From a bacterium (GTDB lineage Bacteria; Planctomycetota; Planctomycetia; Planctomycetales; Planctomycetaceae), in NCBI GenBank assembly GCA_016124895.1, contig WGMU01000019.1, forward strand, positions 186,001 to 250,000: 64,000 bases of DNA. The letters run 5' to 3'. Positions 1 to 64,000 of this stretch are shown in pieces. The position numbers were made by a program, and so were the translations under genes. The notes beneath the pieces are model-generated. The model searched no databases and was not told where the DNA came from. It worked only from the letters and a program-made list of their open reading frames with translations. Numbering within the stretch: position 1 is the first letter of the stretch; every line of letters begins with the position of its first letter.

Positions 1-276
1 CGAAAGGAAACTGCTGACTTTCGGCCGTCGCTGATCGAGGAAAAACAGGCTCTGCGGGCCGCGAAGCGACGTCTCGAATACTGCCGGCAGAAAGTGCAGC
101 TTGTTAAAGCGGCGGCGTTCAAAGTGCGACACGAAGCCGACGAATTCCAGGGTCGCCTGGGTCAGGTCGACCAGGTGCTGGAAACCGACCTGCCGAACAT
201 GATCGCCATGCTTGAGAGAATGCTCACCGCGCTGGAAGCTTACGCGGAAGTGTCGACAAAGGACGTCGACGAGTAA
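1..276 (+). CDS. 3' end of an unknown coiled-coil protein (partial)
   Basis: The reading frame is open from the first base of the window to the TAA at 274-276, so about 91 C-terminal residues of a longer protein are visible. They are rich in Lys, Arg, Glu, Ala and Leu with a heptad-like spacing, which suggests a coiled coil. No catalytic motif is seen. A GTG at 94 could start a 60-residue product, but the frame is equally coding-like upstream, so truncation by the window edge is the better explanation. It ends 43 bases before pdxH on the same strand. Function is not recognised. Confidence 0.6.
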   Translation, partial: RKETADFRPSLIEEKQALRAAKRRLEYCRQKVQLVKAAAFKVRHEADEFQGRLGQVDQVLETDLPNMIAMLERMLTALEAYAEVSTKDVDE

Positions 277-319
277 CCCGCTCCCTGCATCCTCCCTCCC
301 CGCCTGAGCCACACACAAG

Positions 320-931
320 ATGTCCGATTCCGCCCCGCCTCTCTCCGACCCGCTGTATCTCGAAGCGCTGAACGCCTTCCGCGAAAAGTTTGCCCACACG
401 AGTGAACTCGGTGTGCGCGAGCCGTCAGCGATGAGCATTGCCACGTGCGGCGCCGACGGCCAGCCGTCCGTTCGCACCGTCCTGCTGCGCGTCGTCGACG
501 AACGTGGCTTCGTCTTCTTCACGAACTCGCAAAGCCGTAAAGGCCGGCAGCTCGCCGAGAATCCGCGCGCGGCTCTGACGTTTTACTGGGACGCCTGGGC
601 CGAACAGGTGCATGTCGAGGGCCGCGTCGAAATCATCCCCGACGCCGAATCCGACGATTACTGGAAAACGCGTCGCCGTCTGAGCCAGATCGGCGCGTGG
701 GCCTCGGACCAGTCACGACCGCTGGACTGCCGCGAAACGCTGATGAGTCGCGTGGAGCAATACGAACAGCAGTTCGAGGACCAGGACGTCCCCCGCCCAC
801 CCCACTGGCACGGCTACCGAGTTATCCCGCACCGGATGGAACTCTGGAAAGGACACGAAGGCCGACTGCATGAACGCTACGTCTATCAGGCTGGCAGCGA
901 CGGCTGGACAAAGCAGTTGCTGTTTCCATGA
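320..931 (+). CDS. pdxH: pyridoxamine 5'-phosphate oxidase
   Basis: This FMN enzyme oxidises pyridoxamine or pyridoxine 5'-phosphate to pyridoxal 5'-phosphate, the last step of the vitamin B6 salvage and biosynthesis route in the cytosol. The 203-residue length is normal for the family. Family features seen are the FMN-binding segment around RTVLLRVVDERGFVFFTN (residues about 50-70), SRKGRQL, the FYWDAWAEQVHVEG strand, and the C-terminal PHRMELWKG and RLHERYVY segments that close the active site, ending in a terminal Pro. The ATG at 320 follows the preceding gene by 43 bases. Confidence 0.95.
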   Translation: MSDSAPPLSDPLYLEALNAFREKFAHTSELGVREPSAMSIATCGADGQPSVRTVLLRVVDERGFVFFTNSQSRKGRQLAENPRAALTFYWDAWAEQVHVEGRVEIIPDAESDDYWKTRRRLSQIGAWASDQSRPLDCRETLMSRVEQYEQQFEDQDVPRPPHWHGYRVIPHRMELWKGHEGRLHERYVYQAGSDGWTKQLLFP

Positions 932-967
932 GTGACTCCTGACGAGCTGCAGGAACAGACCTGCATG

Positions 968-1208
968 TCAAACGTAAACTCGTCCAAATTCGTCGAGTTC
1001 CTCGATTTCCACCCCCCAGCAACGGGTGATCCTGGAGCCAGGCTCTCATTCGCTCTTTGAGTTCCTGATCAGACAACTCGGGTTTGTGCCTCTGGATGCT
1101 TTGCCGCATCATTGCGACAACGACATCGTGAATGTGAAAGGCAAGGACAAGGTGCCGACTTTCGCGGGAAATCTCACGCCAGCCTTCGGGAAACTTGAGA
1201 TTAGTCAT
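968..1208 (-). pseudogene. small hypothetical protein with an apparent frameshift
   Basis: From the ATG at 1206-1208 the minus strand reads about 65 residues of protein-like sequence with a conserved-looking core (MRQSIQRHKPELSDQELKER), the style of a small planctomycete helper protein. At a run of six G residues (about 1008-1013) the frame becomes poor and would run on antisense through pdxH to 822. Removing one G restores a coding-like tail, VEIEELDEFGRVYV, ending at the stop at 968-970. This suggests a single-base indel in a homopolymer, either a real pseudogene or a sequencing error. The intact protein would be about 80 residues. Function is unknown. Confidence 0.4.
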
Positions 1209-1309
1209 CAGAAATTCACTTCCATGAACGCTGTCGTCTCGAAATACGACAGTCTATCGACCGGCTGCGGGTCGATCAGTACGATTCGCTGTATTCTGCA
1301 CGGCTGCCC
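1208..1309 (-). pseudogene. possible 3' remnant of an upstream partner gene
   Basis: On the minus strand a 33-codon open stretch ends in TGA at 1208-1210, overlapping the ATG of the next small gene by one base (TGATG), the usual sign of translational coupling. The peptide (IVLIDPQPVDRLSYFETTAF) looks coding, but a TAG lies directly upstream at 1310-1312 and no start is available. The likeliest reading is the decayed tail of a gene that once formed a two-gene cassette with its neighbour. The rest of 932-1438 shows no other gene. Confidence 0.25.
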
Positions 1310-1438
1310 CTATCCGACTGCCTGGGGCAGCCCGCCGGTTTGCGTTTCCTTTGACCGCCATCGCTGATCATTGCCGGTCAGTTACTGTCGCATCGGCGAA
1401 CCCTTGCGTGACGTTGACACTTGGATTGCGTTCCAAAC

Positions 1439-3241
1439 ATGGACACACAGCTCATCCGCAACTTCTCGATCATTGCGCACATTGACCACGGCAAGAGCAC
1501 GCTGGCGGACCAGTTTCTGCTGCAGACCGGAGCAATTACGCAGCGCGAGTTCAAAGAGCAGATCCTCGACGACCTGGACGTCGAGCGGGAACGCGGCATT
1601 ACGGTCAAGGCCCGGACCGTCGCGATCTACTTCAAGCACGAAGGCAGGACGTACGAGCTGAACCTGATCGACACGCCGGGACACGTCGACTTTCACTATG
1701 AAGTTTCGCGCAGTCTGGCTGCGTGCGAAGGGGCTCTGCTGCTGGTCGACGCGTTTCAGGGCGTGCAGGCGCAAACGGTCGCGAACACGTACGCCGCCAT
1801 CGAAGCCGACCTCGAAATCATCCCGGTCATCAACAAGATCGACCTGCCGGTGACGCGCGTCGAAGAGGTGATGGAGGAAATCGAAACAGTCCTCGGGCTC
1901 GACGGTCTGAACGCCATCCCGGTCAGCGCGAAAACCGGGCTGCATGTCGATAACGTTCTGAAAGCAATCGTCGAGAAAGTGCCGCCACCGTCCGGCAAGC
2001 CAGACAACCCACTGCAGGCGCTGGTGTTTGACTCGAAGTACGACGATTACCGCGGCGTCATCACCTATCTGCGCGTCAAGGAAGGCACGGTCCGCAAGGG
2101 CCAGCAGATTCGCTACATGAAGGGCGGCACCGTTCACGAAGTTCTGGAACTCGGTCAGTTCCGCCCGCACATGAAACCCTGCAACGAACTCGGCCCCGGC
2201 CAGGTCGGCTACATGCTCTGCGGCATCAAGGAACTGAGCATGGTCCACGTTGGCGATACCGTCACCGATCGGACCAGGCCGGCGTCAAAGGCACTGCCCG
2301 GTTACGAGAAGCCACACCAGATGGTCTTCTGCGGGATGTACCCGATCGACGCGACGGACTTCGAGCGGCTGCGCGAAGAACTGCAGAAGATGTCGCTGAA
2401 CGATGCCAGCTTCTCGTTCGCGCCGGAAACCAGCGACGCACTCGGCTTCGGATTCCGCTGCGGCTTCCTCGGAATGCTGCACATGGAAATCATCCAGCAG
2501 CGACTGGAACGTGAAGCCGATGTCGACCTGATTCAAACCGCGCCAAACGTCACCTACGAACTGCTGCTGAAGACCGGCGAGGAGCAACTGATCGACAACC
2601 CGCAGGACGTTCCGGACTCAGGCCAGATTGAAGAGTTCCGCGAACCGATCGCCCGCGTGACGTTCATTGTCCCGTCGGAAAGCATCGGTGCGATTCTGAA
2701 GCTCAGCGAAGACCGCCGCGGAATCTACAAGGGCACCGAGTATCTCGGCCCGAACCGCGCGCAGATCACCTACGAACTGCCGCTGGCCGAAGTCATTTAC
2801 GACATGCACGACCGCATCAAAAGCGCGACGCGCGGCTACGGCACGATGGATTACGAAGTGATCGGCTTCCGCGATGCCGATCTCGTGAAGATGGACATTC
2901 TCGTGAAAGGCGTCCGTGTCGACGCACTCTCAACGATCGTGCATCGTTCGACCGCCGACCGACGCGGCCGGGCACTCGTCAAGAAGCTGAAAACCGAAAT
3001 CAGCAAGCACCAGTTCGAGATCGCTCTGCAGGCCGCGATCGGCACGCGTGTCATCGCCCGCGAAACAATCTCCGCCCTCCGCAAAAACGTCACCGCCAAG
3101 TGCTACGGTGGCGACATCACTCGCAAACGCAAGCTGCTGGAAAAGCAGAAAGAGGGTAAGAAGCGGATGAAGCAGTTCGGCCAGGTCGAAATCCCGCAGA
3201 AAGCCTTCCTGTCCGTGCTGGAAGCCGGCAAGGAAGAGTAG
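1439..3241 (+). CDS. lepA: elongation factor 4 (LepA), ribosomal GTPase
   Basis: LepA/EF4 is a translational GTPase that acts on the ribosome, with a reported role in back-translocation or ribosome biogenesis. All GTPase motifs are present: G1 AHIDHGKS, G2 region ERGITVKART, G3 DTPGHVDF and G4 NKIDLP. The EF-G-like domains follow, and the LepA-specific C-terminal domain ends in KKRMKQFGQVEIPQKAFLSVL. The ATG at 1439 (MDTQLIRNFSII) gives 600 residues, the usual family length; a TTG at 1421 in the same frame would only add six residues without a family counterpart. Confidence 0.97.
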   Translation: MDTQLIRNFSIIAHIDHGKSTLADQFLLQTGAITQREFKEQILDDLDVERERGITVKARTVAIYFKHEGRTYELNLIDTPGHVDFHYEVSRSLAACEGALLLVDAFQGVQAQTVANTYAAIEADLEIIPVINKIDLPVTRVEEVMEEIETVLGLDGLNAIPVSAKTGLHVDNVLKAIVEKVPPPSGKPDNPLQALVFDSKYDDYRGVITYLRVKEGTVRKGQQIRYMKGGTVHEVLELGQFRPHMKPCNELGPGQVGYMLCGIKELSMVHVGDTVTDRTRPASKALPGYEKPHQMVFCGMYPIDATDFERLREELQKMSLNDASFSFAPETSDALGFGFRCGFLGMLHMEIIQQRLEREADVDLIQTAPNVTYELLLKTGEEQLIDNPQDVPDSGQIEEFREPIARVTFIVPSESIGAILKLSEDRRGIYKGTEYLGPNRAQITYELPLAEVIYDMHDRIKSATRGYGTMDYEVIGFRDADLVKMDILVKGVRVDALSTIVHRSTADRRGRALVKKLKTEISKHQFEIALQAAIGTRVIARETISALRKNVTAKCYGGDITRKRKLLEKQKEGKKRMKQFGQVEIPQKAFLSVLEAGKEE

Positions 3242-3378
3242 ACGCATCCACTCGAACGTCCAGGCATGCCTCGCTCCTGCTCCTCAGCCCGGAAATCCGG
3301 CGGTTTCCATGACGATTCGTCATGCACTAAAACTCCGCGATCTGTCTGGCGTTCAATTTCCGACGCCGTGTCTGATTG

Positions 3379-3613
3379 CAGCGCAAAGTCGCTGAGACGC
3401 AGAGATCCGCTAAGGAACGTGTCCAAAACAACTTTCCGATTCCGGAGCATCCTGGATCAGCCGGCACGCGCTGGCGTCCGGTTCGTTCAGCTTCGAGCAG
3501 AACCGGACGCCAGCGCGTGCCGGCTGATTTCGGGACCTTGATACGAACTCGTTCCTGAGACACAGAGAGTCGCCAGGTCTTTGCGCTCCTTCGCGTCTCT
3601 GCGACTTTGCGCT
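3379..3613. repeat. nested palindromic intergenic cassette
   Basis: The 416-base gap between lepA and ileS holds no convincing gene but a nested palindrome. Outer arms at 3379-3399 and 3593-3613 are 21 nt with one mismatch and contain the word GCGCAAAGTCGC. Inside them lies a perfect 28-nt inverted repeat, 3456-3483 against 3501-3528, with a 17-nt loop; its arms carry ATCAGCCGGCACGCGCTGG. Transcribed, the inner repeat would form a very stable hairpin that could end lepA transcription or protect its 3' end. The nested form suggests one repeat inserted in another. Confidence 0.85.
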
Positions 3614-3657
3614 GCCATCAGCCTCCTACCAACCAACCAGAAACGATTCGCCTGACC

Positions 3658-7800
<4,143 letters not shown>

Positions 7801-7875
7801 AGAGCGTCGTCAGAGTAGACCACGACCTCGATATCCAGGATTGGATTCTCGGCTCGCGAGGCCGTGGCAGAATGA

Positions 7876-8001
7876 GTCGTCTACATCAAGGCCGAGACGC
7901 TGGCAGATTCGGTCGAGCAGTCGGACGCGGCGCCAGACGGCCACTCGCCCGTCACGGTGGGCGCCGCCAAGGCGACGATCTGGATCACGGCTGCCCAGTA
8001 A
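7876..8001 (+). pseudogene. possible gene remnant between ileS and the SGNH hydrolase gene
   Basis: The 474-base gap 7801-8274 has no full gene. A 41-codon stretch directly after a TGA (7873-7875) reads coding-like sequence, VYIKAETLADSVEQSDAAPD and onward, to a TAA at 7999-8001, but has no start codon in place. On the opposite strand a short stretch ending at the TAG at 7799-7801 also looks coding-like (ENPILDIEVVVYSDDAL). These may be remnants of lost genes; neither can be assigned. Confidence 0.2.
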
Positions 8002-8274
8002 TCCACCGTCGACAGCAGCGCCGCTACCCGTCTGACGATCGCGCCGACCCATCAAAGCCCGCTGCTCAGCGCTGGAATCAGAGCGGCGCCGGAGGTGTCG
8101 ACGAGTTTTTTCTGCAGTCCGATCTCGCGACTAAATAAGGAGTTAACAGTTTCGGCGCTTCGGCGCCCAGATTCCTGGCACTGACCTTGCTACGACAGCG
8201 GGCTCACATCGGTGCCGGCGCTCTTGCCGGCCAGACCCGCAGCATCGAGTTCGTTCTGAGAGCAGGGTTGGTCA

Positions 8275-8964
8275 ATGCGTGAAGCAGTTCTTGTCCTCGG
8301 TGATTCTGTCACGGTCGGCGCTGGATTCAGCGGCGTCGACGAGTCGACGGCTTACGTTTCGCTGCTCCAGGACTCGCTCGACAATTCTGGCCTTCAGGTC
8401 ACCGTCAGCCGCAGCGCGATTGATGGAGTGGACACTGGTTATGCCCTGCGGCGCTTCGACCGGATGGTCGGCCGCCAGCGCCCGCACATCGTGGTCGTCG
8501 CTCTCGGCCTGAACGACGCTCAGCCCCCCGGAGGCCGCACCGGCTGCGAGCCCGCTCAGTACCGCGACAACCTCTGCCGCATCGCCGAAAAGGTCATCGC
8601 CCTCGACGCCTTCCCGGTCTTCGCCACGCCATCGCCGCGGATCGATGTCCAGCGGGACGATGCGCCCGCTTGCCGGACCATGGAGCCGTATGCCGAACAG
8701 GTCCGAAATGCCGCGAGTCAGTTCGGTGCTCCGACGATCGACCTGTACGATCGCTTTTCCGACCGCCGCGATCTGGAAGCCCTGCTCCCTGACCGTCTGC
8801 ACCCCGGCCCGGAAGGCCATCGGATCATTGCCGACGCCTTCGCAGAAACGCTCGTCCCCCTGTGCCGCAGCCGATCCCGATCCAATTCCGCCCGCGATGC
8901 CTTTGAAGCTCCGTTCGAACTGAACGCTGCGGAAATCGGCGAACTGGCCGGCGCGTTCTGCTGA
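8275..8964 (+). CDS. SGNH/GDSL-type hydrolase
   Basis: Predicted serine esterase or lipase-like hydrolase of 229 residues with no signal peptide, so probably cytoplasmic. Block I is VLGDSVTVG (nucleophile Ser11), the GLND block III is near residue 80, and block V DRLHPGPEGH supplies the Asp and His. These four blocks define the SGNH superfamily. The substrate cannot be deduced. It stands alone between a repeat-rich gap and a convergent amidase gene. The start ATG at 8275 places the GDS block at the usual distance from the N-terminus. Confidence 0.85.
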   Translation: MREAVLVLGDSVTVGAGFSGVDESTAYVSLLQDSLDNSGLQVTVSRSAIDGVDTGYALRRFDRMVGRQRPHIVVVALGLNDAQPPGGRTGCEPAQYRDNLCRIAEKVIALDAFPVFATPSPRIDVQRDDAPACRTMEPYAEQVRNAASQFGAPTIDLYDRFSDRRDLEALLPDRLHPGPEGHRIIADAFAETLVPLCRSRSRSNSARDAFEAPFELNAAEIGELAGAFC

Positions 8965-9003
8965 ATCGGTCGCTTGAAATTGTGCTTTGAAGGTTCACGG
9001 CCA

Positions 9004-9064
9004 GTAGCGAAAGTCGCGAAGACTTTCGGTAGCCTGATCCGAAACTCTCCGCGAGTTTCGCTAC
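9004..9064. repeat. palindromic intergenic repeat
   Basis: The sequence begins GTAGCGAAAGTCGCGAAGAC and ends in GCGAGTTTCGCTAC, giving an inverted repeat in which each half can also fold alone (GAAAGTC/GACTTTC and GAAACTC/GAGTTTC). It lies between convergent genes (SGNH hydrolase and amidase), where a two-way terminator would be useful. Confidence 0.75.
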
Positions 9065-9100
9065 CCCTGACGAGGAGGCCGGACGGCTCGCGCCGTTCCG

Positions 9101-10534
9101 CTATTTGTCGTCGCTGAACTCCGGGTGGCGAGTGTGCCAGTCGGTTGCGTTCTGGTAGCGACTCGCGATCTCAAGTAGCCGGTTTTCGCTGAACGCTCGA
9201 CCGACGAACTGCAGACCGGTGGGCAGGTTCAGGTCGCCAAAGCCGTTGGGAATCGTGATTGCCGGAACGCCGCAACTGTTGCCAGCGCCGCCCAGGTCGG
9301 TGATCTGCGTCGAGTAGAACCCGCGACGGTAATCGCTGAAGGATTCCTCGGCAGGATAAGCAACCGTCGGCAGCGTCGGAGTGACGATGGCGTCGACGTT
9401 TGAAAGAACTTCGTCGAATGCCCGTTGCAGTTTCGGGCGGATTCGCAGGGCGTTGATGTAGTCCTTCGCCGGGATCAGCGTCGACGAGTGCAGACCCCAG
9501 CGGTCCTCTTCGGCGGTCATCTCCCAGATGTCGCCTGTCGTGATCAGCCCTTCAAACGCCGCAGCGGATTCGCAGTTGATGATGGTGCTCGCCACCGCCG
9601 CCCAAGGAAGGTCAGGCAATTCGACATCGACGAACTCGGCGAAACCGCCGAGCACTTCCAGCGACGCTTCGTAGTTCGCGCGAACTTCCGGCTGCACATG
9701 ATCGGCAACGCTTGGCAGAACACCGAGTCGGAACTTTTCATTGCCAGCCGCCGGGCGATCCTCGCGCGAGTACGAATACGAACGATCGGACGACGACTCG
9801 TCAGCCAGGTCGTGACCGGCGATCGCGTTCAGGGCGATGCCGCAGTCGTCCGCAGATCGGCACAGCGGCCCGATCTTGTCGATCGTCCAGCTCAGTGCCA
9901 TCGCCCCGTGCCGGCTGATTCGGCCATAAGTCGGTCGCAGCCCGCTGACGCCGCAGAACGATGCCGGAGTCACGATCGAGCCCCAGGTTTCCGTTCCCAG
10001 AGCAAACGGAACGAGCCCTCCGCCGACCGCCGAACCCGATCCCGACGACGAGCCTCCCGACCAGCGGCTGACGTCCCACGGATTCAGTCCCGGTCCAGTG
10101 AACGACGCGTTCGCCTGCCGATAGCCGAGCCCGCCTGCGATCTCGACCATCGCCAGCTTCGCGACAAGGACGGCCCCGGCGTCGCGCAGCCGGGTCACAA
10201 CCGTCGCGTCCTGATCAATGATTCGATCTTTGTAGATCGCCGCACCCCAGCTTGTCGGGGTGCCCTTCGTCGCGAACAGATCCTTGGCACCGTACGGGAT
10301 ACCGTGCAGCAGACCGCGATCGTGGCAGGCTGCCAGTTCACGGTCGGCCTGCTCAGCCCGAGCAATGGCCAGCTCACGAGTGACGACAGTCACCGCATTG
10401 AGTTTCGGTCCCAGGCGATCCAGTCGTTCGAGGAAGAACTCAGCCAGCTCGCGCGAGGTGAACTCTCTGGCCCGCAGTCGTTTTGCCAGTTCTCGAATCG
10501 AGAGGAAGGCGGTCTGGGCAGGTAGCTGCGGCAT
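9101..10534 (-). CDS. amidase (amidase signature family)
   Basis: Amidohydrolase of the Ser-cisSer-Lys family. Lys84 lies in GIPYGAKDLF, and the Gly/Ser-rich signature GGSSSGSGSAVGGG (about 161-174) carries the cis-Ser and nucleophile Ser, followed by GTETWGSIVTPASFCGVSGL. Length is 477 residues from the ATG at 10534; a TTG at 10588 in the same frame would add 18 residues. It resembles GatA, but no gatB or gatC lies nearby, so a role in tRNA-Gln amidation is not supported and the natural amide substrate is open. It is followed on the other side by the glycosyltransferase gene on the same strand. Confidence 0.88.
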   Translation of the reverse strand: MPQLPAQTAFLSIRELAKRLRAREFTSRELAEFFLERLDRLGPKLNAVTVVTRELAIARAEQADRELAACHDRGLLHGIPYGAKDLFATKGTPTSWGAAIYKDRIIDQDATVVTRLRDAGAVLVAKLAMVEIAGGLGYRQANASFTGPGLNPWDVSRWSGGSSSGSGSAVGGGLVPFALGTETWGSIVTPASFCGVSGLRPTYGRISRHGAMALSWTIDKIGPLCRSADDCGIALNAIAGHDLADESSSDRSYSYSREDRPAAGNEKFRLGVLPSVADHVQPEVRANYEASLEVLGGFAEFVDVELPDLPWAAVASTIINCESAAAFEGLITTGDIWEMTAEEDRWGLHSSTLIPAKDYINALRIRPKLQRAFDEVLSNVDAIVTPTLPTVAYPAEESFSDYRRGFYSTQITDLGGAGNSCGVPAITIPNGFGDLNLPTGLQFVGRAFSENRLLEIASRYQNATDWHTRHPEFSDDK

Positions 10535-10624
10535 GCTGAAGGCATCCTGAAACCGGAGAGCAGATTGACCTGGAACCTCGGAGCCCAAGCTGATCGAGAC
10601 AGCGAGGCGACGCAGCAGCGGCCG

Positions 10625-11554
10625 TCAGTCGTTGAACCCGTACTTGACGATGCACCACAATGCTTTGAAGCCGTCCCGCCAGCCGATCTTCTTGCCCTGC
10701 TCGTACGTCCGACCGGAATAGCTGACTGACATCTCGTAAACTCGATACCCGCGATGAGCGATTCTTGCCGTGATTTCGGGTTCGATGCCGAACCGCTCCT
10801 GCTTGAGCCGCGGGCCGATATCGTCGATGACCGCTCGCGTGAAGACTTTGTAGCAGGTCTCCATGTCGGTCAGGTTGAGATTCGTGAAGCAGTTCGACAG
10901 CGTCGTCAAGAAGCGGTTGCCCAGGTAGTGCCAGTAGTAGAGCACGCGGTGTGGCTGATCGCCCAGAAACCGGCTGCCGTACACGACGTCGGCCTTGCCC
11001 TCGACAATCGGGTGCAGCAGGCGCGGGTACTCGGACGGGTCGTATTCGAGGTCGGCGTCCTGAATCAGCACGATGTCGCCGTTGACTGCGCGGAAACCGG
11101 TCCGCACGGCAGCTCCTTTGCCCTGATTCTTTTCGTGATAGATCACCGTCAGCCGGTTCGACTCGGCGCGGACCTCTGCGCCGCCAGCATTCTCGCGGTC
11201 ACGCTGTTCATCTTCGAGCTGCTTCAGCAGGTCGCGCGTGCCGTCGCGGCTGTAATCGTCGACGAGAATAATCTCCTTGCGAATCGGGACCGCTTTGACG
11301 TGGTCAAGCAACTGCGTCAGCGTCTCGCGTTCGTTGTAAACGGGAATGACGACCGACAGCAGAGTCTCCGCCGGGATCTCATACAGGCCGAGTTGCCGAC
11401 ACGCCGCCTCGCCAAGCGTCTGTCGCAATCTCTCGTACCATTCGCGGCTGTGTGGTGCCGCGCTGTCGATGTGCTGAGTGTCCAAAGACCGCCCCCGATC
11501 TGATCCGAGCGAAGAAAGACGGCGGAGTCTAACGCGAGAATCGAGACTGCCCAA
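10625..11554 (-). CDS. family 2 glycosyltransferase, dolichol/polyprenyl-phosphate mannose synthase-like
   Basis: GT-A fold enzyme transferring a sugar, probably from a nucleotide sugar to a polyprenyl phosphate carrier. Seen are [32 protein letters not shown], the metal-binding region [14 protein letters not shown] and [11 protein letters not shown]. No membrane segments are apparent, as in single-domain DPM1-type enzymes. The start is unsure: the first codon of the open frame (11554) and one at about 11482 are both TTG, and the first about 45 residues are poor in family signal. It lies upstream of the amidase gene on the same strand. Confidence 0.85.
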
Positions 11555-11725
11555 ACGCTCTGCGACATCCCGATTTCTGCTGTTGGCTGGCGGAAAGCAA
11601 CGCAGCAGTCTGCACCGTTGGACGCAATCCCGAGCCGCGCCGGACGGCCTTCATCGATATCCTCAGCAACAGCGCGATCGGCAGGCTGTCACGAACGAAA
11701 GTCGCCGTTCTGAACAACGGCTGAT

Positions 11726-13693
11726 TCAGACCGGCGGTCCCTCAAGTGTCGGAACTGAAGCAGTGTTCGCTCGGTCAAGAAGCTGCTGAAACGGGACGTG
11801 TTCGAGAATGCCGAACAACGGGTGACTTGAGAGCTTCGCACGAGTCAGTCGCGGAGACGAGATGCCGCACAGAAACTTCGCAAAGCGCTGTGGAGACGCC
11901 AGCGTCGCTCGCTCCGTTTCCCGCAGCGCTGCCGCCTCGCGCCAGATGGTTTCGTCAATGTTGACCGAACTGCGTTCTGTCGAGGCTGCCTGGTTCAACG
12001 GATCGTCCACAGGATCCGTTCGCGCACAGGCTGAACAGTGACCGCACGGCTCATTGAGTGGTTCTCCAAAGTGAGCACCAAGCAGCGATGCCCGGCACTG
12101 GTCTGCCGTTGCCAGCGCGACAACTTCACCCAGCCGCTGCAGATCACGTTCTTCCCGATGCTGCATCCGACGGGTCAGCGTCGCTTCGATCTCGCTCAGA
12201 TCGGATGACTGCTTCACTCGACGAAAGCGATTTGTCAGACCGCTCGGCTTGAGTTCCAGCATCTGCTGCTCGGCCAGCCAGTCGAGTGCGCGGACGATGC
12301 GAGCCCGATCACTGCCGATCATCCGAGCCGTTTCGTCGAGGTCGATCGAAAACCAGGTACGGGCTTTCTTCGACTGAGCAAACACCGACCGCAGAAAGTC
12401 GCGCCGCTCTCCTTCAAACCGGCCGAGAATTTCAGCCGAGCTGAGCTGCGGAATGAACTGATAGTTGGCATAGACCGGCGTCAGTTCTTCGAGCCAGCCG
12501 TCCATTTCGAGATACGTCAGCAGCGTGCGGACCACCAGCGGCCGGATGTCGTGCCGACTCGATAACCCGGCCATCGTGACCGCGATCTCGTCGCCTGCCG
12601 TCAGAACCTCGCGGACCAGGCCGGCGACGCTCTCAGCTTCGGGCGTGTCGCCGAAGATGAAATTCTCCAGGACGTTCAGGTCGTCCTGACAGTACAGCAT
12701 CTCGCACACCGACGACTGACCGTCACGCCCGGCGCGGCCGATTTCCTGAGCGTAATTCTCAAGGCTCTTCGGCACGTTGTAGTGATAGACGTACCGAATG
12801 TCCGACTTGTCGATGCCCATGCCGAATGCGATTGTGGCCACGACGATCGGATTGTCCGCCGTCATAAACCAGTCCTGAGTCGCGGCACGAACGTCGTTCT
12901 CCATGCCGGCGTGGTAGGGCTTCGCGGCAAAACCGGCAGCGGTCAGGCGCAAGGCAACCTCTTCCGCCGTTCGCTGCAGCGTGACGTAAACGATCGTCGG
13001 ACCAAGTGTGCGCGTCCGCAGCAATTCGATCAGCGCTGCGTCCCGCTGCGACTCTGTGACGGTCCGGCTGAGCAGCGAGAGGTTCTCGCGATAGAACGGA
13101 GTGAGAACGGCACAGTCCGGAGCGATCTCGAAGAAGCGGCACATATCGTCGAGAACCTGCGGCGTTGCCGTGGCCGTCAGCGCGAGAATCGTTTTCGCCC
13201 CGGCATCGCGAGCGAATCGCGCCAGCTTCAGATAGTCCGGCCTGAAGTTGTGCCCCCATTCCGATATGCAGTGCGCTTCGTCAACGGCGAACAGAGATAC
13301 GTCAATACACGACAACAGTTCCCGGAAACGTTCGTTGGAAAACCGCTCCGGCGCGACATACAGCAGCTTGAGTTCGCCGCGCCGAATCTGTTGCGTGATG
13401 CTGCGGTATTCCTCGAACGTCAGCGTCGAATCAAGCCGCGCCGCCGCAACGCCACGAGCCTTCAGCGCGTCGATCTGATCTTTCATCAGCGCGATCAGTG
13501 GCGAAACAACAAGCGTCGTCCCCGGCAGCAGCAGTGCCGGCAACTGATAGCACAGCGATTTGCCGCCACCGGTTGCGAAGACAGCCGCGGCTGAGCGACC
13601 TTCCAGCAGATGCCGGCAGACGATTTCCTGACCGGGACGGAACTCGGCAAAACCGAACGTCGAACTCAGTGCGCTGCGAAGCTGGTCGATCAT
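11726..13693 (-). CDS. recQ: RecQ-family ATP-dependent DNA helicase
   Basis: 3'-5' DNA helicase for recombination and repair. From the ATG at 13693 (MIDQLRSALSSTFGF) the protein has 655 residues: motif 0 FRPGQE, Walker A ATGGGKS (40-46), DEAH box (138-141) followed by CISEWGHNFRPDY, motif VI EIGRAGRDGQ, and a C-terminal region with a zinc-binding CGHCSAC. No clear HRDC domain is seen; the C-terminus (TIWREAAALRETE) is of the type found in some RecQ relatives. The longer open frame to 13804 adds 37 residues without family character. Confidence 0.92.
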   Translation of the reverse strand: MIDQLRSALSSTFGFAEFRPGQEIVCRHLLEGRSAAAVFATGGGKSLCYQLPALLLPGTTLVVSPLIALMKDQIDALKARGVAAARLDSTLTFEEYRSITQQIRRGELKLLYVAPERFSNERFRELLSCIDVSLFAVDEAHCISEWGHNFRPDYLKLARFARDAGAKTILALTATATPQVLDDMCRFFEIAPDCAVLTPFYRENLSLLSRTVTESQRDAALIELLRTRTLGPTIVYVTLQRTAEEVALRLTAAGFAAKPYHAGMENDVRAATQDWFMTADNPIVVATIAFGMGIDKSDIRYVYHYNVPKSLENYAQEIGRAGRDGQSSVCEMLYCQDDLNVLENFIFGDTPEAESVAGLVREVLTAGDEIAVTMAGLSSRHDIRPLVVRTLLTYLEMDGWLEELTPVYANYQFIPQLSSAEILGRFEGERRDFLRSVFAQSKKARTWFSIDLDETARMIGSDRARIVRALDWLAEQQMLELKPSGLTNRFRRVKQSSDLSEIEATLTRRMQHREERDLQRLGEVVALATADQCRASLLGAHFGEPLNEPCGHCSACARTDPVDDPLNQAASTERSSVNIDETIWREAAALRETERATLASPQRFAKFLCGISSPRLTRAKLSSHPLFGILEHVPFQQLLDRANTASVPTLEGPPV

Positions 13694-13811
13694 GTGTCCC
13701 GTTTCCCATGCTGAGGGCGTCGAGGAAAGGGAACATAGTGCCATACCGACTGTTTGTATTCCAGTATCCTCCAGACTGTGTCGGCGGAACCAGCGTCTTC
13801 GCAATCCGGAA

Positions 13812-14438
13812 TCAAGCCCCGGCGGCTTTCAGAAATGCGCAGCCAGCGGCAATCGTGGCGGCGCACTGGACGGTTTCGAGCAGAGCTTCGTCACTGACGC
13901 CGAGCTGGCGGGCTTTCTCGACGTGACCCGAAGTGCAGGGCTTGCAGGCGTTGAGATCGCTGATCGCGATATTGATCAGCTCGACCGTTTTCTCATCAAG
14001 GGACGTGTTCATGAAGGTGTGAGCCCGCAGGCCAACGGACATGCCGCCAAAGACGTCTGAGCCGCTGAGGTCACGGAACTTGAAGAACGCGTTGTACATC
14101 GCGTTCGTTGAGGCAACGGCCAGGACGTCGGCGATCAACTGGTCGTCACCGCCGAGAGACTTCAATCGATCGCTGAAGAAATCGCTCCAGATCCCAACCG
14201 CGTAATGCCCGGAAACGGCCAGACCGATGACCGCCTTCGTCCGCGCGTCGAGCTGGCCGTCTTCGTAAACGAACTTCTTGAAGTTCATATAGAAGTCCTG
14301 CAGAAAGGCATCGACGCGGCCATACGTCAGAAACGGCTCGGGTACGGTTTCGGCACCGAGCATCTCCCTGATGCGGCCATAGGTGCGTTCCGTTTTGCCG
14401 TCGGCATCAGCTTCGGGAAGCGGGGCGATGCGGGACAT
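13812..14438 (-). CDS. carboxymuconolactone decarboxylase/AhpD-like protein
   Basis: All-helical protein of 208 residues with the AhpD-type redox motif ACKPCTSGH (Cys165, Cys168, His172), expected to form a CxxC disulfide and to reduce peroxides or a peroxiredoxin partner. An N-terminal half-repeat (TKAVIGLAVSGHY) mirrors the C-terminal one but lacks the cysteines. The next gene upstream on the same strand encodes a 2-Cys peroxiredoxin, which supports an antioxidant pair. The ATG at 14438 (MSRIAPLPEA) is preferred to one at 14480. Confidence 0.85.
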   Translation of the reverse strand: MSRIAPLPEADADGKTERTYGRIREMLGAETVPEPFLTYGRVDAFLQDFYMNFKKFVYEDGQLDARTKAVIGLAVSGHYAVGIWSDFFSDRLKSLGGDDQLIADVLAVASTNAMYNAFFKFRDLSGSDVFGGMSVGLRAHTFMNTSLDEKTVELINIAISDLNACKPCTSGHVEKARQLGVSDEALLETVQCAATIAAGCAFLKAAGA

Positions 14439-14489
14439 GAGAGGAGCCTCGTTAAAAGTACCGGGCAAACAATCGGTCAATGAAAAACA

Positions 14490-14551
14490 GGAGGGCGAGG
14501 CTCCCGCCGAGCCACAGCGACGAGCGCAGCTCAGCGGGAGCTTCGCCCTCC
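14490..14551. repeat. palindromic repeat between the AhpD-like and peroxiredoxin genes
   Basis: Two 23-nt arms (14490-14512 and 14529-14551) pair with two mismatches that are G:U-compatible; the arm reads GGAGGGCGAGGCTCCCGCCG. It lies between two genes on the same strand, so in RNA it would form a strong hairpin separating the peroxiredoxin message from the AhpD-like message, acting as a partial terminator or a stabiliser. Confidence 0.8.
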
Positions 14552-14586
14552 CGGAATCAGTGCCAAACCTGTGGCGGCGCGAGAGC

Positions 14587-15129
14587 CTAGTTCAGTGTCT
14601 TCTCGCCCTTGTGCCAGTTGCAGGGGCAGAGCTTGTCGGTCTGCAGAGCGTCCAGCACACGGAGCACTTCGTCGACGTTGCGGCCAACGCCCAGGTCGTG
14701 AATTGCGATCCAGCGCGTCACGCCGTTCGGATCGATCAGGAAGACCCCTCGCAGGGCGATGCCCTTCTCCTCGATCAGCACACCGTAATCAGACGACAGA
14801 CTGTGGTTCGTGTCGGCGAGCATCGGGTATTTGAGCTGTGCCAGATCCTCGTGAGCGTCGCACCAGCCTTTGTGCGAGTAAACGCTGTCAGTGCTGGCGG
14901 TCAGGACAACGCAATCGCGGTCTTCGAACTCACCGATCGCCTTGTTGAACGCGACGATTTCGGTCGGGCAGACGAACGTAAAGTCAAGCGGATAAAAGAA
15001 GAGGCAGACCCACTTGCCGCGGAAGTCGGACAGTTTGATCGTCTGAAACTGATCGTCGCTGCCGTCTTTGGTACGATCGTATGCCTGAATCTCGAATTCC
15101 GGAGCGGGCTGGCCAATCTGAACGGTCAT
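14587..15129 (-). CDS. 2-Cys peroxiredoxin (AhpC/Prx type)
   Basis: Thiol peroxidase reducing hydrogen peroxide and organic hydroperoxides in the cytosol. The 180-residue protein has the peroxidatic Cys54 in FYPLDFTFVCPTEI and the resolving cysteine in the C-terminal KLCPCNWHKGEKTLN (Cys168; an additional Cys170 replaces the usual Val or Ala). This C-terminal extension marks a typical 2-Cys enzyme. The ATG at 15129 starts MTVQIGQPAPEF. The AhpD-like gene 149 bases downstream is a plausible reductant. Confidence 0.93.
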   Translation of the reverse strand: MTVQIGQPAPEFEIQAYDRTKDGSDDQFQTIKLSDFRGKWVCLFFYPLDFTFVCPTEIVAFNKAIGEFEDRDCVVLTASTDSVYSHKGWCDAHEDLAQLKYPMLADTNHSLSSDYGVLIEEKGIALRGVFLIDPNGVTRWIAIHDLGVGRNVDEVLRVLDALQTDKLCPCNWHKGEKTLN

Positions 15130-15264
15130 AGTTGCAATCTCTTTCTGGCTGTGTGAGATACTCGCAAACGAGCCCGATCACGCTGCCGGGCCTGATTTCG
15201 CAGGACGCGCCGGGATTGTAGGTCGCCCCAGGCTCGATTCAAGGCACACCAGCGGCGCATGAAC

Positions 15265-15293
15265 ACGCCCGAAGCTCTGAAAACTTCGGGCGT
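15265..15293 (-). terminator. hairpin terminator after fabF
   Basis: ACGCCCGAAG (15265-15274) pairs perfectly with CTTCGGGCGT (15284-15293) around a 9-nt loop, 27 bases past the fabF stop. There is no long U run after it, so it may be Rho-assisted or a 3'-end stabiliser. It closes the fatty-acid operon. Confidence 0.6.
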
Positions 15294-15319
15294 TCTGGAG
15301 TTCTGATTCGGTAGTTGCG

Positions 15320-16564
15320 TCAGTCGGCTGACCCGAGCACGAGACAGGCATTGTGTCCGCCAAAGCCGAAGCTGTTTTTCAGAATGCGGCGGATCGGAGT
15401 CTGGCGGGCCTGATGCGGCACGTAGTCGAGATCGCACTCTTCATCCGGATTGTCGAGGTTGATCGTCGGCGGCGCAGTCTGTTCGAGCAGAGCCTGCACG
15501 CAGACAACCAACTCAACGCCTCCGGACGCTCCCAACAGATGCCCGATCTGGCTCTTCGTGCTGGAGACGGCCAGTTTCTTCGCGTGATCACCGAACACGG
15601 TCTTGATCGCCAGCGTTTCGGCTTTGTCGCCCAGCGGCGTGCTGGTTCCGTGAGCGTTGATATAGTCAATCTCGTCAGGGTTGATGCCAGCATCCTGTAG
15701 TGCGCCAGCCATTGCCCGGGCGGCACCGCGACCTTCCGGATCAGGTGCCGTCATGTGCGTCCCGTCGGCTGACATACCGTAACCGAATACTTCGGCCAGG
15801 ATGTTCGCCCCGCGGGCTTTCGCAAACTCGTACTCTTCGAGCACGATGGCACCGGCGCCTTCCGCAATGACGAAGCCATCGCGTTCGATGTCAAACGGCC
15901 GACTCGCTTTCTCCGGTTCATCGTTCCGCGTCGACAGAGCACCCATCCGGGCAAAGCCACTGAGCCCCATTGGGGTGATCGCCGCTTCGCTGCCTCCAGT
16001 GACCATCACGTCGGCCATGCCATTCTGAATCAGTTTAAAGGCGTCACCGATCGCGTTGGTCGCTGAGGCACAGGCTGTCGCGACAGCGCTGTTCGGGCCC
16101 TTCAGTCCCCAGTGGACCGAAACGTTTCCGCTGGCTGCGTTGACCATCAGCTTGGGAATCATGAAGGGCGAGACGCGCGACGGGCCGCGGTCAAACAACA
16201 GGTCGTGGTTCAGTTCGATTTCCTGCAGGCCACCGATCCCGCTGCCAATCAGCACTCCGTGGCGGTACGGATCGCCGGTATTCAAATCAATCCCGGACTG
16301 ACGGATGGCTTTGGTGACCGACGCCAGAGCAAACTGGACGAACCGATCCATTCGCTTGACGTCTTTTGAGGAAATGTCGGCGTGTTCGGTGCAGTCAAAG
16401 CCACGCACTTCGCCACCAAAGTGGACCTTGTAATCAGAGCAGTCGAACCGCTCGATCGGGCTGATGCCGCTCTTGCCTGCGCAGATACGTTCCCAGAAGT
16501 CAACAACCTCGAATCCCAGCGAGGTCACAACTCCGGTTCCAGTGACGACGACGCGTCTGGCCAT
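15320..16564 (-). CDS. fabF: beta-ketoacyl-ACP synthase II
   Basis: Condensing enzyme that elongates acyl-ACP with malonyl-ACP in type II fatty acid synthesis. The 414-residue protein from the ATG at 16564 (MARRVVVTGTGVVT) carries the catalytic triad Cys165 (VATACASATN), His305 (INAHGTSTPLGD) and His342 (SQIGHLLGASG), and ends FGFGGHNACLVLGSAD as family members do. It is the last gene of the operon, 103 bases downstream of acpP with a hairpin between. The open frame continues upstream to 16774, but that part is non-coding across the acpP gene end. Confidence 0.96.
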   Translation of the reverse strand: MARRVVVTGTGVVTSLGFEVVDFWERICAGKSGISPIERFDCSDYKVHFGGEVRGFDCTEHADISSKDVKRMDRFVQFALASVTKAIRQSGIDLNTGDPYRHGVLIGSGIGGLQEIELNHDLLFDRGPSRVSPFMIPKLMVNAASGNVSVHWGLKGPNSAVATACASATNAIGDAFKLIQNGMADVMVTGGSEAAITPMGLSGFARMGALSTRNDEPEKASRPFDIERDGFVIAEGAGAIVLEEYEFAKARGANILAEVFGYGMSADGTHMTAPDPEGRGAARAMAGALQDAGINPDEIDYINAHGTSTPLGDKAETLAIKTVFGDHAKKLAVSSTKSQIGHLLGASGGVELVVCVQALLEQTAPPTINLDNPDEECDLDYVPHQARQTPIRRILKNSFGFGGHNACLVLGSAD

Positions 16565-16610
16565 CAGGCTGACTTTCAGAAGGCAATCAAGGCGAAAGGT
16601 ACATGTAGAA

Positions 16611-16642
16611 GAATCCCGGCTTCGAAAGAGAAACCGGGATTC
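16611..16642 (-). terminator. hairpin between acpP and fabF
   Basis: GAATCCCGG (16611-16619) pairs perfectly with CCGGGATTC (16634-16642) across a 14-nt loop, 25 bases after the acpP stop and 46 before the fabF start. A partial terminator or processing stem here would leave more acpP than fabF message, in line with the high demand for acyl carrier protein known in bacteria. Confidence 0.5.
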
Positions 16643-16667
16643 CGGAGTGTCATACGCCAGGCAGCGA

Positions 16668-16898
16668 TCAGCTCTTCTCTTCGATATAGCTGATCGCGTC
16701 ACCGACGGTCTTGATCTTTTCGTAATCGTCGTCGGGGATGGTAATGCCGAACTCGTCTTCAAACTCCATGACAAGTTCGACGACGTCGAGCGAATCGGCC
16801 TTCAGATCGTCGACAAACGACGCGGCCAGAGTCACTTCTTCCTTCGGAACGCCGAGCTGCTCGCTGACGATTCCGATGACTTTTTCTTGTGTGGACAC
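16668..16898 (-). CDS. acpP: acyl carrier protein
   Basis: Small acidic carrier that holds growing acyl chains on a phosphopantetheine arm. The 76-residue protein has the attachment site DSLDVVEL with Ser36, FVDDLKADS before it, and the acidic helix [14 protein letters not shown]. The start is a GTG at 16898, decided by a strong GGAGG ribosome-binding site seven bases upstream; the frame runs further upstream but without ACP sequence. It has its own predicted promoter about 250 bases upstream, so it is probably made both from the operon and alone. Confidence 0.96.
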
Positions 16899-17148
16899 GT
16901 TCAATTTCCTCCGGTGGATTGCAGCCTGAATCGGCACGGTTCGACCTGTTTGTCGGAGTGAGCTATCTCCAGGAATCTGTTTGTGAACAGGCCCGAACTC
17001 ACCGACCGGCCGACCCGGGTTTGCACTCCCACTGTCGCAATTTCGTGCGTCTGAATAGCTGCGGACGGCAGAGATTTCAGAAGCCCGCTGTGCAGCAGCC
17101 AGATACACGTTCTGCCCTGCGAAATCGCCGGAAGTGCAATGCCGCGAA

Positions 17149-17177
17149 CATATAGTGAGATCGCCGATTCGTGTAAA
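17149..17177 (-). promoter_or_regulatory. sigma-70-type promoter for acpP
   Basis: Read on the minus strand, a TTTACA -35 box (17172-17177) and a TATATG -10 box (17149-17154) are separated by exactly 17 nt. It lies in the 387-base gap between fabD and acpP, the only large gap inside this operon, and would give a leader of about 245 nt before the acpP GTG. The rest of the gap 16899-17285 shows no gene. Confidence 0.55.
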
Positions 17178-17285
17178 CTCAAATGCGCGGCCGGCAAACG
17201 GGCGATAATCAACGGTCGATGCAACGATTATCAGCCGGATCTGCTGCCGGAAACGAACGACGCTGGCGAAGCTGGACAGCGTGCC

Positions 17286-18194
17286 TTACGGCGAGTCATT
17301 GACAGTTTCGCACGGCACTTTCCGGGCGATGCGTTTGAGCAATCCTTTGAGCACCTTGCCGGGACCAATCTCATAAAACTGGTCAACGCCGCCGCCGAGC
17401 ATTAACTGGACTGACTTCTCCCAAAGCACAGGGTTTTCGACCTGTCTGACGAGCAGCGACCGCAGCTCCGACGGGTCACTGTGCGTCTGGGCGTCGACGT
17501 TTGAAACGACGGGCACGGTCGGCGCCTGCAGATCAACCGAGTCAAGCACGGCGGCCAGTTCTGCGACAGCCGAGTGCATGATCTCCGTGTGAAACGCTCC
17601 GGCGACAGCGAGTCGAACCGGTTTTCCGCCGGCTTCTTCGATCAGTGTTTCGGCGCGGTCACACGCGGCCGTTTCGCCCGACAGAACCGTGTTCATCGGG
17701 CAGAGGTAATTAGCGACCCAGATGCGTCCGGCTTCGCGGGCTCGCTCGACAACCTGCTGCACAGCGTCGTCCTGCAGCAGCAATGCGCTGACCATTCCTG
17801 ACGAGGTCGCCTCCGCTGCGGCCTGCATCGCCTCGCCGCGTTTCTGCACAACGCGGAGTCCGTCTTCAAACGACATCGCGCCGGCAAACGTCAGCGCGGT
17901 GTACTCCCCGAGACTCAGCCCGGCCGCGATTCTGCACTGCGAGATCACATCAGGGTTCTCGACGCGGAGCATCTCAAGTGCGGCAAGGCTCGACACAAAC
18001 AGTGCCGGCTGGCTGATGTTTGTTTTGTCGAGTTCCTCCTGGGGGCCGTCGAAACACAGGCTCGCGAGATCAAAGCCAAGTTGCACACCCGCCCGGTCAA
18101 ACAGATCTTTCGCAGCGGGATACTTCTCGACGATCGTCCGGCACATGCCGACGTGCTGTGCCCCCTGGCCAGGGAAGAGAAAAGCGATGCTCAT
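17286..18194 (-). CDS. fabD: malonyl-CoA:ACP transacylase
   Basis: Loads malonyl groups from CoA onto acyl carrier protein. The 302-residue protein starts MSIAFLFPGQGAQHVG and has the nucleophile Ser94 in GLSLGEYTAL, the QP motif in ISQPALF, and the catalytic His202 in AGAFHTEIM. Length is typical. The gene lies between plsX (84 bases upstream) and acpP. The fabH and fabG genes often found next to it are absent here. Confidence 0.96.
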   Translation of the reverse strand: MSIAFLFPGQGAQHVGMCRTIVEKYPAAKDLFDRAGVQLGFDLASLCFDGPQEELDKTNISQPALFVSSLAALEMLRVENPDVISQCRIAAGLSLGEYTALTFAGAMSFEDGLRVVQKRGEAMQAAAEATSSGMVSALLLQDDAVQQVVERAREAGRIWVANYLCPMNTVLSGETAACDRAETLIEEAGGKPVRLAVAGAFHTEIMHSAVAELAAVLDSVDLQAPTVPVVSNVDAQTHSDPSELRSLLVRQVENPVLWEKSVQLMLGGGVDQFYEIGPGKVLKGLLKRIARKVPCETVNDSP

Positions 18195-18278
18195 TGGGTA
18201 CTCCGTTCTGCAGAAAGCAGTGCGCCGTTTGACCCGAAGCCGAATTGTCTGATTCCGGAAGACAGCCGAACGAAGCTA

Positions 18279-19289
18279 CTATTCTTCGCCGGGAACCATC
18301 GACTCGCGAAGCTGCTCGACGATCTGGCTGTTGATATCTCGGTCCGTCAGTTTTGCTGAGCCTCGGAGGGCGTTGCGAATCGCCCGCGCGTCACTCGAAC
18401 CGTGGCAGATAATGCAGGTTCCGTCGATGCCCAGCAGCGGAGCCCCGCCTTCTTCGTTGTACTGAAACCGGCGTCCAACTTCCTGAAACGCCTGCATTGC
18501 TTGCGGACGCTCGGTGTCCAGTCGACCGATAATCTCCGGCGGGATCGCTTTGAACAGAAAGTCCGCCATCCCTTCACTGACTTTGAGCACGACGTTGCCG
18601 ACAAAGCCTTCGCAGATCAGCACGTCCGCCTCACCAGCGTACAGGCCGCGGCCCTCGACATTGCCGACGTACCTGTCGCGGATGCGGCTCTTCGCCAGCA
18701 GCGTGTGCGTTTCTTTGTAAAGCTCGTTGCCCTTCCCCTCTTCGCTGCCGATATTCATCAATCCAATCCGCGGCGATTCGACACCAAGAATCGCCTGCGA
18801 ATAGAGAGCACCCATGACCGCGTACTGGTAAAGATGTTCGGGCCGGGCGGCCGGGTTGGCGCCAACATCGAGCAGCAGCGCCCGGCCTTTGAGCGTCGGC
18901 AGCGCAACGGCGATCCCCGGCCGCTTAACGCCCTTCAAAAACAGCCGCGTCCTCAAACCAGCAGCGACAACGGCTCCGGTGCTGCCAGCACTGACGACGG
19001 CATCGACCGAGCGGGATGCCATCAATTTCCAGCAGACAGCGATCGAGCAGTTGGGCTTGCGACGCAGCGCCTCGACCGGCTTCTCGTGCATCTCGGCGAC
19101 GCCTTCGGACTCTTCAATTGAGAGTCTCTCGCCGGAGTATCCTGATTGCTCGATCAGATGCGTCAGCTCGGTGCGATCACCAACGAGCACAACCTCGAGT
19201 TCAGGCTGCTCAGTGAGCGCGGTGACCGCGCCCTCGACGTTGGGAGCGGCACCGTGGTCACCTCCCATCGCATCCAGAGCGATCCGCAT
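18279..19289 (-). CDS. plsX: phosphate acyltransferase PlsX
   Basis: Converts acyl-ACP to acyl phosphate, the first committed step of bacterial phospholipid synthesis in the PlsX/PlsY route. The 336-residue protein opens MRIALDAMGGDHGA and has the family segments VSAGSTGAVVAAGL, RPGIAVALPT, GANPAARPEHLYQYAVMG, NIGSEEGKGNE and ICEGFVGNVVLK. The ATG at 19289 is six bases after the rpmF stop, a classic rpmF-plsX-fab arrangement that couples ribosome supply and membrane synthesis. Confidence 0.96.
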   Translation of the reverse strand: MRIALDAMGGDHGAAPNVEGAVTALTEQPELEVVLVGDRTELTHLIEQSGYSGERLSIEESEGVAEMHEKPVEALRRKPNCSIAVCWKLMASRSVDAVVSAGSTGAVVAAGLRTRLFLKGVKRPGIAVALPTLKGRALLLDVGANPAARPEHLYQYAVMGALYSQAILGVESPRIGLMNIGSEEGKGNELYKETHTLLAKSRIRDRYVGNVEGRGLYAGEADVLICEGFVGNVVLKVSEGMADFLFKAIPPEIIGRLDTERPQAMQAFQEVGRRFQYNEEGGAPLLGIDGTCIICHGSSDARAIRNALRGSAKLTDRDINSQIVEQLRESMVPGEE

Positions 19290-19295
19290 GAGTGA

Positions 19296-19475
19296 TCAGT
19301 CCTCGATCACTACCATCGGACGACCCATATAGTGGCCGCACTGAGGGCAGACGACGTGAGTCGGGATGCGGGAACCGCAGTTCTGACATTTGCCAAGCTG
19401 CGGAGCTTTCAGATTCCACTGGGCACGACGCGACCGCGTTCGCGCTTTCGACGTTTTCCGCTTTGGAACGGCCAT
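19296..19475 (-). CDS. rpmF: 50S ribosomal protein L32
   Basis: This 59-residue gene opens MAVPKRKTSKARTRSRRAQW, the L32 start, and carries a zinc-ribbon pair, CQNCGS and CPQCGH. It heads the rpmF-plsX-fabD-acpP-fabF operon and ends in TGA at 19296-19298, six bases before plsX. All four cysteines are present, so this is the zinc-binding form. Confidence 0.96.
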   Translation of the reverse strand: MAVPKRKTSKARTRSRRAQWNLKAPQLGKCQNCGSRIPTHVVCPQCGHYMGRPMVVIED

Positions 19476-19878
19476 GACAGTCTCAACGTATCCTGAGTGT
19501 TCGCAGTGAGTTATATCGAGCGGAAAACGGACCGTCTCCGCAGGCGACGCGAGGGGGAAACGGAGATGTTACGCAAACCCAAACCACAGAGCAACCAACG
19601 CGAGCGGCACGTCTTTCTGCCGGAATCTTCGGTCGAATCCGCTTCGACTGGAACTTCGTCCCGGCGCCGTTCGTCGCACTCATTTCTGGCCTGCGAACTC
19701 CGGAAAATCCGCAGATGATCGAATTGATCCGCCACTTCAGCCTTCCGGCGAGGTTAAAAAGTGACGGACATGTGTGACGAAATTGAATGCAGCTACGCGT
19801 TCTAAACCAGCAGACGCACTGAGCTGCGACAGATTCAGGCGTCGTTATTTGTAATCTGGAATCTGGAGCTGACTGACC
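19476..19878. other. divergent intergenic region
   Basis: About 400 bases between rpmF (leftward) and the secreted repeat protein (rightward). Overlapping short open frames occur on both strands but none has family-like sequence. The YceD/DUF177 gene that often precedes rpmF is not here. A TATAAC hexamer on the minus strand about 40 bases upstream of rpmF may be part of its promoter, but no matching -35 box is clear. Confidence 0.4.
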
Positions 19879-22800
19879 ATGTTGCTTTGGGCCTGGCTCA
19901 ACTCGCTGACTTCCGGCATCCGCCTGCGGGGACAAGGTTCGTCGAGTTTGCGGCCGGGGAACTGTCGGGAGCGTGCCCGCAGGCTGGCCTCGGCAATCCC
20001 ACCCGCCGAGTTGCTCGAGTTAAGAATCCTGCCCGCAGTCACATTTACATTCGACTACTCGCTCGACACGTCCGGCTTTTTCGACGGCACCCAGCATCCG
20101 GATCGGCGGGCAAGTCTTGAACAGGCCGGAGCCACGCTCGCGAGTCAACTCAACGACACGCTGTCTGAAATCATCCCGCAGAAGTTCAGCATCAACGACA
20201 CCTGGACGGCAGGCATCGTTGACCCGGCGACGGATCTCACGACGACGTTCGACAATCTGGTCGTTGGCGAAGGCGAAATCCGGGTTTACGTCGGGGCACG
20301 GTCGCTCGATCCGGGCCAGCTTGCCGAAGGTGTCAGCGGATTTATCGCGAACGTCAGCGGCGTTCAACAGTGGATCGACACAGTTCTCGGCCGCGGCCAG
20401 ACCGGAGCACTTGGTGCTCCAGCGGAGCAGACGGACTTCGGCCCCTTTGGCGGTTCGATCTCGTTCGACCCGAGTGTCAACTGGTTTTTCGGAACGACGA
20501 CTTCCGGGCTTGACAGCAGCGAGTACGACTTCTTCTCGACCGCGCTGCACGAACTGACGCACGTGATCGGCTTCGGTACTGCAAACTCGTGGGACAATCT
20601 GGTTTCCGGAGGCCGCTTTACGGGTGAACTCGCCACGGTCAGCTACGACGGCGCGGGTGAACCACCGCTGAATGACAGCGCTCACTGGCAGAAAGACCTG
20701 ACGGACGGCGGCCAGGAAACGCTGATGGATCCCGATCTGCCGAACGGGACGCGCAAATACCTGACCGATCTCGATCGCGCTGCGCTGTACGACATCGGCT
20801 GGGACGTTAACGGCTACTCCAGTGGAATCTCGCCAACGATTCTGCTGGCCGATGGGTCGCCGCACACGCTGCTGATTGAGGATGATGGAATCGACGGAAA
20901 CGGCATGTCGCAGTTCACACTCGACGGAGGCACGCCGACGCCGTTTGCCACCGGGCCGGGTTCTGACCTGATCATCTCAGGCGGAGACATGGCCGACACA
21001 GTGACGATTGCATCACTCGATTCGAGCTTCGATGGCGAAGCATTTCTGTTCGGTGGTGCTGGCGACGATCTGCTGACGGTTGATCATTCAGCGACCAGTC
21101 TGGTGACATTTTCGGGCGAGACCGGTAACGACACGCTGGCTCTCAGCGGGCCGGCAGTTGATTCCGTGACGCACTCGTTTGCCAGCGCCAGTGACGGCGA
21201 CGTCCTCGTTGCCGGCAGTACGAATTCAATGGTCTTCTACTCGGGTCTCGAACCGATCTTTGATTCGATTGTCGCAACGACACGAACATTCGTGTTCGGA
21301 GCGGCGGCTGACGTCATCACGCTGTCCGATGACGGCGTCCCAGACGACGGCGTCTCGCGGATCAGCAGCGCTTCGTCGAGCGAAACCGTCGACTTCGCGC
21401 ACCCAACCGGCAACATCGTCATACAGACTGGTGACGGAAGCGACGTCCTGTCCGTCGGGTTGCTCGACAGCCTGTTCAATGGAGTGGTCGTTGTCGCGGC
21501 AGGAGCCGGCAATGATCTGCTGACAGCGGCCGAAGCATCGATCGCCGTCAGCTTTGACGGAGACGTCGGTGACGACACGCTGATCGGCGGGGCCGGCAAC
21601 GACTTCCTGCTCGGCGCATCGGGCAACGACTCTGTGTCCGGTGGCGGAGGCGACGACAATATTCTCGGCGGAGCGGGACGAGATACGCTCGCCGGTGATG
21701 ACGGCAACGACTTCGTCCGCGGCAACGGTGGTACCGGCGATCAACTTAGTGGAGGCCTCGGCGACGACACACTCGACGGCGGATCGGGCAGCGACTTTCT
21801 TGTCGAATCCGGTGACGTGAATTTCGTCGCTGTGACCGGCGCTCTGACAGGACTCGGATTCGACACAACTTCCGATCTCGAAAATCTCGTGCTGACGGGT
21901 GGTGCCAGTGCGAACTCGTTCGATCTGCGCGGCTTCAACGGGCCGGCCACTGTCAACGATGGCGGCGGCAACGACACCATCTTCGGATCAGCTTTTCGCG
22001 ACGTTCTGCACGGAGACGGCGGGGCTGATCTGATCATGGCTGGCGGCGGCAGCGATTACGTCGACGGTGGCACCGGAAACGACACGCTCGACGGTGAAGC
22101 GGGCGATGACAAGTTGATCGGCGCCGGAGACGACGACGTCCTGTCCGGTTCAGGCGGAGCGGATACGTTATTCGGCGGAGCGGGCCGCGACACGTTGAAC
22201 GGCGGAGCCGGCGATGACCTGGTGCGCGGACAGGGCAGTCTCGACGTTCTCACGGGGGCCGCTGGCAACGACACACTCGACGGCAGCGCTGGCAATGACC
22301 GCGTCATTGAAACCGGCGATGCCGACTTCACCCTCACCGGCAACAGCCTGACGGGAACTGGCAACGACACGCTGAAAAGCATTGAAACCGTGCAACTGAC
22401 GCTGGGCGATTCCGCGAATCTGGTCAACGCGAGCGGCTTCGGCGGCGCGACAGTGATTTATCTCGGCGACGGTGACGACACATTCATCGGCGGTTCCGGG
22501 GCGGACTATGTAATCGGGTTTGGCGGCGACGACCTGATCGCGGGCAACGGCGGCAATGACACGCTGATCGGCAGCGGTGGGCGCGACACGCTCGACGGCG
22601 GAGACGGAGACGATCAGCTCTACGGTGTCGGAAGCTCCGGCGACAGCCTGCTGGGGGGAGCGGGGAACGATCTACTTGATGGCGGGACCGGTGGCGATCG
22701 GCTGTATGGCGGCCTCGGTGACGACACGCTCCTCGGTGACGTCGGCCGGGATCGTCTGTTTGGCGACGCAGGCAATGACAGCCTGCGCGGTGGCGACGAT

Positions 22801-23169
22801 AACGACACACTCAACGGCGACGCGGGCAACGATACGCTCATCGGCGACGCCGGTGATGATCAGCTCGACGGCGGCGCAGGCGATGACGGACTCGACGGCG
22901 TGACCGGTAACGATGTTCTGGTCGGACAGGACGGCAACGATTCGCTGTTCGGTGGTCTCGGCAACGACTCGCTGTCTGGCGGAGCGGGCAACGATGTCGC
23001 CATCGGAATGCAGGACGATGATTCCGTCCGAGGCGATGCCGGCTTCGACGTACTCGCTGGCGGCAGCGGCTCAGGAGCCGACGCCGGCGACGTCGTCATG
23101 GGCAGTGAGGACGAAATCGATGAGTTCTTCACGCTGACTCCGCCCGACTGGCTGATCTCGCAGTTCTGA
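19879..23169 (+). CDS. secreted putative metalloprotease with RTX-like calcium-binding repeats
   Basis: Protein of 1,096 residues. The N-terminal 55 residues are basic and contain ELLELRILPAVTF, a variant of the LExR-L motif found near the N-terminus of many large planctomycete surface proteins. A zinc-protease-like motif HELTHVIGFG lies at 224-233 (His224, Glu225, His228); the position of the third His in metzincins (234) is Thr, so the third ligand, if any, lies elsewhere. From about residue 390 to 1075 there are dozens of GGxGxDxLx nonapeptides (GGAGNDLLDGG type), expected to form calcium-filled beta rolls. Probably secreted or surface-bound. No type I secretion genes are nearby. Substrate unknown. 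Confidence 0.82.
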   Translation: MLLWAWLNSLTSGIRLRGQGSSSLRPGNCRERARRLASAIPPAELLELRILPAVTFTFDYSLDTSGFFDGTQHPDRRASLEQAGATLASQLNDTLSEIIPQKFSINDTWTAGIVDPATDLTTTFDNLVVGEGEIRVYVGARSLDPGQLAEGVSGFIANVSGVQQWIDTVLGRGQTGALGAPAEQTDFGPFGGSISFDPSVNWFFGTTTSGLDSSEYDFFSTALHELTHVIGFGTANSWDNLVSGGRFTGELATVSYDGAGEPPLNDSAHWQKDLTDGGQETLMDPDLPNGTRKYLTDLDRAALYDIGWDVNGYSSGISPTILLADGSPHTLLIEDDGIDGNGMSQFTLDGGTPTPFATGPGSDLIISGGDMADTVTIASLDSSFDGEAFLFGGAGDDLLTVDHSATSLVTFSGETGNDTLALSGPAVDSVTHSFASASDGDVLVAGSTNSMVFYSGLEPIFDSIVATTRTFVFGAAADVITLSDDGVPDDGVSRISSASSSETVDFAHPTGNIVIQTGDGSDVLSVGLLDSLFNGVVVVAAGAGNDLLTAAEASIAVSFDGDVGDDTLIGGAGNDFLLGASGNDSVSGGGGDDNILGGAGRDTLAGDDGNDFVRGNGGTGDQLSGGLGDDTLDGGSGSDFLVESGDVNFVAVTGALTGLGFDTTSDLENLVLTGGASANSFDLRGFNGPATVNDGGGNDTIFGSAFRDVLHGDGGADLIMAGGGSDYVDGGTGNDTLDGEAGDDKLIGAGDDDVLSGSGGADTLFGGAGRDTLNGGAGDDLVRGQGSLDVLTGAAGNDTLDGSAGNDRVIETGDADFTLTGNSLTGTGNDTLKSIETVQLTLGDSANLVNASGFGGATVIYLGDGDDTFIGGSGADYVIGFGGDDLIAGNGGNDTLIGSGGRDTLDGGDGDDQLYGVGSSGDSLLGGAGNDLLDGGTGGDRLYGGLGDDTLLGDVGRDRLFGDAGNDSLRGGDDNDTLNGDAGNDTLIGDAGDDQLDGGAGDDGLDGVTGNDVLVGQDGNDSLFGGLGNDSLSGGAGNDVAIGMQDDDSVRGDAGFDVLAGGSGSGADAGDVVMGSEDEIDEFFTLTPPDWLISQF

Positions 23170-23243
23170 CAGCCGCCGGATTCGCGTTGCGATTCAAGCC
23201 GACAGCCACGTTCTGAGCCAGACACCCTGTCGCAGCGAGACTA

Positions 23244-24776
23244 CTATTCGGCCTGCAATCCGGGAAAGAACTTTGCCAGCGTCTGATGACTCGGCGGTCG
23301 CGTAATAAGTGACACAGCCACCATGGCCATTGCCGCGGCAAGCGTCATTACCAGAATCGGGTCGACCGCAACGTTCCCCACCATGACGGAATAGTGCGCG
23401 TTGCTGGCGAAGTCGGACTGCCACAACAGGTAGCCCCATGTCAGCGCCGCTGCAGCAACGCTCGCATAGGCGCCTGGCAGTGTCAGCCGTTTCCAGTACA
23501 AAGCGGCCAGGACCAGTGGTACCAGCGAAGTAAACCCGCTGAAGCACCACACCCCAAGCTTGAAAATGCGGGGACTGTTGAGAACCAGACTCAACACATA
23601 AGCGACGGCAACAATCGCGACGATAAAGGACCGCGCCAGAAACACAGTCTGCCGGTCATCCAGTTCCGACGCTGCCGCATGACGCTGCACGATGTCGCGA
23701 GTGAACATCGTACCGAGGCACAGAAACTGGCTGTCGAGCGACGACATAATGGCGGCCAGGATTCCAGCGGTCAGAAGTCCGCCGAGGACCGGTCCCGCGT
23801 GCTGGCTGACGAGCACCGGCAGCACGAGATTGGCTTTCTGGGGTGGCAGATCAAGACCCTGCCCGGATGCCCACGTTCCCAGCATCACACACGGAGCCCA
23901 CACGACCAGAATGAACAGCGGATGTGCAATGATCGGCAGTTTGAAAGCGTTCGCATTCCTCGCCGTCAGCCAGTGCTGAAAGATGTGCGGAAACATGCCG
24001 ATCGACAGCGGCACCAGCAGATACGTCGACCAGTTCAGGTGCGAAAACGAAGATCGATCAAGCTTCTGCGGCTCAACTTTCTCAGTCGCGGCCTGCATAC
24101 TCGCCAGGAGTCCTGGCTGCTGCCCCATTCCTTTCACCACGACCAGAAACGTGATCACACCCAGCAGCAGAAAGACCAGTGTCTGAAACGCGTTTGCCCA
24201 CGCGGTACCGCGCATCCCACCGGCAAAGACATAGGTCAGCACGACCAGGCAGATCACCAGCGAACCCAGCCAGGGCGGCACACCGTGGCCGGCATCTGCA
24301 AACGCTGTCTCGAACAGCCCGCGCGTAACACCATTGATCGCGCCGCCGGCTGGAATGATTCCGACAAGCAGGTACGGAACCACCAGGCCAACCAGCACGG
24401 GAAACAGCAGCAATCCAAAATGCTGGCTTTCCAGACGCGCCTCAAAGAACTGAATCTGTGTCGTGAAGCCATGCCGGTTTCCATGCGACCACAGCGGCAG
24501 ACCGATCAGGAAAAAGCACATTGGATGAATAATGGCGCTCGACGAAGCCAGCAGGCCGTACACGCCGATGCCTCGCACATATGCCTCACCAGTCGATCCA
24601 ACCAGAGAGAAACCGGTCATCGTCGTTCCGAACAGTGACATCAGCAGCAGGAACGGACCAATTGAATGGCTCGCCAGCAGGTAGTCTAGGCTCGTGCCGC
24701 GAAACAGCCGGCTCGAGCCAAGTCCCAGTCCCAGCAGAACGACTAAGTAACACGCGATGATGATCAGAGCGGTCAT
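23244..24776 (-). CDS. sodium:solute symporter family protein
   Basis: Integral membrane transporter of 510 residues with about 13 hydrophobic segments and the SSS-family fold. Segments include YLLASHSIGPFLLLMSLFGT, the TYVFAGGMRGTAWANAFQT region, and GGLLTAGILAAIMSSLDSQF with the paired Ser residues of the sodium site. The substrate cannot be told from sequence. Its start ATG overlaps the end of the small DUF3311 gene by four bases (ATGA), so the two are translated together. Confidence 0.9.
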   Translation of the reverse strand: MTALIIIACYLVVLLGLGLGSSRLFRGTSLDYLLASHSIGPFLLLMSLFGTTMTGFSLVGSTGEAYVRGIGVYGLLASSSAIIHPMCFFLIGLPLWSHGNRHGFTTQIQFFEARLESQHFGLLLFPVLVGLVVPYLLVGIIPAGGAINGVTRGLFETAFADAGHGVPPWLGSLVICLVVLTYVFAGGMRGTAWANAFQTLVFLLLGVITFLVVVKGMGQQPGLLASMQAATEKVEPQKLDRSSFSHLNWSTYLLVPLSIGMFPHIFQHWLTARNANAFKLPIIAHPLFILVVWAPCVMLGTWASGQGLDLPPQKANLVLPVLVSQHAGPVLGGLLTAGILAAIMSSLDSQFLCLGTMFTRDIVQRHAAASELDDRQTVFLARSFIVAIVAVAYVLSLVLNSPRIFKLGVWCFSGFTSLVPLVLAALYWKRLTLPGAYASVAAAALTWGYLLWQSDFASNAHYSVMVGNVAVDPILVMTLAAAMAMVAVSLITRPPSHQTLAKFFPGLQAE

Positions 24777-25006
24777 TCTGTGACCTCGCTCGCTTCCGTG
24801 GATGAGGCCCCCGCGTCGAGATTGTCTGGCCAGGCGAACTTAACCGCCAGCGCCCAGAACAGAACCGCAGCCATCGACAGCCCGATGTGCCAGGCCAGGC
24901 CGACTGGCAGCCAGCCAGCCACAAGTGATGGATCGTTCCAGAACCAGAAATCGTGGTGCAGCGCTACGAGCACCAGCAGCAGACACCAGACGGCAGAACG
25001 ATTCAT
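24773..25006 (-). CDS. DUF3311-type small membrane protein, symporter partner
   Basis: A 77-residue protein with two hydrophobic helices (WCLLLVLVALHHDFWFW and HIGLSMAAVLFWALAV) and the FWFWNDPSLVAGWLPVGLAWH pattern of DUF3311 proteins, which are commonly encoded just before sodium:solute symporters. It overlaps the symporter gene by four bases. It is probably an accessory subunit of the transporter in the inner membrane; its exact role is not known. Confidence 0.8.
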   Translation of the reverse strand: MNRSAVWCLLLVLVALHHDFWFWNDPSLVAGWLPVGLAWHIGLSMAAVLFWALAVKFAWPDNLDAGASSTEASEVTE

Positions 25007-25253
25007 CGCAATCCTCCGCAGGAAGTTTCGTCACAGTCCCGTGATGAGCGGCAGATTGTGCGGGATCAGTAAAGCAGTCGGCAAGGACGCGCGAACGTGC
25101 AGGCAGGCTTGCGTGTGAACGAGTTGCACTCGCCGATCAGCCGCAGACCGATGCTGCGGTTACTTCGATGCCGGATCATCGCAGGCAACCGGTGCGTGAT
25201 CACTAAAGCCGGCCAGCTTTCCAAACGCTCGCTCTGGCTCGTATTCAGCGCAA

Positions 25254-26024
25254 TCAACCGCGTCCGATCAGCGGCATCTTGGTCGCCATCACCGTGACGA
25301 ACTGCACGTTGGCGTCGAGCGGCAGGCTGGCCATGTGAACGATCATTCGCGCGACATTCTGTACGTCCATCGTTGGCTCGACGGCGATCGATCCATCAGC
25401 CTGTGGAACTCCATTTTTCATGCGAGCGGTCATCTCAGTCGCCGCGTTGCCGATGTCGATCTGCCCACAGGCGATGTCGTACCGTCGACCGTCCAGCGAC
25501 GTCGACTTCGTCAGCCCGGTGATCGCGTGCTTGGTCGCCGTGTACGGAGCGGAAAACGGCCGCGGCGACGTCGCGGAGATTGAGCCGTTGTTAATGATCC
25601 GCCCACCGCGCGGCTGCTGATTCTTCATCACACGAAACGCTGCCTGCGTGCAGAGAAACGCGCCCGTCAGGTTGACGTCGACAACCGCCTGCCACTGCTC
25701 GACGGTCAGATCCTCGAGCGGAATCGCCGGAGCTCCCATGCCGGCATTGTTAAACAGCACGTCAACGCGGCCGAACTTCTCAACGGTCTGATCGAACAGG
25801 TTCCGTACCGACGCCTCACTGCAGACGTCCGTCGGTACGGCAAGCAGCCGATCCGCGGCATCGCCCGCCTGTCGCACAGTTTCGTCGAGCGCTTCCGCCC
25901 GGCGTCCAGCGATTGCGACACAGTAACCAGCGTCGAGCAGTGCCAGCGCCGATGCCCTGCCAATCCCCGAACCCGCTCCAGTCACAATCGCCACGCCGCG
26001 TGAACTGCCTGCTTCTTCAGCCAT
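25254..26024 (-). CDS. short-chain dehydrogenase/reductase
   Basis: NAD(P)-dependent oxidoreductase of 256 residues. The Rossmann motif TGAGSGIG (15-22), the NNAG motif (92-95) and the catalytic Ser148, Tyr161 and Lys165 ([10 protein letters not shown]) are all present. An Arg-Arg pair after the second strand (GRRAEAL) suggests NADP. It is a classical SDR; the substrate is unknown. The 247 bases between this gene and the DUF3311 gene hold only a poor 63-codon frame. Confidence 0.9.
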
Positions 26025-26233
26025 TGATGGATTTGCCTTTTTTAAGCCGGCAATCGCAGGCTGTCACCAGCCACCGATCGACCACGGATGAAACATGGAA
26101 TTGACTCCGGACCGGATCATGAATCATCGCGTCCTGGAATTCACTTCTACTCACTTCCGTTCCGCGTTTGCGATCCGCCCGTGTCTCATCCATGTTCGAT
26201 TCCTGGCCGCCTTTGAACAGCGGCTGCGGCGCC

Positions 26234-27295
26234 TCAATCGTCATCATCATCGTCGTCCGGCACAGCGGTCTCGCCAATTCGCCAGGCGAGACGACCAATC
26301 AGTCTGGCGAAGATGAAACACTGCGAGGCCAGCACCGGCCCGAGCATCACGCCGAACAGCCAGTACGACTTGATCAGGCAGGCGAGCAGAAAGCCGTTGC
26401 CCACGCCGGCAACCACCAGCGTCAGGCCATAAAAGATCAGCCAGTCGCGCGGGATGGTTTTCAGACTGCGAACCACCGTCCCCGACCACGGCAGCCAGAT
26501 TGATTCGGCGTCGAGGCCACCCACCAGGGCGATCGGAAAGACGAACGCCTGAACGACCAGCACGAGCGGCGACTGAAAGCCGATCAGCGGTTCGAGCGCC
26601 TTCGCCGGGATCAGGCTGACAAATCCCGAGACCAGAAAGAGATAGCCGACCGCCAGCAGATCACTCATCCAGTCGAACACGCCGCCGTCCGGCCAGCCTT
26701 CGACGCGATCCAGTCCCGCCGACGTGTCGTGCAGGATCGACATCAGACAGCTCGACGCGTACGCCATTGACCAGACGGCAAACGCGATCTGGGCGAGCAC
26801 GAAAAAACCGCTGCCGACCATCCCGGCAAATCCGTACTCGTCACGCATCCACAGATTCAGAGCCAGAATGATGCCCGCCAGACTGAATCCCGCAGCCAGC
26901 AGCCCCCAGCGGATCAGTGCATCGGACGTCTTCCATGGGAACTCAAAGACGTTGCTGAAGAACGTCGACGCGGGCGGCGACGGAGCCTCTTCGCGTTTGA
27001 TTCTGGCCAGTTCGCGAAACACCGACACGGTCGCTTCCGTGTGCTCCAGTGCATCTGCCCGCTCGAACTTTTCCTGCAGGACGTACGGTTCGACGGGTTC
27101 GGGCTGCCGTGGTTCGCGCAGAGCCTGCTCGCGACGCATTGCGAGAAACTGCTCCATCGTCGGGAGCTGGATCGGCGATTCGCAGTCGGGACATTTGAGT
27201 CTCCGCCCGGCGTTCTTCGCCTTGGGGGTCACGCGGGTTCCGCAGACCTTACACGTCGCGTGAATATACTTCGGATTGTCGCTGGATTCGGGCAC
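26234..27295 (-). CDS. zinc-ribbon membrane protein of unknown function
   Basis: About 353 residues. The N-terminus holds a zinc ribbon (ATCKVCGTRV then LKCPDCESPI), then a Gln/Arg/Glu-rich linker, then about six hydrophobic segments (for example LLAAGFSLAGIILALNL and LIFYGLTLVVAGVGNGFLL). It ends in a run of six Asp residues. This layout of a cytoplasmic zinc ribbon followed by a membrane domain is frequent in planctomycetes. The start is uncertain: a GTG at 27295 begins just before the ribbon, and a GTG at 27382 would add 29 residues with no ribbon-like sequence. Function not known. Confidence 0.7.
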   Translation of the reverse strand: MPESSDNPKYIHATCKVCGTRVTPKAKNAGRRLKCPDCESPIQLPTMEQFLAMRREQALREPRQPEPVEPYVLQEKFERADALEHTEATVSVFRELARIKREEAPSPPASTFFSNVFEFPWKTSDALIRWGLLAAGFSLAGIILALNLWMRDEYGFAGMVGSGFFVLAQIAFAVWSMAYASSCLMSILHDTSAGLDRVEGWPDGGVFDWMSDLLAVGYLFLVSGFVSLIPAKALEPLIGFQSPLVLVVQAFVFPIALVGGLDAESIWLPWSGTVVRSLKTIPRDWLIFYGLTLVVAGVGNGFLLACLIKSYWLFGVMLGPVLASQCFIFARLIGRLAWRIGETAVPDDDDDDD

Positions 27296-27528
27296 GGAGT
27301 TCGTTCGTTGCTGTTGCTGGTGGTCCGGCAGGCGGACAGGATACGCACAGATGCCGTTTCGGTTCAGCGTGAGAAGTGACACCGCCGAGTCCTGGTTCCT
27401 GATGAATTCCCGCAGTGCCGGATGTTATGGTGACGTGTCCCGGATGGTTTTGTCGCCGACGGATTTCTCAGGCGGAACTGCCAGCCGACCTTTTACCCAC
27501 TTCGAAAAGCCTTCGAGCGGACGTAACG

Positions 27529-28995
27529 ATGGCGAATCAATCTTCTCCAGTGACAACTTGCGACCGCTGGGTCGCGCGTTGTCTGCGGCGGCTGCGGTTC
27601 GGACAGTTTCTCGACGCCGTCTCCGATCTGCTGGCCGGTTCGCTGTTCGTCTTCGGTGGAGTGGTCCTGATCGTCAAGCTGGCACTGCCACAGTTCTGGC
27701 CGCATGCCTTGTGGGCTGGCGTCGGGGTCGTGCCAGCCGTTGTCGCTGGCTGGTGGCTCGCAACACGGCAAGGGTTTACTCAGCTCGAAGCGATCGCCGT
27801 GCTCGATTCGCGGCTGCGGGCGGGCGGGCTGCTGCTCGCGCTGAACGAAGCTCCGGATGAGGAGTGGCAACGACGACTGCCTCAGCTCGACGAGTTGTGG
27901 AAACAGAGCTTGCCGCGGCTGCGACCATGGCCGTTCTTACGGCGTCTGACGTTGCCGGTGATCTTCGCCGCAGCGGCGGGACTGATTCCCACACGCGAAG
28001 TCAGTGCGGAACCGCAGACGTTTTCGACGGCCGGTCAGCACGCGGCATCTGAACTTCAGGAACTGTTTACGGAACTCGAAGAAGCGAAGCTGCTGGAAGC
28101 AGAGGAACAGCAGCAGCTTAATGAGGAGATTGAGAAACTCGCTGAGGAGACGCAGCAGGCGCCGCTGACTCACGAGAAATGGGAAACGGTCGACGCGCTG
28201 CGTGAACGGCTGAAACTGCGCGTCGATTCGGCCGGAGCCTCCGTCGAGGCCGCGAAGTCGGCGTTGAACAAGCTGGCGGAAGCGACGGATAGTGACCTGC
28301 TGGATCTCTCGCCCGAGCAGCTTGCGGAACTCCAGAAGCAATCGCTGGAGACGCTGCAGAAGCTGGCAGACAGCGGAGCGTTCGAGCGAATGTCGCCTGA
28401 GCTGAAAGAGCAGCTTCAACGGTTGATGAAAGACGGCAAACTGCAGCTACCGAACAAAGCGGACGAACGATCCGAGCTGCTGTCGGAACTGGACGAGTTT
28501 CTGGAGCAGGAATCGAATCGCCTGTCAGAACTGCGGTCGAAGTGCGAAGGGCAGGGGCAGTGTCAGAACTGCGGGAAGTGCGTCGATGGCTGCCTGTGCT
28601 CGGGACCGGAAGACGCGGCGTGTCTGTGTCCGAACTGCTCGAAGGGCAAGTGCTCATCGTGCTCAAAGGACGGCAACGCAAAGCCGGGACGTGGCGGCAT
28701 CACACGCGGACGCGGCGACGCAACTCTTACCTGGGGCGACGAGTCGACTGACGAGAACGTCAGATTCAAAGAGTCGATCCTGCCGCGCGGTTCCGAGGAT
28801 CTGCCACGCGACCAGGTCATCGGCTTGACCGTTTCCGCGCCGGATGACGAAGCCGCGACGACGGCTTTGCGGTCCGCGGCAAGAGGTTCATCCGCCGCGT
28901 CCGGCGACGAAACCTGGCAACGGACGATCCGCCCCCGTCACCGCGCGGTCGTCCGGGGTTACTTTGACAACGCGAAATCAGACAGGTCGAAATAG
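27529..28995 (+). CDS. membrane-anchored coiled-coil protein with Cys-rich segment
   Basis: From the ATG at 27529 (MANQSSPVTT) the protein has 488 residues. Two hydrophobic segments lie near residues 35-75 and a third near 135, followed by a long Glu/Leu/Gln coiled coil (about 165-325). A Cys-rich patch (CQNCGKCVDGCLC, CLCPNCSKGKCSSC) comes next, possibly metal-binding, then a basic tail with RHRAVVRGYFDN. That tail resembles the end of proteins encoded in planctomycete MoxR/DUF58/BatA-type operons, but no such genes are present here, so this may be a separated member. It is divergent from the zinc-ribbon membrane gene. Confidence 0.7.
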   Translation: MANQSSPVTTCDRWVARCLRRLRFGQFLDAVSDLLAGSLFVFGGVVLIVKLALPQFWPHALWAGVGVVPAVVAGWWLATRQGFTQLEAIAVLDSRLRAGGLLLALNEAPDEEWQRRLPQLDELWKQSLPRLRPWPFLRRLTLPVIFAAAAGLIPTREVSAEPQTFSTAGQHAASELQELFTELEEAKLLEAEEQQQLNEEIEKLAEETQQAPLTHEKWETVDALRERLKLRVDSAGASVEAAKSALNKLAEATDSDLLDLSPEQLAELQKQSLETLQKLADSGAFERMSPELKEQLQRLMKDGKLQLPNKADERSELLSELDEFLEQESNRLSELRSKCEGQGQCQNCGKCVDGCLCSGPEDAACLCPNCSKGKCSSCSKDGNAKPGRGGITRGRGDATLTWGDESTDENVRFKESILPRGSEDLPRDQVIGLTVSAPDDEAATTALRSAARGSSAASGDETWQRTIRPRHRAVVRGYFDNAKSDRSK

Positions 28996-28998
28996 TCG

Positions 28999-29057
28999 TT
29001 TGCTCCACAGCCGAAGGCGCAGGCGTTTCCCAGCCACACCTTCGGCTGTGGGGCAAA
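28999..29057. repeat. palindromic intergenic repeat
   Basis: Two 19-nt arms (28999-29017 and 29039-29057) pair with one mismatch; the arm reads TTTGCTCCACAGCCGAAGG. It lies directly after the coiled-coil gene stop and could end or stabilise its transcript. The second arm overlaps the region upstream of the next gene. Confidence 0.8.
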
Positions 29058-29089
29058 CGGAGAAATGGTGTCCGTAAGGAGATTGCAGA

Positions 29090-29563
29090 TTGGAGACAGC
29101 TCTCATCATCGTCGGCGTGCTGGTTGCGATCCTCGCCGTGCTGCTGCTGTTCGGTCAGCCGCTGCTGCGCTGGCTGCAGAGGAAACAGGCGAAGCAGGCG
29201 TTCGAGCAGTTTCGTGTGCAGCGCGAGCAGCTCGAAGCGAAGTTCTTTGACCTCGCGAGTCGACTCGGTAAACCGCGCGACCTGCGATGGCTCGATTGTG
29301 ACTGGCAGTCCGGGGTCACGTTTGGCCGCGATGTGCAGACCGGAATGCTGACGGCCTTCGTAGCCGTCAACATCCGGTTTGAAGCGGTCGAAGGCGGCGA
29401 CATGGAGTTTGTCGAAGCCGTTGGACTACTCCGAGATGCCGCCGCCGTCTTTCATTACCAGCACGGCTGCTGGGGAACGGGCGGGCGAGCCCTCTTCAAC
29501 ATGAACCCCGCCGACGCCCTCAACCGTCTGTCCGACCAGTACGAACCGGTCGAGGCCGGGTAG
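29090..29563 (+). CDS. hypothetical protein with N-terminal membrane anchor
   Basis: A 157-residue protein starting with an uncharged helix, TALIIVGVLVAILAVLLLFG, followed by an amphipathic coiled stretch and a soluble alpha/beta-like domain (LRWLDCDWQSGVTFGRDVQT). The start codon appears to be TTG at 29090, supported by AAGGA about eight bases upstream; no ATG gives the membrane anchor. The soluble part resembles small planctomycete proteins of unknown function. It sits head to tail with the coiled-coil gene and converges on the TadG-like gene. Confidence 0.65.
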   Translation: METALIIVGVLVAILAVLLLFGQPLLRWLQRKQAKQAFEQFRVQREQLEAKFFDLASRLGKPRDLRWLDCDWQSGVTFGRDVQTGMLTAFVAVNIRFEAVEGGDMEFVEAVGLLRDAAAVFHYQHGCWGTGGRALFNMNPADALNRLSDQYEPVEAG

Positions 29564-29587
29564 TCCAGTTCGCCCGGCGCGTCGGGG

Positions 29588-30793
29588 TCATTCAACGAGC
29601 GCCGGCGTCGTAAAAATCGAATCGGCTGTCACAGTCGTCTGGCCTCGAATGACCGTTGAGTCGCTGAACGGTGCAGGTTGAATCGTGACATGCCGCTTGC
29701 TCGGATTTCCTGAAAGGTTGACGTCGAGCACACGGATACCGACGAACTTCGAGATCGTATAGGTCGCGTTGTTTCCCGGCCCCGACACTGCAGTGAAGAT
29801 CGGAATGGCTTTCGACTCGCCGATGATCTGCTTGAGCGAGGCTTCGATGCCGGCACTCAGTCCGGTGTCGCCATTCAGTTCGAGAGGCGTCGCGTCGAAA
29901 CGCAACTCGCCGCCAAACCACGCCAGATCGGCCGCATTGAGTCCGTACTGAATCTGTCGCTTCAGATCCTGAGTGCTGTTGTTCGGGCTGCCGAGGTCGA
30001 CCGTGCCACGATTGCCAGGCGGCATCTGAGTACTGCCAGACGGATACAGATTCGTTTCCAGAATCCCGTCGCCATGATTCTCGACATGGCCATCCGCGGC
30101 GTTGTAGCTGTAGTCATCGGTCCCGATCCCCGCGAGCAGGTCGTTCCAGGTCTGTTCATCGAGAGCGATCGGCAGCACGTTTGAACGAGCACTACTGTTC
30201 TCATCAATGCGGAAGCCCACTCCAGGAAAGATCGCGGCGGCCGACCGTGTGACGATATTCGCTTCACGATGCCCGATCACGGGCGCGAAGAACAGCGGGA
30301 GCGGACCGTCAAGCGTCTTCCCATTGACGTCCTTCGCGTCGCCACGGTCACGATGCGTCACAACTTCGACCAGCGTGTATGGAGAGACTCCCCAGGTCTT
30401 GTCCCACTGTCCGGCCGCGGCATTCCACTGAATCTGCCCGAATCGCACGTCCTGAGACGAGTCGATGTAGACGCTGTCGAGTTCCCCGGCGGGATTCATC
30501 GCTGCCAGTGCTTCGGCAACATTTCGAGCCGAGGCCGCCGTTTCTTCAGTCGTTAACAGCGGCGCGATTCCAACACCACGTTGAAGTTCCTGGGCACCTC
30601 CCAGCGCGGCAGAGTCCGCGGCGTTCTGCAGTTCGGCCCGGGTGAGCGCGATAAACCCCAGGTCAATCGTGAACGACGTAAACGCGAAAACGAGAACCAA
30701 CGCAGCAGCAGCCAGTACAATGATGCTGCCTCGGCGCTGCCTGGTATCGACAGGCTTTAAACCGCCTGACAGAGTTTGAATGAGAGTTCTCAT
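29588..30793 (-). CDS. TadG-like protein (Flp pilus-type pseudopilin domain)
   Basis: 401 residues. After a short basic N-terminus the sequence RRGSIIVLAAAALVLVFAFT gives the TadE/TadG transmembrane helix, followed by IDLGFIALTRAELQNAADSAALGGA, the family hallmark. The rest is a large extracytoplasmic domain. In Tad systems such proteins are exported and help assemble Flp pili, but no other tad gene lies in the window. The start is either the ATG at 30793 or the ATG at 30847, which directly abuts the stop of the upstream gene; the shorter form is preferred. Confidence 0.8.
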   Translation of the reverse strand: MRTLIQTLSGGLKPVDTRQRRGSIIVLAAAALVLVFAFTSFTIDLGFIALTRAELQNAADSAALGGAQELQRGVGIAPLLTTEETAASARNVAEALAAMNPAGELDSVYIDSSQDVRFGQIQWNAAAGQWDKTWGVSPYTLVEVVTHRDRGDAKDVNGKTLDGPLPLFFAPVIGHREANIVTRSAAAIFPGVGFRIDENSSARSNVLPIALDEQTWNDLLAGIGTDDYSYNAADGHVENHGDGILETNLYPSGSTQMPPGNRGTVDLGSPNNSTQDLKRQIQYGLNAADLAWFGGELRFDATPLELNGDTGLSAGIEASLKQIIGESKAIPIFTAVSGPGNNATYTISKFVGIRVLDVNLSGNPSKRHVTIQPAPFSDSTVIRGQTTVTADSIFTTPALVE

Positions 30794-30847
30794 GGTCACG
30801 TCGCTTTGTGTGAAAGGTCGGTTCGCAGGCAACTGCATGGCGAGCAT

Positions 30848-31549
30848 TTATTCCGGCTGGTAATCGTGAACGACCCGGTCTGTTTCGTCTGTTGAGATCA
30901 GACCGGCAGACGAGTAGTACCGAACTTCTTTCAGCACGAGTTTCTTCACACGGTGCGACGCGAATCCGATGCGGGAGTGCTTTGTCGAGACCTCCGGGCT
31001 GTAAGCATTCAGATTGTTCACCGGCAGGTAGTAGTACCTCGTTTTCAGATAGCCCTGCCCGCCAAAGCTGCCCCATGTCTGCGAGGTTCCATTACGGATT
31101 TCAAAGAGCAGATCGCCGTCAGTGATTGCCATCGTCGACGTGAATTCGATGACCTCATTGTCGCTGTTCAACTGGTTGTAATTCGGGAAGTTGCGGTATC
31201 CGAGATTGACGTCGTGATACCACTTCTGAAGCTGCATTCCGCCGGCGAGAAAGTCCGGGTACGTCGAGTAGTTCAGTTCAAAGATGGTGTACGGCCCGTC
31301 GAGATTTCCCAGCGGAGACATCGCCGTGACAATCTGCGGCGCCTCTTCGGCCGGATTCGGCGTGCCAATTTCGATCCGCCAGTCCTCTTCGACGCGGACA
31401 ATGTCGGCCGCGTCGGCAGCCGGCGCAATGCTGATCGCGCTCAGCAGAGCAGACAGTCCGATCGGCGCGAATGATCGGCGCGAGAAAACACGCGTCAGAC
31501 AACACACCAGTCTGGCGGCGACAGGGCGAGCACCAGTAGCGACGTGCAT
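30848..31549 (-). CDS. secreted hypothetical protein
   Basis: About 233 residues from the ATG at 31549, which has AAAGGT about nine bases upstream. The N-terminus is an Arg-rich stretch and a hydrophobic core (IGLSALLSAISIAPAADAA) typical of a signal peptide cleaved near ADAA. The mature part is beta-rich with many aromatic residues (WYHDVNLGYRNFPNYNQL) and no known motif. It is immediately upstream of the TadG-like gene (stop adjacent to that gene's alternative start), so the two may be co-transcribed. Function unknown. Confidence 0.6.
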   Translation of the reverse strand: MHVATGARPVAARLVCCLTRVFSRRSFAPIGLSALLSAISIAPAADAADIVRVEEDWRIEIGTPNPAEEAPQIVTAMSPLGNLDGPYTIFELNYSTYPDFLAGGMQLQKWYHDVNLGYRNFPNYNQLNSDNEVIEFTSTMAITDGDLLFEIRNGTSQTWGSFGGQGYLKTRYYYLPVNNLNAYSPEVSTKHSRIGFASHRVKKLVLKEVRYYSSAGLISTDETDRVVHDYQPE

Positions 31550-31996
31550 GGCATGACCTTTCGTCAAGAAGCCATTCGGGAGCCCGGCTGTCTCGATGAC
31601 GTCGTTCAATCGAACGTTGCGTTCGACGCAGACGACGGCGTCACGAGATCCGTGGTTTTGCGTCCCCGCCTCACGACGGGTTTGCCGTTTCGAGGTCTCC
31701 TGAGTGTCTCAGCCTGCGACTGGAGAAAGCGATCGCGCGGGGAGAGTCGCTATTGGTCATGTCGTCCCCGAGTCGCCCGACTCCTGCGTCCGCCTGCGCT
31801 GAGTTCACATCCCTGCCGCGGCGTTTACCTCGCCCGCTGAGTTATCCGCTGCAGCGAAACTCTGCCACACGTGCGGCGCAGCGACGACGAAATCGCATGA
31901 CGAATAGCCGGCTGGCGTAAACGCGCAAGCTGCGACATGACAGTCCGTTGCGTCGTGTACTGGACGCGCGGTTAATCGACTGGGCCGACTTCAGAG
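31550..31996. other. intergenic region
   Basis: About 450 bases between the secreted hypothetical protein and the kinase gene, both on the minus strand. No gene, clear promoter or strong inverted repeat is seen. It separates the kinase from the secreted/TadG pair. Confidence 0.4.
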
Positions 31997-33766
31997 CTAT
32001 TGAAGGACCACGAAGCTCCAGCACAACGCGGCAACAGGAGCCAGACCGACAAGGGCGATCAGAATGACGTACGTCGCGATCACTCGAACCTGCGCGGGAG
32101 AACTCGGGTGAAACACGACACAGAACGACCGCGGCAGTAGTTTCGCCAGCAGACTGACCCCGATCCACCAGACCGCCGAGGCCGATAGCGCGACGCACGT
32201 AATCAGCGTCCAGTAACGGGGAATCTGGCTGCTGCGTGACAGGTCAACAAAATTTTCACCGAGAAAACTCCAGGCAGGATCGACATCGAGAACGAGCGGC
32301 GCGGCACCAAACAGAAAAACCATCACGCCAGGCCAGACAAGCAGAACAAACAGCAGCACCAGATAACCGGCCGCGAGCGTCGGCAGAATCAACCACTGAG
32401 CGGGTCGAAGGTCGTCCCATGATTCCACTCGTCCGGCGATGCCGCGTGCGACCACGATGGCCAGCAGTCCGAGCAGAATGCCACACAGAAAATTGTCTCC
32501 GTATCGGGCGTTAACGACGAGAACGACAGCGAACATTGACGCGATTGCCACTGCCATCGCGAGCAGGAATTCAGCAGGCCGGACTGACGATGCGAACGCA
32601 CGCCAGACAGCGGCTACCCGTTTGGCAACCTCGTCCGCACACCTGAAAAACGTTCCACGATCGGCACGTCGTCCCATTGAGGGTGACGGTGCAGGAGACG
32701 CTGTCTCCTCTGAGCCAGATCTCCAGTCGGCCATCCGGTCGCGACACCAGTGCTGAACGGCGCGAACGCCGCGTCGAACGTCAAGCCACGGGCCACGGTG
32801 ACTCGTCCCGGAAATGTGTTCGACTTCAGCTCCGACATCGCTCACATGCTGGTACCGTCGCCCAGGTTCTTTCTCCAGGGTTCGCAAAACGACTTCGTCG
32901 AGCCGCACGTCGACGATGACTTTTCGCGACGGCGGATCGAACCGACCAATCGGCAACTCGCCGGTCAGCATTTCGTAAAAGACAACGCCCAGCGAGTAGA
33001 TGTCCGCCCGGTGGTCGACTTCCAGAGGCCGCTCCATCTGCTCTGGCGCCATGTAGTGCGGAGTGCCGACGATGTGTCGCGACGCCGTCAGTGGCAGTTC
33101 CGACTCTGGCAGAGACAGCAGTTTGGCCAGTCCGAAGTCGGCAATCTTCACCTGCCCGTTTTTCGAGAGCAGGATATTTTCCGGTTTGATGTCGCGATGC
33201 ACGATGCCCTGATCGTGAGCAAACTGCAGCGCTTCGCAAATATCCGAAACAACGCGCAGTGACTCGGCTGGCGTCAGCGACTTCCGTCGAATTGCCTCGC
33301 GCAAAGTGACACCTTCGACGAATTCCATCACGAAGTAGTAGTAGCCACCGCTCTCGCCGAAGTCGTGCATGCCGACGATATGCGGATGCGAGAGCTTCGC
33401 CAGGGCTCGGGCCTCACGTGCAAATCGCTCGGCAAATGCCGGATCGGCTCCGGATTCGCGCGGCAACAGTTTCAAAGCGATGGTCCGGTCGAGGCTGATC
33501 TGACGAGCGCGAAAAACCGCCCCCATCCCGCCAACGCCCAGCAGCTCGAACTCTGAAAACTGCGGAAACAGCGGTTCGAGTTCTTCGGCCGCTGGCACGG
33601 CGAACTTCGGATGCTTCGGCGAGGAACCTGTTTCGAACGCCGAGGCCTGTGACTCCGCCATGACCCGCTGCATCAGGCACCGCGGACACAGTTTGCGCAG
33701 CTCTGCTTTCACTTCAAACGGAATGCCACAGTCCGGGCAGGTCGCCAGCGTTGGTGAATCAGGCAT
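31997..33766 (-). CDS. transmembrane Ser/Thr protein kinase with zinc ribbon
   Basis: 589 residues. A zinc ribbon opens the protein (Cys10, Cys13, Cys27, Cys30), followed by a complete Hanks-type kinase domain. This has the P-loop GVGGMGAVFRA (77-87), Lys99 in IALKLL, the catalytic loop HRDIKPENILL (190-200, Asp192), DFG at 210-212, and the activation segment ending GTPHYMAPEQ. After an Arg-rich juxtamembrane segment come at least four hydrophobic helices with no clear sensor domain. All catalytic residues are present, so it should be active. Zinc ribbon plus kinase plus multi-helix membrane tail is a common planctomycete layout. The signal and substrates are unknown. Confidence 0.93.
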   Translation of the reverse strand: MPDSPTLATCPDCGIPFEVKAELRKLCPRCLMQRVMAESQASAFETGSSPKHPKFAVPAAEELEPLFPQFSEFELLGVGGMGAVFRARQISLDRTIALKLLPRESGADPAFAERFAREARALAKLSHPHIVGMHDFGESGGYYYFVMEFVEGVTLREAIRRKSLTPAESLRVVSDICEALQFAHDQGIVHRDIKPENILLSKNGQVKIADFGLAKLLSLPESELPLTASRHIVGTPHYMAPEQMERPLEVDHRADIYSLGVVFYEMLTGELPIGRFDPPSRKVIVDVRLDEVVLRTLEKEPGRRYQHVSDVGAEVEHISGTSHRGPWLDVRRGVRAVQHWCRDRMADWRSGSEETASPAPSPSMGRRADRGTFFRCADEVAKRVAAVWRAFASSVRPAEFLLAMAVAIASMFAVVLVVNARYGDNFLCGILLGLLAIVVARGIAGRVESWDDLRPAQWLILPTLAAGYLVLLFVLLVWPGVMVFLFGAAPLVLDVDPAWSFLGENFVDLSRSSQIPRYWTLITCVALSASAVWWIGVSLLAKLLPRSFCVVFHPSSPAQVRVIATYVILIALVGLAPVAALCWSFVVLQ

Positions 33767-33796
33767 CGGAAGGCTCCAGACAGAACGGTGAATTGC

Positions 33797-34210
33797 TCAC
33801 CTGTCTGTAAAGCAACGGCCCGTCAGCGTAACACGAATTCCAGGCTTTTCGTCGAACACTGAAGCGCCGGGACAGGGTGAGATAAATGGTGAGCTATCGA
33901 CCTGATTTTCAGCTCGCCTCGGAATCTGCGAGGTCCGACTGAATGGATCGGCCGGAACGAACCGATGACTGATCTGATGCAGTGCCTCAGCAGTAAGCGT
34001 CGATTTGGGTGATTCCGTCCAGTTGCCGGACAAAGTGGCCGTCGTATAATCGCCTCGCACTTCAAGTTCTACGTCGTAAGGCTGTTGTAGAATTCGTGTA
34101 GAGAACTGCAGCGGGATGCCTGGCGACAGACCAACCAACTGACTTTGCAGCAAGCCGTCACTGAGGTCAGCGAGCGGCGATGCCTCGTCTGGATTCTTGT
34201 GAGATGACAA
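33797..34210 (-). CDS. doubtful small open frame
   Basis: A 137-codon frame on the minus strand between the kinase and the PAS-GAF-receiver gene. It starts at a TTG whose codon overlaps the divergent ATG at 34204, which leaves no room for promoters. Part of the peptide looks coding (PYDVELEVRGDYTTATLSG), but no family is recognised and there is no good ribosome-binding site. The rest of the gap 33767-34203 shows nothing else. Confidence 0.2.
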   Translation of the reverse strand: MSSHKNPDEASPLADLSDGLLQSQLVGLSPGIPLQFSTRILQQPYDVELEVRGDYTTATLSGNWTESPKSTLTAEALHQISHRFVPADPFSRTSQIPRRAENQVDSSPFISPCPGASVFDEKPGIRVTLTGRCFTDR

Positions 34211-35928
34211 TCGAGTCTGCCACAGCTCGAATCCTGTGCTTCAGCCGCGACGTGAATCAAGCCCGCGAATTCGTGGCGAAATTCCGGCACGAATACGACG
34301 TCGTCTGTCCCGAATCGATCGAAGACAGCCTCGAAAGCCTCCAGGCAGGCGGCTTTGCGGGGCTTTTTTTGTGCGGTTGTGACATGACCGCCGCCGGTCT
34401 GCTGCTTCAGGCCGGCGGTATCCTCGAAAACCTGCATGATGGATTTGCTCTCGTCGGCCTGAACCGCGAAGTGCTGTGGCACAACGCCCGCTTTCAGGAA
34501 CTCGCTGGTGACGGCGAGCCACTTGTCGGCCGCAACTTTTATTCGTGCTTCGGTGCGCCCGAGATTCTCGGTCCGGACTTTTGCCCGCTGAACACCGCGA
34601 TCGGTATGGGCGAGTCCGCGCGCAGCACGCTGCGGATTGGCGACAAGACTTACTACGAAGTCGAGGCCACACCGGTCTTTGATCCGAATGCCGAATATCA
34701 GAGCATCGCGAGGTTTCTGATTGTCGTGCTTCGCGATACGTCGTCGCAGGTGCTGCAGAAACAGAAGCTCAATGCGATCTACCAGGCCGGTCTGGAACTG
34801 GGTGATTTGACTCCGCAGGAACTGCTCGAAATGTCGGTCGAAGACCGCGTCGAGCTGCTCAAATCCAAAATCCTCCACTTCACTCAGGACCTGCTGGAAT
34901 ACGACACCGTCGAGATCCGGCTGTTGAACCGCAAGACGCGGCAGCTTGCCCCACTGCTCGCGGTAGGGATGGACGAGGAGGCCGAAGCTCGACCGCTGAT
35001 GGCCAGCCCGAAAGACAACGGCGTCACGGGTTTCGTTGCTTCAACGGGAAAGAGTTATCTCTGCGAAGATACGAGCACCGATCCGCTGTACCTCCTGGGA
35101 GCCCCCGAAGCCCGCAGTTCGTTGACGGTTCCGTTGACGCTGCACGATGAGATTTTCGGCACGTTTAACGTCGAGAGTCCGCGCGCCGGTGCCTTCAGCG
35201 AGAATGATCTGCAGTTTCTGGAACTCTTCGCCCGCGAGATCGCCGTCGCGCTGAACACGCTGGACCTGCTGGCCGTCGAGAAGAGTTCGACAGCCAGCCG
35301 CAAGACCGAAGCAATCCTGCGGGAAGTCGCTGAGCCGGTCGACGTGATCATTCAGGATTCGACCTGGCTGCTCGAAAACGCCGTCGGCTCGAACCCGCAG
35401 ATTATGGATCGCCTGCGCGACGTGCTGCGCAACACCCGAGCGATCAAGCAGTTGATTCAGCGGGCAGGTTCCGATCTCAACGGCAATGCTCATCCAGAAC
35501 TGGACGACGAAGGCAGCAGCAGCCCTCTGCTGCGCTCCAAACGGGTTCTGGTCGTCGACAGTGACGACGAAGTTCGCAGAGCCGCTCACGAGCTGCTGGG
35601 GCGGCTCGGCTGTGAGGTCGAAACGGCGCACGACGCCGAAGAATGCTTCCTGCTGGCTCGGTCGTTCCACTACGACGCCGTAATGGCCGACATCCGACTG
35701 CCCGATCGCAAGGGGTACGAGGTATTCGAGCAGCTTCACCAGATCGATCCGCACCTGTCCGTCATTCTGATGACTGGTTATGGCTACGATCCGGGACATT
35801 CGATCGTGAAGGCACGACAGGCTGGCTGCGACTCGTTCCTGTTCAAGCCGTTCCGCATCGACCAGCTTGTCAAGGTGCTCGAAAAAGCGTTTAAGCCGCC
35901 GACAGAACAGAACGGCGCCGACGAGTAA
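34204..35928 (+). CDS. PAS-GAF-receiver signalling protein lacking a kinase domain
   Basis: 574 residues from the ATG at 34204 (MTIESATARI). In order: an N-terminal alpha/beta part, a PAS-like domain (about 72-185, NREVLWHNARFQELAG), a GAF domain (about 205-375, GVTGFVASTGKSYLCED and SSLTVPLTLHDEIFGTFNVE), a helical segment where a HisKA would be but without the phosphoacceptor His, and a C-terminal receiver (about 450-565) with VVDSDDE, phosphoacceptor Asp496 in MADIRLPDRKG and FKPFR. There is no HATPase domain. It is therefore a sensor-linked response regulator awaiting a separate kinase. It stands alone, upstream of convergent truD. Confidence 0.85.
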   Translation: MTIESATARILCFSRDVNQAREFVAKFRHEYDVVCPESIEDSLESLQAGGFAGLFLCGCDMTAAGLLLQAGGILENLHDGFALVGLNREVLWHNARFQELAGDGEPLVGRNFYSCFGAPEILGPDFCPLNTAIGMGESARSTLRIGDKTYYEVEATPVFDPNAEYQSIARFLIVVLRDTSSQVLQKQKLNAIYQAGLELGDLTPQELLEMSVEDRVELLKSKILHFTQDLLEYDTVEIRLLNRKTRQLAPLLAVGMDEEAEARPLMASPKDNGVTGFVASTGKSYLCEDTSTDPLYLLGAPEARSSLTVPLTLHDEIFGTFNVESPRAGAFSENDLQFLELFAREIAVALNTLDLLAVEKSSTASRKTEAILREVAEPVDVIIQDSTWLLENAVGSNPQIMDRLRDVLRNTRAIKQLIQRAGSDLNGNAHPELDDEGSSSPLLRSKRVLVVDSDDEVRRAAHELLGRLGCEVETAHDAEECFLLARSFHYDAVMADIRLPDRKGYEVFEQLHQIDPHLSVILMTGYGYDPGHSIVKARQAGCDSFLFKPFRIDQLVKVLEKAFKPPTEQNGADE

Positions 35929-36002
35929 CGATCCATTCGATGCTTGACCAGCCAGTCGGTATCGCCATACGCAGTCGCTGCAGTTCTCTGTCCGAGCTGC
36001 TC

Positions 36003-37037
36003 TCAATCGGCGTCGCACTTCGTAAACTCACGCAGCAGCGACGTCGCATACGCACCTGGCGGCAGCGCAAACGCGAGACGGACAACGTTGCCTGAAACAT
36101 TCGCCGAGAATTCCTGCGGCCGGATCAGCAACGGCCGACGCGTGCCGCTGGTCAGTTTACGAAATCGCAGAAACGCATCTGGCGACAGTCCAAAGCGTTC
36201 GAGGATCGCCGCCTCATGCTGTGCAGGATCGCCGTCAGGCATGCGCATCTTCGGTCCGAAGATCGGGCCGGTCACGACGGTCTCACGTGCGTCACATCGA
36301 GCCTGCTCGACATCGACGTCTTCGACGACAAAGCAGCCACCGGAGGCGACAACCTGCATCACGTCGCCGCGCTGCACTCGATGCGTCAGTTCGCCGTCAA
36401 CTCGATCGGCGACCCATTCGTTAAACATCCGCGACTGGGCAGCCGACAGGGCAAACCGCAAAGCGTTTTTGCCGAGTCGTCGTACGTGCTCGCCGCGCAG
36501 CAGCCGGAAGCCATCGCTGTCCGTGTCGCCATTCCGGCCAAACCGCTGCTCGCCGAAGTAATTCAGAAATCCCAGACGGGAAATCGCCTCCGTCGTCGCG
36601 TCAATTATGCGCTTCAGTTGCGCCGGCTCGTCACAGTTGACGTCACGGAGTGTGATCTCAAAGCGGTTACCGCCGAGGTGTCCCGTCCGCAGTTTGTTCC
36701 CGTGTCGCTGCGCCTCGATCACCTGAATCCGATCCGCACAGGCGCGCGCCGGATCGTCGACGTTCCGGGCGGGGATCGATACGAATTGCGTCGTGACCGC
36801 GCGGCGATCTTTGCGTCCGGCGACTCCAATCTCGGATTCATCAACGCCGAATGTTTGCGCGAGATGGCTCGTCAGCTCGGTCGCGCTGACATCGCGTTTG
36901 CAAATTCGCAGATAAAGAAACTCGCCCTCACCACTCGCGGTGTACAACGGAATTTCGTCGACGACAAAATCCTCAGGCTGCAGCTTCAACCGGCCTCCGA
37001 TACCGGGCGTGTCCGTCAGAAACGGCAAAGCGTCCAT
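36003..37037 (-). CDS. truD: tRNA pseudouridine(13) synthase
   Basis: Converts U13 of some tRNAs to pseudouridine. The 344-residue protein has the catalytic motif GVAGRKDRRAVTTQF with Asp77, the FLNYFGEQRFG motif, and the RNA-contacting NRFEITLRDV segment. Length matches the family. It lies 25 bases downstream of the DUF1549/DUF1553 gene on the same strand but the two have no known link. Confidence 0.94.
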   Translation of the reverse strand: MDALPFLTDTPGIGGRLKLQPEDFVVDEIPLYTASGEGEFLYLRICKRDVSATELTSHLAQTFGVDESEIGVAGRKDRRAVTTQFVSIPARNVDDPARACADRIQVIEAQRHGNKLRTGHLGGNRFEITLRDVNCDEPAQLKRIIDATTEAISRLGFLNYFGEQRFGRNGDTDSDGFRLLRGEHVRRLGKNALRFALSAAQSRMFNEWVADRVDGELTHRVQRGDVMQVVASGGCFVVEDVDVEQARCDARETVVTGPIFGPKMRMPDGDPAQHEAAILERFGLSPDAFLRFRKLTSGTRRPLLIRPQEFSANVSGNVVRLAFALPPGAYATSLLREFTKCDAD

Positions 37038-37062
37038 CCGTCTCAGCAGCTTTCGGTCAGAG

Positions 37063-39975
37063 CTATCTCAGATAGCGGAAGTCGAGACTGGCAAACAGCG
37101 ACTGGCAGATCAGCGTCCACGCTTTCGTGCGGGCCGCTGCGTCGTCACCGCTTTCGCGGAGCAGCTCTTCGGCCAGAGCCCGTTCAGCAGGCATGGGCAG
37201 GCGACCGAGAAACCGCAGATGTGCCGCGTCGATGCGCTCGGCCTCGGTCAGCTCTTCCTGTTGTAACAGCCGTTCGGCGGCGAAGCCTGCCTGCTGATAA
37301 ACCCACGGGCTGTTCAGAAAGTACAGCCCCTGCGTCGGGAGGGTACTGACTGCACGGCGACCCATTGGCAGGTTCGGATCCGCAAAGTCGAAGACCTCGA
37401 ACAGGTCGAGCAGCGTATTGCGGAACACGGGTACGTAAACGCTGCGACGCCGCCCGTCGAATGCTGCATCGTTGAACTCGTACCCGAATTCAGTCTTCGT
37501 GTCAGGTCGGATCGTCGACCCGCCAGGAGTCAGGTCAAGCTGGCCGCTGACCGAGAGGATCGCGTCACGAAGACATTCGGCATCGAGTCGTCTTCGCCGC
37601 GCATATGCGAGCAGTCGATTCTCTGGATCGATTCGCGCTGCGGATGCGTCGGACTGACTGCTGAGCTGATAGGTTCGCGAGAGAACGATCTGTCGGATCA
37701 GATGCCGCACCGACCAGTTGTGTTCAACGAACTCGGATGCCAGCCAGTCGAGCAGTTGCGGATGCGACGGCAGCTCACCGGTCGTCCCGAAGTTGTCTGT
37801 CGAGCGGACGATGCCCTGTCCCATCAGCCAGTACCAGATTCGATTAGCCATGACGCGGGCGGTCAACGTGTTCTGCGGGCTGGCGATCCAGTTCGCAAGT
37901 TCCCGACGTCCGCTCGCTCCAGCAGGAATCACGGCCGGCTGGCCGCCGGTCATTACTGACAGAAAGCCGCGCGGCACTTCCGGGCCACGATTGTGAACGT
38001 TGCCGCGGATGCAGAGTTCGCAGTTGCCCGGTGATGCCCCTTCCTCAACAGACATCACGGTGGGCAGTGTCGGCGGTGCGTCTTTCTGAAGCTGCTTCAA
38101 CTCCTTACGAAGCTCGTTGAGTTGCGAATTCAGTTCCTCGAGCTGCGTTTTTCGCTTTTTGTCATCGCTCCCGTCGCCTGATTTCGGAGCCGCGCGGAAA
38201 CTCGAAACGAACTCGCCATCCCCAGCCGCCGACAGAATCTGTACGCAGTCGGCGATGACAACTCCGTCCACATCCCGGCATGACAGACTGACGCGCAGCA
38301 CGTTTTTAAGATCGAGTGTCCCCAGCGAAACAAAGTGCTCGTCGATCGGCGGGGCGTTCTGCATGTTGACCGTCGTCGACTGTTCGCCGTCCGGCCGCCA
38401 GAGAAAGACTGGTACGCTGGAGGCTCGGTTGCTGGCGGCCGTGTATGACAGACGGACTTCATACCTTCCCGGCTGCGGAATCTCGATCTCAAACGTTGCC
38501 TCTGCACCGGCCTCGCGAGCGTAGTGATAACCGTCTCCGACAAACCCCTTCACCGAAGTACTTGACATCCAGTTGCCAACGAACCGCGCCTGCGTCTCGT
38601 CGAGCACCGTCCCGGCCAGCGAATTCAGCGCAACGCGTTCGCGGACCATCTTCGACGCACTTCCGTCGAGCGATTTCACCTGGTCTTCGAGTTCGGCGAT
38701 CTGTTTCTGAACGGGTTCGACCTTCGCCGCATAAACGTTGATCAGTTGCCGAGTCGCGTCATCCGCGGGCAGCTTGCGCATAACGGGATTCGACACGTTC
38801 GCATGATTCAGTGTCTTCGTACTCGTGAAGATGCCCGCCAGCGCGTAATAGTCGCGCATGGGGATCGGGTCGAACTTGTGGTCGTGACAACGGGCACAGC
38901 CGATCGTCATCGCCAGAAACGCCTTGTTGATCACGTCGAGCTGCTCATCGACGACTTCCATATTGAGCAGCTCTTTGTCCTGCAGTTCGTAATTAATCGG
39001 GCCAATCGAGAGCAGTGACGTCGCTGTCAGGTTTGCCCGGCGTTCGTCCAGCGAGTCCGCCGACAGCAGATCGCCCGCCAGTTGCTCACGAATGAAACGG
39101 TCAAAAGGCTTACCACTGTTGAACGAATCGATGACGTAGTCACGGTAACGCCACGCTTCGTCGAACACGCGCGTCCGCCCGCCGCCGCTCGACTCGGCAA
39201 ACCGCACGACGTCCAGCCAGTGGCGTCCCCAGCGCTCTCCGAACTGCGGCGTTTCGAGCAGCCGGTCGACGATCCGTTCAAACGCCCGCGGATCATCGTC
39301 ACTCAGAAACGCATCGATCTGCTTCCGACTCGGCGGCAGACCGATCAAATCAAAATAGCCTCGCCGCAGCAGTTCGACTTTTGACGCGGAAGCCCCTGGC
39401 GAGAGTTTGGCCTGCTCCAGTCGCGCGAACACGAAGCGGTCGATTGGCCCGACGGCCCATCCGCTGTTTTCCGTCGACGGCGGTTCCGGGCGTTTGACCG
39501 GCCGAAACGACCAGAACTCGCGACCCTTGTCGAGCATCTCTTCAATGGACTGTTCGGCCGAAACGACTCCCCCATCGCGCGGGTCCGGCGCGCCGATACG
39601 AATCCACTTCTCAAAGTCCGCGACCACCGACTTCGGCAGTCGACCCTGCGGAGGCATCTCGAACGATTCGTACCGCAATGCTTCAAGCAGCAGACTCTCG
39701 TCAGGCTTGCCCGGTACGACGGCCGAACCGGTATCGCCGCCGCCGCGAATCCCCGCACGCGTATCGAGCAGCAGCCCCCCCTGACGCTTCTTCCCGGCCG
39801 CGTGACATTCGTAACAGTGTTCAACGAGCACTGGGCGGATTCGTGACTCGAAGAATTCGATGCCAGCTTCGTCCGACGGAACCTTGTCCGCCGCTGACGA
39901 CAGCGTCGAGCCGCCGAACAGGCCAATCAGCATCAGACAGCAGATAAACACAACAGACAGGCGCATAGGTCTCAA
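37063..39975 (-). CDS. planctomycete PSCyt1/DUF1549/DUF1553 protein with golvesin-like domain
   Basis: 970 residues. A signal peptide (about 1-29) is followed by a c-type heme site CYECH (Cys54, Cys57, His58) in a PSCyt1 domain that also has FEMPPQGRLP. A DUF1549 (PSCyt2) domain follows, with RFVFARLEQAKLSPG and GERWGRHWLDVVRFAESSG, then a coiled-coil segment, a beta-rich insertion resembling the golvesin C-terminal domain (GRYEVRLSYTAASNRASSVP), a second coiled coil, and DUF1553/PSD1 at the C-terminus (ANRIWYWLMGQGIVRSTDNF). Periplasmic and probably redox-active. Such genes usually precede a DUF1501 sulfatase-like gene; none is present here. Function of the family is unproven. Confidence 0.92.
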   Translation of the reverse strand: MRPMRLSVVFICCLMLIGLFGGSTLSSAADKVPSDEAGIEFFESRIRPVLVEHCYECHAAGKKRQGGLLLDTRAGIRGGGDTGSAVVPGKPDESLLLEALRYESFEMPPQGRLPKSVVADFEKWIRIGAPDPRDGGVVSAEQSIEEMLDKGREFWSFRPVKRPEPPSTENSGWAVGPIDRFVFARLEQAKLSPGASASKVELLRRGYFDLIGLPPSRKQIDAFLSDDDPRAFERIVDRLLETPQFGERWGRHWLDVVRFAESSGGGRTRVFDEAWRYRDYVIDSFNSGKPFDRFIREQLAGDLLSADSLDERRANLTATSLLSIGPINYELQDKELLNMEVVDEQLDVINKAFLAMTIGCARCHDHKFDPIPMRDYYALAGIFTSTKTLNHANVSNPVMRKLPADDATRQLINVYAAKVEPVQKQIAELEDQVKSLDGSASKMVRERVALNSLAGTVLDETQARFVGNWMSSTSVKGFVGDGYHYAREAGAEATFEIEIPQPGRYEVRLSYTAASNRASSVPVFLWRPDGEQSTTVNMQNAPPIDEHFVSLGTLDLKNVLRVSLSCRDVDGVVIADCVQILSAAGDGEFVSSFRAAPKSGDGSDDKKRKTQLEELNSQLNELRKELKQLQKDAPPTLPTVMSVEEGASPGNCELCIRGNVHNRGPEVPRGFLSVMTGGQPAVIPAGASGRRELANWIASPQNTLTARVMANRIWYWLMGQGIVRSTDNFGTTGELPSHPQLLDWLASEFVEHNWSVRHLIRQIVLSRTYQLSSQSDASAARIDPENRLLAYARRRRLDAECLRDAILSVSGQLDLTPGGSTIRPDTKTEFGYEFNDAAFDGRRRSVYVPVFRNTLLDLFEVFDFADPNLPMGRRAVSTLPTQGLYFLNSPWVYQQAGFAAERLLQQEELTEAERIDAAHLRFLGRLPMPAERALAEELLRESGDDAAARTKAWTLICQSLFASLDFRYLR

Positions 39976-40149
39976 TCCGGGCGGTTCACATCACGACGCA
40001 TCGTGCGCCGTGGTCCACGACAAACTCTGACAGGGACATCGGTACGACGATACCAGACCGGCTCAGCGTCGCGAAGGATGACAATGTCGGACTCACTCTT
40101 TTCACGGTCCGTCAGACTTGCTGTTCAACCTGGCAGCAATTCAGCAGTT

Positions 40150-41112
40150 TCAACGCTTGCGACCGGGAATCGCTCGGAACAGCCGAACGCCACCGAGCAG
40201 GACGATGAACCCGGCGAGAGCAATTCCGGCCAGCATGGCGAGCCCGGTCGGGTCACCAAACAGTCGACAGACCGAAAAGACATGGGCCAGTTCCAGTGTC
40301 CAGAGCCACCGCCAGCCGAGCAGTGTCAGCAGCGCTCCCATCGCGAGATACGGACCGTAAGGCACATATGACTTATTCGTCGTAAAGCGGACCGTAAGCC
40401 CGAACGCCAGTCCGCAGAGCGGCGAGAGCAGGAAGACAATCAGGACCGCCTGCCATCCCAGGAAGCTGCCGATCAGCATCATCAGCGTCACGTCGCCGAG
40501 TCCCAGAGCCTCCTGACCGAGAATCAATGCCGAAAGCCGTTGAACCAGCAGCGTGATTCCGCCTCCAGCCGCCAGTCCGCAGACGCTCCACGCGAAACCA
40601 TGCAGATAACGATGCTCGGCGATCCAACCGGGAATGGCCGGCCCGGCGATTCCGGCAAGCGGATCATTCCAGTCCACCCACAGGTGCATGATCTGTGTAT
40701 CGCCGGATACGGTCGCCAGCAGCAGGCCGAACGCTGTTCCCGGCAGAGTGATCTGGTCCGGAATGATGTAATCGCGGAGGTCAGTCGACGTCGCGGCGAG
40801 CAGCAATGTCAGGAGAATCAGATGCCCTGCCGCTCTCAGATAAATGGAAATCGCGTCGGGCCGCACCTCTGTGACGCTCAATCCTTCTCCCAGAAACGCG
40901 GCTCCAGCGTATGCCGCGAAGACGAGCATTCCTGCCAGCAGGTGAGGCACCACATGAAGGCGTCGGTCTGGTAACTCAGTAAAGTTTGCCGATTCATCAA
41001 ATTTCTCACAGAGCCTCAGGGACCAGAATCCGACGGACACACCGGCAAACGCTCCGACTGCCATCATCACGCCGATTACCAACGGAATATGGCTCTGAAT
41101 AAACTTGTCCAT
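40150..41112 (-). CDS. A24-type prepilin-peptidase-like membrane protein
   Basis: 320 residues and about eight membrane segments. Two aspartates match the A24 aspartyl-protease pattern: Asp111 in STDLRDYIIPDQ and Asp207 in ALGLGDVTLM. The cytoplasmic methyltransferase domain with its CxxC pairs, present in full-length PilD enzymes, is missing and replaced by other sequence (FDESANFTELPDRRLH), so it may cleave prepilins without methylating them. It is divergent from amt. The TadG-like protein at 29.6 kb is the only pilus-type candidate substrate partner in the window. Confidence 0.82.
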   Translation of the reverse strand: MDKFIQSHIPLVIGVMMAVGAFAGVSVGFWSLRLCEKFDESANFTELPDRRLHVVPHLLAGMLVFAAYAGAAFLGEGLSVTEVRPDAISIYLRAAGHLILLTLLLAATSTDLRDYIIPDQITLPGTAFGLLLATVSGDTQIMHLWVDWNDPLAGIAGPAIPGWIAEHRYLHGFAWSVCGLAAGGGITLLVQRLSALILGQEALGLGDVTLMMLIGSFLGWQAVLIVFLLSPLCGLAFGLTVRFTTNKSYVPYGPYLAMGALLTLLGWRWLWTLELAHVFSVCRLFGDPTGLAMLAGIALAGFIVLLGGVRLFRAIPGRKR

Positions 41113-41211
41113 CGGGCTCTGGCGTTCGAGGAAAACCGTCGTTCGAGATGGTGTCGCCGTTCGCCACGCTGGCCTTCGGACAGTGAGTACTCGTGCAGAA
41201 TCTCAGAAATC

Positions 41212-41227
41212 TGGCGCGGCAGTTGCT
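41212..41227 (+). promoter_or_regulatory. sigma-54 promoter upstream of amt
   Basis: TGGCGCGGCAGTTGCT matches the sigma-54 consensus TGGCACG-N4-TTGCW at every fixed position but one (G for A). The GG and GC doublets have the required spacing. It lies 194 bases upstream of the amt ATG and points towards it, in a nitrogen gene cluster that also encodes a sigma-54 activator. The rest of the 308-base gap 41113-41420 shows no gene. Confidence 0.7.
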
Positions 41228-41420
41228 GTCGCGAGTCGCCTGCCGCTTCTTCCGGCACTGCGCCGGTTCCACAGGCTGAAGTGGCGCACATTCCATTTTT
41301 CGGTCACCGGTCGGCTGCGCTCCCGTCCGTAGAGGGCTCCATCCGCGGAAATCTCGACAATTCGAAGCGAAGCCTGCGGTGAATGGTATTCCGGGAACCA
41401 TTGACTGTAGAGGAAGTTCC

Positions 41421-42875
41421 ATGCGTTTTTCATCTCGTGTCTTGCGCACGCTGACGCTGTGTGCCGCTCTCCTGACATTGCTCGCTCAACCTGCTGCTAT
41501 CCGTGCCCAAGATGTTGACCCATCGGCCACCGTTGAAACCTCCGCAAACGAAGCCAATGAAACTGCGGACGGGATGCTTGGTTCGACAGAAGAGGAATTG
41601 ACCCTGGAGAAGGTCGACGAGAAGGCAGCCACTGGTATCCATGGCGCTAAGATCGCGTGGATGCTGACGTCCTCGGCGCTGGTTCTGATGATGACGGCTC
41701 CGGGCCTGGCACTGTTTTATGGTGGACTGGTCCGCAAAAAGAACATTCTTGGCGTGATGATGCAGTGCATCTTTCTGATGGGACTGATGACGGTTCTCTG
41801 GGGGATCATCGGATACAGCCTGGCCTTTGGCGGCACTTCTCCGTACGTCGGCGGATTCGAACACATCTTTATGAAGGGAGTCATCCCCGACGGAGTAATG
41901 CCACCTGCCGAGTGGGCGGATTCGATGATCACATTCGTCTTTCAGGGAATGTTCTTCATCATCACACCTGCCCTGATCTGTGGTGCGTTTGCTGAGCGGA
42001 TGAAATTCAGCACGATGGTGGTTTTTTCGGTCCTCTGGGGACTGATCGTGTACTGCCCCGTCGCTCACTGGGTCTGGGCTGGCAATGGCTGGCTCTGCGA
42101 GTGGAATCCAGATGCTGAGTTTCCAGCACTCGATTTCGCTGGTGGCACGGTCGTCCATATCAGCTCCGGCGTCTCGGCACTGCTCGTAGCGATCATGATC
42201 GGACGTCGCATCGGTCATCCGACCGAGCCGATGCCGCCGCACAATCTGACCTACACCTGCATTGGAGCGGCTCTGCTGTGGGTCGGCTGGTTCGGCTTCA
42301 ACGCGGGCAGTGCCGGTGATGCAACGCCTGCCGCTGTGAACGCGTTTGTTGCGACTCACATGTGCGCCGCTGCCGGAGTCCTCGGCTGGTCAGGAATCGA
42401 GTGGATTCGGCACGGCAAGCCGAGCATTCTCGGTGCATGCTCGGGAGCAGTCGCCGGACTGGTCTGCATTACCCCCGCCAGCGGTTCGGTTCACGCTGGT
42501 TGGGCCATTCCGATGGGGCTGATGGCTGGAGTTATCTGTTACTTCGCCTGCGCAAAGGTCAAAAATCATTTCGGCTATGACGACTCGCTCGATGCCTTCG
42601 GTGTTCACGGAGTCGGCGGGACGCTTGGTGCGCTGCTGACCGGCGTTTTCGCGACAACGAATCTGGCTGGACACGGCGGTGTCATCGACGGTCACCCGGC
42701 CCAGCTCGTGCCGCAGATCGTCAGCATCATCGCGACAATCGCTCTGGCGCTCGTTGGTACGTTCATCATCGTCAAGGTTCTCGACGCGACGATGGGGCTT
42801 CGAGTCAGCCAGGACGAAGAAGTTCAGGGACTCGATCTCAGTCAGCACGGTGAGGAAGGTTACATCTTCCTGTGA
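41421..42875 (+). CDS. amt: ammonium transporter
   Basis: Inner-membrane channel for ammonium/ammonia. 484 residues from the ATG at 41421, which has GAGGAAG just upstream. A cleavable signal peptide (to about residue 30) is followed by an extracytoplasmic Glu-rich stretch and eleven membrane helices. Family segments include GLALFYGGLVRKKN, WGLIVYCPVAHWVW with the first pore His, GAALLWVGWFGFNAGSA, and FGVHGVGGTLGALLTG with the second pore His. The cytoplasmic tail ends GEEGYIFL, the usual GlnK-contact region. Head of the nitrogen cluster. Confidence 0.96.
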   Translation: MRFSSRVLRTLTLCAALLTLLAQPAAIRAQDVDPSATVETSANEANETADGMLGSTEEELTLEKVDEKAATGIHGAKIAWMLTSSALVLMMTAPGLALFYGGLVRKKNILGVMMQCIFLMGLMTVLWGIIGYSLAFGGTSPYVGGFEHIFMKGVIPDGVMPPAEWADSMITFVFQGMFFIITPALICGAFAERMKFSTMVVFSVLWGLIVYCPVAHWVWAGNGWLCEWNPDAEFPALDFAGGTVVHISSGVSALLVAIMIGRRIGHPTEPMPPHNLTYTCIGAALLWVGWFGFNAGSAGDATPAAVNAFVATHMCAAAGVLGWSGIEWIRHGKPSILGACSGAVAGLVCITPASGSVHAGWAIPMGLMAGVICYFACAKVKNHFGYDDSLDAFGVHGVGGTLGALLTGVFATTNLAGHGGVIDGHPAQLVPQIVSIIATIALALVGTFIIVKVLDATMGLRVSQDEEVQGLDLSQHGEEGYIFL

Positions 42876-42906
42876 TCCGTCGTTGAATGCCTCGACGTTG
42901 ATTTTA

Positions 42907-42943
42907 CTGCGGAGCGACTCACCGAAAGTGACTCGCTCCGCAG
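42907..42943 (+). terminator. hairpin terminator after amt
   Basis: CTGCGGAGCGACTCAC and GTGACTCGCTCCGCAG form a 16-bp stem with one mismatch around a 5-nt loop, 32 bases after the amt stop. No U tract follows at once. Confidence 0.65.
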
Positions 42944-42953
42944 GTTGGATCTT

Positions 42954-42986
42954 CAGGCGTGCCGGTCACCTCGGCTGGCACGCCTG
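42954..42986 (+). terminator. second hairpin after amt
   Basis: CAGGCGTGCC (42954-42963) pairs perfectly with GGCACGCCTG (42977-42986) around a 13-nt loop, followed by ATTGTT. With the hairpin just upstream it forms a tandem terminator separating amt from the activator gene. Confidence 0.6.
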
Positions 42987-43156
42987 ATTGTTCAGGTCTC
43001 CGGTCAGGCCCCTGTCTCGACCGAAGAAACTCGTTGAACTCGCGGCCGCATCCAGCCCGCGTGACTCAATCGTGAAAATTCAACCGCGATTTCGCTTCGC
43101 ACTCCGCCCTCAAGGATGAGCCTCGTCTCCTGCCTTTCAGCCGCTCTGTTTCCTCA

Positions 43157-44137
43157 ATGGACGACTCCCTCGACGCCTTTGTCGGCAGCAGCACTGCCAT
43201 GCGGGCTGTTCACGACACAATTCGCCGTGTCGCTGATACCGACGTCGATGTGCTGATTCTGGGTGAAACCGGGACAGGTAAGGAACTCGTCGCGCGAGCC
43301 GTTCATGAACTCAGCCGTCGCGTTTCAGGGCCATTTGTGCCCGTTGATTGCGGAGCGATCCCGGAGAATCTGCTCGAAAGCGAACTGTTCGGTTACGAAC
43401 GCGGCGCGTTTACCGGAGCGGATCGCCAACGCCAGGGGCTGCTGGAAGCGGCGAGCGGCGGGACATTTTTTCTCGACGAAATCGGTGATCTGCCGCTCGT
43501 CCTGCAGGCCAAGCTGCTCCGCGTCCTCCAGGAGCGGAAACTGCGTCGTGTCGGCGGCAACTCAGAAGTCCCGATCGATGTGCGCATCGTCGCGGCGACG
43601 TCACGAAACCTCGACGACATGGTCAGCGATCGGTCGTTTCGCGAAGACCTGTTTTACCGCATCAACGTCGTGCGGATTGATCTGCCACCGTTGCGTGAAC
43701 GTGGTGACGATCTCGGACTGCTCGCCGAATTCTTTGCGGAGCAGTGCAGCCGCGAGATGCAGCGTCCGGTGCCGGCGATTTCGGGAGCAGCTTATTCGTC
43801 GCTGCGGCGTTATCACTGGCCGGGCAACGTACGAGAACTGCAGAACGTGATCCGTCGAGCGATCGCACTTTCGGAAGACGACGTCATCGGCGTCGACGAT
43901 CTGCCAGTCTCGCTCATCGCCGCTGCCGACGCGGCGAACGGAAACCCGGCGCGCGGCTTTTTCGACCTCCGCAGCGAGTATGTCTCCCGCTTTGAACGCG
44001 AGTACTTTACGAGCCTGCTGAAGCGGAATACGGGCAACGTCAAGGAGTCGGCAAACGAGGCGAAGCTGCCGCGCGGCACACTTTATCGACTGCTGTCTGC
44101 ACACGAGATTGACCCGGGGGATTATCGAGGTCGGTGA
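43157..44137 (+). CDS. sigma-54-dependent transcription activator without receiver domain
   Basis: 326 residues: an AAA+ sigma-54-interaction domain directly at the N-terminus, then a Fis-type DNA-binding domain. Seen are Walker [10 protein letters not shown] (about 35-43), the sigma-54 contact loop GAFTGA, Walker [12 protein letters not shown], the arginine-finger region [13 protein letters not shown], and the C-terminal helix-turn-helix [20 protein letters not shown]. NtrC-like regulators normally have an N-terminal receiver; here it is absent, as in PspF, so activity must be set by a partner protein or by expression. Its place between amt and glnB suggests control of nitrogen genes. Confidence 0.92.
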
Positions 44138-44140
44138 CAA

Positions 44141-44951
<811 letters not shown>

Positions 44952-45080
44952 ATTCCCGCTTGCGGAAAGACTGCTCTGTCGACTCTTCGTTCCAGTGCCG
45001 GATGACTCTGTCGTACGCTCCGGCAGCCTCAGTGAGTACAAATCAATCTGTAACTGCAACAAAGTCTGCAAGGAGACTGA

Positions 45081-45422
<342 letters not shown>

Positions 45423-45581
45423 GGTCAGGCCGAGCGAGGGCAGCCACGGCGATTTGTCCTGCGACGATCGACACAGTGGGGCAGAGTATGCAAACACTCT
45501 GCCCCCTGATGCTGCGCCGTACGTGTGAGTGGAACCCCATCGATCCGAGATGCTTTCTCTGACCGGAATTGCTGAGTCGTC

Positions 45582-48305
45582 ATGCTCGAAGCGACTGAGA
45601 AACCGCCTGCACCCGTCTCGAAACAGGAGACGCCGGCGGAGCGGATCCAGCGTCGCAAGGAAGTGCTGAGAAGTATTCGCGAACGTGCCGCGAAACTGTT
45701 CGCGGAAGGTGCCCGTGGACTGCAGATCGCCTCACTGATTTCAGAACAGCTCGATCAGTTTGCTGCGAGCATTCTCGATGAGATTCTCGCCGGATTTCCG
45801 GAAGCTGAGCGGCGCGAGATTCTGGCGAATTCAGCGATGGTTGCGATCGGTGGATCGGGCCGCGGCGAAGTCGCTCCCTACTCAGACGCTGACCTGCTGT
45901 TTCTTTACCGGCCGCAGATCGCGGCTCTGTTCAAACAGTTTTCCAAGCGGTTTGTGGCGGAGTTCTGGGACGCGGGCATCAAGCTTGGACATCGCGTCCA
46001 CACCGTCAATGATGCGGTGGTCAAAGCTCTCGAAGATCCGCACCTCGCTTCGTCGCTCGTCCATATCCGGCCGTTGTGGGGCGACGATTCACTGGCGACG
46101 CTGCTTCGGCATCGCACACTGCGTCGGGTGATGCGCCGCCGATTGCGCGCATTCGTCGACAATTGCATCGCAGGCCGCGAAGAAGAACGCCTGCAGTACG
46201 GTGCAACGACTCAACAGCTTGAACCGGATGTCAAACGCTCGCTGGGCGGACTGCGCGACGTCCACCTGTTGCAGTGGATCGCGTTTGCGTACTACCAGAC
46301 GTCGGATATCGGCACGCTTCGCAAGCGAAATATCCTGACGGCCGACGATGCGACACGACTCAATGCGGCCGTCGAATACCTGACTCGTATCCGCATCGAT
46401 CTGCATCTGCACGCTGGACGCGGCAACGATATTCTCTCGAAAGACGAACAGTTGCGAATTGCCCGTGCCCGGTCGATCGAAGAGGTCAGCGGACAGAAGC
46501 CAGTCGAACGATTCATGCAGGAGTATTTCACGCATAGTTCCGCCATCGCTGAGATTACGAAGCGGTTTGTCGCTCGGCACCGGCGGAAGTCACTGATGGA
46601 TCATCTGCGTCGCAGCATCGTAGCGCCGCGCATCAACCGGTACTTTGTGCTGAACGGCGACGAACTCGATGTCCTGCCGTCGCGAGTAAACCGCGTCTGC
46701 ACGACGCTTGATGACATCGTGCGCATCTATCACTCGGCAGCGGTTTATCGAGTCTCGCTGTCACCACGGCTGACTGAGCAGATCAAAGCGACGGCAAGGA
46801 ATCTTCCATCCGGACCTTCCCCGGAAGTGGCTCGGCTGTTCATGGAGATCCTGGGAACAATCGGCCGACTGGGCGTCACACTGCGGAGTATGCACGAAAC
46901 CAATGTGCTGGAACTGATCATTCCCGAATGGCAGCGAGTGCGCTGTCTGCTGCAGTTCAATCAGTACCACCATTTCACGGTCGACGAGCACACGCTGAAG
47001 TGCCTCGAAATCTGTGAGAACTTTGCTGATGAAGACACCCCACTTGGTGCGGCACTGCGACGCATTCATTCGCCCGAACTGCTGTTCCTCGCGCTGCTGC
47101 TGCACGATGCCGGCAAGGGCTTTGAAGAAGATCACAGCGAAGTGGGACGCCGTCTGGCAATTGACGTCTGCCATCGGCTGCGTCTTGACGAGAATCAGAC
47201 GGAGACCGTCGCTTTTCTGATTCACAAGCATCTGGTCATGGCCGACCTCGCCTTTCGCCGTGATACAACGGACCAGCGGCTGGTGCTGACTTTCAGTCAC
47301 GAGCTGGGAACCGCCGAACGCCTGCGGATGCTGTATGTCCTTACGGCGGCTGATGTCAGTGGGGTCGGACCGGGCGTCTGGAATAACTGGAAGTCCGAAC
47401 TGCTGACTGATTTTTACAAGCGGCTGATGCTGACGCTCAGTGGCCAGCCACCAAAGTTCCACGAAGAAGAACGGCTGCGCGAAATTCGCGAACACGTCTA
47501 TCGTTCGATCGTACCGCTTGACCCCGAGGATCCTGCTGTTGCTCAGTCCCTGCACTCATGGGTCGACGAACAGCTCGACGGTTTCCGGTCGAATTATCTG
47601 CTGACGACAGCACCATCGCGGATCGCCGCAGACCTCGACACCATCCGCAGCCTGGCACCCGGAGAGATCCATATCGAAGGCCGCTATCTACCGGAATCCG
47701 GCAGCGTCGAGTACCGCATTATCGCTGACTCAGCCCACGAAGCCGGCTGCTTTCATCTGATCACGGGCGTTCTGACGGCGCGGCATAACGAGATTCTCGG
47801 AGCTGACATCACAACCAGCCTGCAGGACGTGATCGTTGACGTGTTTCACGTTGTCGACCGCAACTTTACCGGCGAAGTACCACGGCATCGAATCGAAGAG
47901 ATTGCCACATCCATTCGCGACGTGCTCAATGGCCGCGTCACTGTCGAAGAGCTGTTCCGGAGGCATCGTCGCTACGTTGGGACCGCTGGCAGCGAACCCG
48001 TCATGGAACTGCCGACACGTGTCGACATTGATGACGACTCGTCCGAGTATTGCACGGTCGTTTCCGTGTTTGCTCACGATCAACCAGGCCTGCTTTACAC
48101 AATTTCACGGAAGCTGTTCGAGCTGGGGCTGTCCATCGAACTGGCACGAATCGCGACGCACTTCGATCAGGTGGTCGATGTCTTTTACGTCACCGACAAC
48201 GATGGCAGGAAAATCGCACAGGACTATCGATCCACAGTCCGTGACGGTCTGTACGAAGCGCTTCAGGTTTTTGAAACGGAAACGCATGCTGAGTTTGTCT
48301 CTTAA
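45582..48305 (+). CDS. glnD: PII uridylyltransferase/uridylyl-removing enzyme
   Basis: Glutamine sensor that uridylylates PII when nitrogen is short and removes UMP when glutamine is high. 907 residues: a nucleotidyltransferase domain with GGSGRGEVAPYSDADLL (about 90-106, Asp102 and Asp104), an HD hydrolase domain with FLALLLHDAGKGFEEDHSE, and two C-terminal ACT domains (the last begins CTVVSVFAHDQPGLLYTISRK) that bind glutamine. All domains are intact, so both activities are expected. Its position directly behind two Tyr51-bearing PII genes links enzyme and substrates. Confidence 0.95.
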   Translation: MLEATEKPPAPVSKQETPAERIQRRKEVLRSIRERAAKLFAEGARGLQIASLISEQLDQFAASILDEILAGFPEAERREILANSAMVAIGGSGRGEVAPYSDADLLFLYRPQIAALFKQFSKRFVAEFWDAGIKLGHRVHTVNDAVVKALEDPHLASSLVHIRPLWGDDSLATLLRHRTLRRVMRRRLRAFVDNCIAGREEERLQYGATTQQLEPDVKRSLGGLRDVHLLQWIAFAYYQTSDIGTLRKRNILTADDATRLNAAVEYLTRIRIDLHLHAGRGNDILSKDEQLRIARARSIEEVSGQKPVERFMQEYFTHSSAIAEITKRFVARHRRKSLMDHLRRSIVAPRINRYFVLNGDELDVLPSRVNRVCTTLDDIVRIYHSAAVYRVSLSPRLTEQIKATARNLPSGPSPEVARLFMEILGTIGRLGVTLRSMHETNVLELIIPEWQRVRCLLQFNQYHHFTVDEHTLKCLEICENFADEDTPLGAALRRIHSPELLFLALLLHDAGKGFEEDHSEVGRRLAIDVCHRLRLDENQTETVAFLIHKHLVMADLAFRRDTTDQRLVLTFSHELGTAERLRMLYVLTAADVSGVGPGVWNNWKSELLTDFYKRLMLTLSGQPPKFHEEERLREIREHVYRSIVPLDPEDPAVAQSLHSWVDEQLDGFRSNYLLTTAPSRIAADLDTIRSLAPGEIHIEGRYLPESGSVEYRIIADSAHEAGCFHLITGVLTARHNEILGADITTSLQDVIVDVFHVVDRNFTGEVPRHRIEEIATSIRDVLNGRVTVEELFRRHRRYVGTAGSEPVMELPTRVDIDDDSSEYCTVVSVFAHDQPGLLYTISRKLFELGLSIELARIATHFDQVVDVFYVTDNDGRKIAQDYRSTVRDGLYEALQVFETETHAEFVS

Positions 48306-48505
48306 CCTGTGCGGTTTCCGCACGCCGGTGTGCCAGAAATCTGCAGACTGATTCGGAAGCCCATGATTTCTGAAACAGGCGACTTGCGTGTTCGATACCC
48401 CTCGATAAACTGCCCAGCCTTCAAGGACGGAGCCATTCATTCCGGCACGTTGGAAACTGATTTCACAGCGTCCCGCAGCAATACATCCACGCACGGAGGA
48501 TGCAC

Positions 48506-48688
48506 GTGGCTCAGACTCTCGAGCACTACGAGTTTGATCTTTGCCAGGGCGACAAAGTCCTGATTGGCGACTTGGTCCTGACCGTCCACGAGATCGCTTC
48601 CGGCGAAACCTGCCTGCTGGTTGAGACCACGTCTGTTGACGCCGATTGCGAACTCAGCAGCCCGCTGGCACAGGTTGTCTGCGACTGA
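48506..48688 (+). CDS. small protein, possibly CsrA-like
   Basis: A 60-residue product if the GTG at 48506 is used. GGAGG at 48495-48499 is six bases from this GTG but abuts the ATG at 48500, so the GTG is the better start. The middle (QGDKVLIGDLVLTVHEIASG) resembles the strand order of CsrA (GD-x-IxIGD-xxxxV), a small RNA-binding regulator, but the CsrA N-terminus (MLVLSRK) and the conserved Arg near its end are absent. It may be a diverged relative or unrelated. It lies between glnD and the convergent polyketide synthase gene. Confidence 0.5.
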   Translation: MAQTLEHYEFDLCQGDKVLIGDLVLTVHEIASGETCLLVETTSVDADCELSSPLAQVVCD

Positions 48689-48765
48689 CCGATGTCGCAG
48701 CCGAGTGAGGATTTGCTTGCGCCGCTGCTTCTGTTGTCGCTCGGCGAGCTGTTCATGATCGCGCG

Positions 48766-49941
48766 TCAGTCTGAGTGATTCCGCTGCAGCAACGCCGCCT
48801 CAATGGTGATGCCTGGCCCGAATGCCAGCAGCACGCAGCGTTCGCCTTTCGACTGCGACAGTTCATCCAGAATGAACAGGACCGTCGGCGACGACATGTT
48901 TCCGTAATTCGCGAGCACGGTGCGTGACGGACAAAGCTGCTCGCTGTCGAGATCTGCTGCTTCGGCAACCGCACTCAGAATGCGCGGCCCACCGGGATGA
49001 ATCGCCCATGAGGCGACATCGTGAGAAGTCAGTCCATGCTGACTCAGCCACTCATTCAACCACGGTCGGAGGTTACGCAGAATCAGATCAGGCAACTGTG
49101 GCGAAAGCGTCATCTCAAAGCCGTGATCACCAATCCGCCAGCTCATCAGATCCCGAGATTCAGGCACGACATACGATCCATTTGCGACCAGCCGCCACTG
49201 ATCTGTGCGATCGACTCGAGACCGGTCACTGACCCGCTTGCCGGTTTCGCGATGCTTTTCATCGCGACCGGCCGGTGCTCCTTCTCCTTCAGCGGTCGCA
49301 ACGACCGCGGCCGCACCGTCAGCAAACAGCGCGTTGGCAACGACACGTTCCGGATCCCAGCCGTACTGCTGATGCAGGCTGCATAGCTCGACGGCGCACA
49401 GTAGAACGACCGCCTGCGGATTTGCCTGCACGAACGAGTGAGCAACCCGCAGCCCGTTCATCGTTCCATGACAGCCCATGAACCCGATATGCGTTCGCGC
49501 GACTGCCGGGCTCAATGGCAGTTCGCCAAGCAGTTCAATGTCGATTCCCGGCGCATAAAAACCGCTGCAAGAAACCGTGATGAGATGTGTCACTCGCTCG
49601 GCATCGATTTCGGCCGCCTGCAGTGCCCGACGCGCTGCGGCAATTACGAGTGCTCCGGCAGCGGACTCATAAGACAGCATCCGCGACGATGTTGTCGGCC
49701 CCGGATCCTGAGTATTGATTGCCGGCGCGTAGTAGGACTGACTTGCCGGCGTGCCATTGGTTGAGTCTTCCAGGACGACACTGTGCCGCGTGCGAACTCC
49801 GGTGCGGCGATACAGCGTGCTCAACAGACGCGTCTGCTGATCTGTTTCGCAGCAGAATTGAGCCGCCATCGCCGCCGCTTCGACCTGCGAAATGAAATGT
49901 GCGGGCACGGCGGTGCCCAACCCGCGAATCAGAAGCGTCAT
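48766..49941 (-). CDS. type III polyketide synthase
   Basis: Chalcone/stilbene-synthase-fold enzyme that extends an acyl-CoA starter with malonyl-CoA and cyclises it to a resorcinol, pyrone or similar ring. 391 residues with the catalytic triad Cys157 (FMGCHGTMNG), His315 (WAIHPGGPRIL) and Asn348 (NYGNMSSPTV). TVSCSGFYAPGIDIEL is also typical. It is the last gene of the minus-strand cluster, eight bases after the flavoprotein gene. The neighbours suggest a lipid-like phenol or quinone product. Starter unit and chain length cannot be read from sequence. Confidence 0.93.
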   Translation of the reverse strand: MTLLIRGLGTAVPAHFISQVEAAAMAAQFCCETDQQTRLLSTLYRRTGVRTRHSVVLEDSTNGTPASQSYYAPAINTQDPGPTTSSRMLSYESAAGALVIAAARRALQAAEIDAERVTHLITVSCSGFYAPGIDIELLGELPLSPAVARTHIGFMGCHGTMNGLRVAHSFVQANPQAVVLLCAVELCSLHQQYGWDPERVVANALFADGAAAVVATAEGEGAPAGRDEKHRETGKRVSDRSRVDRTDQWRLVANGSYVVPESRDLMSWRIGDHGFEMTLSPQLPDLILRNLRPWLNEWLSQHGLTSHDVASWAIHPGGPRILSAVAEAADLDSEQLCPSRTVLANYGNMSSPTVLFILDELSQSKGERCVLLAFGPGITIEAALLQRNHSD

Positions 49942-49949
49942 GTTGGAAT

Positions 49950-51305
49950 TCAGCTCCGCAGAGCAGACCTCGTAGCCGAGACAGCAGGCAGGCCCGCCGC
50001 CGCAGGCGACCCAACAGCGAATGTTGCGTCAGATTGTACAGGCACTCGATTGAGGCGACGGACGATTGGCGAAATCAGTTGCGGACACGCAGTCGCGGCC
50101 AGCATCGCGATGTTAACGACTGTCGGACGCCGCAGCAGCCACGCGAGACGGCGGCACCAGAGCTGATGCCGTCCAACCTCGCGCCGCCAGGTCTGCTGCC
50201 ACGAGAGTTCCACTCGACGGCTCCAGACCCCGATTCCGGGCGCAACAACCGTCGGAACACTTCGTGCCAATGCGAGTGCCCAGGCAATGCCTTCGCCGGT
50301 AAATGGTTCGACGTAGCCGCTCGCGTCACCCAGTAACAACAGTCGATGAGCCGCCAGTGGAACAGTTTGCCGCGTTAACGCCGGCGTGCCATGAATCTCC
50401 GCCTCAGCCAGTGCCGGGATCGCCGGGAATCCCGCTGAATCCAGCGTTTGCTGCAATGCTGCCGCGACGCTTCCGGACTCGCGCACGAATTCAACATTCA
50501 ATGCCGCCGCCACATTCAGTTGCTGATCTTCAATCCGCACGAGCCCGACATAACCACCACGACCGACGGCCATATGAATTGACCCGGCTGCAAATTCCGA
50601 AGAGGCCTCTGGCAGAACGAAGCCGACGCCGATTCGCGATGACGGGATGATATGCGACTTCACATTGTCGAGCTGCACCAGGCTGCTGTGAGCCAGTCCG
50701 TCGCAGGCCAGCACGACGGCGGCGCGAGCCAATCGCGGTACGCTCCCGTCATTGAGAATCACTTCTCGAAACTCGCCACACACGAAAATCTCACCCGAAT
50801 CCGTCGACGCGGCAGACGCGAACGAAACGCCAGCGGCTCCGTCGGCCAGATGTCTCAGCACTTTCGCCCGGCAGCCCGGCAGGAATTCCGCGCCGGCTTC
50901 GATCGCAGCTTGCACGAGTTCTGTATCGAACCGGTTCCGAGACAACGCGGCACTTCCGGGCAGATCCAGATCGAGCAACCGGCCGCCGACACGCAATTGA
51001 AAACGATCGAGCGGCACCGCGTCGCGAACGACGATCTCCAGACCAGCCGATCTCAGTGTCGCCAGAGTGCGAGGATTCAAACAGGCGCCGCAGACCTTGT
51101 AGCGGGGAAACTGGCGAGCTTCGATGAGCAGCGTTGCCAGACCCTGCCGGGCGAGCATTACCGCAGCCATCGCGCCGGCCGGCCCGGCACCAATTACGAT
51201 CACGTCCCAGTGGCGAGTCGCAGCCCGCTCGGCGTCAATCGTTCCGGACAGACTGGATTCCATCGCTGCTGTGCCAGAATTTCTGACGCTGTCGGAACCA
51301 GTCAT
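49950..51305 (-). CDS. FAD-dependent oxidoreductase, geranylgeranyl-reductase-like
   Basis: 451 residues with the dinucleotide-binding motif VIVIGAGPAGAMAAVMLARQG, the ARQFPRYKVCGACLNPR segment of geranylgeranyl reductase-type flavoproteins, and the second FAD motif LLLGDASGYVEPFTGEGIAWAL. It could hydroxylate or reduce the polyketide product, like the flavoprotein SrsC in the Streptomyces srs operon. It overlaps the upstream methyltransferase gene by four bases (ATGA) and precedes the synthase by eight, so all three are translationally linked. The ATG at 51305 is used because of that overlap. Confidence 0.9.
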   Translation of the reverse strand: MTGSDSVRNSGTAAMESSLSGTIDAERAATRHWDVIVIGAGPAGAMAAVMLARQGLATLLIEARQFPRYKVCGACLNPRTLATLRSAGLEIVVRDAVPLDRFQLRVGGRLLDLDLPGSAALSRNRFDTELVQAAIEAGAEFLPGCRAKVLRHLADGAAGVSFASAASTDSGEIFVCGEFREVILNDGSVPRLARAAVVLACDGLAHSSLVQLDNVKSHIIPSSRIGVGFVLPEASSEFAAGSIHMAVGRGGYVGLVRIEDQQLNVAAALNVEFVRESGSVAAALQQTLDSAGFPAIPALAEAEIHGTPALTRQTVPLAAHRLLLLGDASGYVEPFTGEGIAWALALARSVPTVVAPGIGVWSRRVELSWQQTWRREVGRHQLWCRRLAWLLRRPTVVNIAMLAATACPQLISPIVRRLNRVPVQSDATFAVGSPAAAGLPAVSATRSALRS

Positions 51306-52015
51306 GCCCCGGGCCTCCAGCTCAACAGAAACCGTTGCGGCCAGTGCGTCGTCAGTTCAGCTCCGGCCAGGCCACAATCGTCGGCCAGCCGTCGCACTTC
51401 ATCGAGTGAAAACGCCGCGCGGACCGACAAGGGACCATCGGTATGCACAATCGGTGAGCGAGTCAGCAGTCGGCAGCCGGCCCACGCCAGCAGATAGCCG
51501 ATCCGGGTTCGTCGCAGATCGTTGATCAGAACGTTGTGTGTCGCCATCTGCTTCATTCGTGCGAGCAGCCGGTGCGCGTCGTCTTCCGCAAGATGATGCA
51601 GAAACAGCGAGCACATAACGATGTTGTAGGTCGCGTCAGCCGACTCATTGATGGCGTCACGAATGGCAAACCGGACATTGCCCGGCTTCCGCTGGGCTGC
51701 CTGTTCCGTCGCACGCTGTACGGCGACCGGACTCAGATCCCAGCCCTCGATCTCGGTCTCAACACCGCTGGCCCAGCAGCGAGCGGCAATCGCAATGGCA
51801 ATGTCCCCGCCACCGCTGGCGATATCGAGAATCCGCAGAGGTCGATCTTTCACTTCGCAGGCCGTTCGCAGAATCTCCGGCCACAGAAGCGACGCACTAC
51901 GACTCAACACGTTGACGCGTTGCAGCCCGCACAGAGCGTCAAGGTGTTGAGATGCATCCAGTTGTGGATCATCCATCAACTCAGGCAACCGGCAGCGCTG
52001 ACGCAGATCGGGCAC
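51302..52015 (-). CDS. SAM-dependent methyltransferase
   Basis: Class I methyltransferase of 237 residues with the SAM-binding motif ILDIASGGGDIAIAIAARC, then GWDLSPVAVQRA and the CSLFLHHLAEDDA segment. The start is a GTG at 52015; the following PELMDDPQLDASQH is a run seen at the start of related proteins, so the internal ATG at 51976 is less likely. First gene of the synthase operon. It probably methylates a ring carbon or oxygen of the polyketide. Confidence 0.87.
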   Translation of the reverse strand: MPDLRQRCRLPELMDDPQLDASQHLDALCGLQRVNVLSRSASLLWPEILRTACEVKDRPLRILDIASGGGDIAIAIAARCWASGVETEIEGWDLSPVAVQRATEQAAQRKPGNVRFAIRDAINESADATYNIVMCSLFLHHLAEDDAHRLLARMKQMATHNVLINDLRRTRIGYLLAWAGCRLLTRSPIVHTDGPLSVRAAFSLDEVRRLADDCGLAGAELTTHWPQRFLLSWRPGA

Positions 52016-52392
52016 GAACGTGACTCATCTTAAGAAATTGAAGACTGACTGGAGCAACAGAGCACAGTCTACCGTACAGCCATCAGAAACAGACAGAGGG
52101 GCGACCGTGGCGTCAGGAGTCGGGCAAACCACTTGAACAACCACGGCGCCCCCTGTCTTTCTCAAAGGCGGTACAACTTTCTGAACTGGTAGCGCGTCGC
52201 GCGGACAGTGCGTCACCCTTCGCAAAATTCCCTGTGATCCAGACGGGACATGACGGCGCCCCAGCCCTGGTCGGGCACCTATCTACGAACTTTGTAGTAT
52301 TTACTAGCCGTCGTCAACGTGCTGCAAACGGTTTGGTGACAGATTCCAGTAATTGAGACCGGCTCACCGACTGAGTAGCGATTCTGTCGCGA
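52016..52392. other. gap between two halves of the polyketide cluster, with inverted repeat
   Basis: 377 bases, no gene. An imperfect inverted repeat joins ACAGAGGGGCGACCGTGG (52093-52110) with CCACGGCGCCCCCTGT (52141-52156). On the minus strand it could be the terminator of the exporter gene or a leader structure ahead of the methyltransferase gene. A promoter for the synthase operon is expected here but no clear -35/-10 pair was found. Confidence 0.5.
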
Positions 52393-54741
52393 TCACTTCT
52401 CGTTAATGGTCTCGTGTCGAACAAAACAGCAGCCCAGGGGACTCAACAGCAGACTCGGCAGAACGATCAGATCGCCCATCAGAGCACTGCCCAACAGAGC
52501 GGCCATCATCCAGGCGAAGCGAGCAGTCGGAGCAAAGCTGCTCGCCGCAAACGGCAGCAGGCCGAGGCCACAGATCAGTGATGTCTGAATCATCGCCCGG
52601 CCGCAGTGCTGATACGCGAAGCGCACGGCATCGACTCGCGACCGGTCGGCGTCGAGTCCGCGACGGAAGAACGACAGAAAGTGCAGCGTATCGTCGACGG
52701 CAATTCCCAGTGCAACGCTGGCGGTCATCACCGTGCCAATATCCATCGCGACGCCGCTCCAGCCCAGCAGACCAAACAGCAACACGATGGGAAACACATT
52801 GGAAACCATCGAGACCAACCCCGGCAGCACACCCGCCTGAACCAGCGTCATGACGACCGTGATCAGGATCAGAGCCCCCAGAAAACTGCGGAAAAGGTCG
52901 GCAAAAAGCTGCTGCTGAATGCTCTGCACCAGCGGCATGATTCCCGCGTATTCCGCTGAGACGCCGGCCAGCGTTTCTCCCTGATTGTCATTAAGTAACG
53001 GAGTGACGTGCTGCTCGACGTAGTCGAGCAATGCGCCGTAATCGACATTGTCGAGCGCGCTCGCGTACGCCGTGATCCGCCACAGATCATCCTCGGCCGG
53101 ACCATCGGGCCAATGCTGCGCCGGTCGACTGGCCATAAAACGCGAGCCTGACCGGCGTTGCCGCAGGGCCTGTTCGAGCAACACTGCCGGAGACGCACCG
53201 CTCGAAAGCCGTTGATCAATCCGCGTTCGCAGGATGTCGATGACCGAGCTGCTGCCTGCCATCTGTTGCGCTGCGAACTGCGGCAACTCGAATTGGTCCG
53301 GTACCGCTGTCACGGCAGACATCGTTGCTCCGAGGTCTGGAATGGTCCTCAGTTCGCGTTCAACGCGCGCAGTCAATTGCACTCGTTCCAGAAATGAAAG
53401 GCGGCAGTCCGGATCGAAACACAGCACGACTTCAATCGGAACCAGCGGCCCGATGTGCGTCTCCAGCCAGCGATAGTCGGACAGGATGCGGCTCTGCGGG
53501 CTGAACAGCGTTTCGATTCGCACCGATGTTTGTAGTTTTGGCAGCCCGGCGGCCAGCAACCCCATCCCGCACAGCGTGAGGATCGCAACAGCGAGATGCG
53601 TTCTCTGCAGGACGCCGGCCAGCCTGTCCCAGCCGGTACGATCATGCGACCGCGCGGCTGCGGAGTTCTTCTGCGAGAGAACCTGAGACCGGCTGGCAAG
53701 CAGCGCATACGACGCCGGGATGAACGTCAGCACGAGGCCGCTGGTCATCAGCACGCCCGCGGCCGCGTAACCGCCGAACTGCCGGATTGGCTGCATCTGA
53801 CTGACAAGCAGCGAGGCGAGCCCGATGGCCGTCGTCGCGGCCGAAAGAATCGTTGGCAGCCAGCCGAGCCGGACGGCTTCGACGGCGGCGTCAGCTCCGC
53901 GTGCAAAGCCAGCGTGCTCGGCGTCGAAGCAGTAATTCGTCAGATGAATACCCGCCGCGACAGCCAGCACCTGAATCAGTGGCGGCATGACGATCAGCAG
54001 GGCACTCATCGTATCGCCGCAGTAGTGAACCAGAGCCAGCGTCGCTCCCTGACAAAACACCGACAGCCCGAAGACGACAAGCGCCGGCACCACACGCCAC
54101 AGACACAGCACGCAGACAAACAGAACCGTCAGTGCCGACGGCAGAGCAAACTGATCGAGCGCGCTGCGGCCGGCGAGATCGACGGACAGCCCATCAATGA
54201 TCGGTCCGGCAAGATGCCATTCTCCGGCCGGAACACCGCAGTACTTGCTGAGTGCTCCGCGCAGGTACTTCACCAGGACCTCACGCTGTGCCAGTCCGTC
54301 AGCGGTAAACGTAACGATGGCGCAGGTCGCTTCGCCATCCGGTCCGATCAGGGGTCCACGCAGTCGCTCGATCGCTTCCGCCCGCGACAGACCGAATGGT
54401 CCGCTCGTCAGATCCGCCAGAACCTGCCGGCCAGTGACGACGGACTCGAAATACCACGCACCGCTGTTATCGAAAAACGCAGGCGATCGTTCGAGGACTT
54501 CGACCAGCGTATCGAGTTCCAGTGAGTCAACGGTGCAGCCAGGCCAGCTTGCGATGACGACGTCGCCGGCACCAAAGACTTCGCGAAACCGGTCGTACTC
54601 GGCTCGCGGAGCAAAGTCGTGCGTCACCCAGTCGATCGGCGAATTCGCGTTGGTCTGAATCGCTCGGGACGCGCCCCAGCCGATCAGCGGCAGAGCGGCG
54701 AGCAGATACACAAACAGCAGCCGCAACCGGCGACGCGTCAC
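52393..54741 (-). CDS. MMPL/RND-family exporter
   Basis: 782 residues with two repeats of one helix, a periplasmic loop and about five helices, the MMPL layout. Segments include LIVMPPLIQVLAVAAGIHLTN in the first half and DIGTVMTASVALGIAVDDTLHF in the second, the latter carrying the paired Asp of the proton relay. MMPL proteins move lipids or lipid-like compounds across the inner membrane. It starts with a GTG at 54741 that overlaps the end of the previous gene by four bases (GTGA). It is the probable exporter of the cluster product. Confidence 0.9.
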   Translation of the reverse strand: MTRRRLRLLFVYLLAALPLIGWGASRAIQTNANSPIDWVTHDFAPRAEYDRFREVFGAGDVVIASWPGCTVDSLELDTLVEVLERSPAFFDNSGAWYFESVVTGRQVLADLTSGPFGLSRAEAIERLRGPLIGPDGEATCAIVTFTADGLAQREVLVKYLRGALSKYCGVPAGEWHLAGPIIDGLSVDLAGRSALDQFALPSALTVLFVCVLCLWRVVPALVVFGLSVFCQGATLALVHYCGDTMSALLIVMPPLIQVLAVAAGIHLTNYCFDAEHAGFARGADAAVEAVRLGWLPTILSAATTAIGLASLLVSQMQPIRQFGGYAAAGVLMTSGLVLTFIPASYALLASRSQVLSQKNSAAARSHDRTGWDRLAGVLQRTHLAVAILTLCGMGLLAAGLPKLQTSVRIETLFSPQSRILSDYRWLETHIGPLVPIEVVLCFDPDCRLSFLERVQLTARVERELRTIPDLGATMSAVTAVPDQFELPQFAAQQMAGSSSVIDILRTRIDQRLSSGASPAVLLEQALRQRRSGSRFMASRPAQHWPDGPAEDDLWRITAYASALDNVDYGALLDYVEQHVTPLLNDNQGETLAGVSAEYAGIMPLVQSIQQQLFADLFRSFLGALILITVVMTLVQAGVLPGLVSMVSNVFPIVLLFGLLGWSGVAMDIGTVMTASVALGIAVDDTLHFLSFFRRGLDADRSRVDAVRFAYQHCGRAMIQTSLICGLGLLPFAASSFAPTARFAWMMAALLGSALMGDLIVLPSLLLSPLGCCFVRHETINEK

Positions 54742-55547
54742 GACGTGAGTACCTTTCGACCGGAATCAGTTCCCGCTGCGGAACGGTCAACGGACGAATC
54801 GATGCGCTGACGTTGCCGCGGGCCTCGTATCCGAGCCAGCGGCCCGATCAGCATGAAAGGATAACCCGGCACGCGTTCCATATAGCCGCGGTACTCGTCA
54901 CCGATGAAGTGTTCGAGCCGCCGATCCTTCAGCCAGCTTCCGACGAAGATATAGACGGTCCAGATACCCGTCAGCAGAGCATGATCGAGCGTCATCGTCG
55001 GCGTAAACCACAGCAGACCTCCGAAGCTGAGATAAACCGGATGCCGTAGAAACCGGTACGCACCGCAGGGATCAAATGACCGCTGCGGGATTGGACGATT
55101 TCTCACCCAGGCCCACCAGGGAGTCAGTCCCGTCTGCCAGCCGAGCCCTGACAGATACAGGCTGTAAAACAGCAGCACCCACGACATCAGAAATCCTGCC
55201 TGCATCAGTGCGTGCGACACACCATCGAAATTCCACAGAACGATGTCGCTGCGCTGCCAGAACGCGAACGTGGTCAGCAGTTGCAGGCAGGTCATCACAC
55301 AGAAAAAGCAGCCGTAAAACGGAGCGGCGATCCAGCGACTCAGCCACTTGCGCATGGTCGGAAACAGCAACGCACTGTGCAGCAGCGAAAACTGCAGTGC
55401 CAGTCCAACGTCGAGCAACAGCGAACCGACCGGATGATCCCGCTCGGTCGCTTCCAGAAAGCCGTACAGAAAAACGACGGTCACGGCGAACATCGCGTGC
55501 GTCGCCAGTCCGAAGGCAATTCCGCCAATCCGTTTGATTTGCTGCAT
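54738..55547 (-). CDS. isoprenylcysteine-methyltransferase-like membrane methyltransferase
   Basis: 269 residues and about six hydrophobic helices, then the ICMT/phospholipid-methyltransferase signature CGAYRFLRHPVYLSFGGLLW with DRRLEHFIGDEYRGYMERVPGY. These RHPxY and ExxL..Y..Y elements bind SAM and the head group. SrsB in Streptomyces, which O-methylates alkylresorcinols, belongs to this class, so a similar role is plausible. The ATG at 55547 (MQQIKRIGG) is preferred to a GTG at 55565. It overlaps the exporter gene by four bases. Confidence 0.82.
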   Translation of the reverse strand: MQQIKRIGGIAFGLATHAMFAVTVVFLYGFLEATERDHPVGSLLLDVGLALQFSLLHSALLFPTMRKWLSRWIAAPFYGCFFCVMTCLQLLTTFAFWQRSDIVLWNFDGVSHALMQAGFLMSWVLLFYSLYLSGLGWQTGLTPWWAWVRNRPIPQRSFDPCGAYRFLRHPVYLSFGGLLWFTPTMTLDHALLTGIWTVYIFVGSWLKDRRLEHFIGDEYRGYMERVPGYPFMLIGPLARIRGPRQRQRIDSSVDRSAAGTDSGRKVLTS

Positions 55548-55631
55548 CGCGAGGAGTCCTTTCACTCGCGGGTGTCTGTCTTTCGGAATCCTGATAAACG
55601 ACAGCGGGTCGCGACTGACCTGATACGTCCG

Positions 55632-56468
55632 TTATTCCGGTTTCTCTGCCACGAAGCAGCCGTACTGCATCGCGCCGCTGCGATAGGCATCGAGCAGTGT
55701 CTGGAACCGATCGAGAAACATCACGGTGTCGCGGTCGAGGATTTTCGCCAGTCGCCGCACGCCGGTTCGTTCGACGCGGCGGATGCAGATTTCCCAGGTT
55801 CGATCGACGCGGCTTGTCCAGTCGTGAGTTGCCGCAACCGTCAGACCGGCGGCGGTCATCCAGCCGCGGTAATCGTCGAACGTGCCCAGCGACGGGCAGA
55901 AAAAGCCTTCGCAGACGTCGTACACCTGCTGCGTCGCGGTGACGTTGTTCTCGACGTTGCCTGCCAGCCAGGCACAGATAACGACGCGTCCGCCGGGCTT
56001 GAGCCAGCGTGCCGCCCGTTCAAAGAACGCGGCCTTATCGAACAGATGCTCGGTGCATTCGATACTCCATAAGACGTCGAACGACTCCGGCGCGAAGTCC
56101 GCGGTCTCCGCGTCCTGACAGAAGAAATGCGTTTTCGATCGCAGCCGCCGCAGCGTCGCCGTTACTTTCGCCCATCGGGCCTGAAACGGACTGAGTGTCA
56201 GCCCCGTCACGTCACAGCCAATCGTCCGGGCGAGGTGCATTGATGAGCCGCCCATACCGCAGCCGACGTCCAGCACGCGATCGTCCGACTGGAGATCGAC
56301 AAGAGAAGCCATCGTATTCGTCAGGTTGAGCTGCGCGGATTCGGCGGACTCGTCACCGACCCACAACCCGTGATGAATATGTTCGCCCCACAGCAGGCGA
56401 TAGAAGAACGTCGACAGATCATAGTGAAAACGAATGACTTCTTTGCGAACGTCAGGACAGGTCACCAT
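55632..56468 (-). CDS. SAM-dependent methyltransferase, tocopherol-methyltransferase-like
   Basis: 278 residues with VLDVGCGMGGSSMHLAR (SAM motif I), GLTLSPFQARWA, and SFDVLWSIECTEHLFDKAAF, the pattern of the gamma-tocopherol and cyclopropane/sterol methyltransferase group. N-terminal FYRLLWGEHIHHGLW is also typical of that group. It is probably a C- or O-methylating enzyme for a prenylated or alkylated aromatic. It lies 84 bases upstream of the membrane methyltransferase gene, same strand. Confidence 0.88.
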   Translation of the reverse strand: MVTCPDVRKEVIRFHYDLSTFFYRLLWGEHIHHGLWVGDESAESAQLNLTNTMASLVDLQSDDRVLDVGCGMGGSSMHLARTIGCDVTGLTLSPFQARWAKVTATLRRLRSKTHFFCQDAETADFAPESFDVLWSIECTEHLFDKAAFFERAARWLKPGGRVVICAWLAGNVENNVTATQQVYDVCEGFFCPSLGTFDDYRGWMTAAGLTVAATHDWTSRVDRTWEICIRRVERTGVRRLAKILDRDTVMFLDRFQTLLDAYRSGAMQYGCFVAEKPE

Positions 56469-56566
56469 CTCAGGCGGCTCCCGGAGTCGAATCTGATTGG
56501 GGAAAAAACGCTGACAGGCGGTGTCACAGCGTGGACTCAGAACACTGCACGAGTCGTTGCTGAAAT

Positions 56567-57307
56567 TCAGCGGCTGCGGACGGCGGTCTGCAGCGGGCCG
56601 ACGAGAAATAATTCACCGTAAATCGTCAGTCGGTCCGCGACACCAATCGCTCCAAATGCCGTCGAGTACGGCGTGATTCCGAAGCTCGTCTGATTGATCA
56701 GAAACCCACCTCGCAGACGCTGACTGCCGTCCCTCTGCGGGATCGCGGTCGCCAGAATCCACAGCGGCTGAGTGACACCCCTCAGCGTGAACTTCCCGTC
56801 GAGGATATACTGCGTGCCCTCCTGGGACTTCTGCTCTTTCGCCGGCAGAACGGAATTGATGGCGAACGTTGCTGTCGGAAACTTTCGCACATCGAGCACG
56901 TCGGCGCCGGTCATATTGTGCGTGACTTTGTCGGCCGTCGCCGGGTCCGTTGCGCCTTCGAGACCGACATACCGGCGAGCCTCTTCGGTGTCGGCCACAA
57001 ACGTTGTCATATCGAAAACCATTTCGCCGGCCTGCTGTGCGGCGTCGAGTTCAACGTGTCCGGTTTTGAACCGACCGATCACTCCGTGTTCGTGACCAAG
57101 CCCGGTCTTGCCCACCTTGACGAAGATGCGGCTGCGTTTGAGATCGATATCTCCGGGCTTCGGCGGTGCCTCCGCAACTCGGCCAGTCGGAGTCGACCGC
57201 GCGCTGGTTTGAGCGGCAAGGTTGGATTTCCCGGCCAGCGTAACAGCGATGGCTGCGCCCGCAAAAAAAGCACACACCAGAAGCGGCGAACGTCGGGCGG
57301 AACACAT
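56567..57307 (-). CDS. YceI-family lipid-binding periplasmic protein
   Basis: 246 residues from the ATG at 57307. A signal peptide (LLVCAFFAGAAIAVTLAG) is followed by a YceI lipocalin-like barrel: DLKRSRIFVKVGKTGLGHEHGV, FKTGHVELDAAQQAG, FPTATFAINSV, GKFTLRGVTQPLWI. YceI proteins bind polyisoprenoid or long-chain lipids. As the first gene of the cluster it may carry the product or a prenyl precursor in the periplasm. The longer frame from 57388 would spoil the signal peptide. Confidence 0.85.
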   Translation of the reverse strand: MCSARRSPLLVCAFFAGAAIAVTLAGKSNLAAQTSARSTPTGRVAEAPPKPGDIDLKRSRIFVKVGKTGLGHEHGVIGRFKTGHVELDAAQQAGEMVFDMTTFVADTEEARRYVGLEGATDPATADKVTHNMTGADVLDVRKFPTATFAINSVLPAKEQKSQEGTQYILDGKFTLRGVTQPLWILATAIPQRDGSQRLRGGFLINQTSFGITPYSTAFGAIGVADRLTIYGELFLVGPLQTAVRSR

Positions 57308-57643
57308 TCGAGATTCCCTTCTCTCGCAGCAGGGGCACAGCAGAACGCTGTCGCAGTTCAGGTCACTGCGCAGGACGCCGTTTTGCAAGCTGGCATCCTC
57401 AATTCTCCCCGGTTTCTCCAGAACCTGCCCGACTCCGGATTTCTGAAACGGGCGGGAGTATCAGCGTCGCGTGTCTGACGGGTCAACGTCAGCCTCGTTC
57501 AACGTGACAGAAATCTCTGGACTGAGACGACATCTCACCAATCGCGAAACAGACAACAGTCTGTACGTCGAACTGCTCACTCTTCAGAATGCCTCTGCAA
57601 AAGCTACGGGCCGATTTCTTTCCCGCAGAATTCAGGATGAGCG
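57308..57643. other. divergent intergenic region
   Basis: 336 bases between the YceI gene (leftward) and a small zinc-ribbon gene (rightward). No gene or strong inverted repeat was seen; promoters for both are expected here. Confidence 0.4.
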
Positions 57644-57826
57644 ATGTCGCAACCACAGGATCTTCGCCAGTCAGACCGTGAGCCGCGACCATGCTCAACC
57701 GAGCGTAGCACGACACTTCCGGCGTGCCCCGTCTGCGGCGGAACGCTCGTTGACATCCGGCACAAACTGCAGTGCTCGCGTTGCCGGACGATCTGTGAAA
57801 CCTGCTGCGAAGGCGGACGCGGCTGA
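57644..57826 (+). CDS. small zinc-ribbon protein
   Basis: 60 residues with two cysteine pairs, CPVCGGTLVDIRHKLQCSRC, then CETCCEGGRG at the end. The KLQCSRCxxICETCCEGG ending is a pattern recalled from very small planctomycete proteins. AGGA lies about eight bases upstream of the ATG at 57644. It is 111 bases before the SppA-type gene on the same strand. Zinc binding is likely; the role is unknown. Confidence 0.75.
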   Translation: MSQPQDLRQSDREPRPCSTERSTTLPACPVCGGTLVDIRHKLQCSRCRTICETCCEGGRG

Positions 57827-57937
57827 CCGACCGGGAGACAGCCCGACAGGGACGAACCTTAATCCCGTCACAGTGATTCATTCCGCCGCAACTGCGATTC
57901 CACACAACTGCGATCGACTTACCCGGAGCCGGACACC

Positions 57938-58951
57938 ATGAGTATCGGTCATGACCACGAGAACCAGCAGCCGCAGATCATCGTGCAGATGCCGCCACAA
58001 CCGAGCTTCCTGCGGACCTGGACGACGCGTCTGTTGTTTTCGTTTCTACTGCTTTCGGTCTTTATGAATTTCGCCCTGCTGACCAGCGAAGCCGAACTTC
58101 ATACCGGGCCGCTGAAGGAGCACATTTCCGGGAACGAACAGGCAAAGGACAGCATCGCGGTGATCGAACTCAGTGGAACGATCATGCCACCGTTTACCGA
58201 ACGGATCATCGAATTGATCGACGCCGCCCGCGACGACGACGACATCAAAGGCGTCGTGCTCTCAATCGACAGCCCCGGCGGGCTCGTCGCGGACAGCCAT
58301 CAGATCTACCACCGGCTGAAACTGCTCAGCGATAAGAAGCCCATCTATGTTTCGATGAAGCGAATGGCGGCCTCCGGCGGCGTTTACGTGGCGATGGGGG
58401 CCGGCGAAAAAGGGAAGATCTTTGCCGAACCGACGACCTGGACCGGCTCGATCGGCGTCATCATTCCACGTTATGACCTGACCGGCCTGGCAGAGAAATT
58501 CGGCGTGCAGTCGGACTCGCTGACTACTGGACCGTTCAAGGATTCGCTGAATCCGTTCAAGCCACTCGATGCCGACGAACGCGTCGTCTGGGGAGCGATC
58601 ATGGACGACGCGTTTAAACGCTTTGTCGATATCGTTGCTGAAGGCCGCAAAGACCTCGACGCCGACACCGTGCGCACGAAGCTGGCGACCGGGCAGATCT
58701 TCACGGCGAATCAGGCCGTCGAAAACGGCCTCATTGACGAGATCGCGTTTCAGGAACAGGTCGTCGAGATCCTGCAGGCGGATCTGGGACTCAGTGACGT
58801 CAATGTCTTCAAGTACAAACGCCAGCCAACGCTGCTCGATGTGCTGATAGGAACCGCTGCGGCAAAGGATCCCGAAACGCTCTGGCAGAAAGCTCTCGAA
58901 GCGACGGTCCCTCGTGCCATGTATTACTGCTCGTGGCTGCCGGCTCTGTGA
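57938..58951 (+). CDS. sppA: S49-family signal peptide peptidase (SppA type)
   Basis: 337 residues. One N-terminal membrane helix (about 30-48) anchors a periplasmic serine protease domain. The SIDSPGGLVADS loop, the nucleophile Ser146 in MAASGGVYVAMGA, and Lys201 in GPFKDSLNPF make the Ser-Lys dyad expected for the single-domain SppA form. It degrades cleaved signal peptides or membrane fragments. Length matches the short bacterial SppA class. Confidence 0.9.
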   Translation: MSIGHDHENQQPQIIVQMPPQPSFLRTWTTRLLFSFLLLSVFMNFALLTSEAELHTGPLKEHISGNEQAKDSIAVIELSGTIMPPFTERIIELIDAARDDDDIKGVVLSIDSPGGLVADSHQIYHRLKLLSDKKPIYVSMKRMAASGGVYVAMGAGEKGKIFAEPTTWTGSIGVIIPRYDLTGLAEKFGVQSDSLTTGPFKDSLNPFKPLDADERVVWGAIMDDAFKRFVDIVAEGRKDLDADTVRTKLATGQIFTANQAVENGLIDEIAFQEQVVEILQADLGLSDVNVFKYKRQPTLLDVLIGTAAAKDPETLWQKALEATVPRAMYYCSWLPAL

Positions 58952-59053
58952 GACAGGACGCTCTGTGAGACAGGATGCAGTGCAGCGCCACTGATCGAGT
59001 GACTTTCTCTAAGTACCCGTCCCACGGATTTAAGGCCTGAATTCGAAGTCTCA

Positions 59054-59114
59054 CGCAAAGGCGCTAAGCCGCAAAGAGATCACGAGCATTTCTTTGCGGC
59101 TTAGCGCCTTTGCG
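59054..59114. repeat. palindromic intergenic repeat
   Basis: Perfect 24-nt arms (59054-59077 and 59091-59114) around a 13-nt loop; the arm reads CGCAAAGGCGCTAAGCCGCA. It lies in the 341-base gap after the SppA-type gene, which holds nothing else clear. It shares GCGC/CAAAG words with the outer arms of the 3379-3613 cassette and may belong to the same family. Confidence 0.85.
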
Positions 59115-59292
59115 CGAAATCAATATGTCTGTCGATTAACGGGCATTTATTCGTGGGACGCCTGCTAAGGAACCACCGCGAGCATCGTTGTTGTGGTCGG
59201 GCCGGGAAATCCTGCAACGCGCCGCTATCGCAAGGTCGAGTTGCCGCTCACAATCCCGGCAGACCTCAGCCAGGAATGAAGGACACGAGATC

Positions 59293-62200
59293 ATGCGCTG
59301 CTCTGGAATGGTTGCCGTCGCCGGTCTGGCCCTCGTCACTGCAGGAGTGTTTCTTTCCATGCACGGCAGCTTTGCAGCGGATTCGTTTGACGAAGCAGCC
59401 ACTCGGAAACAGTCTCACCAGGCGTTCAAGGAAGGCAACTGGGCCGACGCTCTGGCAGGATTTCAGAAGCTGGCAGGCAATCCAGCGTCTGACGAAAACA
59501 AAGTTCCGGAAGACCTGCGGCAGGCGGTGGACTGCCAGAACCGACTCGGACGGCAGGTCGAGTTCGACAAGCTGATCGAAGAGACGATCACCGCTCACTC
59601 GAAAAGCTGGCGTGTGCTGCGCGAGGCCGGACGCCGTTACCGAGACGCGTACCATTTCGGATTTGTCGTGTCTGGCGAGTTTGAACGCGGCGGTCATCGC
59701 GGCAACGGACGACAGGCGAACGCGTTTGAGCGTGATCGAGTCCGCTCGCTGCAGTTGTTCGACCAGGCCTGGCAACTCGCCGTCGAATCGGAAGCCTCGA
59801 ACGACGAGATCCGCATGATCGTCGACGAGTACGCTCAGGCGATCCGCAGCGCATCGCAGAACGCAGGAGGCTGGACGCTGCAGCGACTGACGGATCTCGA
59901 AACGCTGCCGGACTACGAAGAAGGCTACTGGTACGGCTACCGGGGTCCGCAATCCAGTGGCGCTCCCGCCGACGCGGACGGGAATCCCGTCTTTTATTCC
60001 GTTCCTGAATCGTTCGCCGCGGCAACGTCGGACGGCGAACGCTGGCGCTGGCTGCTCACCGAAGCAGCGCGACTGAACCCGCACTGGCAGCCAACTTACA
60101 TGGCACAGTACGCCGATTTTCTGTGGTCACAGTTCGGCGTGCAGACACTCGCCAGCTACGGCTGGTGGGGACGGCAGGCCGACGACGCGGCCGATCGGGA
60201 AGCAGGGAAATACTCTGTTCACACGCTGAGCGATGACGAGACCATCGCAAAGCTCGCCACCGGAGTTCGCCGGTTTCGCCTGCCGGACGAGCACAACTTT
60301 GTGCGCATCTATCGATCGCTGGCCGCACCGGATAATGCGCAGTCGGCCTATGCCCGCGAGCAGCTCGCGCAGATTTACGAGAACCGGCGACAGTATCCCA
60401 AGGCAGCGGCTGAGTGGCAGGCTTCGATCACGCAGCACGGTCCAGGTTCCAACAACTACCGGCAGCAGAGGCTCGATCAGATCGTCGGCAACTGGGGCCA
60501 GTTTGAAACGACGCGAACTCAGCCGGCCGGCAACGGAGCCATCGTTGATTACCGCTACCGCAACGGCGCGTCGGTCGAGTTTGAAGCGTTTCCGATCGAC
60601 ATCGCAAAGCTGCTCGGCGATGTGAAGGCCTACCTGAAAAGCAATCCTCAGCAGATCGACTGGCAGAGCGTCAATCTCGGGCAGATCGGACACAGCATTG
60701 TCACCGAGAATCAGCAGAAGTACGTCGGCGAGCGAGTCGCTCAGTGGTCGCTGAAACTCGACCCGGCCGACGATCACTCTGACCGGCGAGTCACCGTGCG
60801 CACGCCGCTGCAGGCGGCCGGAGCGTATCTTGTCAACGCGAAGATCGCCGACGGAAATACGAGCCGCATCGTTCTGTGGGTCGACGATACGGTCATCGTG
60901 AAGAAGCCGCTCGACGGCGAGGCACTGTATTTCGTGGCGGATGCGGCGAGTGGCGAGCCGATCGAACGCGCCAACGTCGAATACTTCGGCTGGTGGAGTG
61001 AGACGAAACAACAGCCGCGACAGCACATCGTGCATACGCGGAACTTCGCCGAGTTCTCCGACGCGAACGGCATCGTGCGTCTGCCGGAACGGGCAGAGGA
61101 ACGCAACTTTCAATGGCTGACGATCGCGCGAACTCAGCAGGGCCGGCTGGCGTATCACGGCTTCGATCGCATCTGGTTTGGCCGCCGTTACGACCGGGAA
61201 TACAACGAAAACAAGACGTTCGTCATCACCGATCGCCCCGTTTATCGGCCGGGCCAGACAGTGCAGTTCAAGTTCTGGGTGCGGCACGCTCAGTACGACC
61301 AGCAGGATGTGTCGCAGTTCGCGGGCCAGCAGTTTGGTGTCCGCATTGCGAATCCGAAGGGCGAAAAGCTCCTGCAGGAAACGATGGCGGCGGACGAGTA
61401 CGGTGGGTTGTCGTCTGAGTTCGTTCTCGACGAAGACGCGGCGCTCGGTAACTGGAGCATCTATCTCGAAGGCCACGGCGGCAGTTCGTTTCGTGTGGAA
61501 GAGTACAAGAAGCCGGAATTCGAGGTTTCGATCGAGGCGCCGTCGAAGCCGGTACAGCTCGGTGAAAACATCACGGCAACAATCACTGCGAAGTACTACT
61601 TCGGAGCGCCGGTCACGAAAGCTCGGGTGAAGTACAAGGTGCTCCGTTCGACGCACGACAGTCGCTGGTTCCCGCGCGGCGAGTGGGACTGGTTTTACGG
61701 ACGCGGTTACTGGTGGTTCGCGTACGACTACGCCTGGTATCCCGGCTGGTCGCGGTGGGGCTGTCTGGCTCCGTCGCCGTGGTGGTGGCCGCGGGTGAAC
61801 GATCCGCCGGAAGTCGTTACCGAAGCGGAAGCCCAAATCGGTCCAGACGGAACGCTGGCTGTCGAGATCGATACGGAACTCGCGAAGGAGATGCATGGCG
61901 ATCAGGATCACCGTTACGAGATCACCGCAGAAGTTGTCGACGAGTCGCGACGGACGATTGTCGGCAAGGGTGAAGTGCTCGTTGCACGCGAGCCGTTCAA
62001 GGTCTTCGCCTGGGTGAACCGCGGACACTTCAAGACGGGCGATGCCGTCGTCGCCGAGTTTCAGGCTCAGACGCTCGACCAGAAACCGGTGACCGGAACC
62101 GGCGAACTGACACTGTTCAAGGTCGGCTACTTCGAGGCAGGGCGGACCGATGGCAAGCCTCGCGAGCAGGCCGTCGAAACGTGGCAGCTCAATCCGAACG

Positions 62201-64000
62201 AAGAGGGCCGCGCGCGACAGCAGTTCAAAGCAGCCGAACCGGGACAGTACCGGCTCTCGTACAAAGTCACTGACGCAGCCGGACACACGATCGAAGGCGG
62301 ATATCTGTTTAACGTGACCGGCGACGGGTTCAACGGCGAGACCTTCCGTTTCAATGATCTGGAACTGATCCCGGATAAGCGTGAGTACCGCGCCGGTGAG
62401 ACCGTCCGACTGATGATCAACTCGGCGCGACGCAACGCGAATGTGCTGCTGTTTCTGCGTCCGACGAACGGCGTCTATCTGCCGCCGAAGCTGCTGCGAG
62501 TGGACGGGCGCAGCACGGTCGAGGAATTCGCCGTCGCTCCGCGGGACATGCCGAACTTTTTCGTCGAAGCGGTCACTGTCTTCGATGCGCAGGTTCATAG
62601 TGAAACGCGCGAGCTGGTCGTGCCACCTGAAAAGAGAGTGCTCAATGTCGAGGTTCTGCCGTCTGCCGAGGAGTACAAACCTGGCGAGGAAGCAAGCGTC
62701 CGAGTCCGCGTGACGGATCACGACGGCAAACCATTCGTTGGTTCGACGGCGATGAGCGTCTACGACCGCAGCGTCGAGTACATTTCCGGTGGCTCGAACG
62801 TGCCGGAAATTCGAGAATTCTTCTGGAAGTGGCGACGGCATCACAATCCGCAGACACAGTCGAGTCTCGATCGCTGGTCCGGTCCGGTGTTTCGACCGGG
62901 CGAAGTTGGCATGTCAAACATTGGTGTCTTTGGCGACATCGTTGTCGAAAACAGACTGGCTATACGCGGACGGGCTCTGCGAAAGGGCGGGACGGGCACC
63001 TCGGGACGAATGTCTGGTTTTGGCGGCGGCGGTGGAGTGGGCGGCGGCGGTGCGTTTGGTGGAGCACTCCCGCAGGCAGCGCTAGCGAGTGAGGCATTGA
63101 AGGACCAAGCAGTGGCGGCCGATGCGGCGCCGGCAGGTGACGCTCAGTCGACAGCGAACATCGAACCGACGGTCCGCTCGAACTTTGCCGATACGGCATT
63201 CTGGACCGCGGCGCTGACGACTGACGAAAACGGCGAAGCAACGGTCACGTTCCCGATGGCGGAAAGCCTGACTGCGTGGAAGATCCGCGTCTGGGGAATG
63301 GGACACGGAACCCGCGTCGGCGAAGGGACGGCAGAAGTCGTCACCGCAAAGAAACTGCTCGTTCGGCTGCAGGCGCCGCGGTTCTTTGTGGAACGCGACG
63401 AAGTCGTGCTCTCGGCCAACGTGCATAACTACCTGGACGAGGACAAGCAGGTTGACGTCGCGCTGGAACTCGACGGCGGCACGCTGGAATCGCTGGAGGC
63501 GCCGCTGACACAACGCGTAATGGTGCCGGCCGACGGCGAGCAGCGCGTCGACTGGCGAGTCAAAGTGACGGCCGAAGGCGAAGCCATCGTGCGCATGAAA
63601 GCGCTGACCGACGAAGAGTCGGACGCGATGCAGATGACGTTTCCGTGTTTCGTTCACGGGATCCTGAAAACGGAATCGTTCTCCGGCGTCGTGCGTCGCG
63701 ACGAGACTTCCCAGTCGATCACAGTTCGCGTGCCGGAAGAGCGGCGGCCGGATCAGTCGCGGCTGGAGATTCGTTACTCGCCGACACTGGCCGGCGCGAT
63801 GGTCGACGCTCTGCCGTACCTGGTCAGCTACCCGTACGGCTGCACGGAACAGACGCTGAACCGGTTCGTGCCGACTGTGATCACGCACTCGATTCTGCGC
63901 AACATGGACCTCGACCTGCAGGCGATCCGTGACAAACGAACCAACCTCAATGCGCAGGAAATCGGCGACGATCGACAACGCCGCGAACGCTGGAAGATGT
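59293..64000 (+). CDS. alpha-2-macroglobulin family protein (partial, runs off window)
   Basis: Open from the ATG at 59293 to the window end: 1,569 residues visible. A signal peptide (to about residue 35, GSFAAD) is followed by a TPR-like helical region (QAFKEGNWADALAGFQKL; AREQLAQIYENRRQYPKAAA), then macroglobulin-type beta domains (FVITDRPVYRPGQTVQFKFW), a Trp/Tyr-rich stretch near residue 800, a Gly-rich linker near residue 1240, and the alpha-2-macroglobulin domain (NFADTAFWTAALTTDENG). The thioester motif GCTEQ is at 1516-1520. Periplasmic trap for foreign proteases in known bacterial members. The usual partner pbpC is not in view. Confidence 0.93.
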   Translation, partial: MRCSGMVAVAGLALVTAGVFLSMHGSFAADSFDEAATRKQSHQAFKEGNWADALAGFQKLAGNPASDENKVPEDLRQAVDCQNRLGRQVEFDKLIEETITAHSKSWRVLREAGRRYRDAYHFGFVVSGEFERGGHRGNGRQANAFERDRVRSLQLFDQAWQLAVESEASNDEIRMIVDEYAQAIRSASQNAGGWTLQRLTDLETLPDYEEGYWYGYRGPQSSGAPADADGNPVFYSVPESFAAATSDGERWRWLLTEAARLNPHWQPTYMAQYADFLWSQFGVQTLASYGWWGRQADDAADREAGKYSVHTLSDDETIAKLATGVRRFRLPDEHNFVRIYRSLAAPDNAQSAYAREQLAQIYENRRQYPKAAAEWQASITQHGPGSNNYRQQRLDQIVGNWGQFETTRTQPAGNGAIVDYRYRNGASVEFEAFPIDIAKLLGDVKAYLKSNPQQIDWQSVNLGQIGHSIVTENQQKYVGERVAQWSLKLDPADDHSDRRVTVRTPLQAAGAYLVNAKIADGNTSRIVLWVDDTVIVKKPLDGEALYFVADAASGEPIERANVEYFGWWSETKQQPRQHIVHTRNFAEFSDANGIVRLPERAEERNFQWLTIARTQQGRLAYHGFDRIWFGRRYDREYNENKTFVITDRPVYRPGQTVQFKFWVRHAQYDQQDVSQFAGQQFGVRIANPKGEKLLQETMAADEYGGLSSEFVLDEDAALGNWSIYLEGHGGSSFRVEEYKKPEFEVSIEAPSKPVQLGENITATITAKYYFGAPVTKARVKYKVLRSTHDSRWFPRGEWDWFYGRGYWWFAYDYAWYPGWSRWGCLAPSPWWWPRVNDPPEVVTEAEAQIGPDGTLAVEIDTELAKEMHGDQDHRYEITAEVVDESRRTIVGKGEVLVAREPFKVFAWVNRGHFKTGDAVVAEFQAQTLDQKPVTGTGELTLFKVGYFEAGRTDGKPREQAVETWQLNPNEEGRARQQFKAAEPGQYRLSYKVTDAAGHTIEGGYLFNVTGDGFNGETFRFNDLELIPDKREYRAGETVRLMINSARRNANVLLFLRPTNGVYLPPKLLRVDGRSTVEEFAVAPRDMPNFFVEAVTVFDAQVHSETRELVVPPEKRVLNVEVLPSAEEYKPGEEASVRVRVTDHDGKPFVGSTAMSVYDRSVEYISGGSNVPEIREFFWKWRRHHNPQTQSSLDRWSGPVFRPGEVGMSNIGVFGDIVVENRLAIRGRALRKGGTGTSGRMSGFGGGGGVGGGGAFGGALPQAALASEALKDQAVAADAAPAGDAQSTANIEPTVRSNFADTAFWTAALTTDENGEATVTFPMAESLTAWKIRVWGMGHGTRVGEGTAEVVTAKKLLVRLQAPRFFVERDEVVLSANVHNYLDEDKQVDVALELDGGTLESLEAPLTQRVMVPADGEQRVDWRVKVTAEGEAIVRMKALTDEESDAMQMTFPCFVHGILKTESFSGVVRRDETSQSITVRVPEERRPDQSRLEIRYSPTLAGAMVDALPYLVSYPYGCTEQTLNRFVPTVITHSILRNMDLDLQAIRDKRTNLNAQEIGDDRQRRERWKM

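Follow-up and report, generated by a model that had tools for sequence, protein, structure and literature searches.

The palindromic structure between lepA and ileS in the window (the whole 64,000-nt stretch of DNA analysed here, from the draft genome G000 of 8,134,610 bases in 195 contigs, planctomycete-like to judge by the named records with which it has repeats in common) is best explained as three repeat families nested by insertion, with an ISAzo13-type miniature element (MITE) as the inserted unit, a reading to which we assign a probability of about 0.85. The preliminary description of the locus had recognised a nested palindrome made of two arm families, and this was confirmed: the inner arms (3456-3484 / 3500-3528) are 29 nt long and 100% complementary, the outer arms (3372-3414 / 3579-3621) are 43 nt long and 81% complementary, and the two sequences are unrelated. 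A third inverted pair, the terminal inverted repeats (TIRs) of the MITE (3414-3439 / 3530-3555), lies between both arm pairs, so the structure has three layers and not two. The features are as follows:

1421-3241, plus strand: lepA (elongation factor 4; TIGR01393, 907.9 bits against a cut-off of 533.9; start codon uncertain)
3378-3615: layer 1, outer hairpin repeat of the GCGCAAAG type, interrupted (widest arms 3372-3414 / 3579-3621)
3411-3413: left copy of the target site duplication (TSD), TAA, 3 bp
3414-3555: layer 2, non-coding ISAzo13-type MITE shell, 142 bp
3414-3439, plus strand: left TIR, 2 mismatches to the consensus
3456-3528: layer 3, REPIN-like core, two inverted REP-like arms (3456-3484 and 3500-3528) with a 15-nt loop
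3530-3555, minus strand: right TIR, 5 mismatches to the consensus
3556-3558: right copy of the TSD, TGA, one mismatch
3658-7800, plus strand: ileS (isoleucyl-tRNA synthetase; best hit TIGR00392, 585.3 bits, below the cut-off of 621.4)

The palindrome is intergenic, with the lepA stop (3241) upstream and the ileS start (3658, placed by aligning relatives) downstream, and lies in the short gap between the two genes, ending about 40 nt ahead of the ileS start codon. Matches within the window exceeded chance for both the 22-mer of the core (2 against 0.01 expected, with up to 3 mismatches) and an outer 23-mer (2 against 0.00). The segment 3370-3625 folded at -92.3 kcal/mol as DNA (z -13.9 against shuffles) and at -156.5 as RNA (z -13.2). 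The two TIRs of the window shell agree at only 18 of 26 positions whereas the inner arms are perfect, so that decay does not follow a simple order of age. A separate palindromic repeat (GGGTGCCACTGCTGGC...) was seen at 4446-4522, in frame within ileS, where the relatives at L049, L059 and L065 are about 41-42 residues shorter; the same hairpin is also the core of shells at C60 and C142 of G000.

The outer layer is a member of a hairpin family whose motif is GCGCAAAG-NCGC-NNAG and whose building blocks are GCGCAAAG-NCGC units. Its arms gave 146 matches in G000, compared with 2 for the reversed control, and a match was present in 21 of 118 same-class genomes (some of them single and possibly due to chance). 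G000 has many uninterrupted copies of the outer hairpin, examples of which were aligned, and a further uninterrupted hairpin resembling this family was noticed in the window itself at 59051-59117. When 3414-3555 and one TSD copy were removed in silico, the resulting sequence (ATCCGCTAAGACA) aligned over the junction with AACCGCGAAGACA and AATCGCGAAGACA, the intact outer copies L206 and L207, which can be regarded as a paralogous empty site for the window shell. Insertion into an existing palindrome, as had been proposed for this locus, is thereby upheld in one part, since the outer hairpin is intact elsewhere and restored on removal of the insert; it needs amending in the other, the mover being a 142-bp MITE that carries a palindrome rather than a palindrome alone. 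In none of the relatives examined do lepA and ileS lie side by side, and no orthologous empty site is therefore available at this position. The joined flanks of three other G000 shells were searched against the same-genus genome G001, which yielded one orthologous gap (between selB and a transporter gene, both named by inspection), one match to the left flank only, and none for the third locus. At the selB-transporter site G001 has no shell, but a different hairpin (GTTTGACCCGAAGCCGCAGGCGACGGCG; L389, about 1102-1246) stands there, so that the site is not cleanly empty. At the sequence level, mobility of the shells is supported by the TSDs and the paralogous empty site.

In the sequence of events that we propose, a GCGCAAAG-type hairpin would have been present first between lepA and ileS, and a 142-bp MITE with ISAzo13-type ends would then have entered the middle of it, duplicating 3 bp. 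The MITE would have brought the REPIN-like hairpin along as its core, the hairpin having been part of the MITE family before the insertion between lepA and ileS. The whole shell, with the hairpin as its cargo, would be moved in trans by a DDE transposase of the ISAzo13 family that acts on the 26-bp TIRs.

The shell TIRs are 26 bp long and have the sequence GGAACGYGTCCGAAACAACTTCCCGA. In the alignment of the inner-repeat copies of G000, conservation extends well past the perfect arms, to the ends GGAACG...CGTTCC, and the terminal 18-mer of the TIR had 106 matches in this genome compared with 12 for the reversed pattern (up to 3 mismatches). The 26-mer was found in 19 of 397 same-class genomes, the reversed control being zero among the matches listed. 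Scanning of 132 selected loci revealed 46 shells with paired TIRs 52-420 bp apart in six genomes (25 in G000, 4 in G007, 3 in G011, 6 in G222, 6 in G345 and 2 in G385) and none with the reversed control; since the loci were mostly picked for carrying a repeat (duplicates and unrelated loci being left out), the set of 46 is a catalogue and not a genome rate. The shells of G007, G222, G345 and G385 were found by the TIR search alone, those of G011 through a match to a query from the window. Identical 3-bp flanks occurred in 13 of the 46 shells, compared with 4.1 expected from mismatched pairs, whereas flank lengths of 1, 2 and 4-9 showed no excess of identity in the same set. The commonest target is TNA. 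A perfect 3-bp flank match is missing from 33 shells, and the TSD of the window shell is likewise imperfect (TAA/TGA).

The ends of the shell lead to a family of complete insertion sequences. In G187 two matching TIRs, 1,310 bp apart and with CTG on both sides, flank a gene for a transposase of PF07592 (E 3.9e-106) that also matches the NCBIfam model ISAzo13 (NF033519, 388.8 bits against a cut-off of 200). A second ISAzo13 element of 1,310 bp, whose TIRs have 4 mismatches each and which is flanked by the TSD TCT/TCT, is found in G222, which additionally carries six shells of 220-227 bp. Because the same TIRs bound these 1,310-bp elements in two same-class genomes, we classify the 142-bp unit, by its TIR sequence, as a probable ISAzo13-derived MITE. 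Like MITEs in general, the window shell is a short non-coding unit (142 bp) with terminal inverted repeats, is multicopy, shows target duplication (at the level of the family) and shares its ends with full insertion sequences of related genomes, here the autonomous relatives in G187 and G222. It differs from MITEs in general in that most of its interior is taken up by a complete hairpin repeat and not by a deleted transposase gene, and in that the hairpin varies under the same TIR. From the ISAzo13 family itself the shells differ in being free of genes, and G000 yielded no ISAzo13 element bounded by such TIRs: none of its three PF07592 matches is near a TIR (one is at a contig edge). Mobilisation of the shells in trans by an ISAzo13 transposase would fit the shared ends, and a DDE transposase of this type is the likely mover, rather than a REP-associated tyrosine transposase. 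The ISAzo13 element of G187 (L300, 1568-2784) has two overlapping reading frames beside a run rich in A, where a frameshift may occur.

One type of shell encloses different cores. Among the 25 shells of G000, 11 have a REPIN-like core, 7 a GCGCAAAG hairpin and 7 another core or none, and elsewhere the cores are GTAACCCG hairpins in G011, GTCATTCCCGCG in G345, GACCTCCCCC in G222 and several kinds in G007. Cores of at least 60 nt fold well (z of -3 or below in 38 of 43, compared with 11 of 85 flanking controls), and the same was true of 19 of the 20 cores outside G000. The arm of the G345 core hairpin occurs 66 times (control 0); since only 10 of the 66 fall within five shells, most copies of this hairpin lie outside the catalogued shells. 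Judged by eye, the spacers of the G000 core classes differ on both sides of the core, which speaks more for separate captures than for hairpins inserting into a single shell interior. The shells appear to have acquired hairpin repeats of their local genomes several times over. A weak resemblance of spacers between core classes was also noticed by eye. We make no claim of a core swap in situ within one ancestral shell, the spacers (again by eye) differing by class. The cores might instead have been gained by hairpin repeats that inserted into a pre-existing empty shell, and not by shells capturing a hairpin together with its flanks. Two short shells without a hairpin exist (77 and 80 bp), and REPINs are considered mobile themselves (PMC3116915), but insertion of this kind predicts a single shared shell interior, in contrast to the class-specific spacers, and in the REPIN shells only 0-1 nt separate the TIR from the REP on one side, so that we regard it as unlikely. 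Returning to capture by the shells, ISAzo13-type TIR shells could be a general vehicle for hairpins in Planctomycetia that captures palindromes common in the host repeatedly, spreads them and enters other palindromes; we put this forward tentatively, as possible more than as probable. If so, the hairpin core may have been selected as an aid to transposition, for example by bringing both ends together.

The core of the window shell is REPIN-like in that two inverted REP sequences form one hairpin, each REP-like arm being by inspection a small palindrome itself (stem ACGC/GCGT in one type, GGGC/GCCC in the other). The exact 23-mer AGCCGGCACGCGCTAGCGTCCGG of the core occurs in many Planctomycetota records among the matches listed. 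At 80 loci, 45 of 103 core occurrences are paired with an inverted arm of the same type within 60 nt (up to 6 mismatches); for many of the rest the partner is an arm of another type, GAACCGTGGGCTAGCGCCCAGCGGCTGAT. In 17 symmetric G000 copies (arm identity to the consensus 92.8%), 8 changes were matched on both arms compared with 3.0 by permutation (copy L016 being omitted because of an indel), a number reached in 2 of 2000 permutations, with most matched changes at one position. By inspection the arms start with ATCAGCC and no GTAG (or related) tetranucleotide foot was seen. G000 contains RAYT-like genes (two above the NF047646 cut-off, one below), but the expected REP-associated transposase matching the repeat did not emerge: no core REP, with up to 8 of 27 mismatches allowed, was found within about 1.5 kb of any of the 8 Y1 transposase loci (the flank scan covered both repeats, and one of the loci is cut by a contig edge). 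With neither a GTAG foot nor a RAYT gene flanked by the core, we call it REPIN-like and not a member of the GTAG REPs. That a REP-associated tyrosine transposase inserted the palindrome alone, the TIR-like ends being incidental, is in our view very improbable; the RAYT-like genes, and the occurrence of such arms as doublets without an ISAzo13-type shell in other planctomycetes, which suits the nested reading as well, would suit it, but the TIR ends are common to G000 shells with different cores, the 3-bp TSD signal lies outside these TIRs, and the Y1 loci lack the core within about 1.5 kb.

Still slightly less probable is a mere terminator or leader hairpin of lepA-ileS, kept by selection and with no history of insertion. 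The predicted RNA hairpin is very stable and stands just ahead of ileS, but no T-run follows the stem (by inspection), and every layer is a dispersed repeat family, the outer one intact elsewhere, for which reason we rejected it as a full explanation. Further copies of each arm had been suggested as the test, their lack pointing to a single terminator; this does not hold, because both arm families are multicopy in G000 (the copy counts being lower bounds, with 40 candidates scored for each). A terminator or leader effect of the insert, just upstream of ileS, is possible, and the insert may influence the expression of lepA or ileS. An assembly or chance artefact is hardly credible: repeats in a draft of this kind are prone to misassembly, but the locus lies inside a contig of 316,847 bases, the boundaries of both families are consistent from copy to copy and hardly any matches are expected by chance.

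Among known systems, REPINs and REP sequences (PMC3116915) share with the core the two inverted palindromic REP-like arms that form one hairpin, the dispersal and the two related partner types; the core differs in lacking the GTAG foot and a RAYT gene flanked by it, and many G000 copies lie inside a MITE shell. GTAG REPs reach the Planctomycetes according to PMC3733652, where P. putida and P. fluorescens are also recorded as having hundreds of structures in which a degenerate GTAG-1 unit is joined to an unrelated stem-loop. Of the precedents we have seen, these REP and stem-loop structures of Pseudomonas are the nearest: in the double inverted repeats by some tyrosine transposase genes, too, two unrelated palindromes are joined and dispersed, but there tyrosine transposases are present and the REP is in the terminal repeats, whereas here the hairpin sits within a shell of the DDE type. 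PMC6006769 describes Y1 proteins of planctomycetes whose flanking structures are atypical. In QMITE2 of Coxiella burnetii (PMC10969869) a MITE is likewise linked to a GTAG repetitive extragenic palindrome, but there a single MITE goes with a single REP and serves IS1111 as a target, in contrast to one type of TIR shell that holds many different hairpin cores. A literature search, with subscription papers mostly outside it, returned no description of ISAzo13 MITEs or of REPIN-carrying MITE shells in planctomycetes. A DDE-transposon shell wrapping a variety of host hairpins would give palindromic repeats a second way to spread, one that bears on REP-like palindromes for which no matching RAYT gene is found, and shell-borne hairpins would help to explain the nested palindromes of planctomycetes.

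Nesting is not confined to this shell. Another outer inverted repeat (at least 14 of 16 positions) encloses 12 of the 98 REPIN-like pairs taken from named planctomycete records, compared with 1 of 288 mismatched pairings, so that nesting is a recurrent arrangement; the outer repeats around the 12 pairs differ in sequence. At L292 (G013) and L123 a REPIN-like doublet is enclosed by another inverted repeat, CTAGTGCTTTGTCA, which suggests a second kind of shell, and at L120 and L122 (Planctomycetes bacterium CA13) REPIN-like doublets form near-regular arrays of about 120 bp. Elsewhere in the window, a c-di-GMP-I riboswitch was detected at 31575-31696 on the minus strand (55.3 bits).
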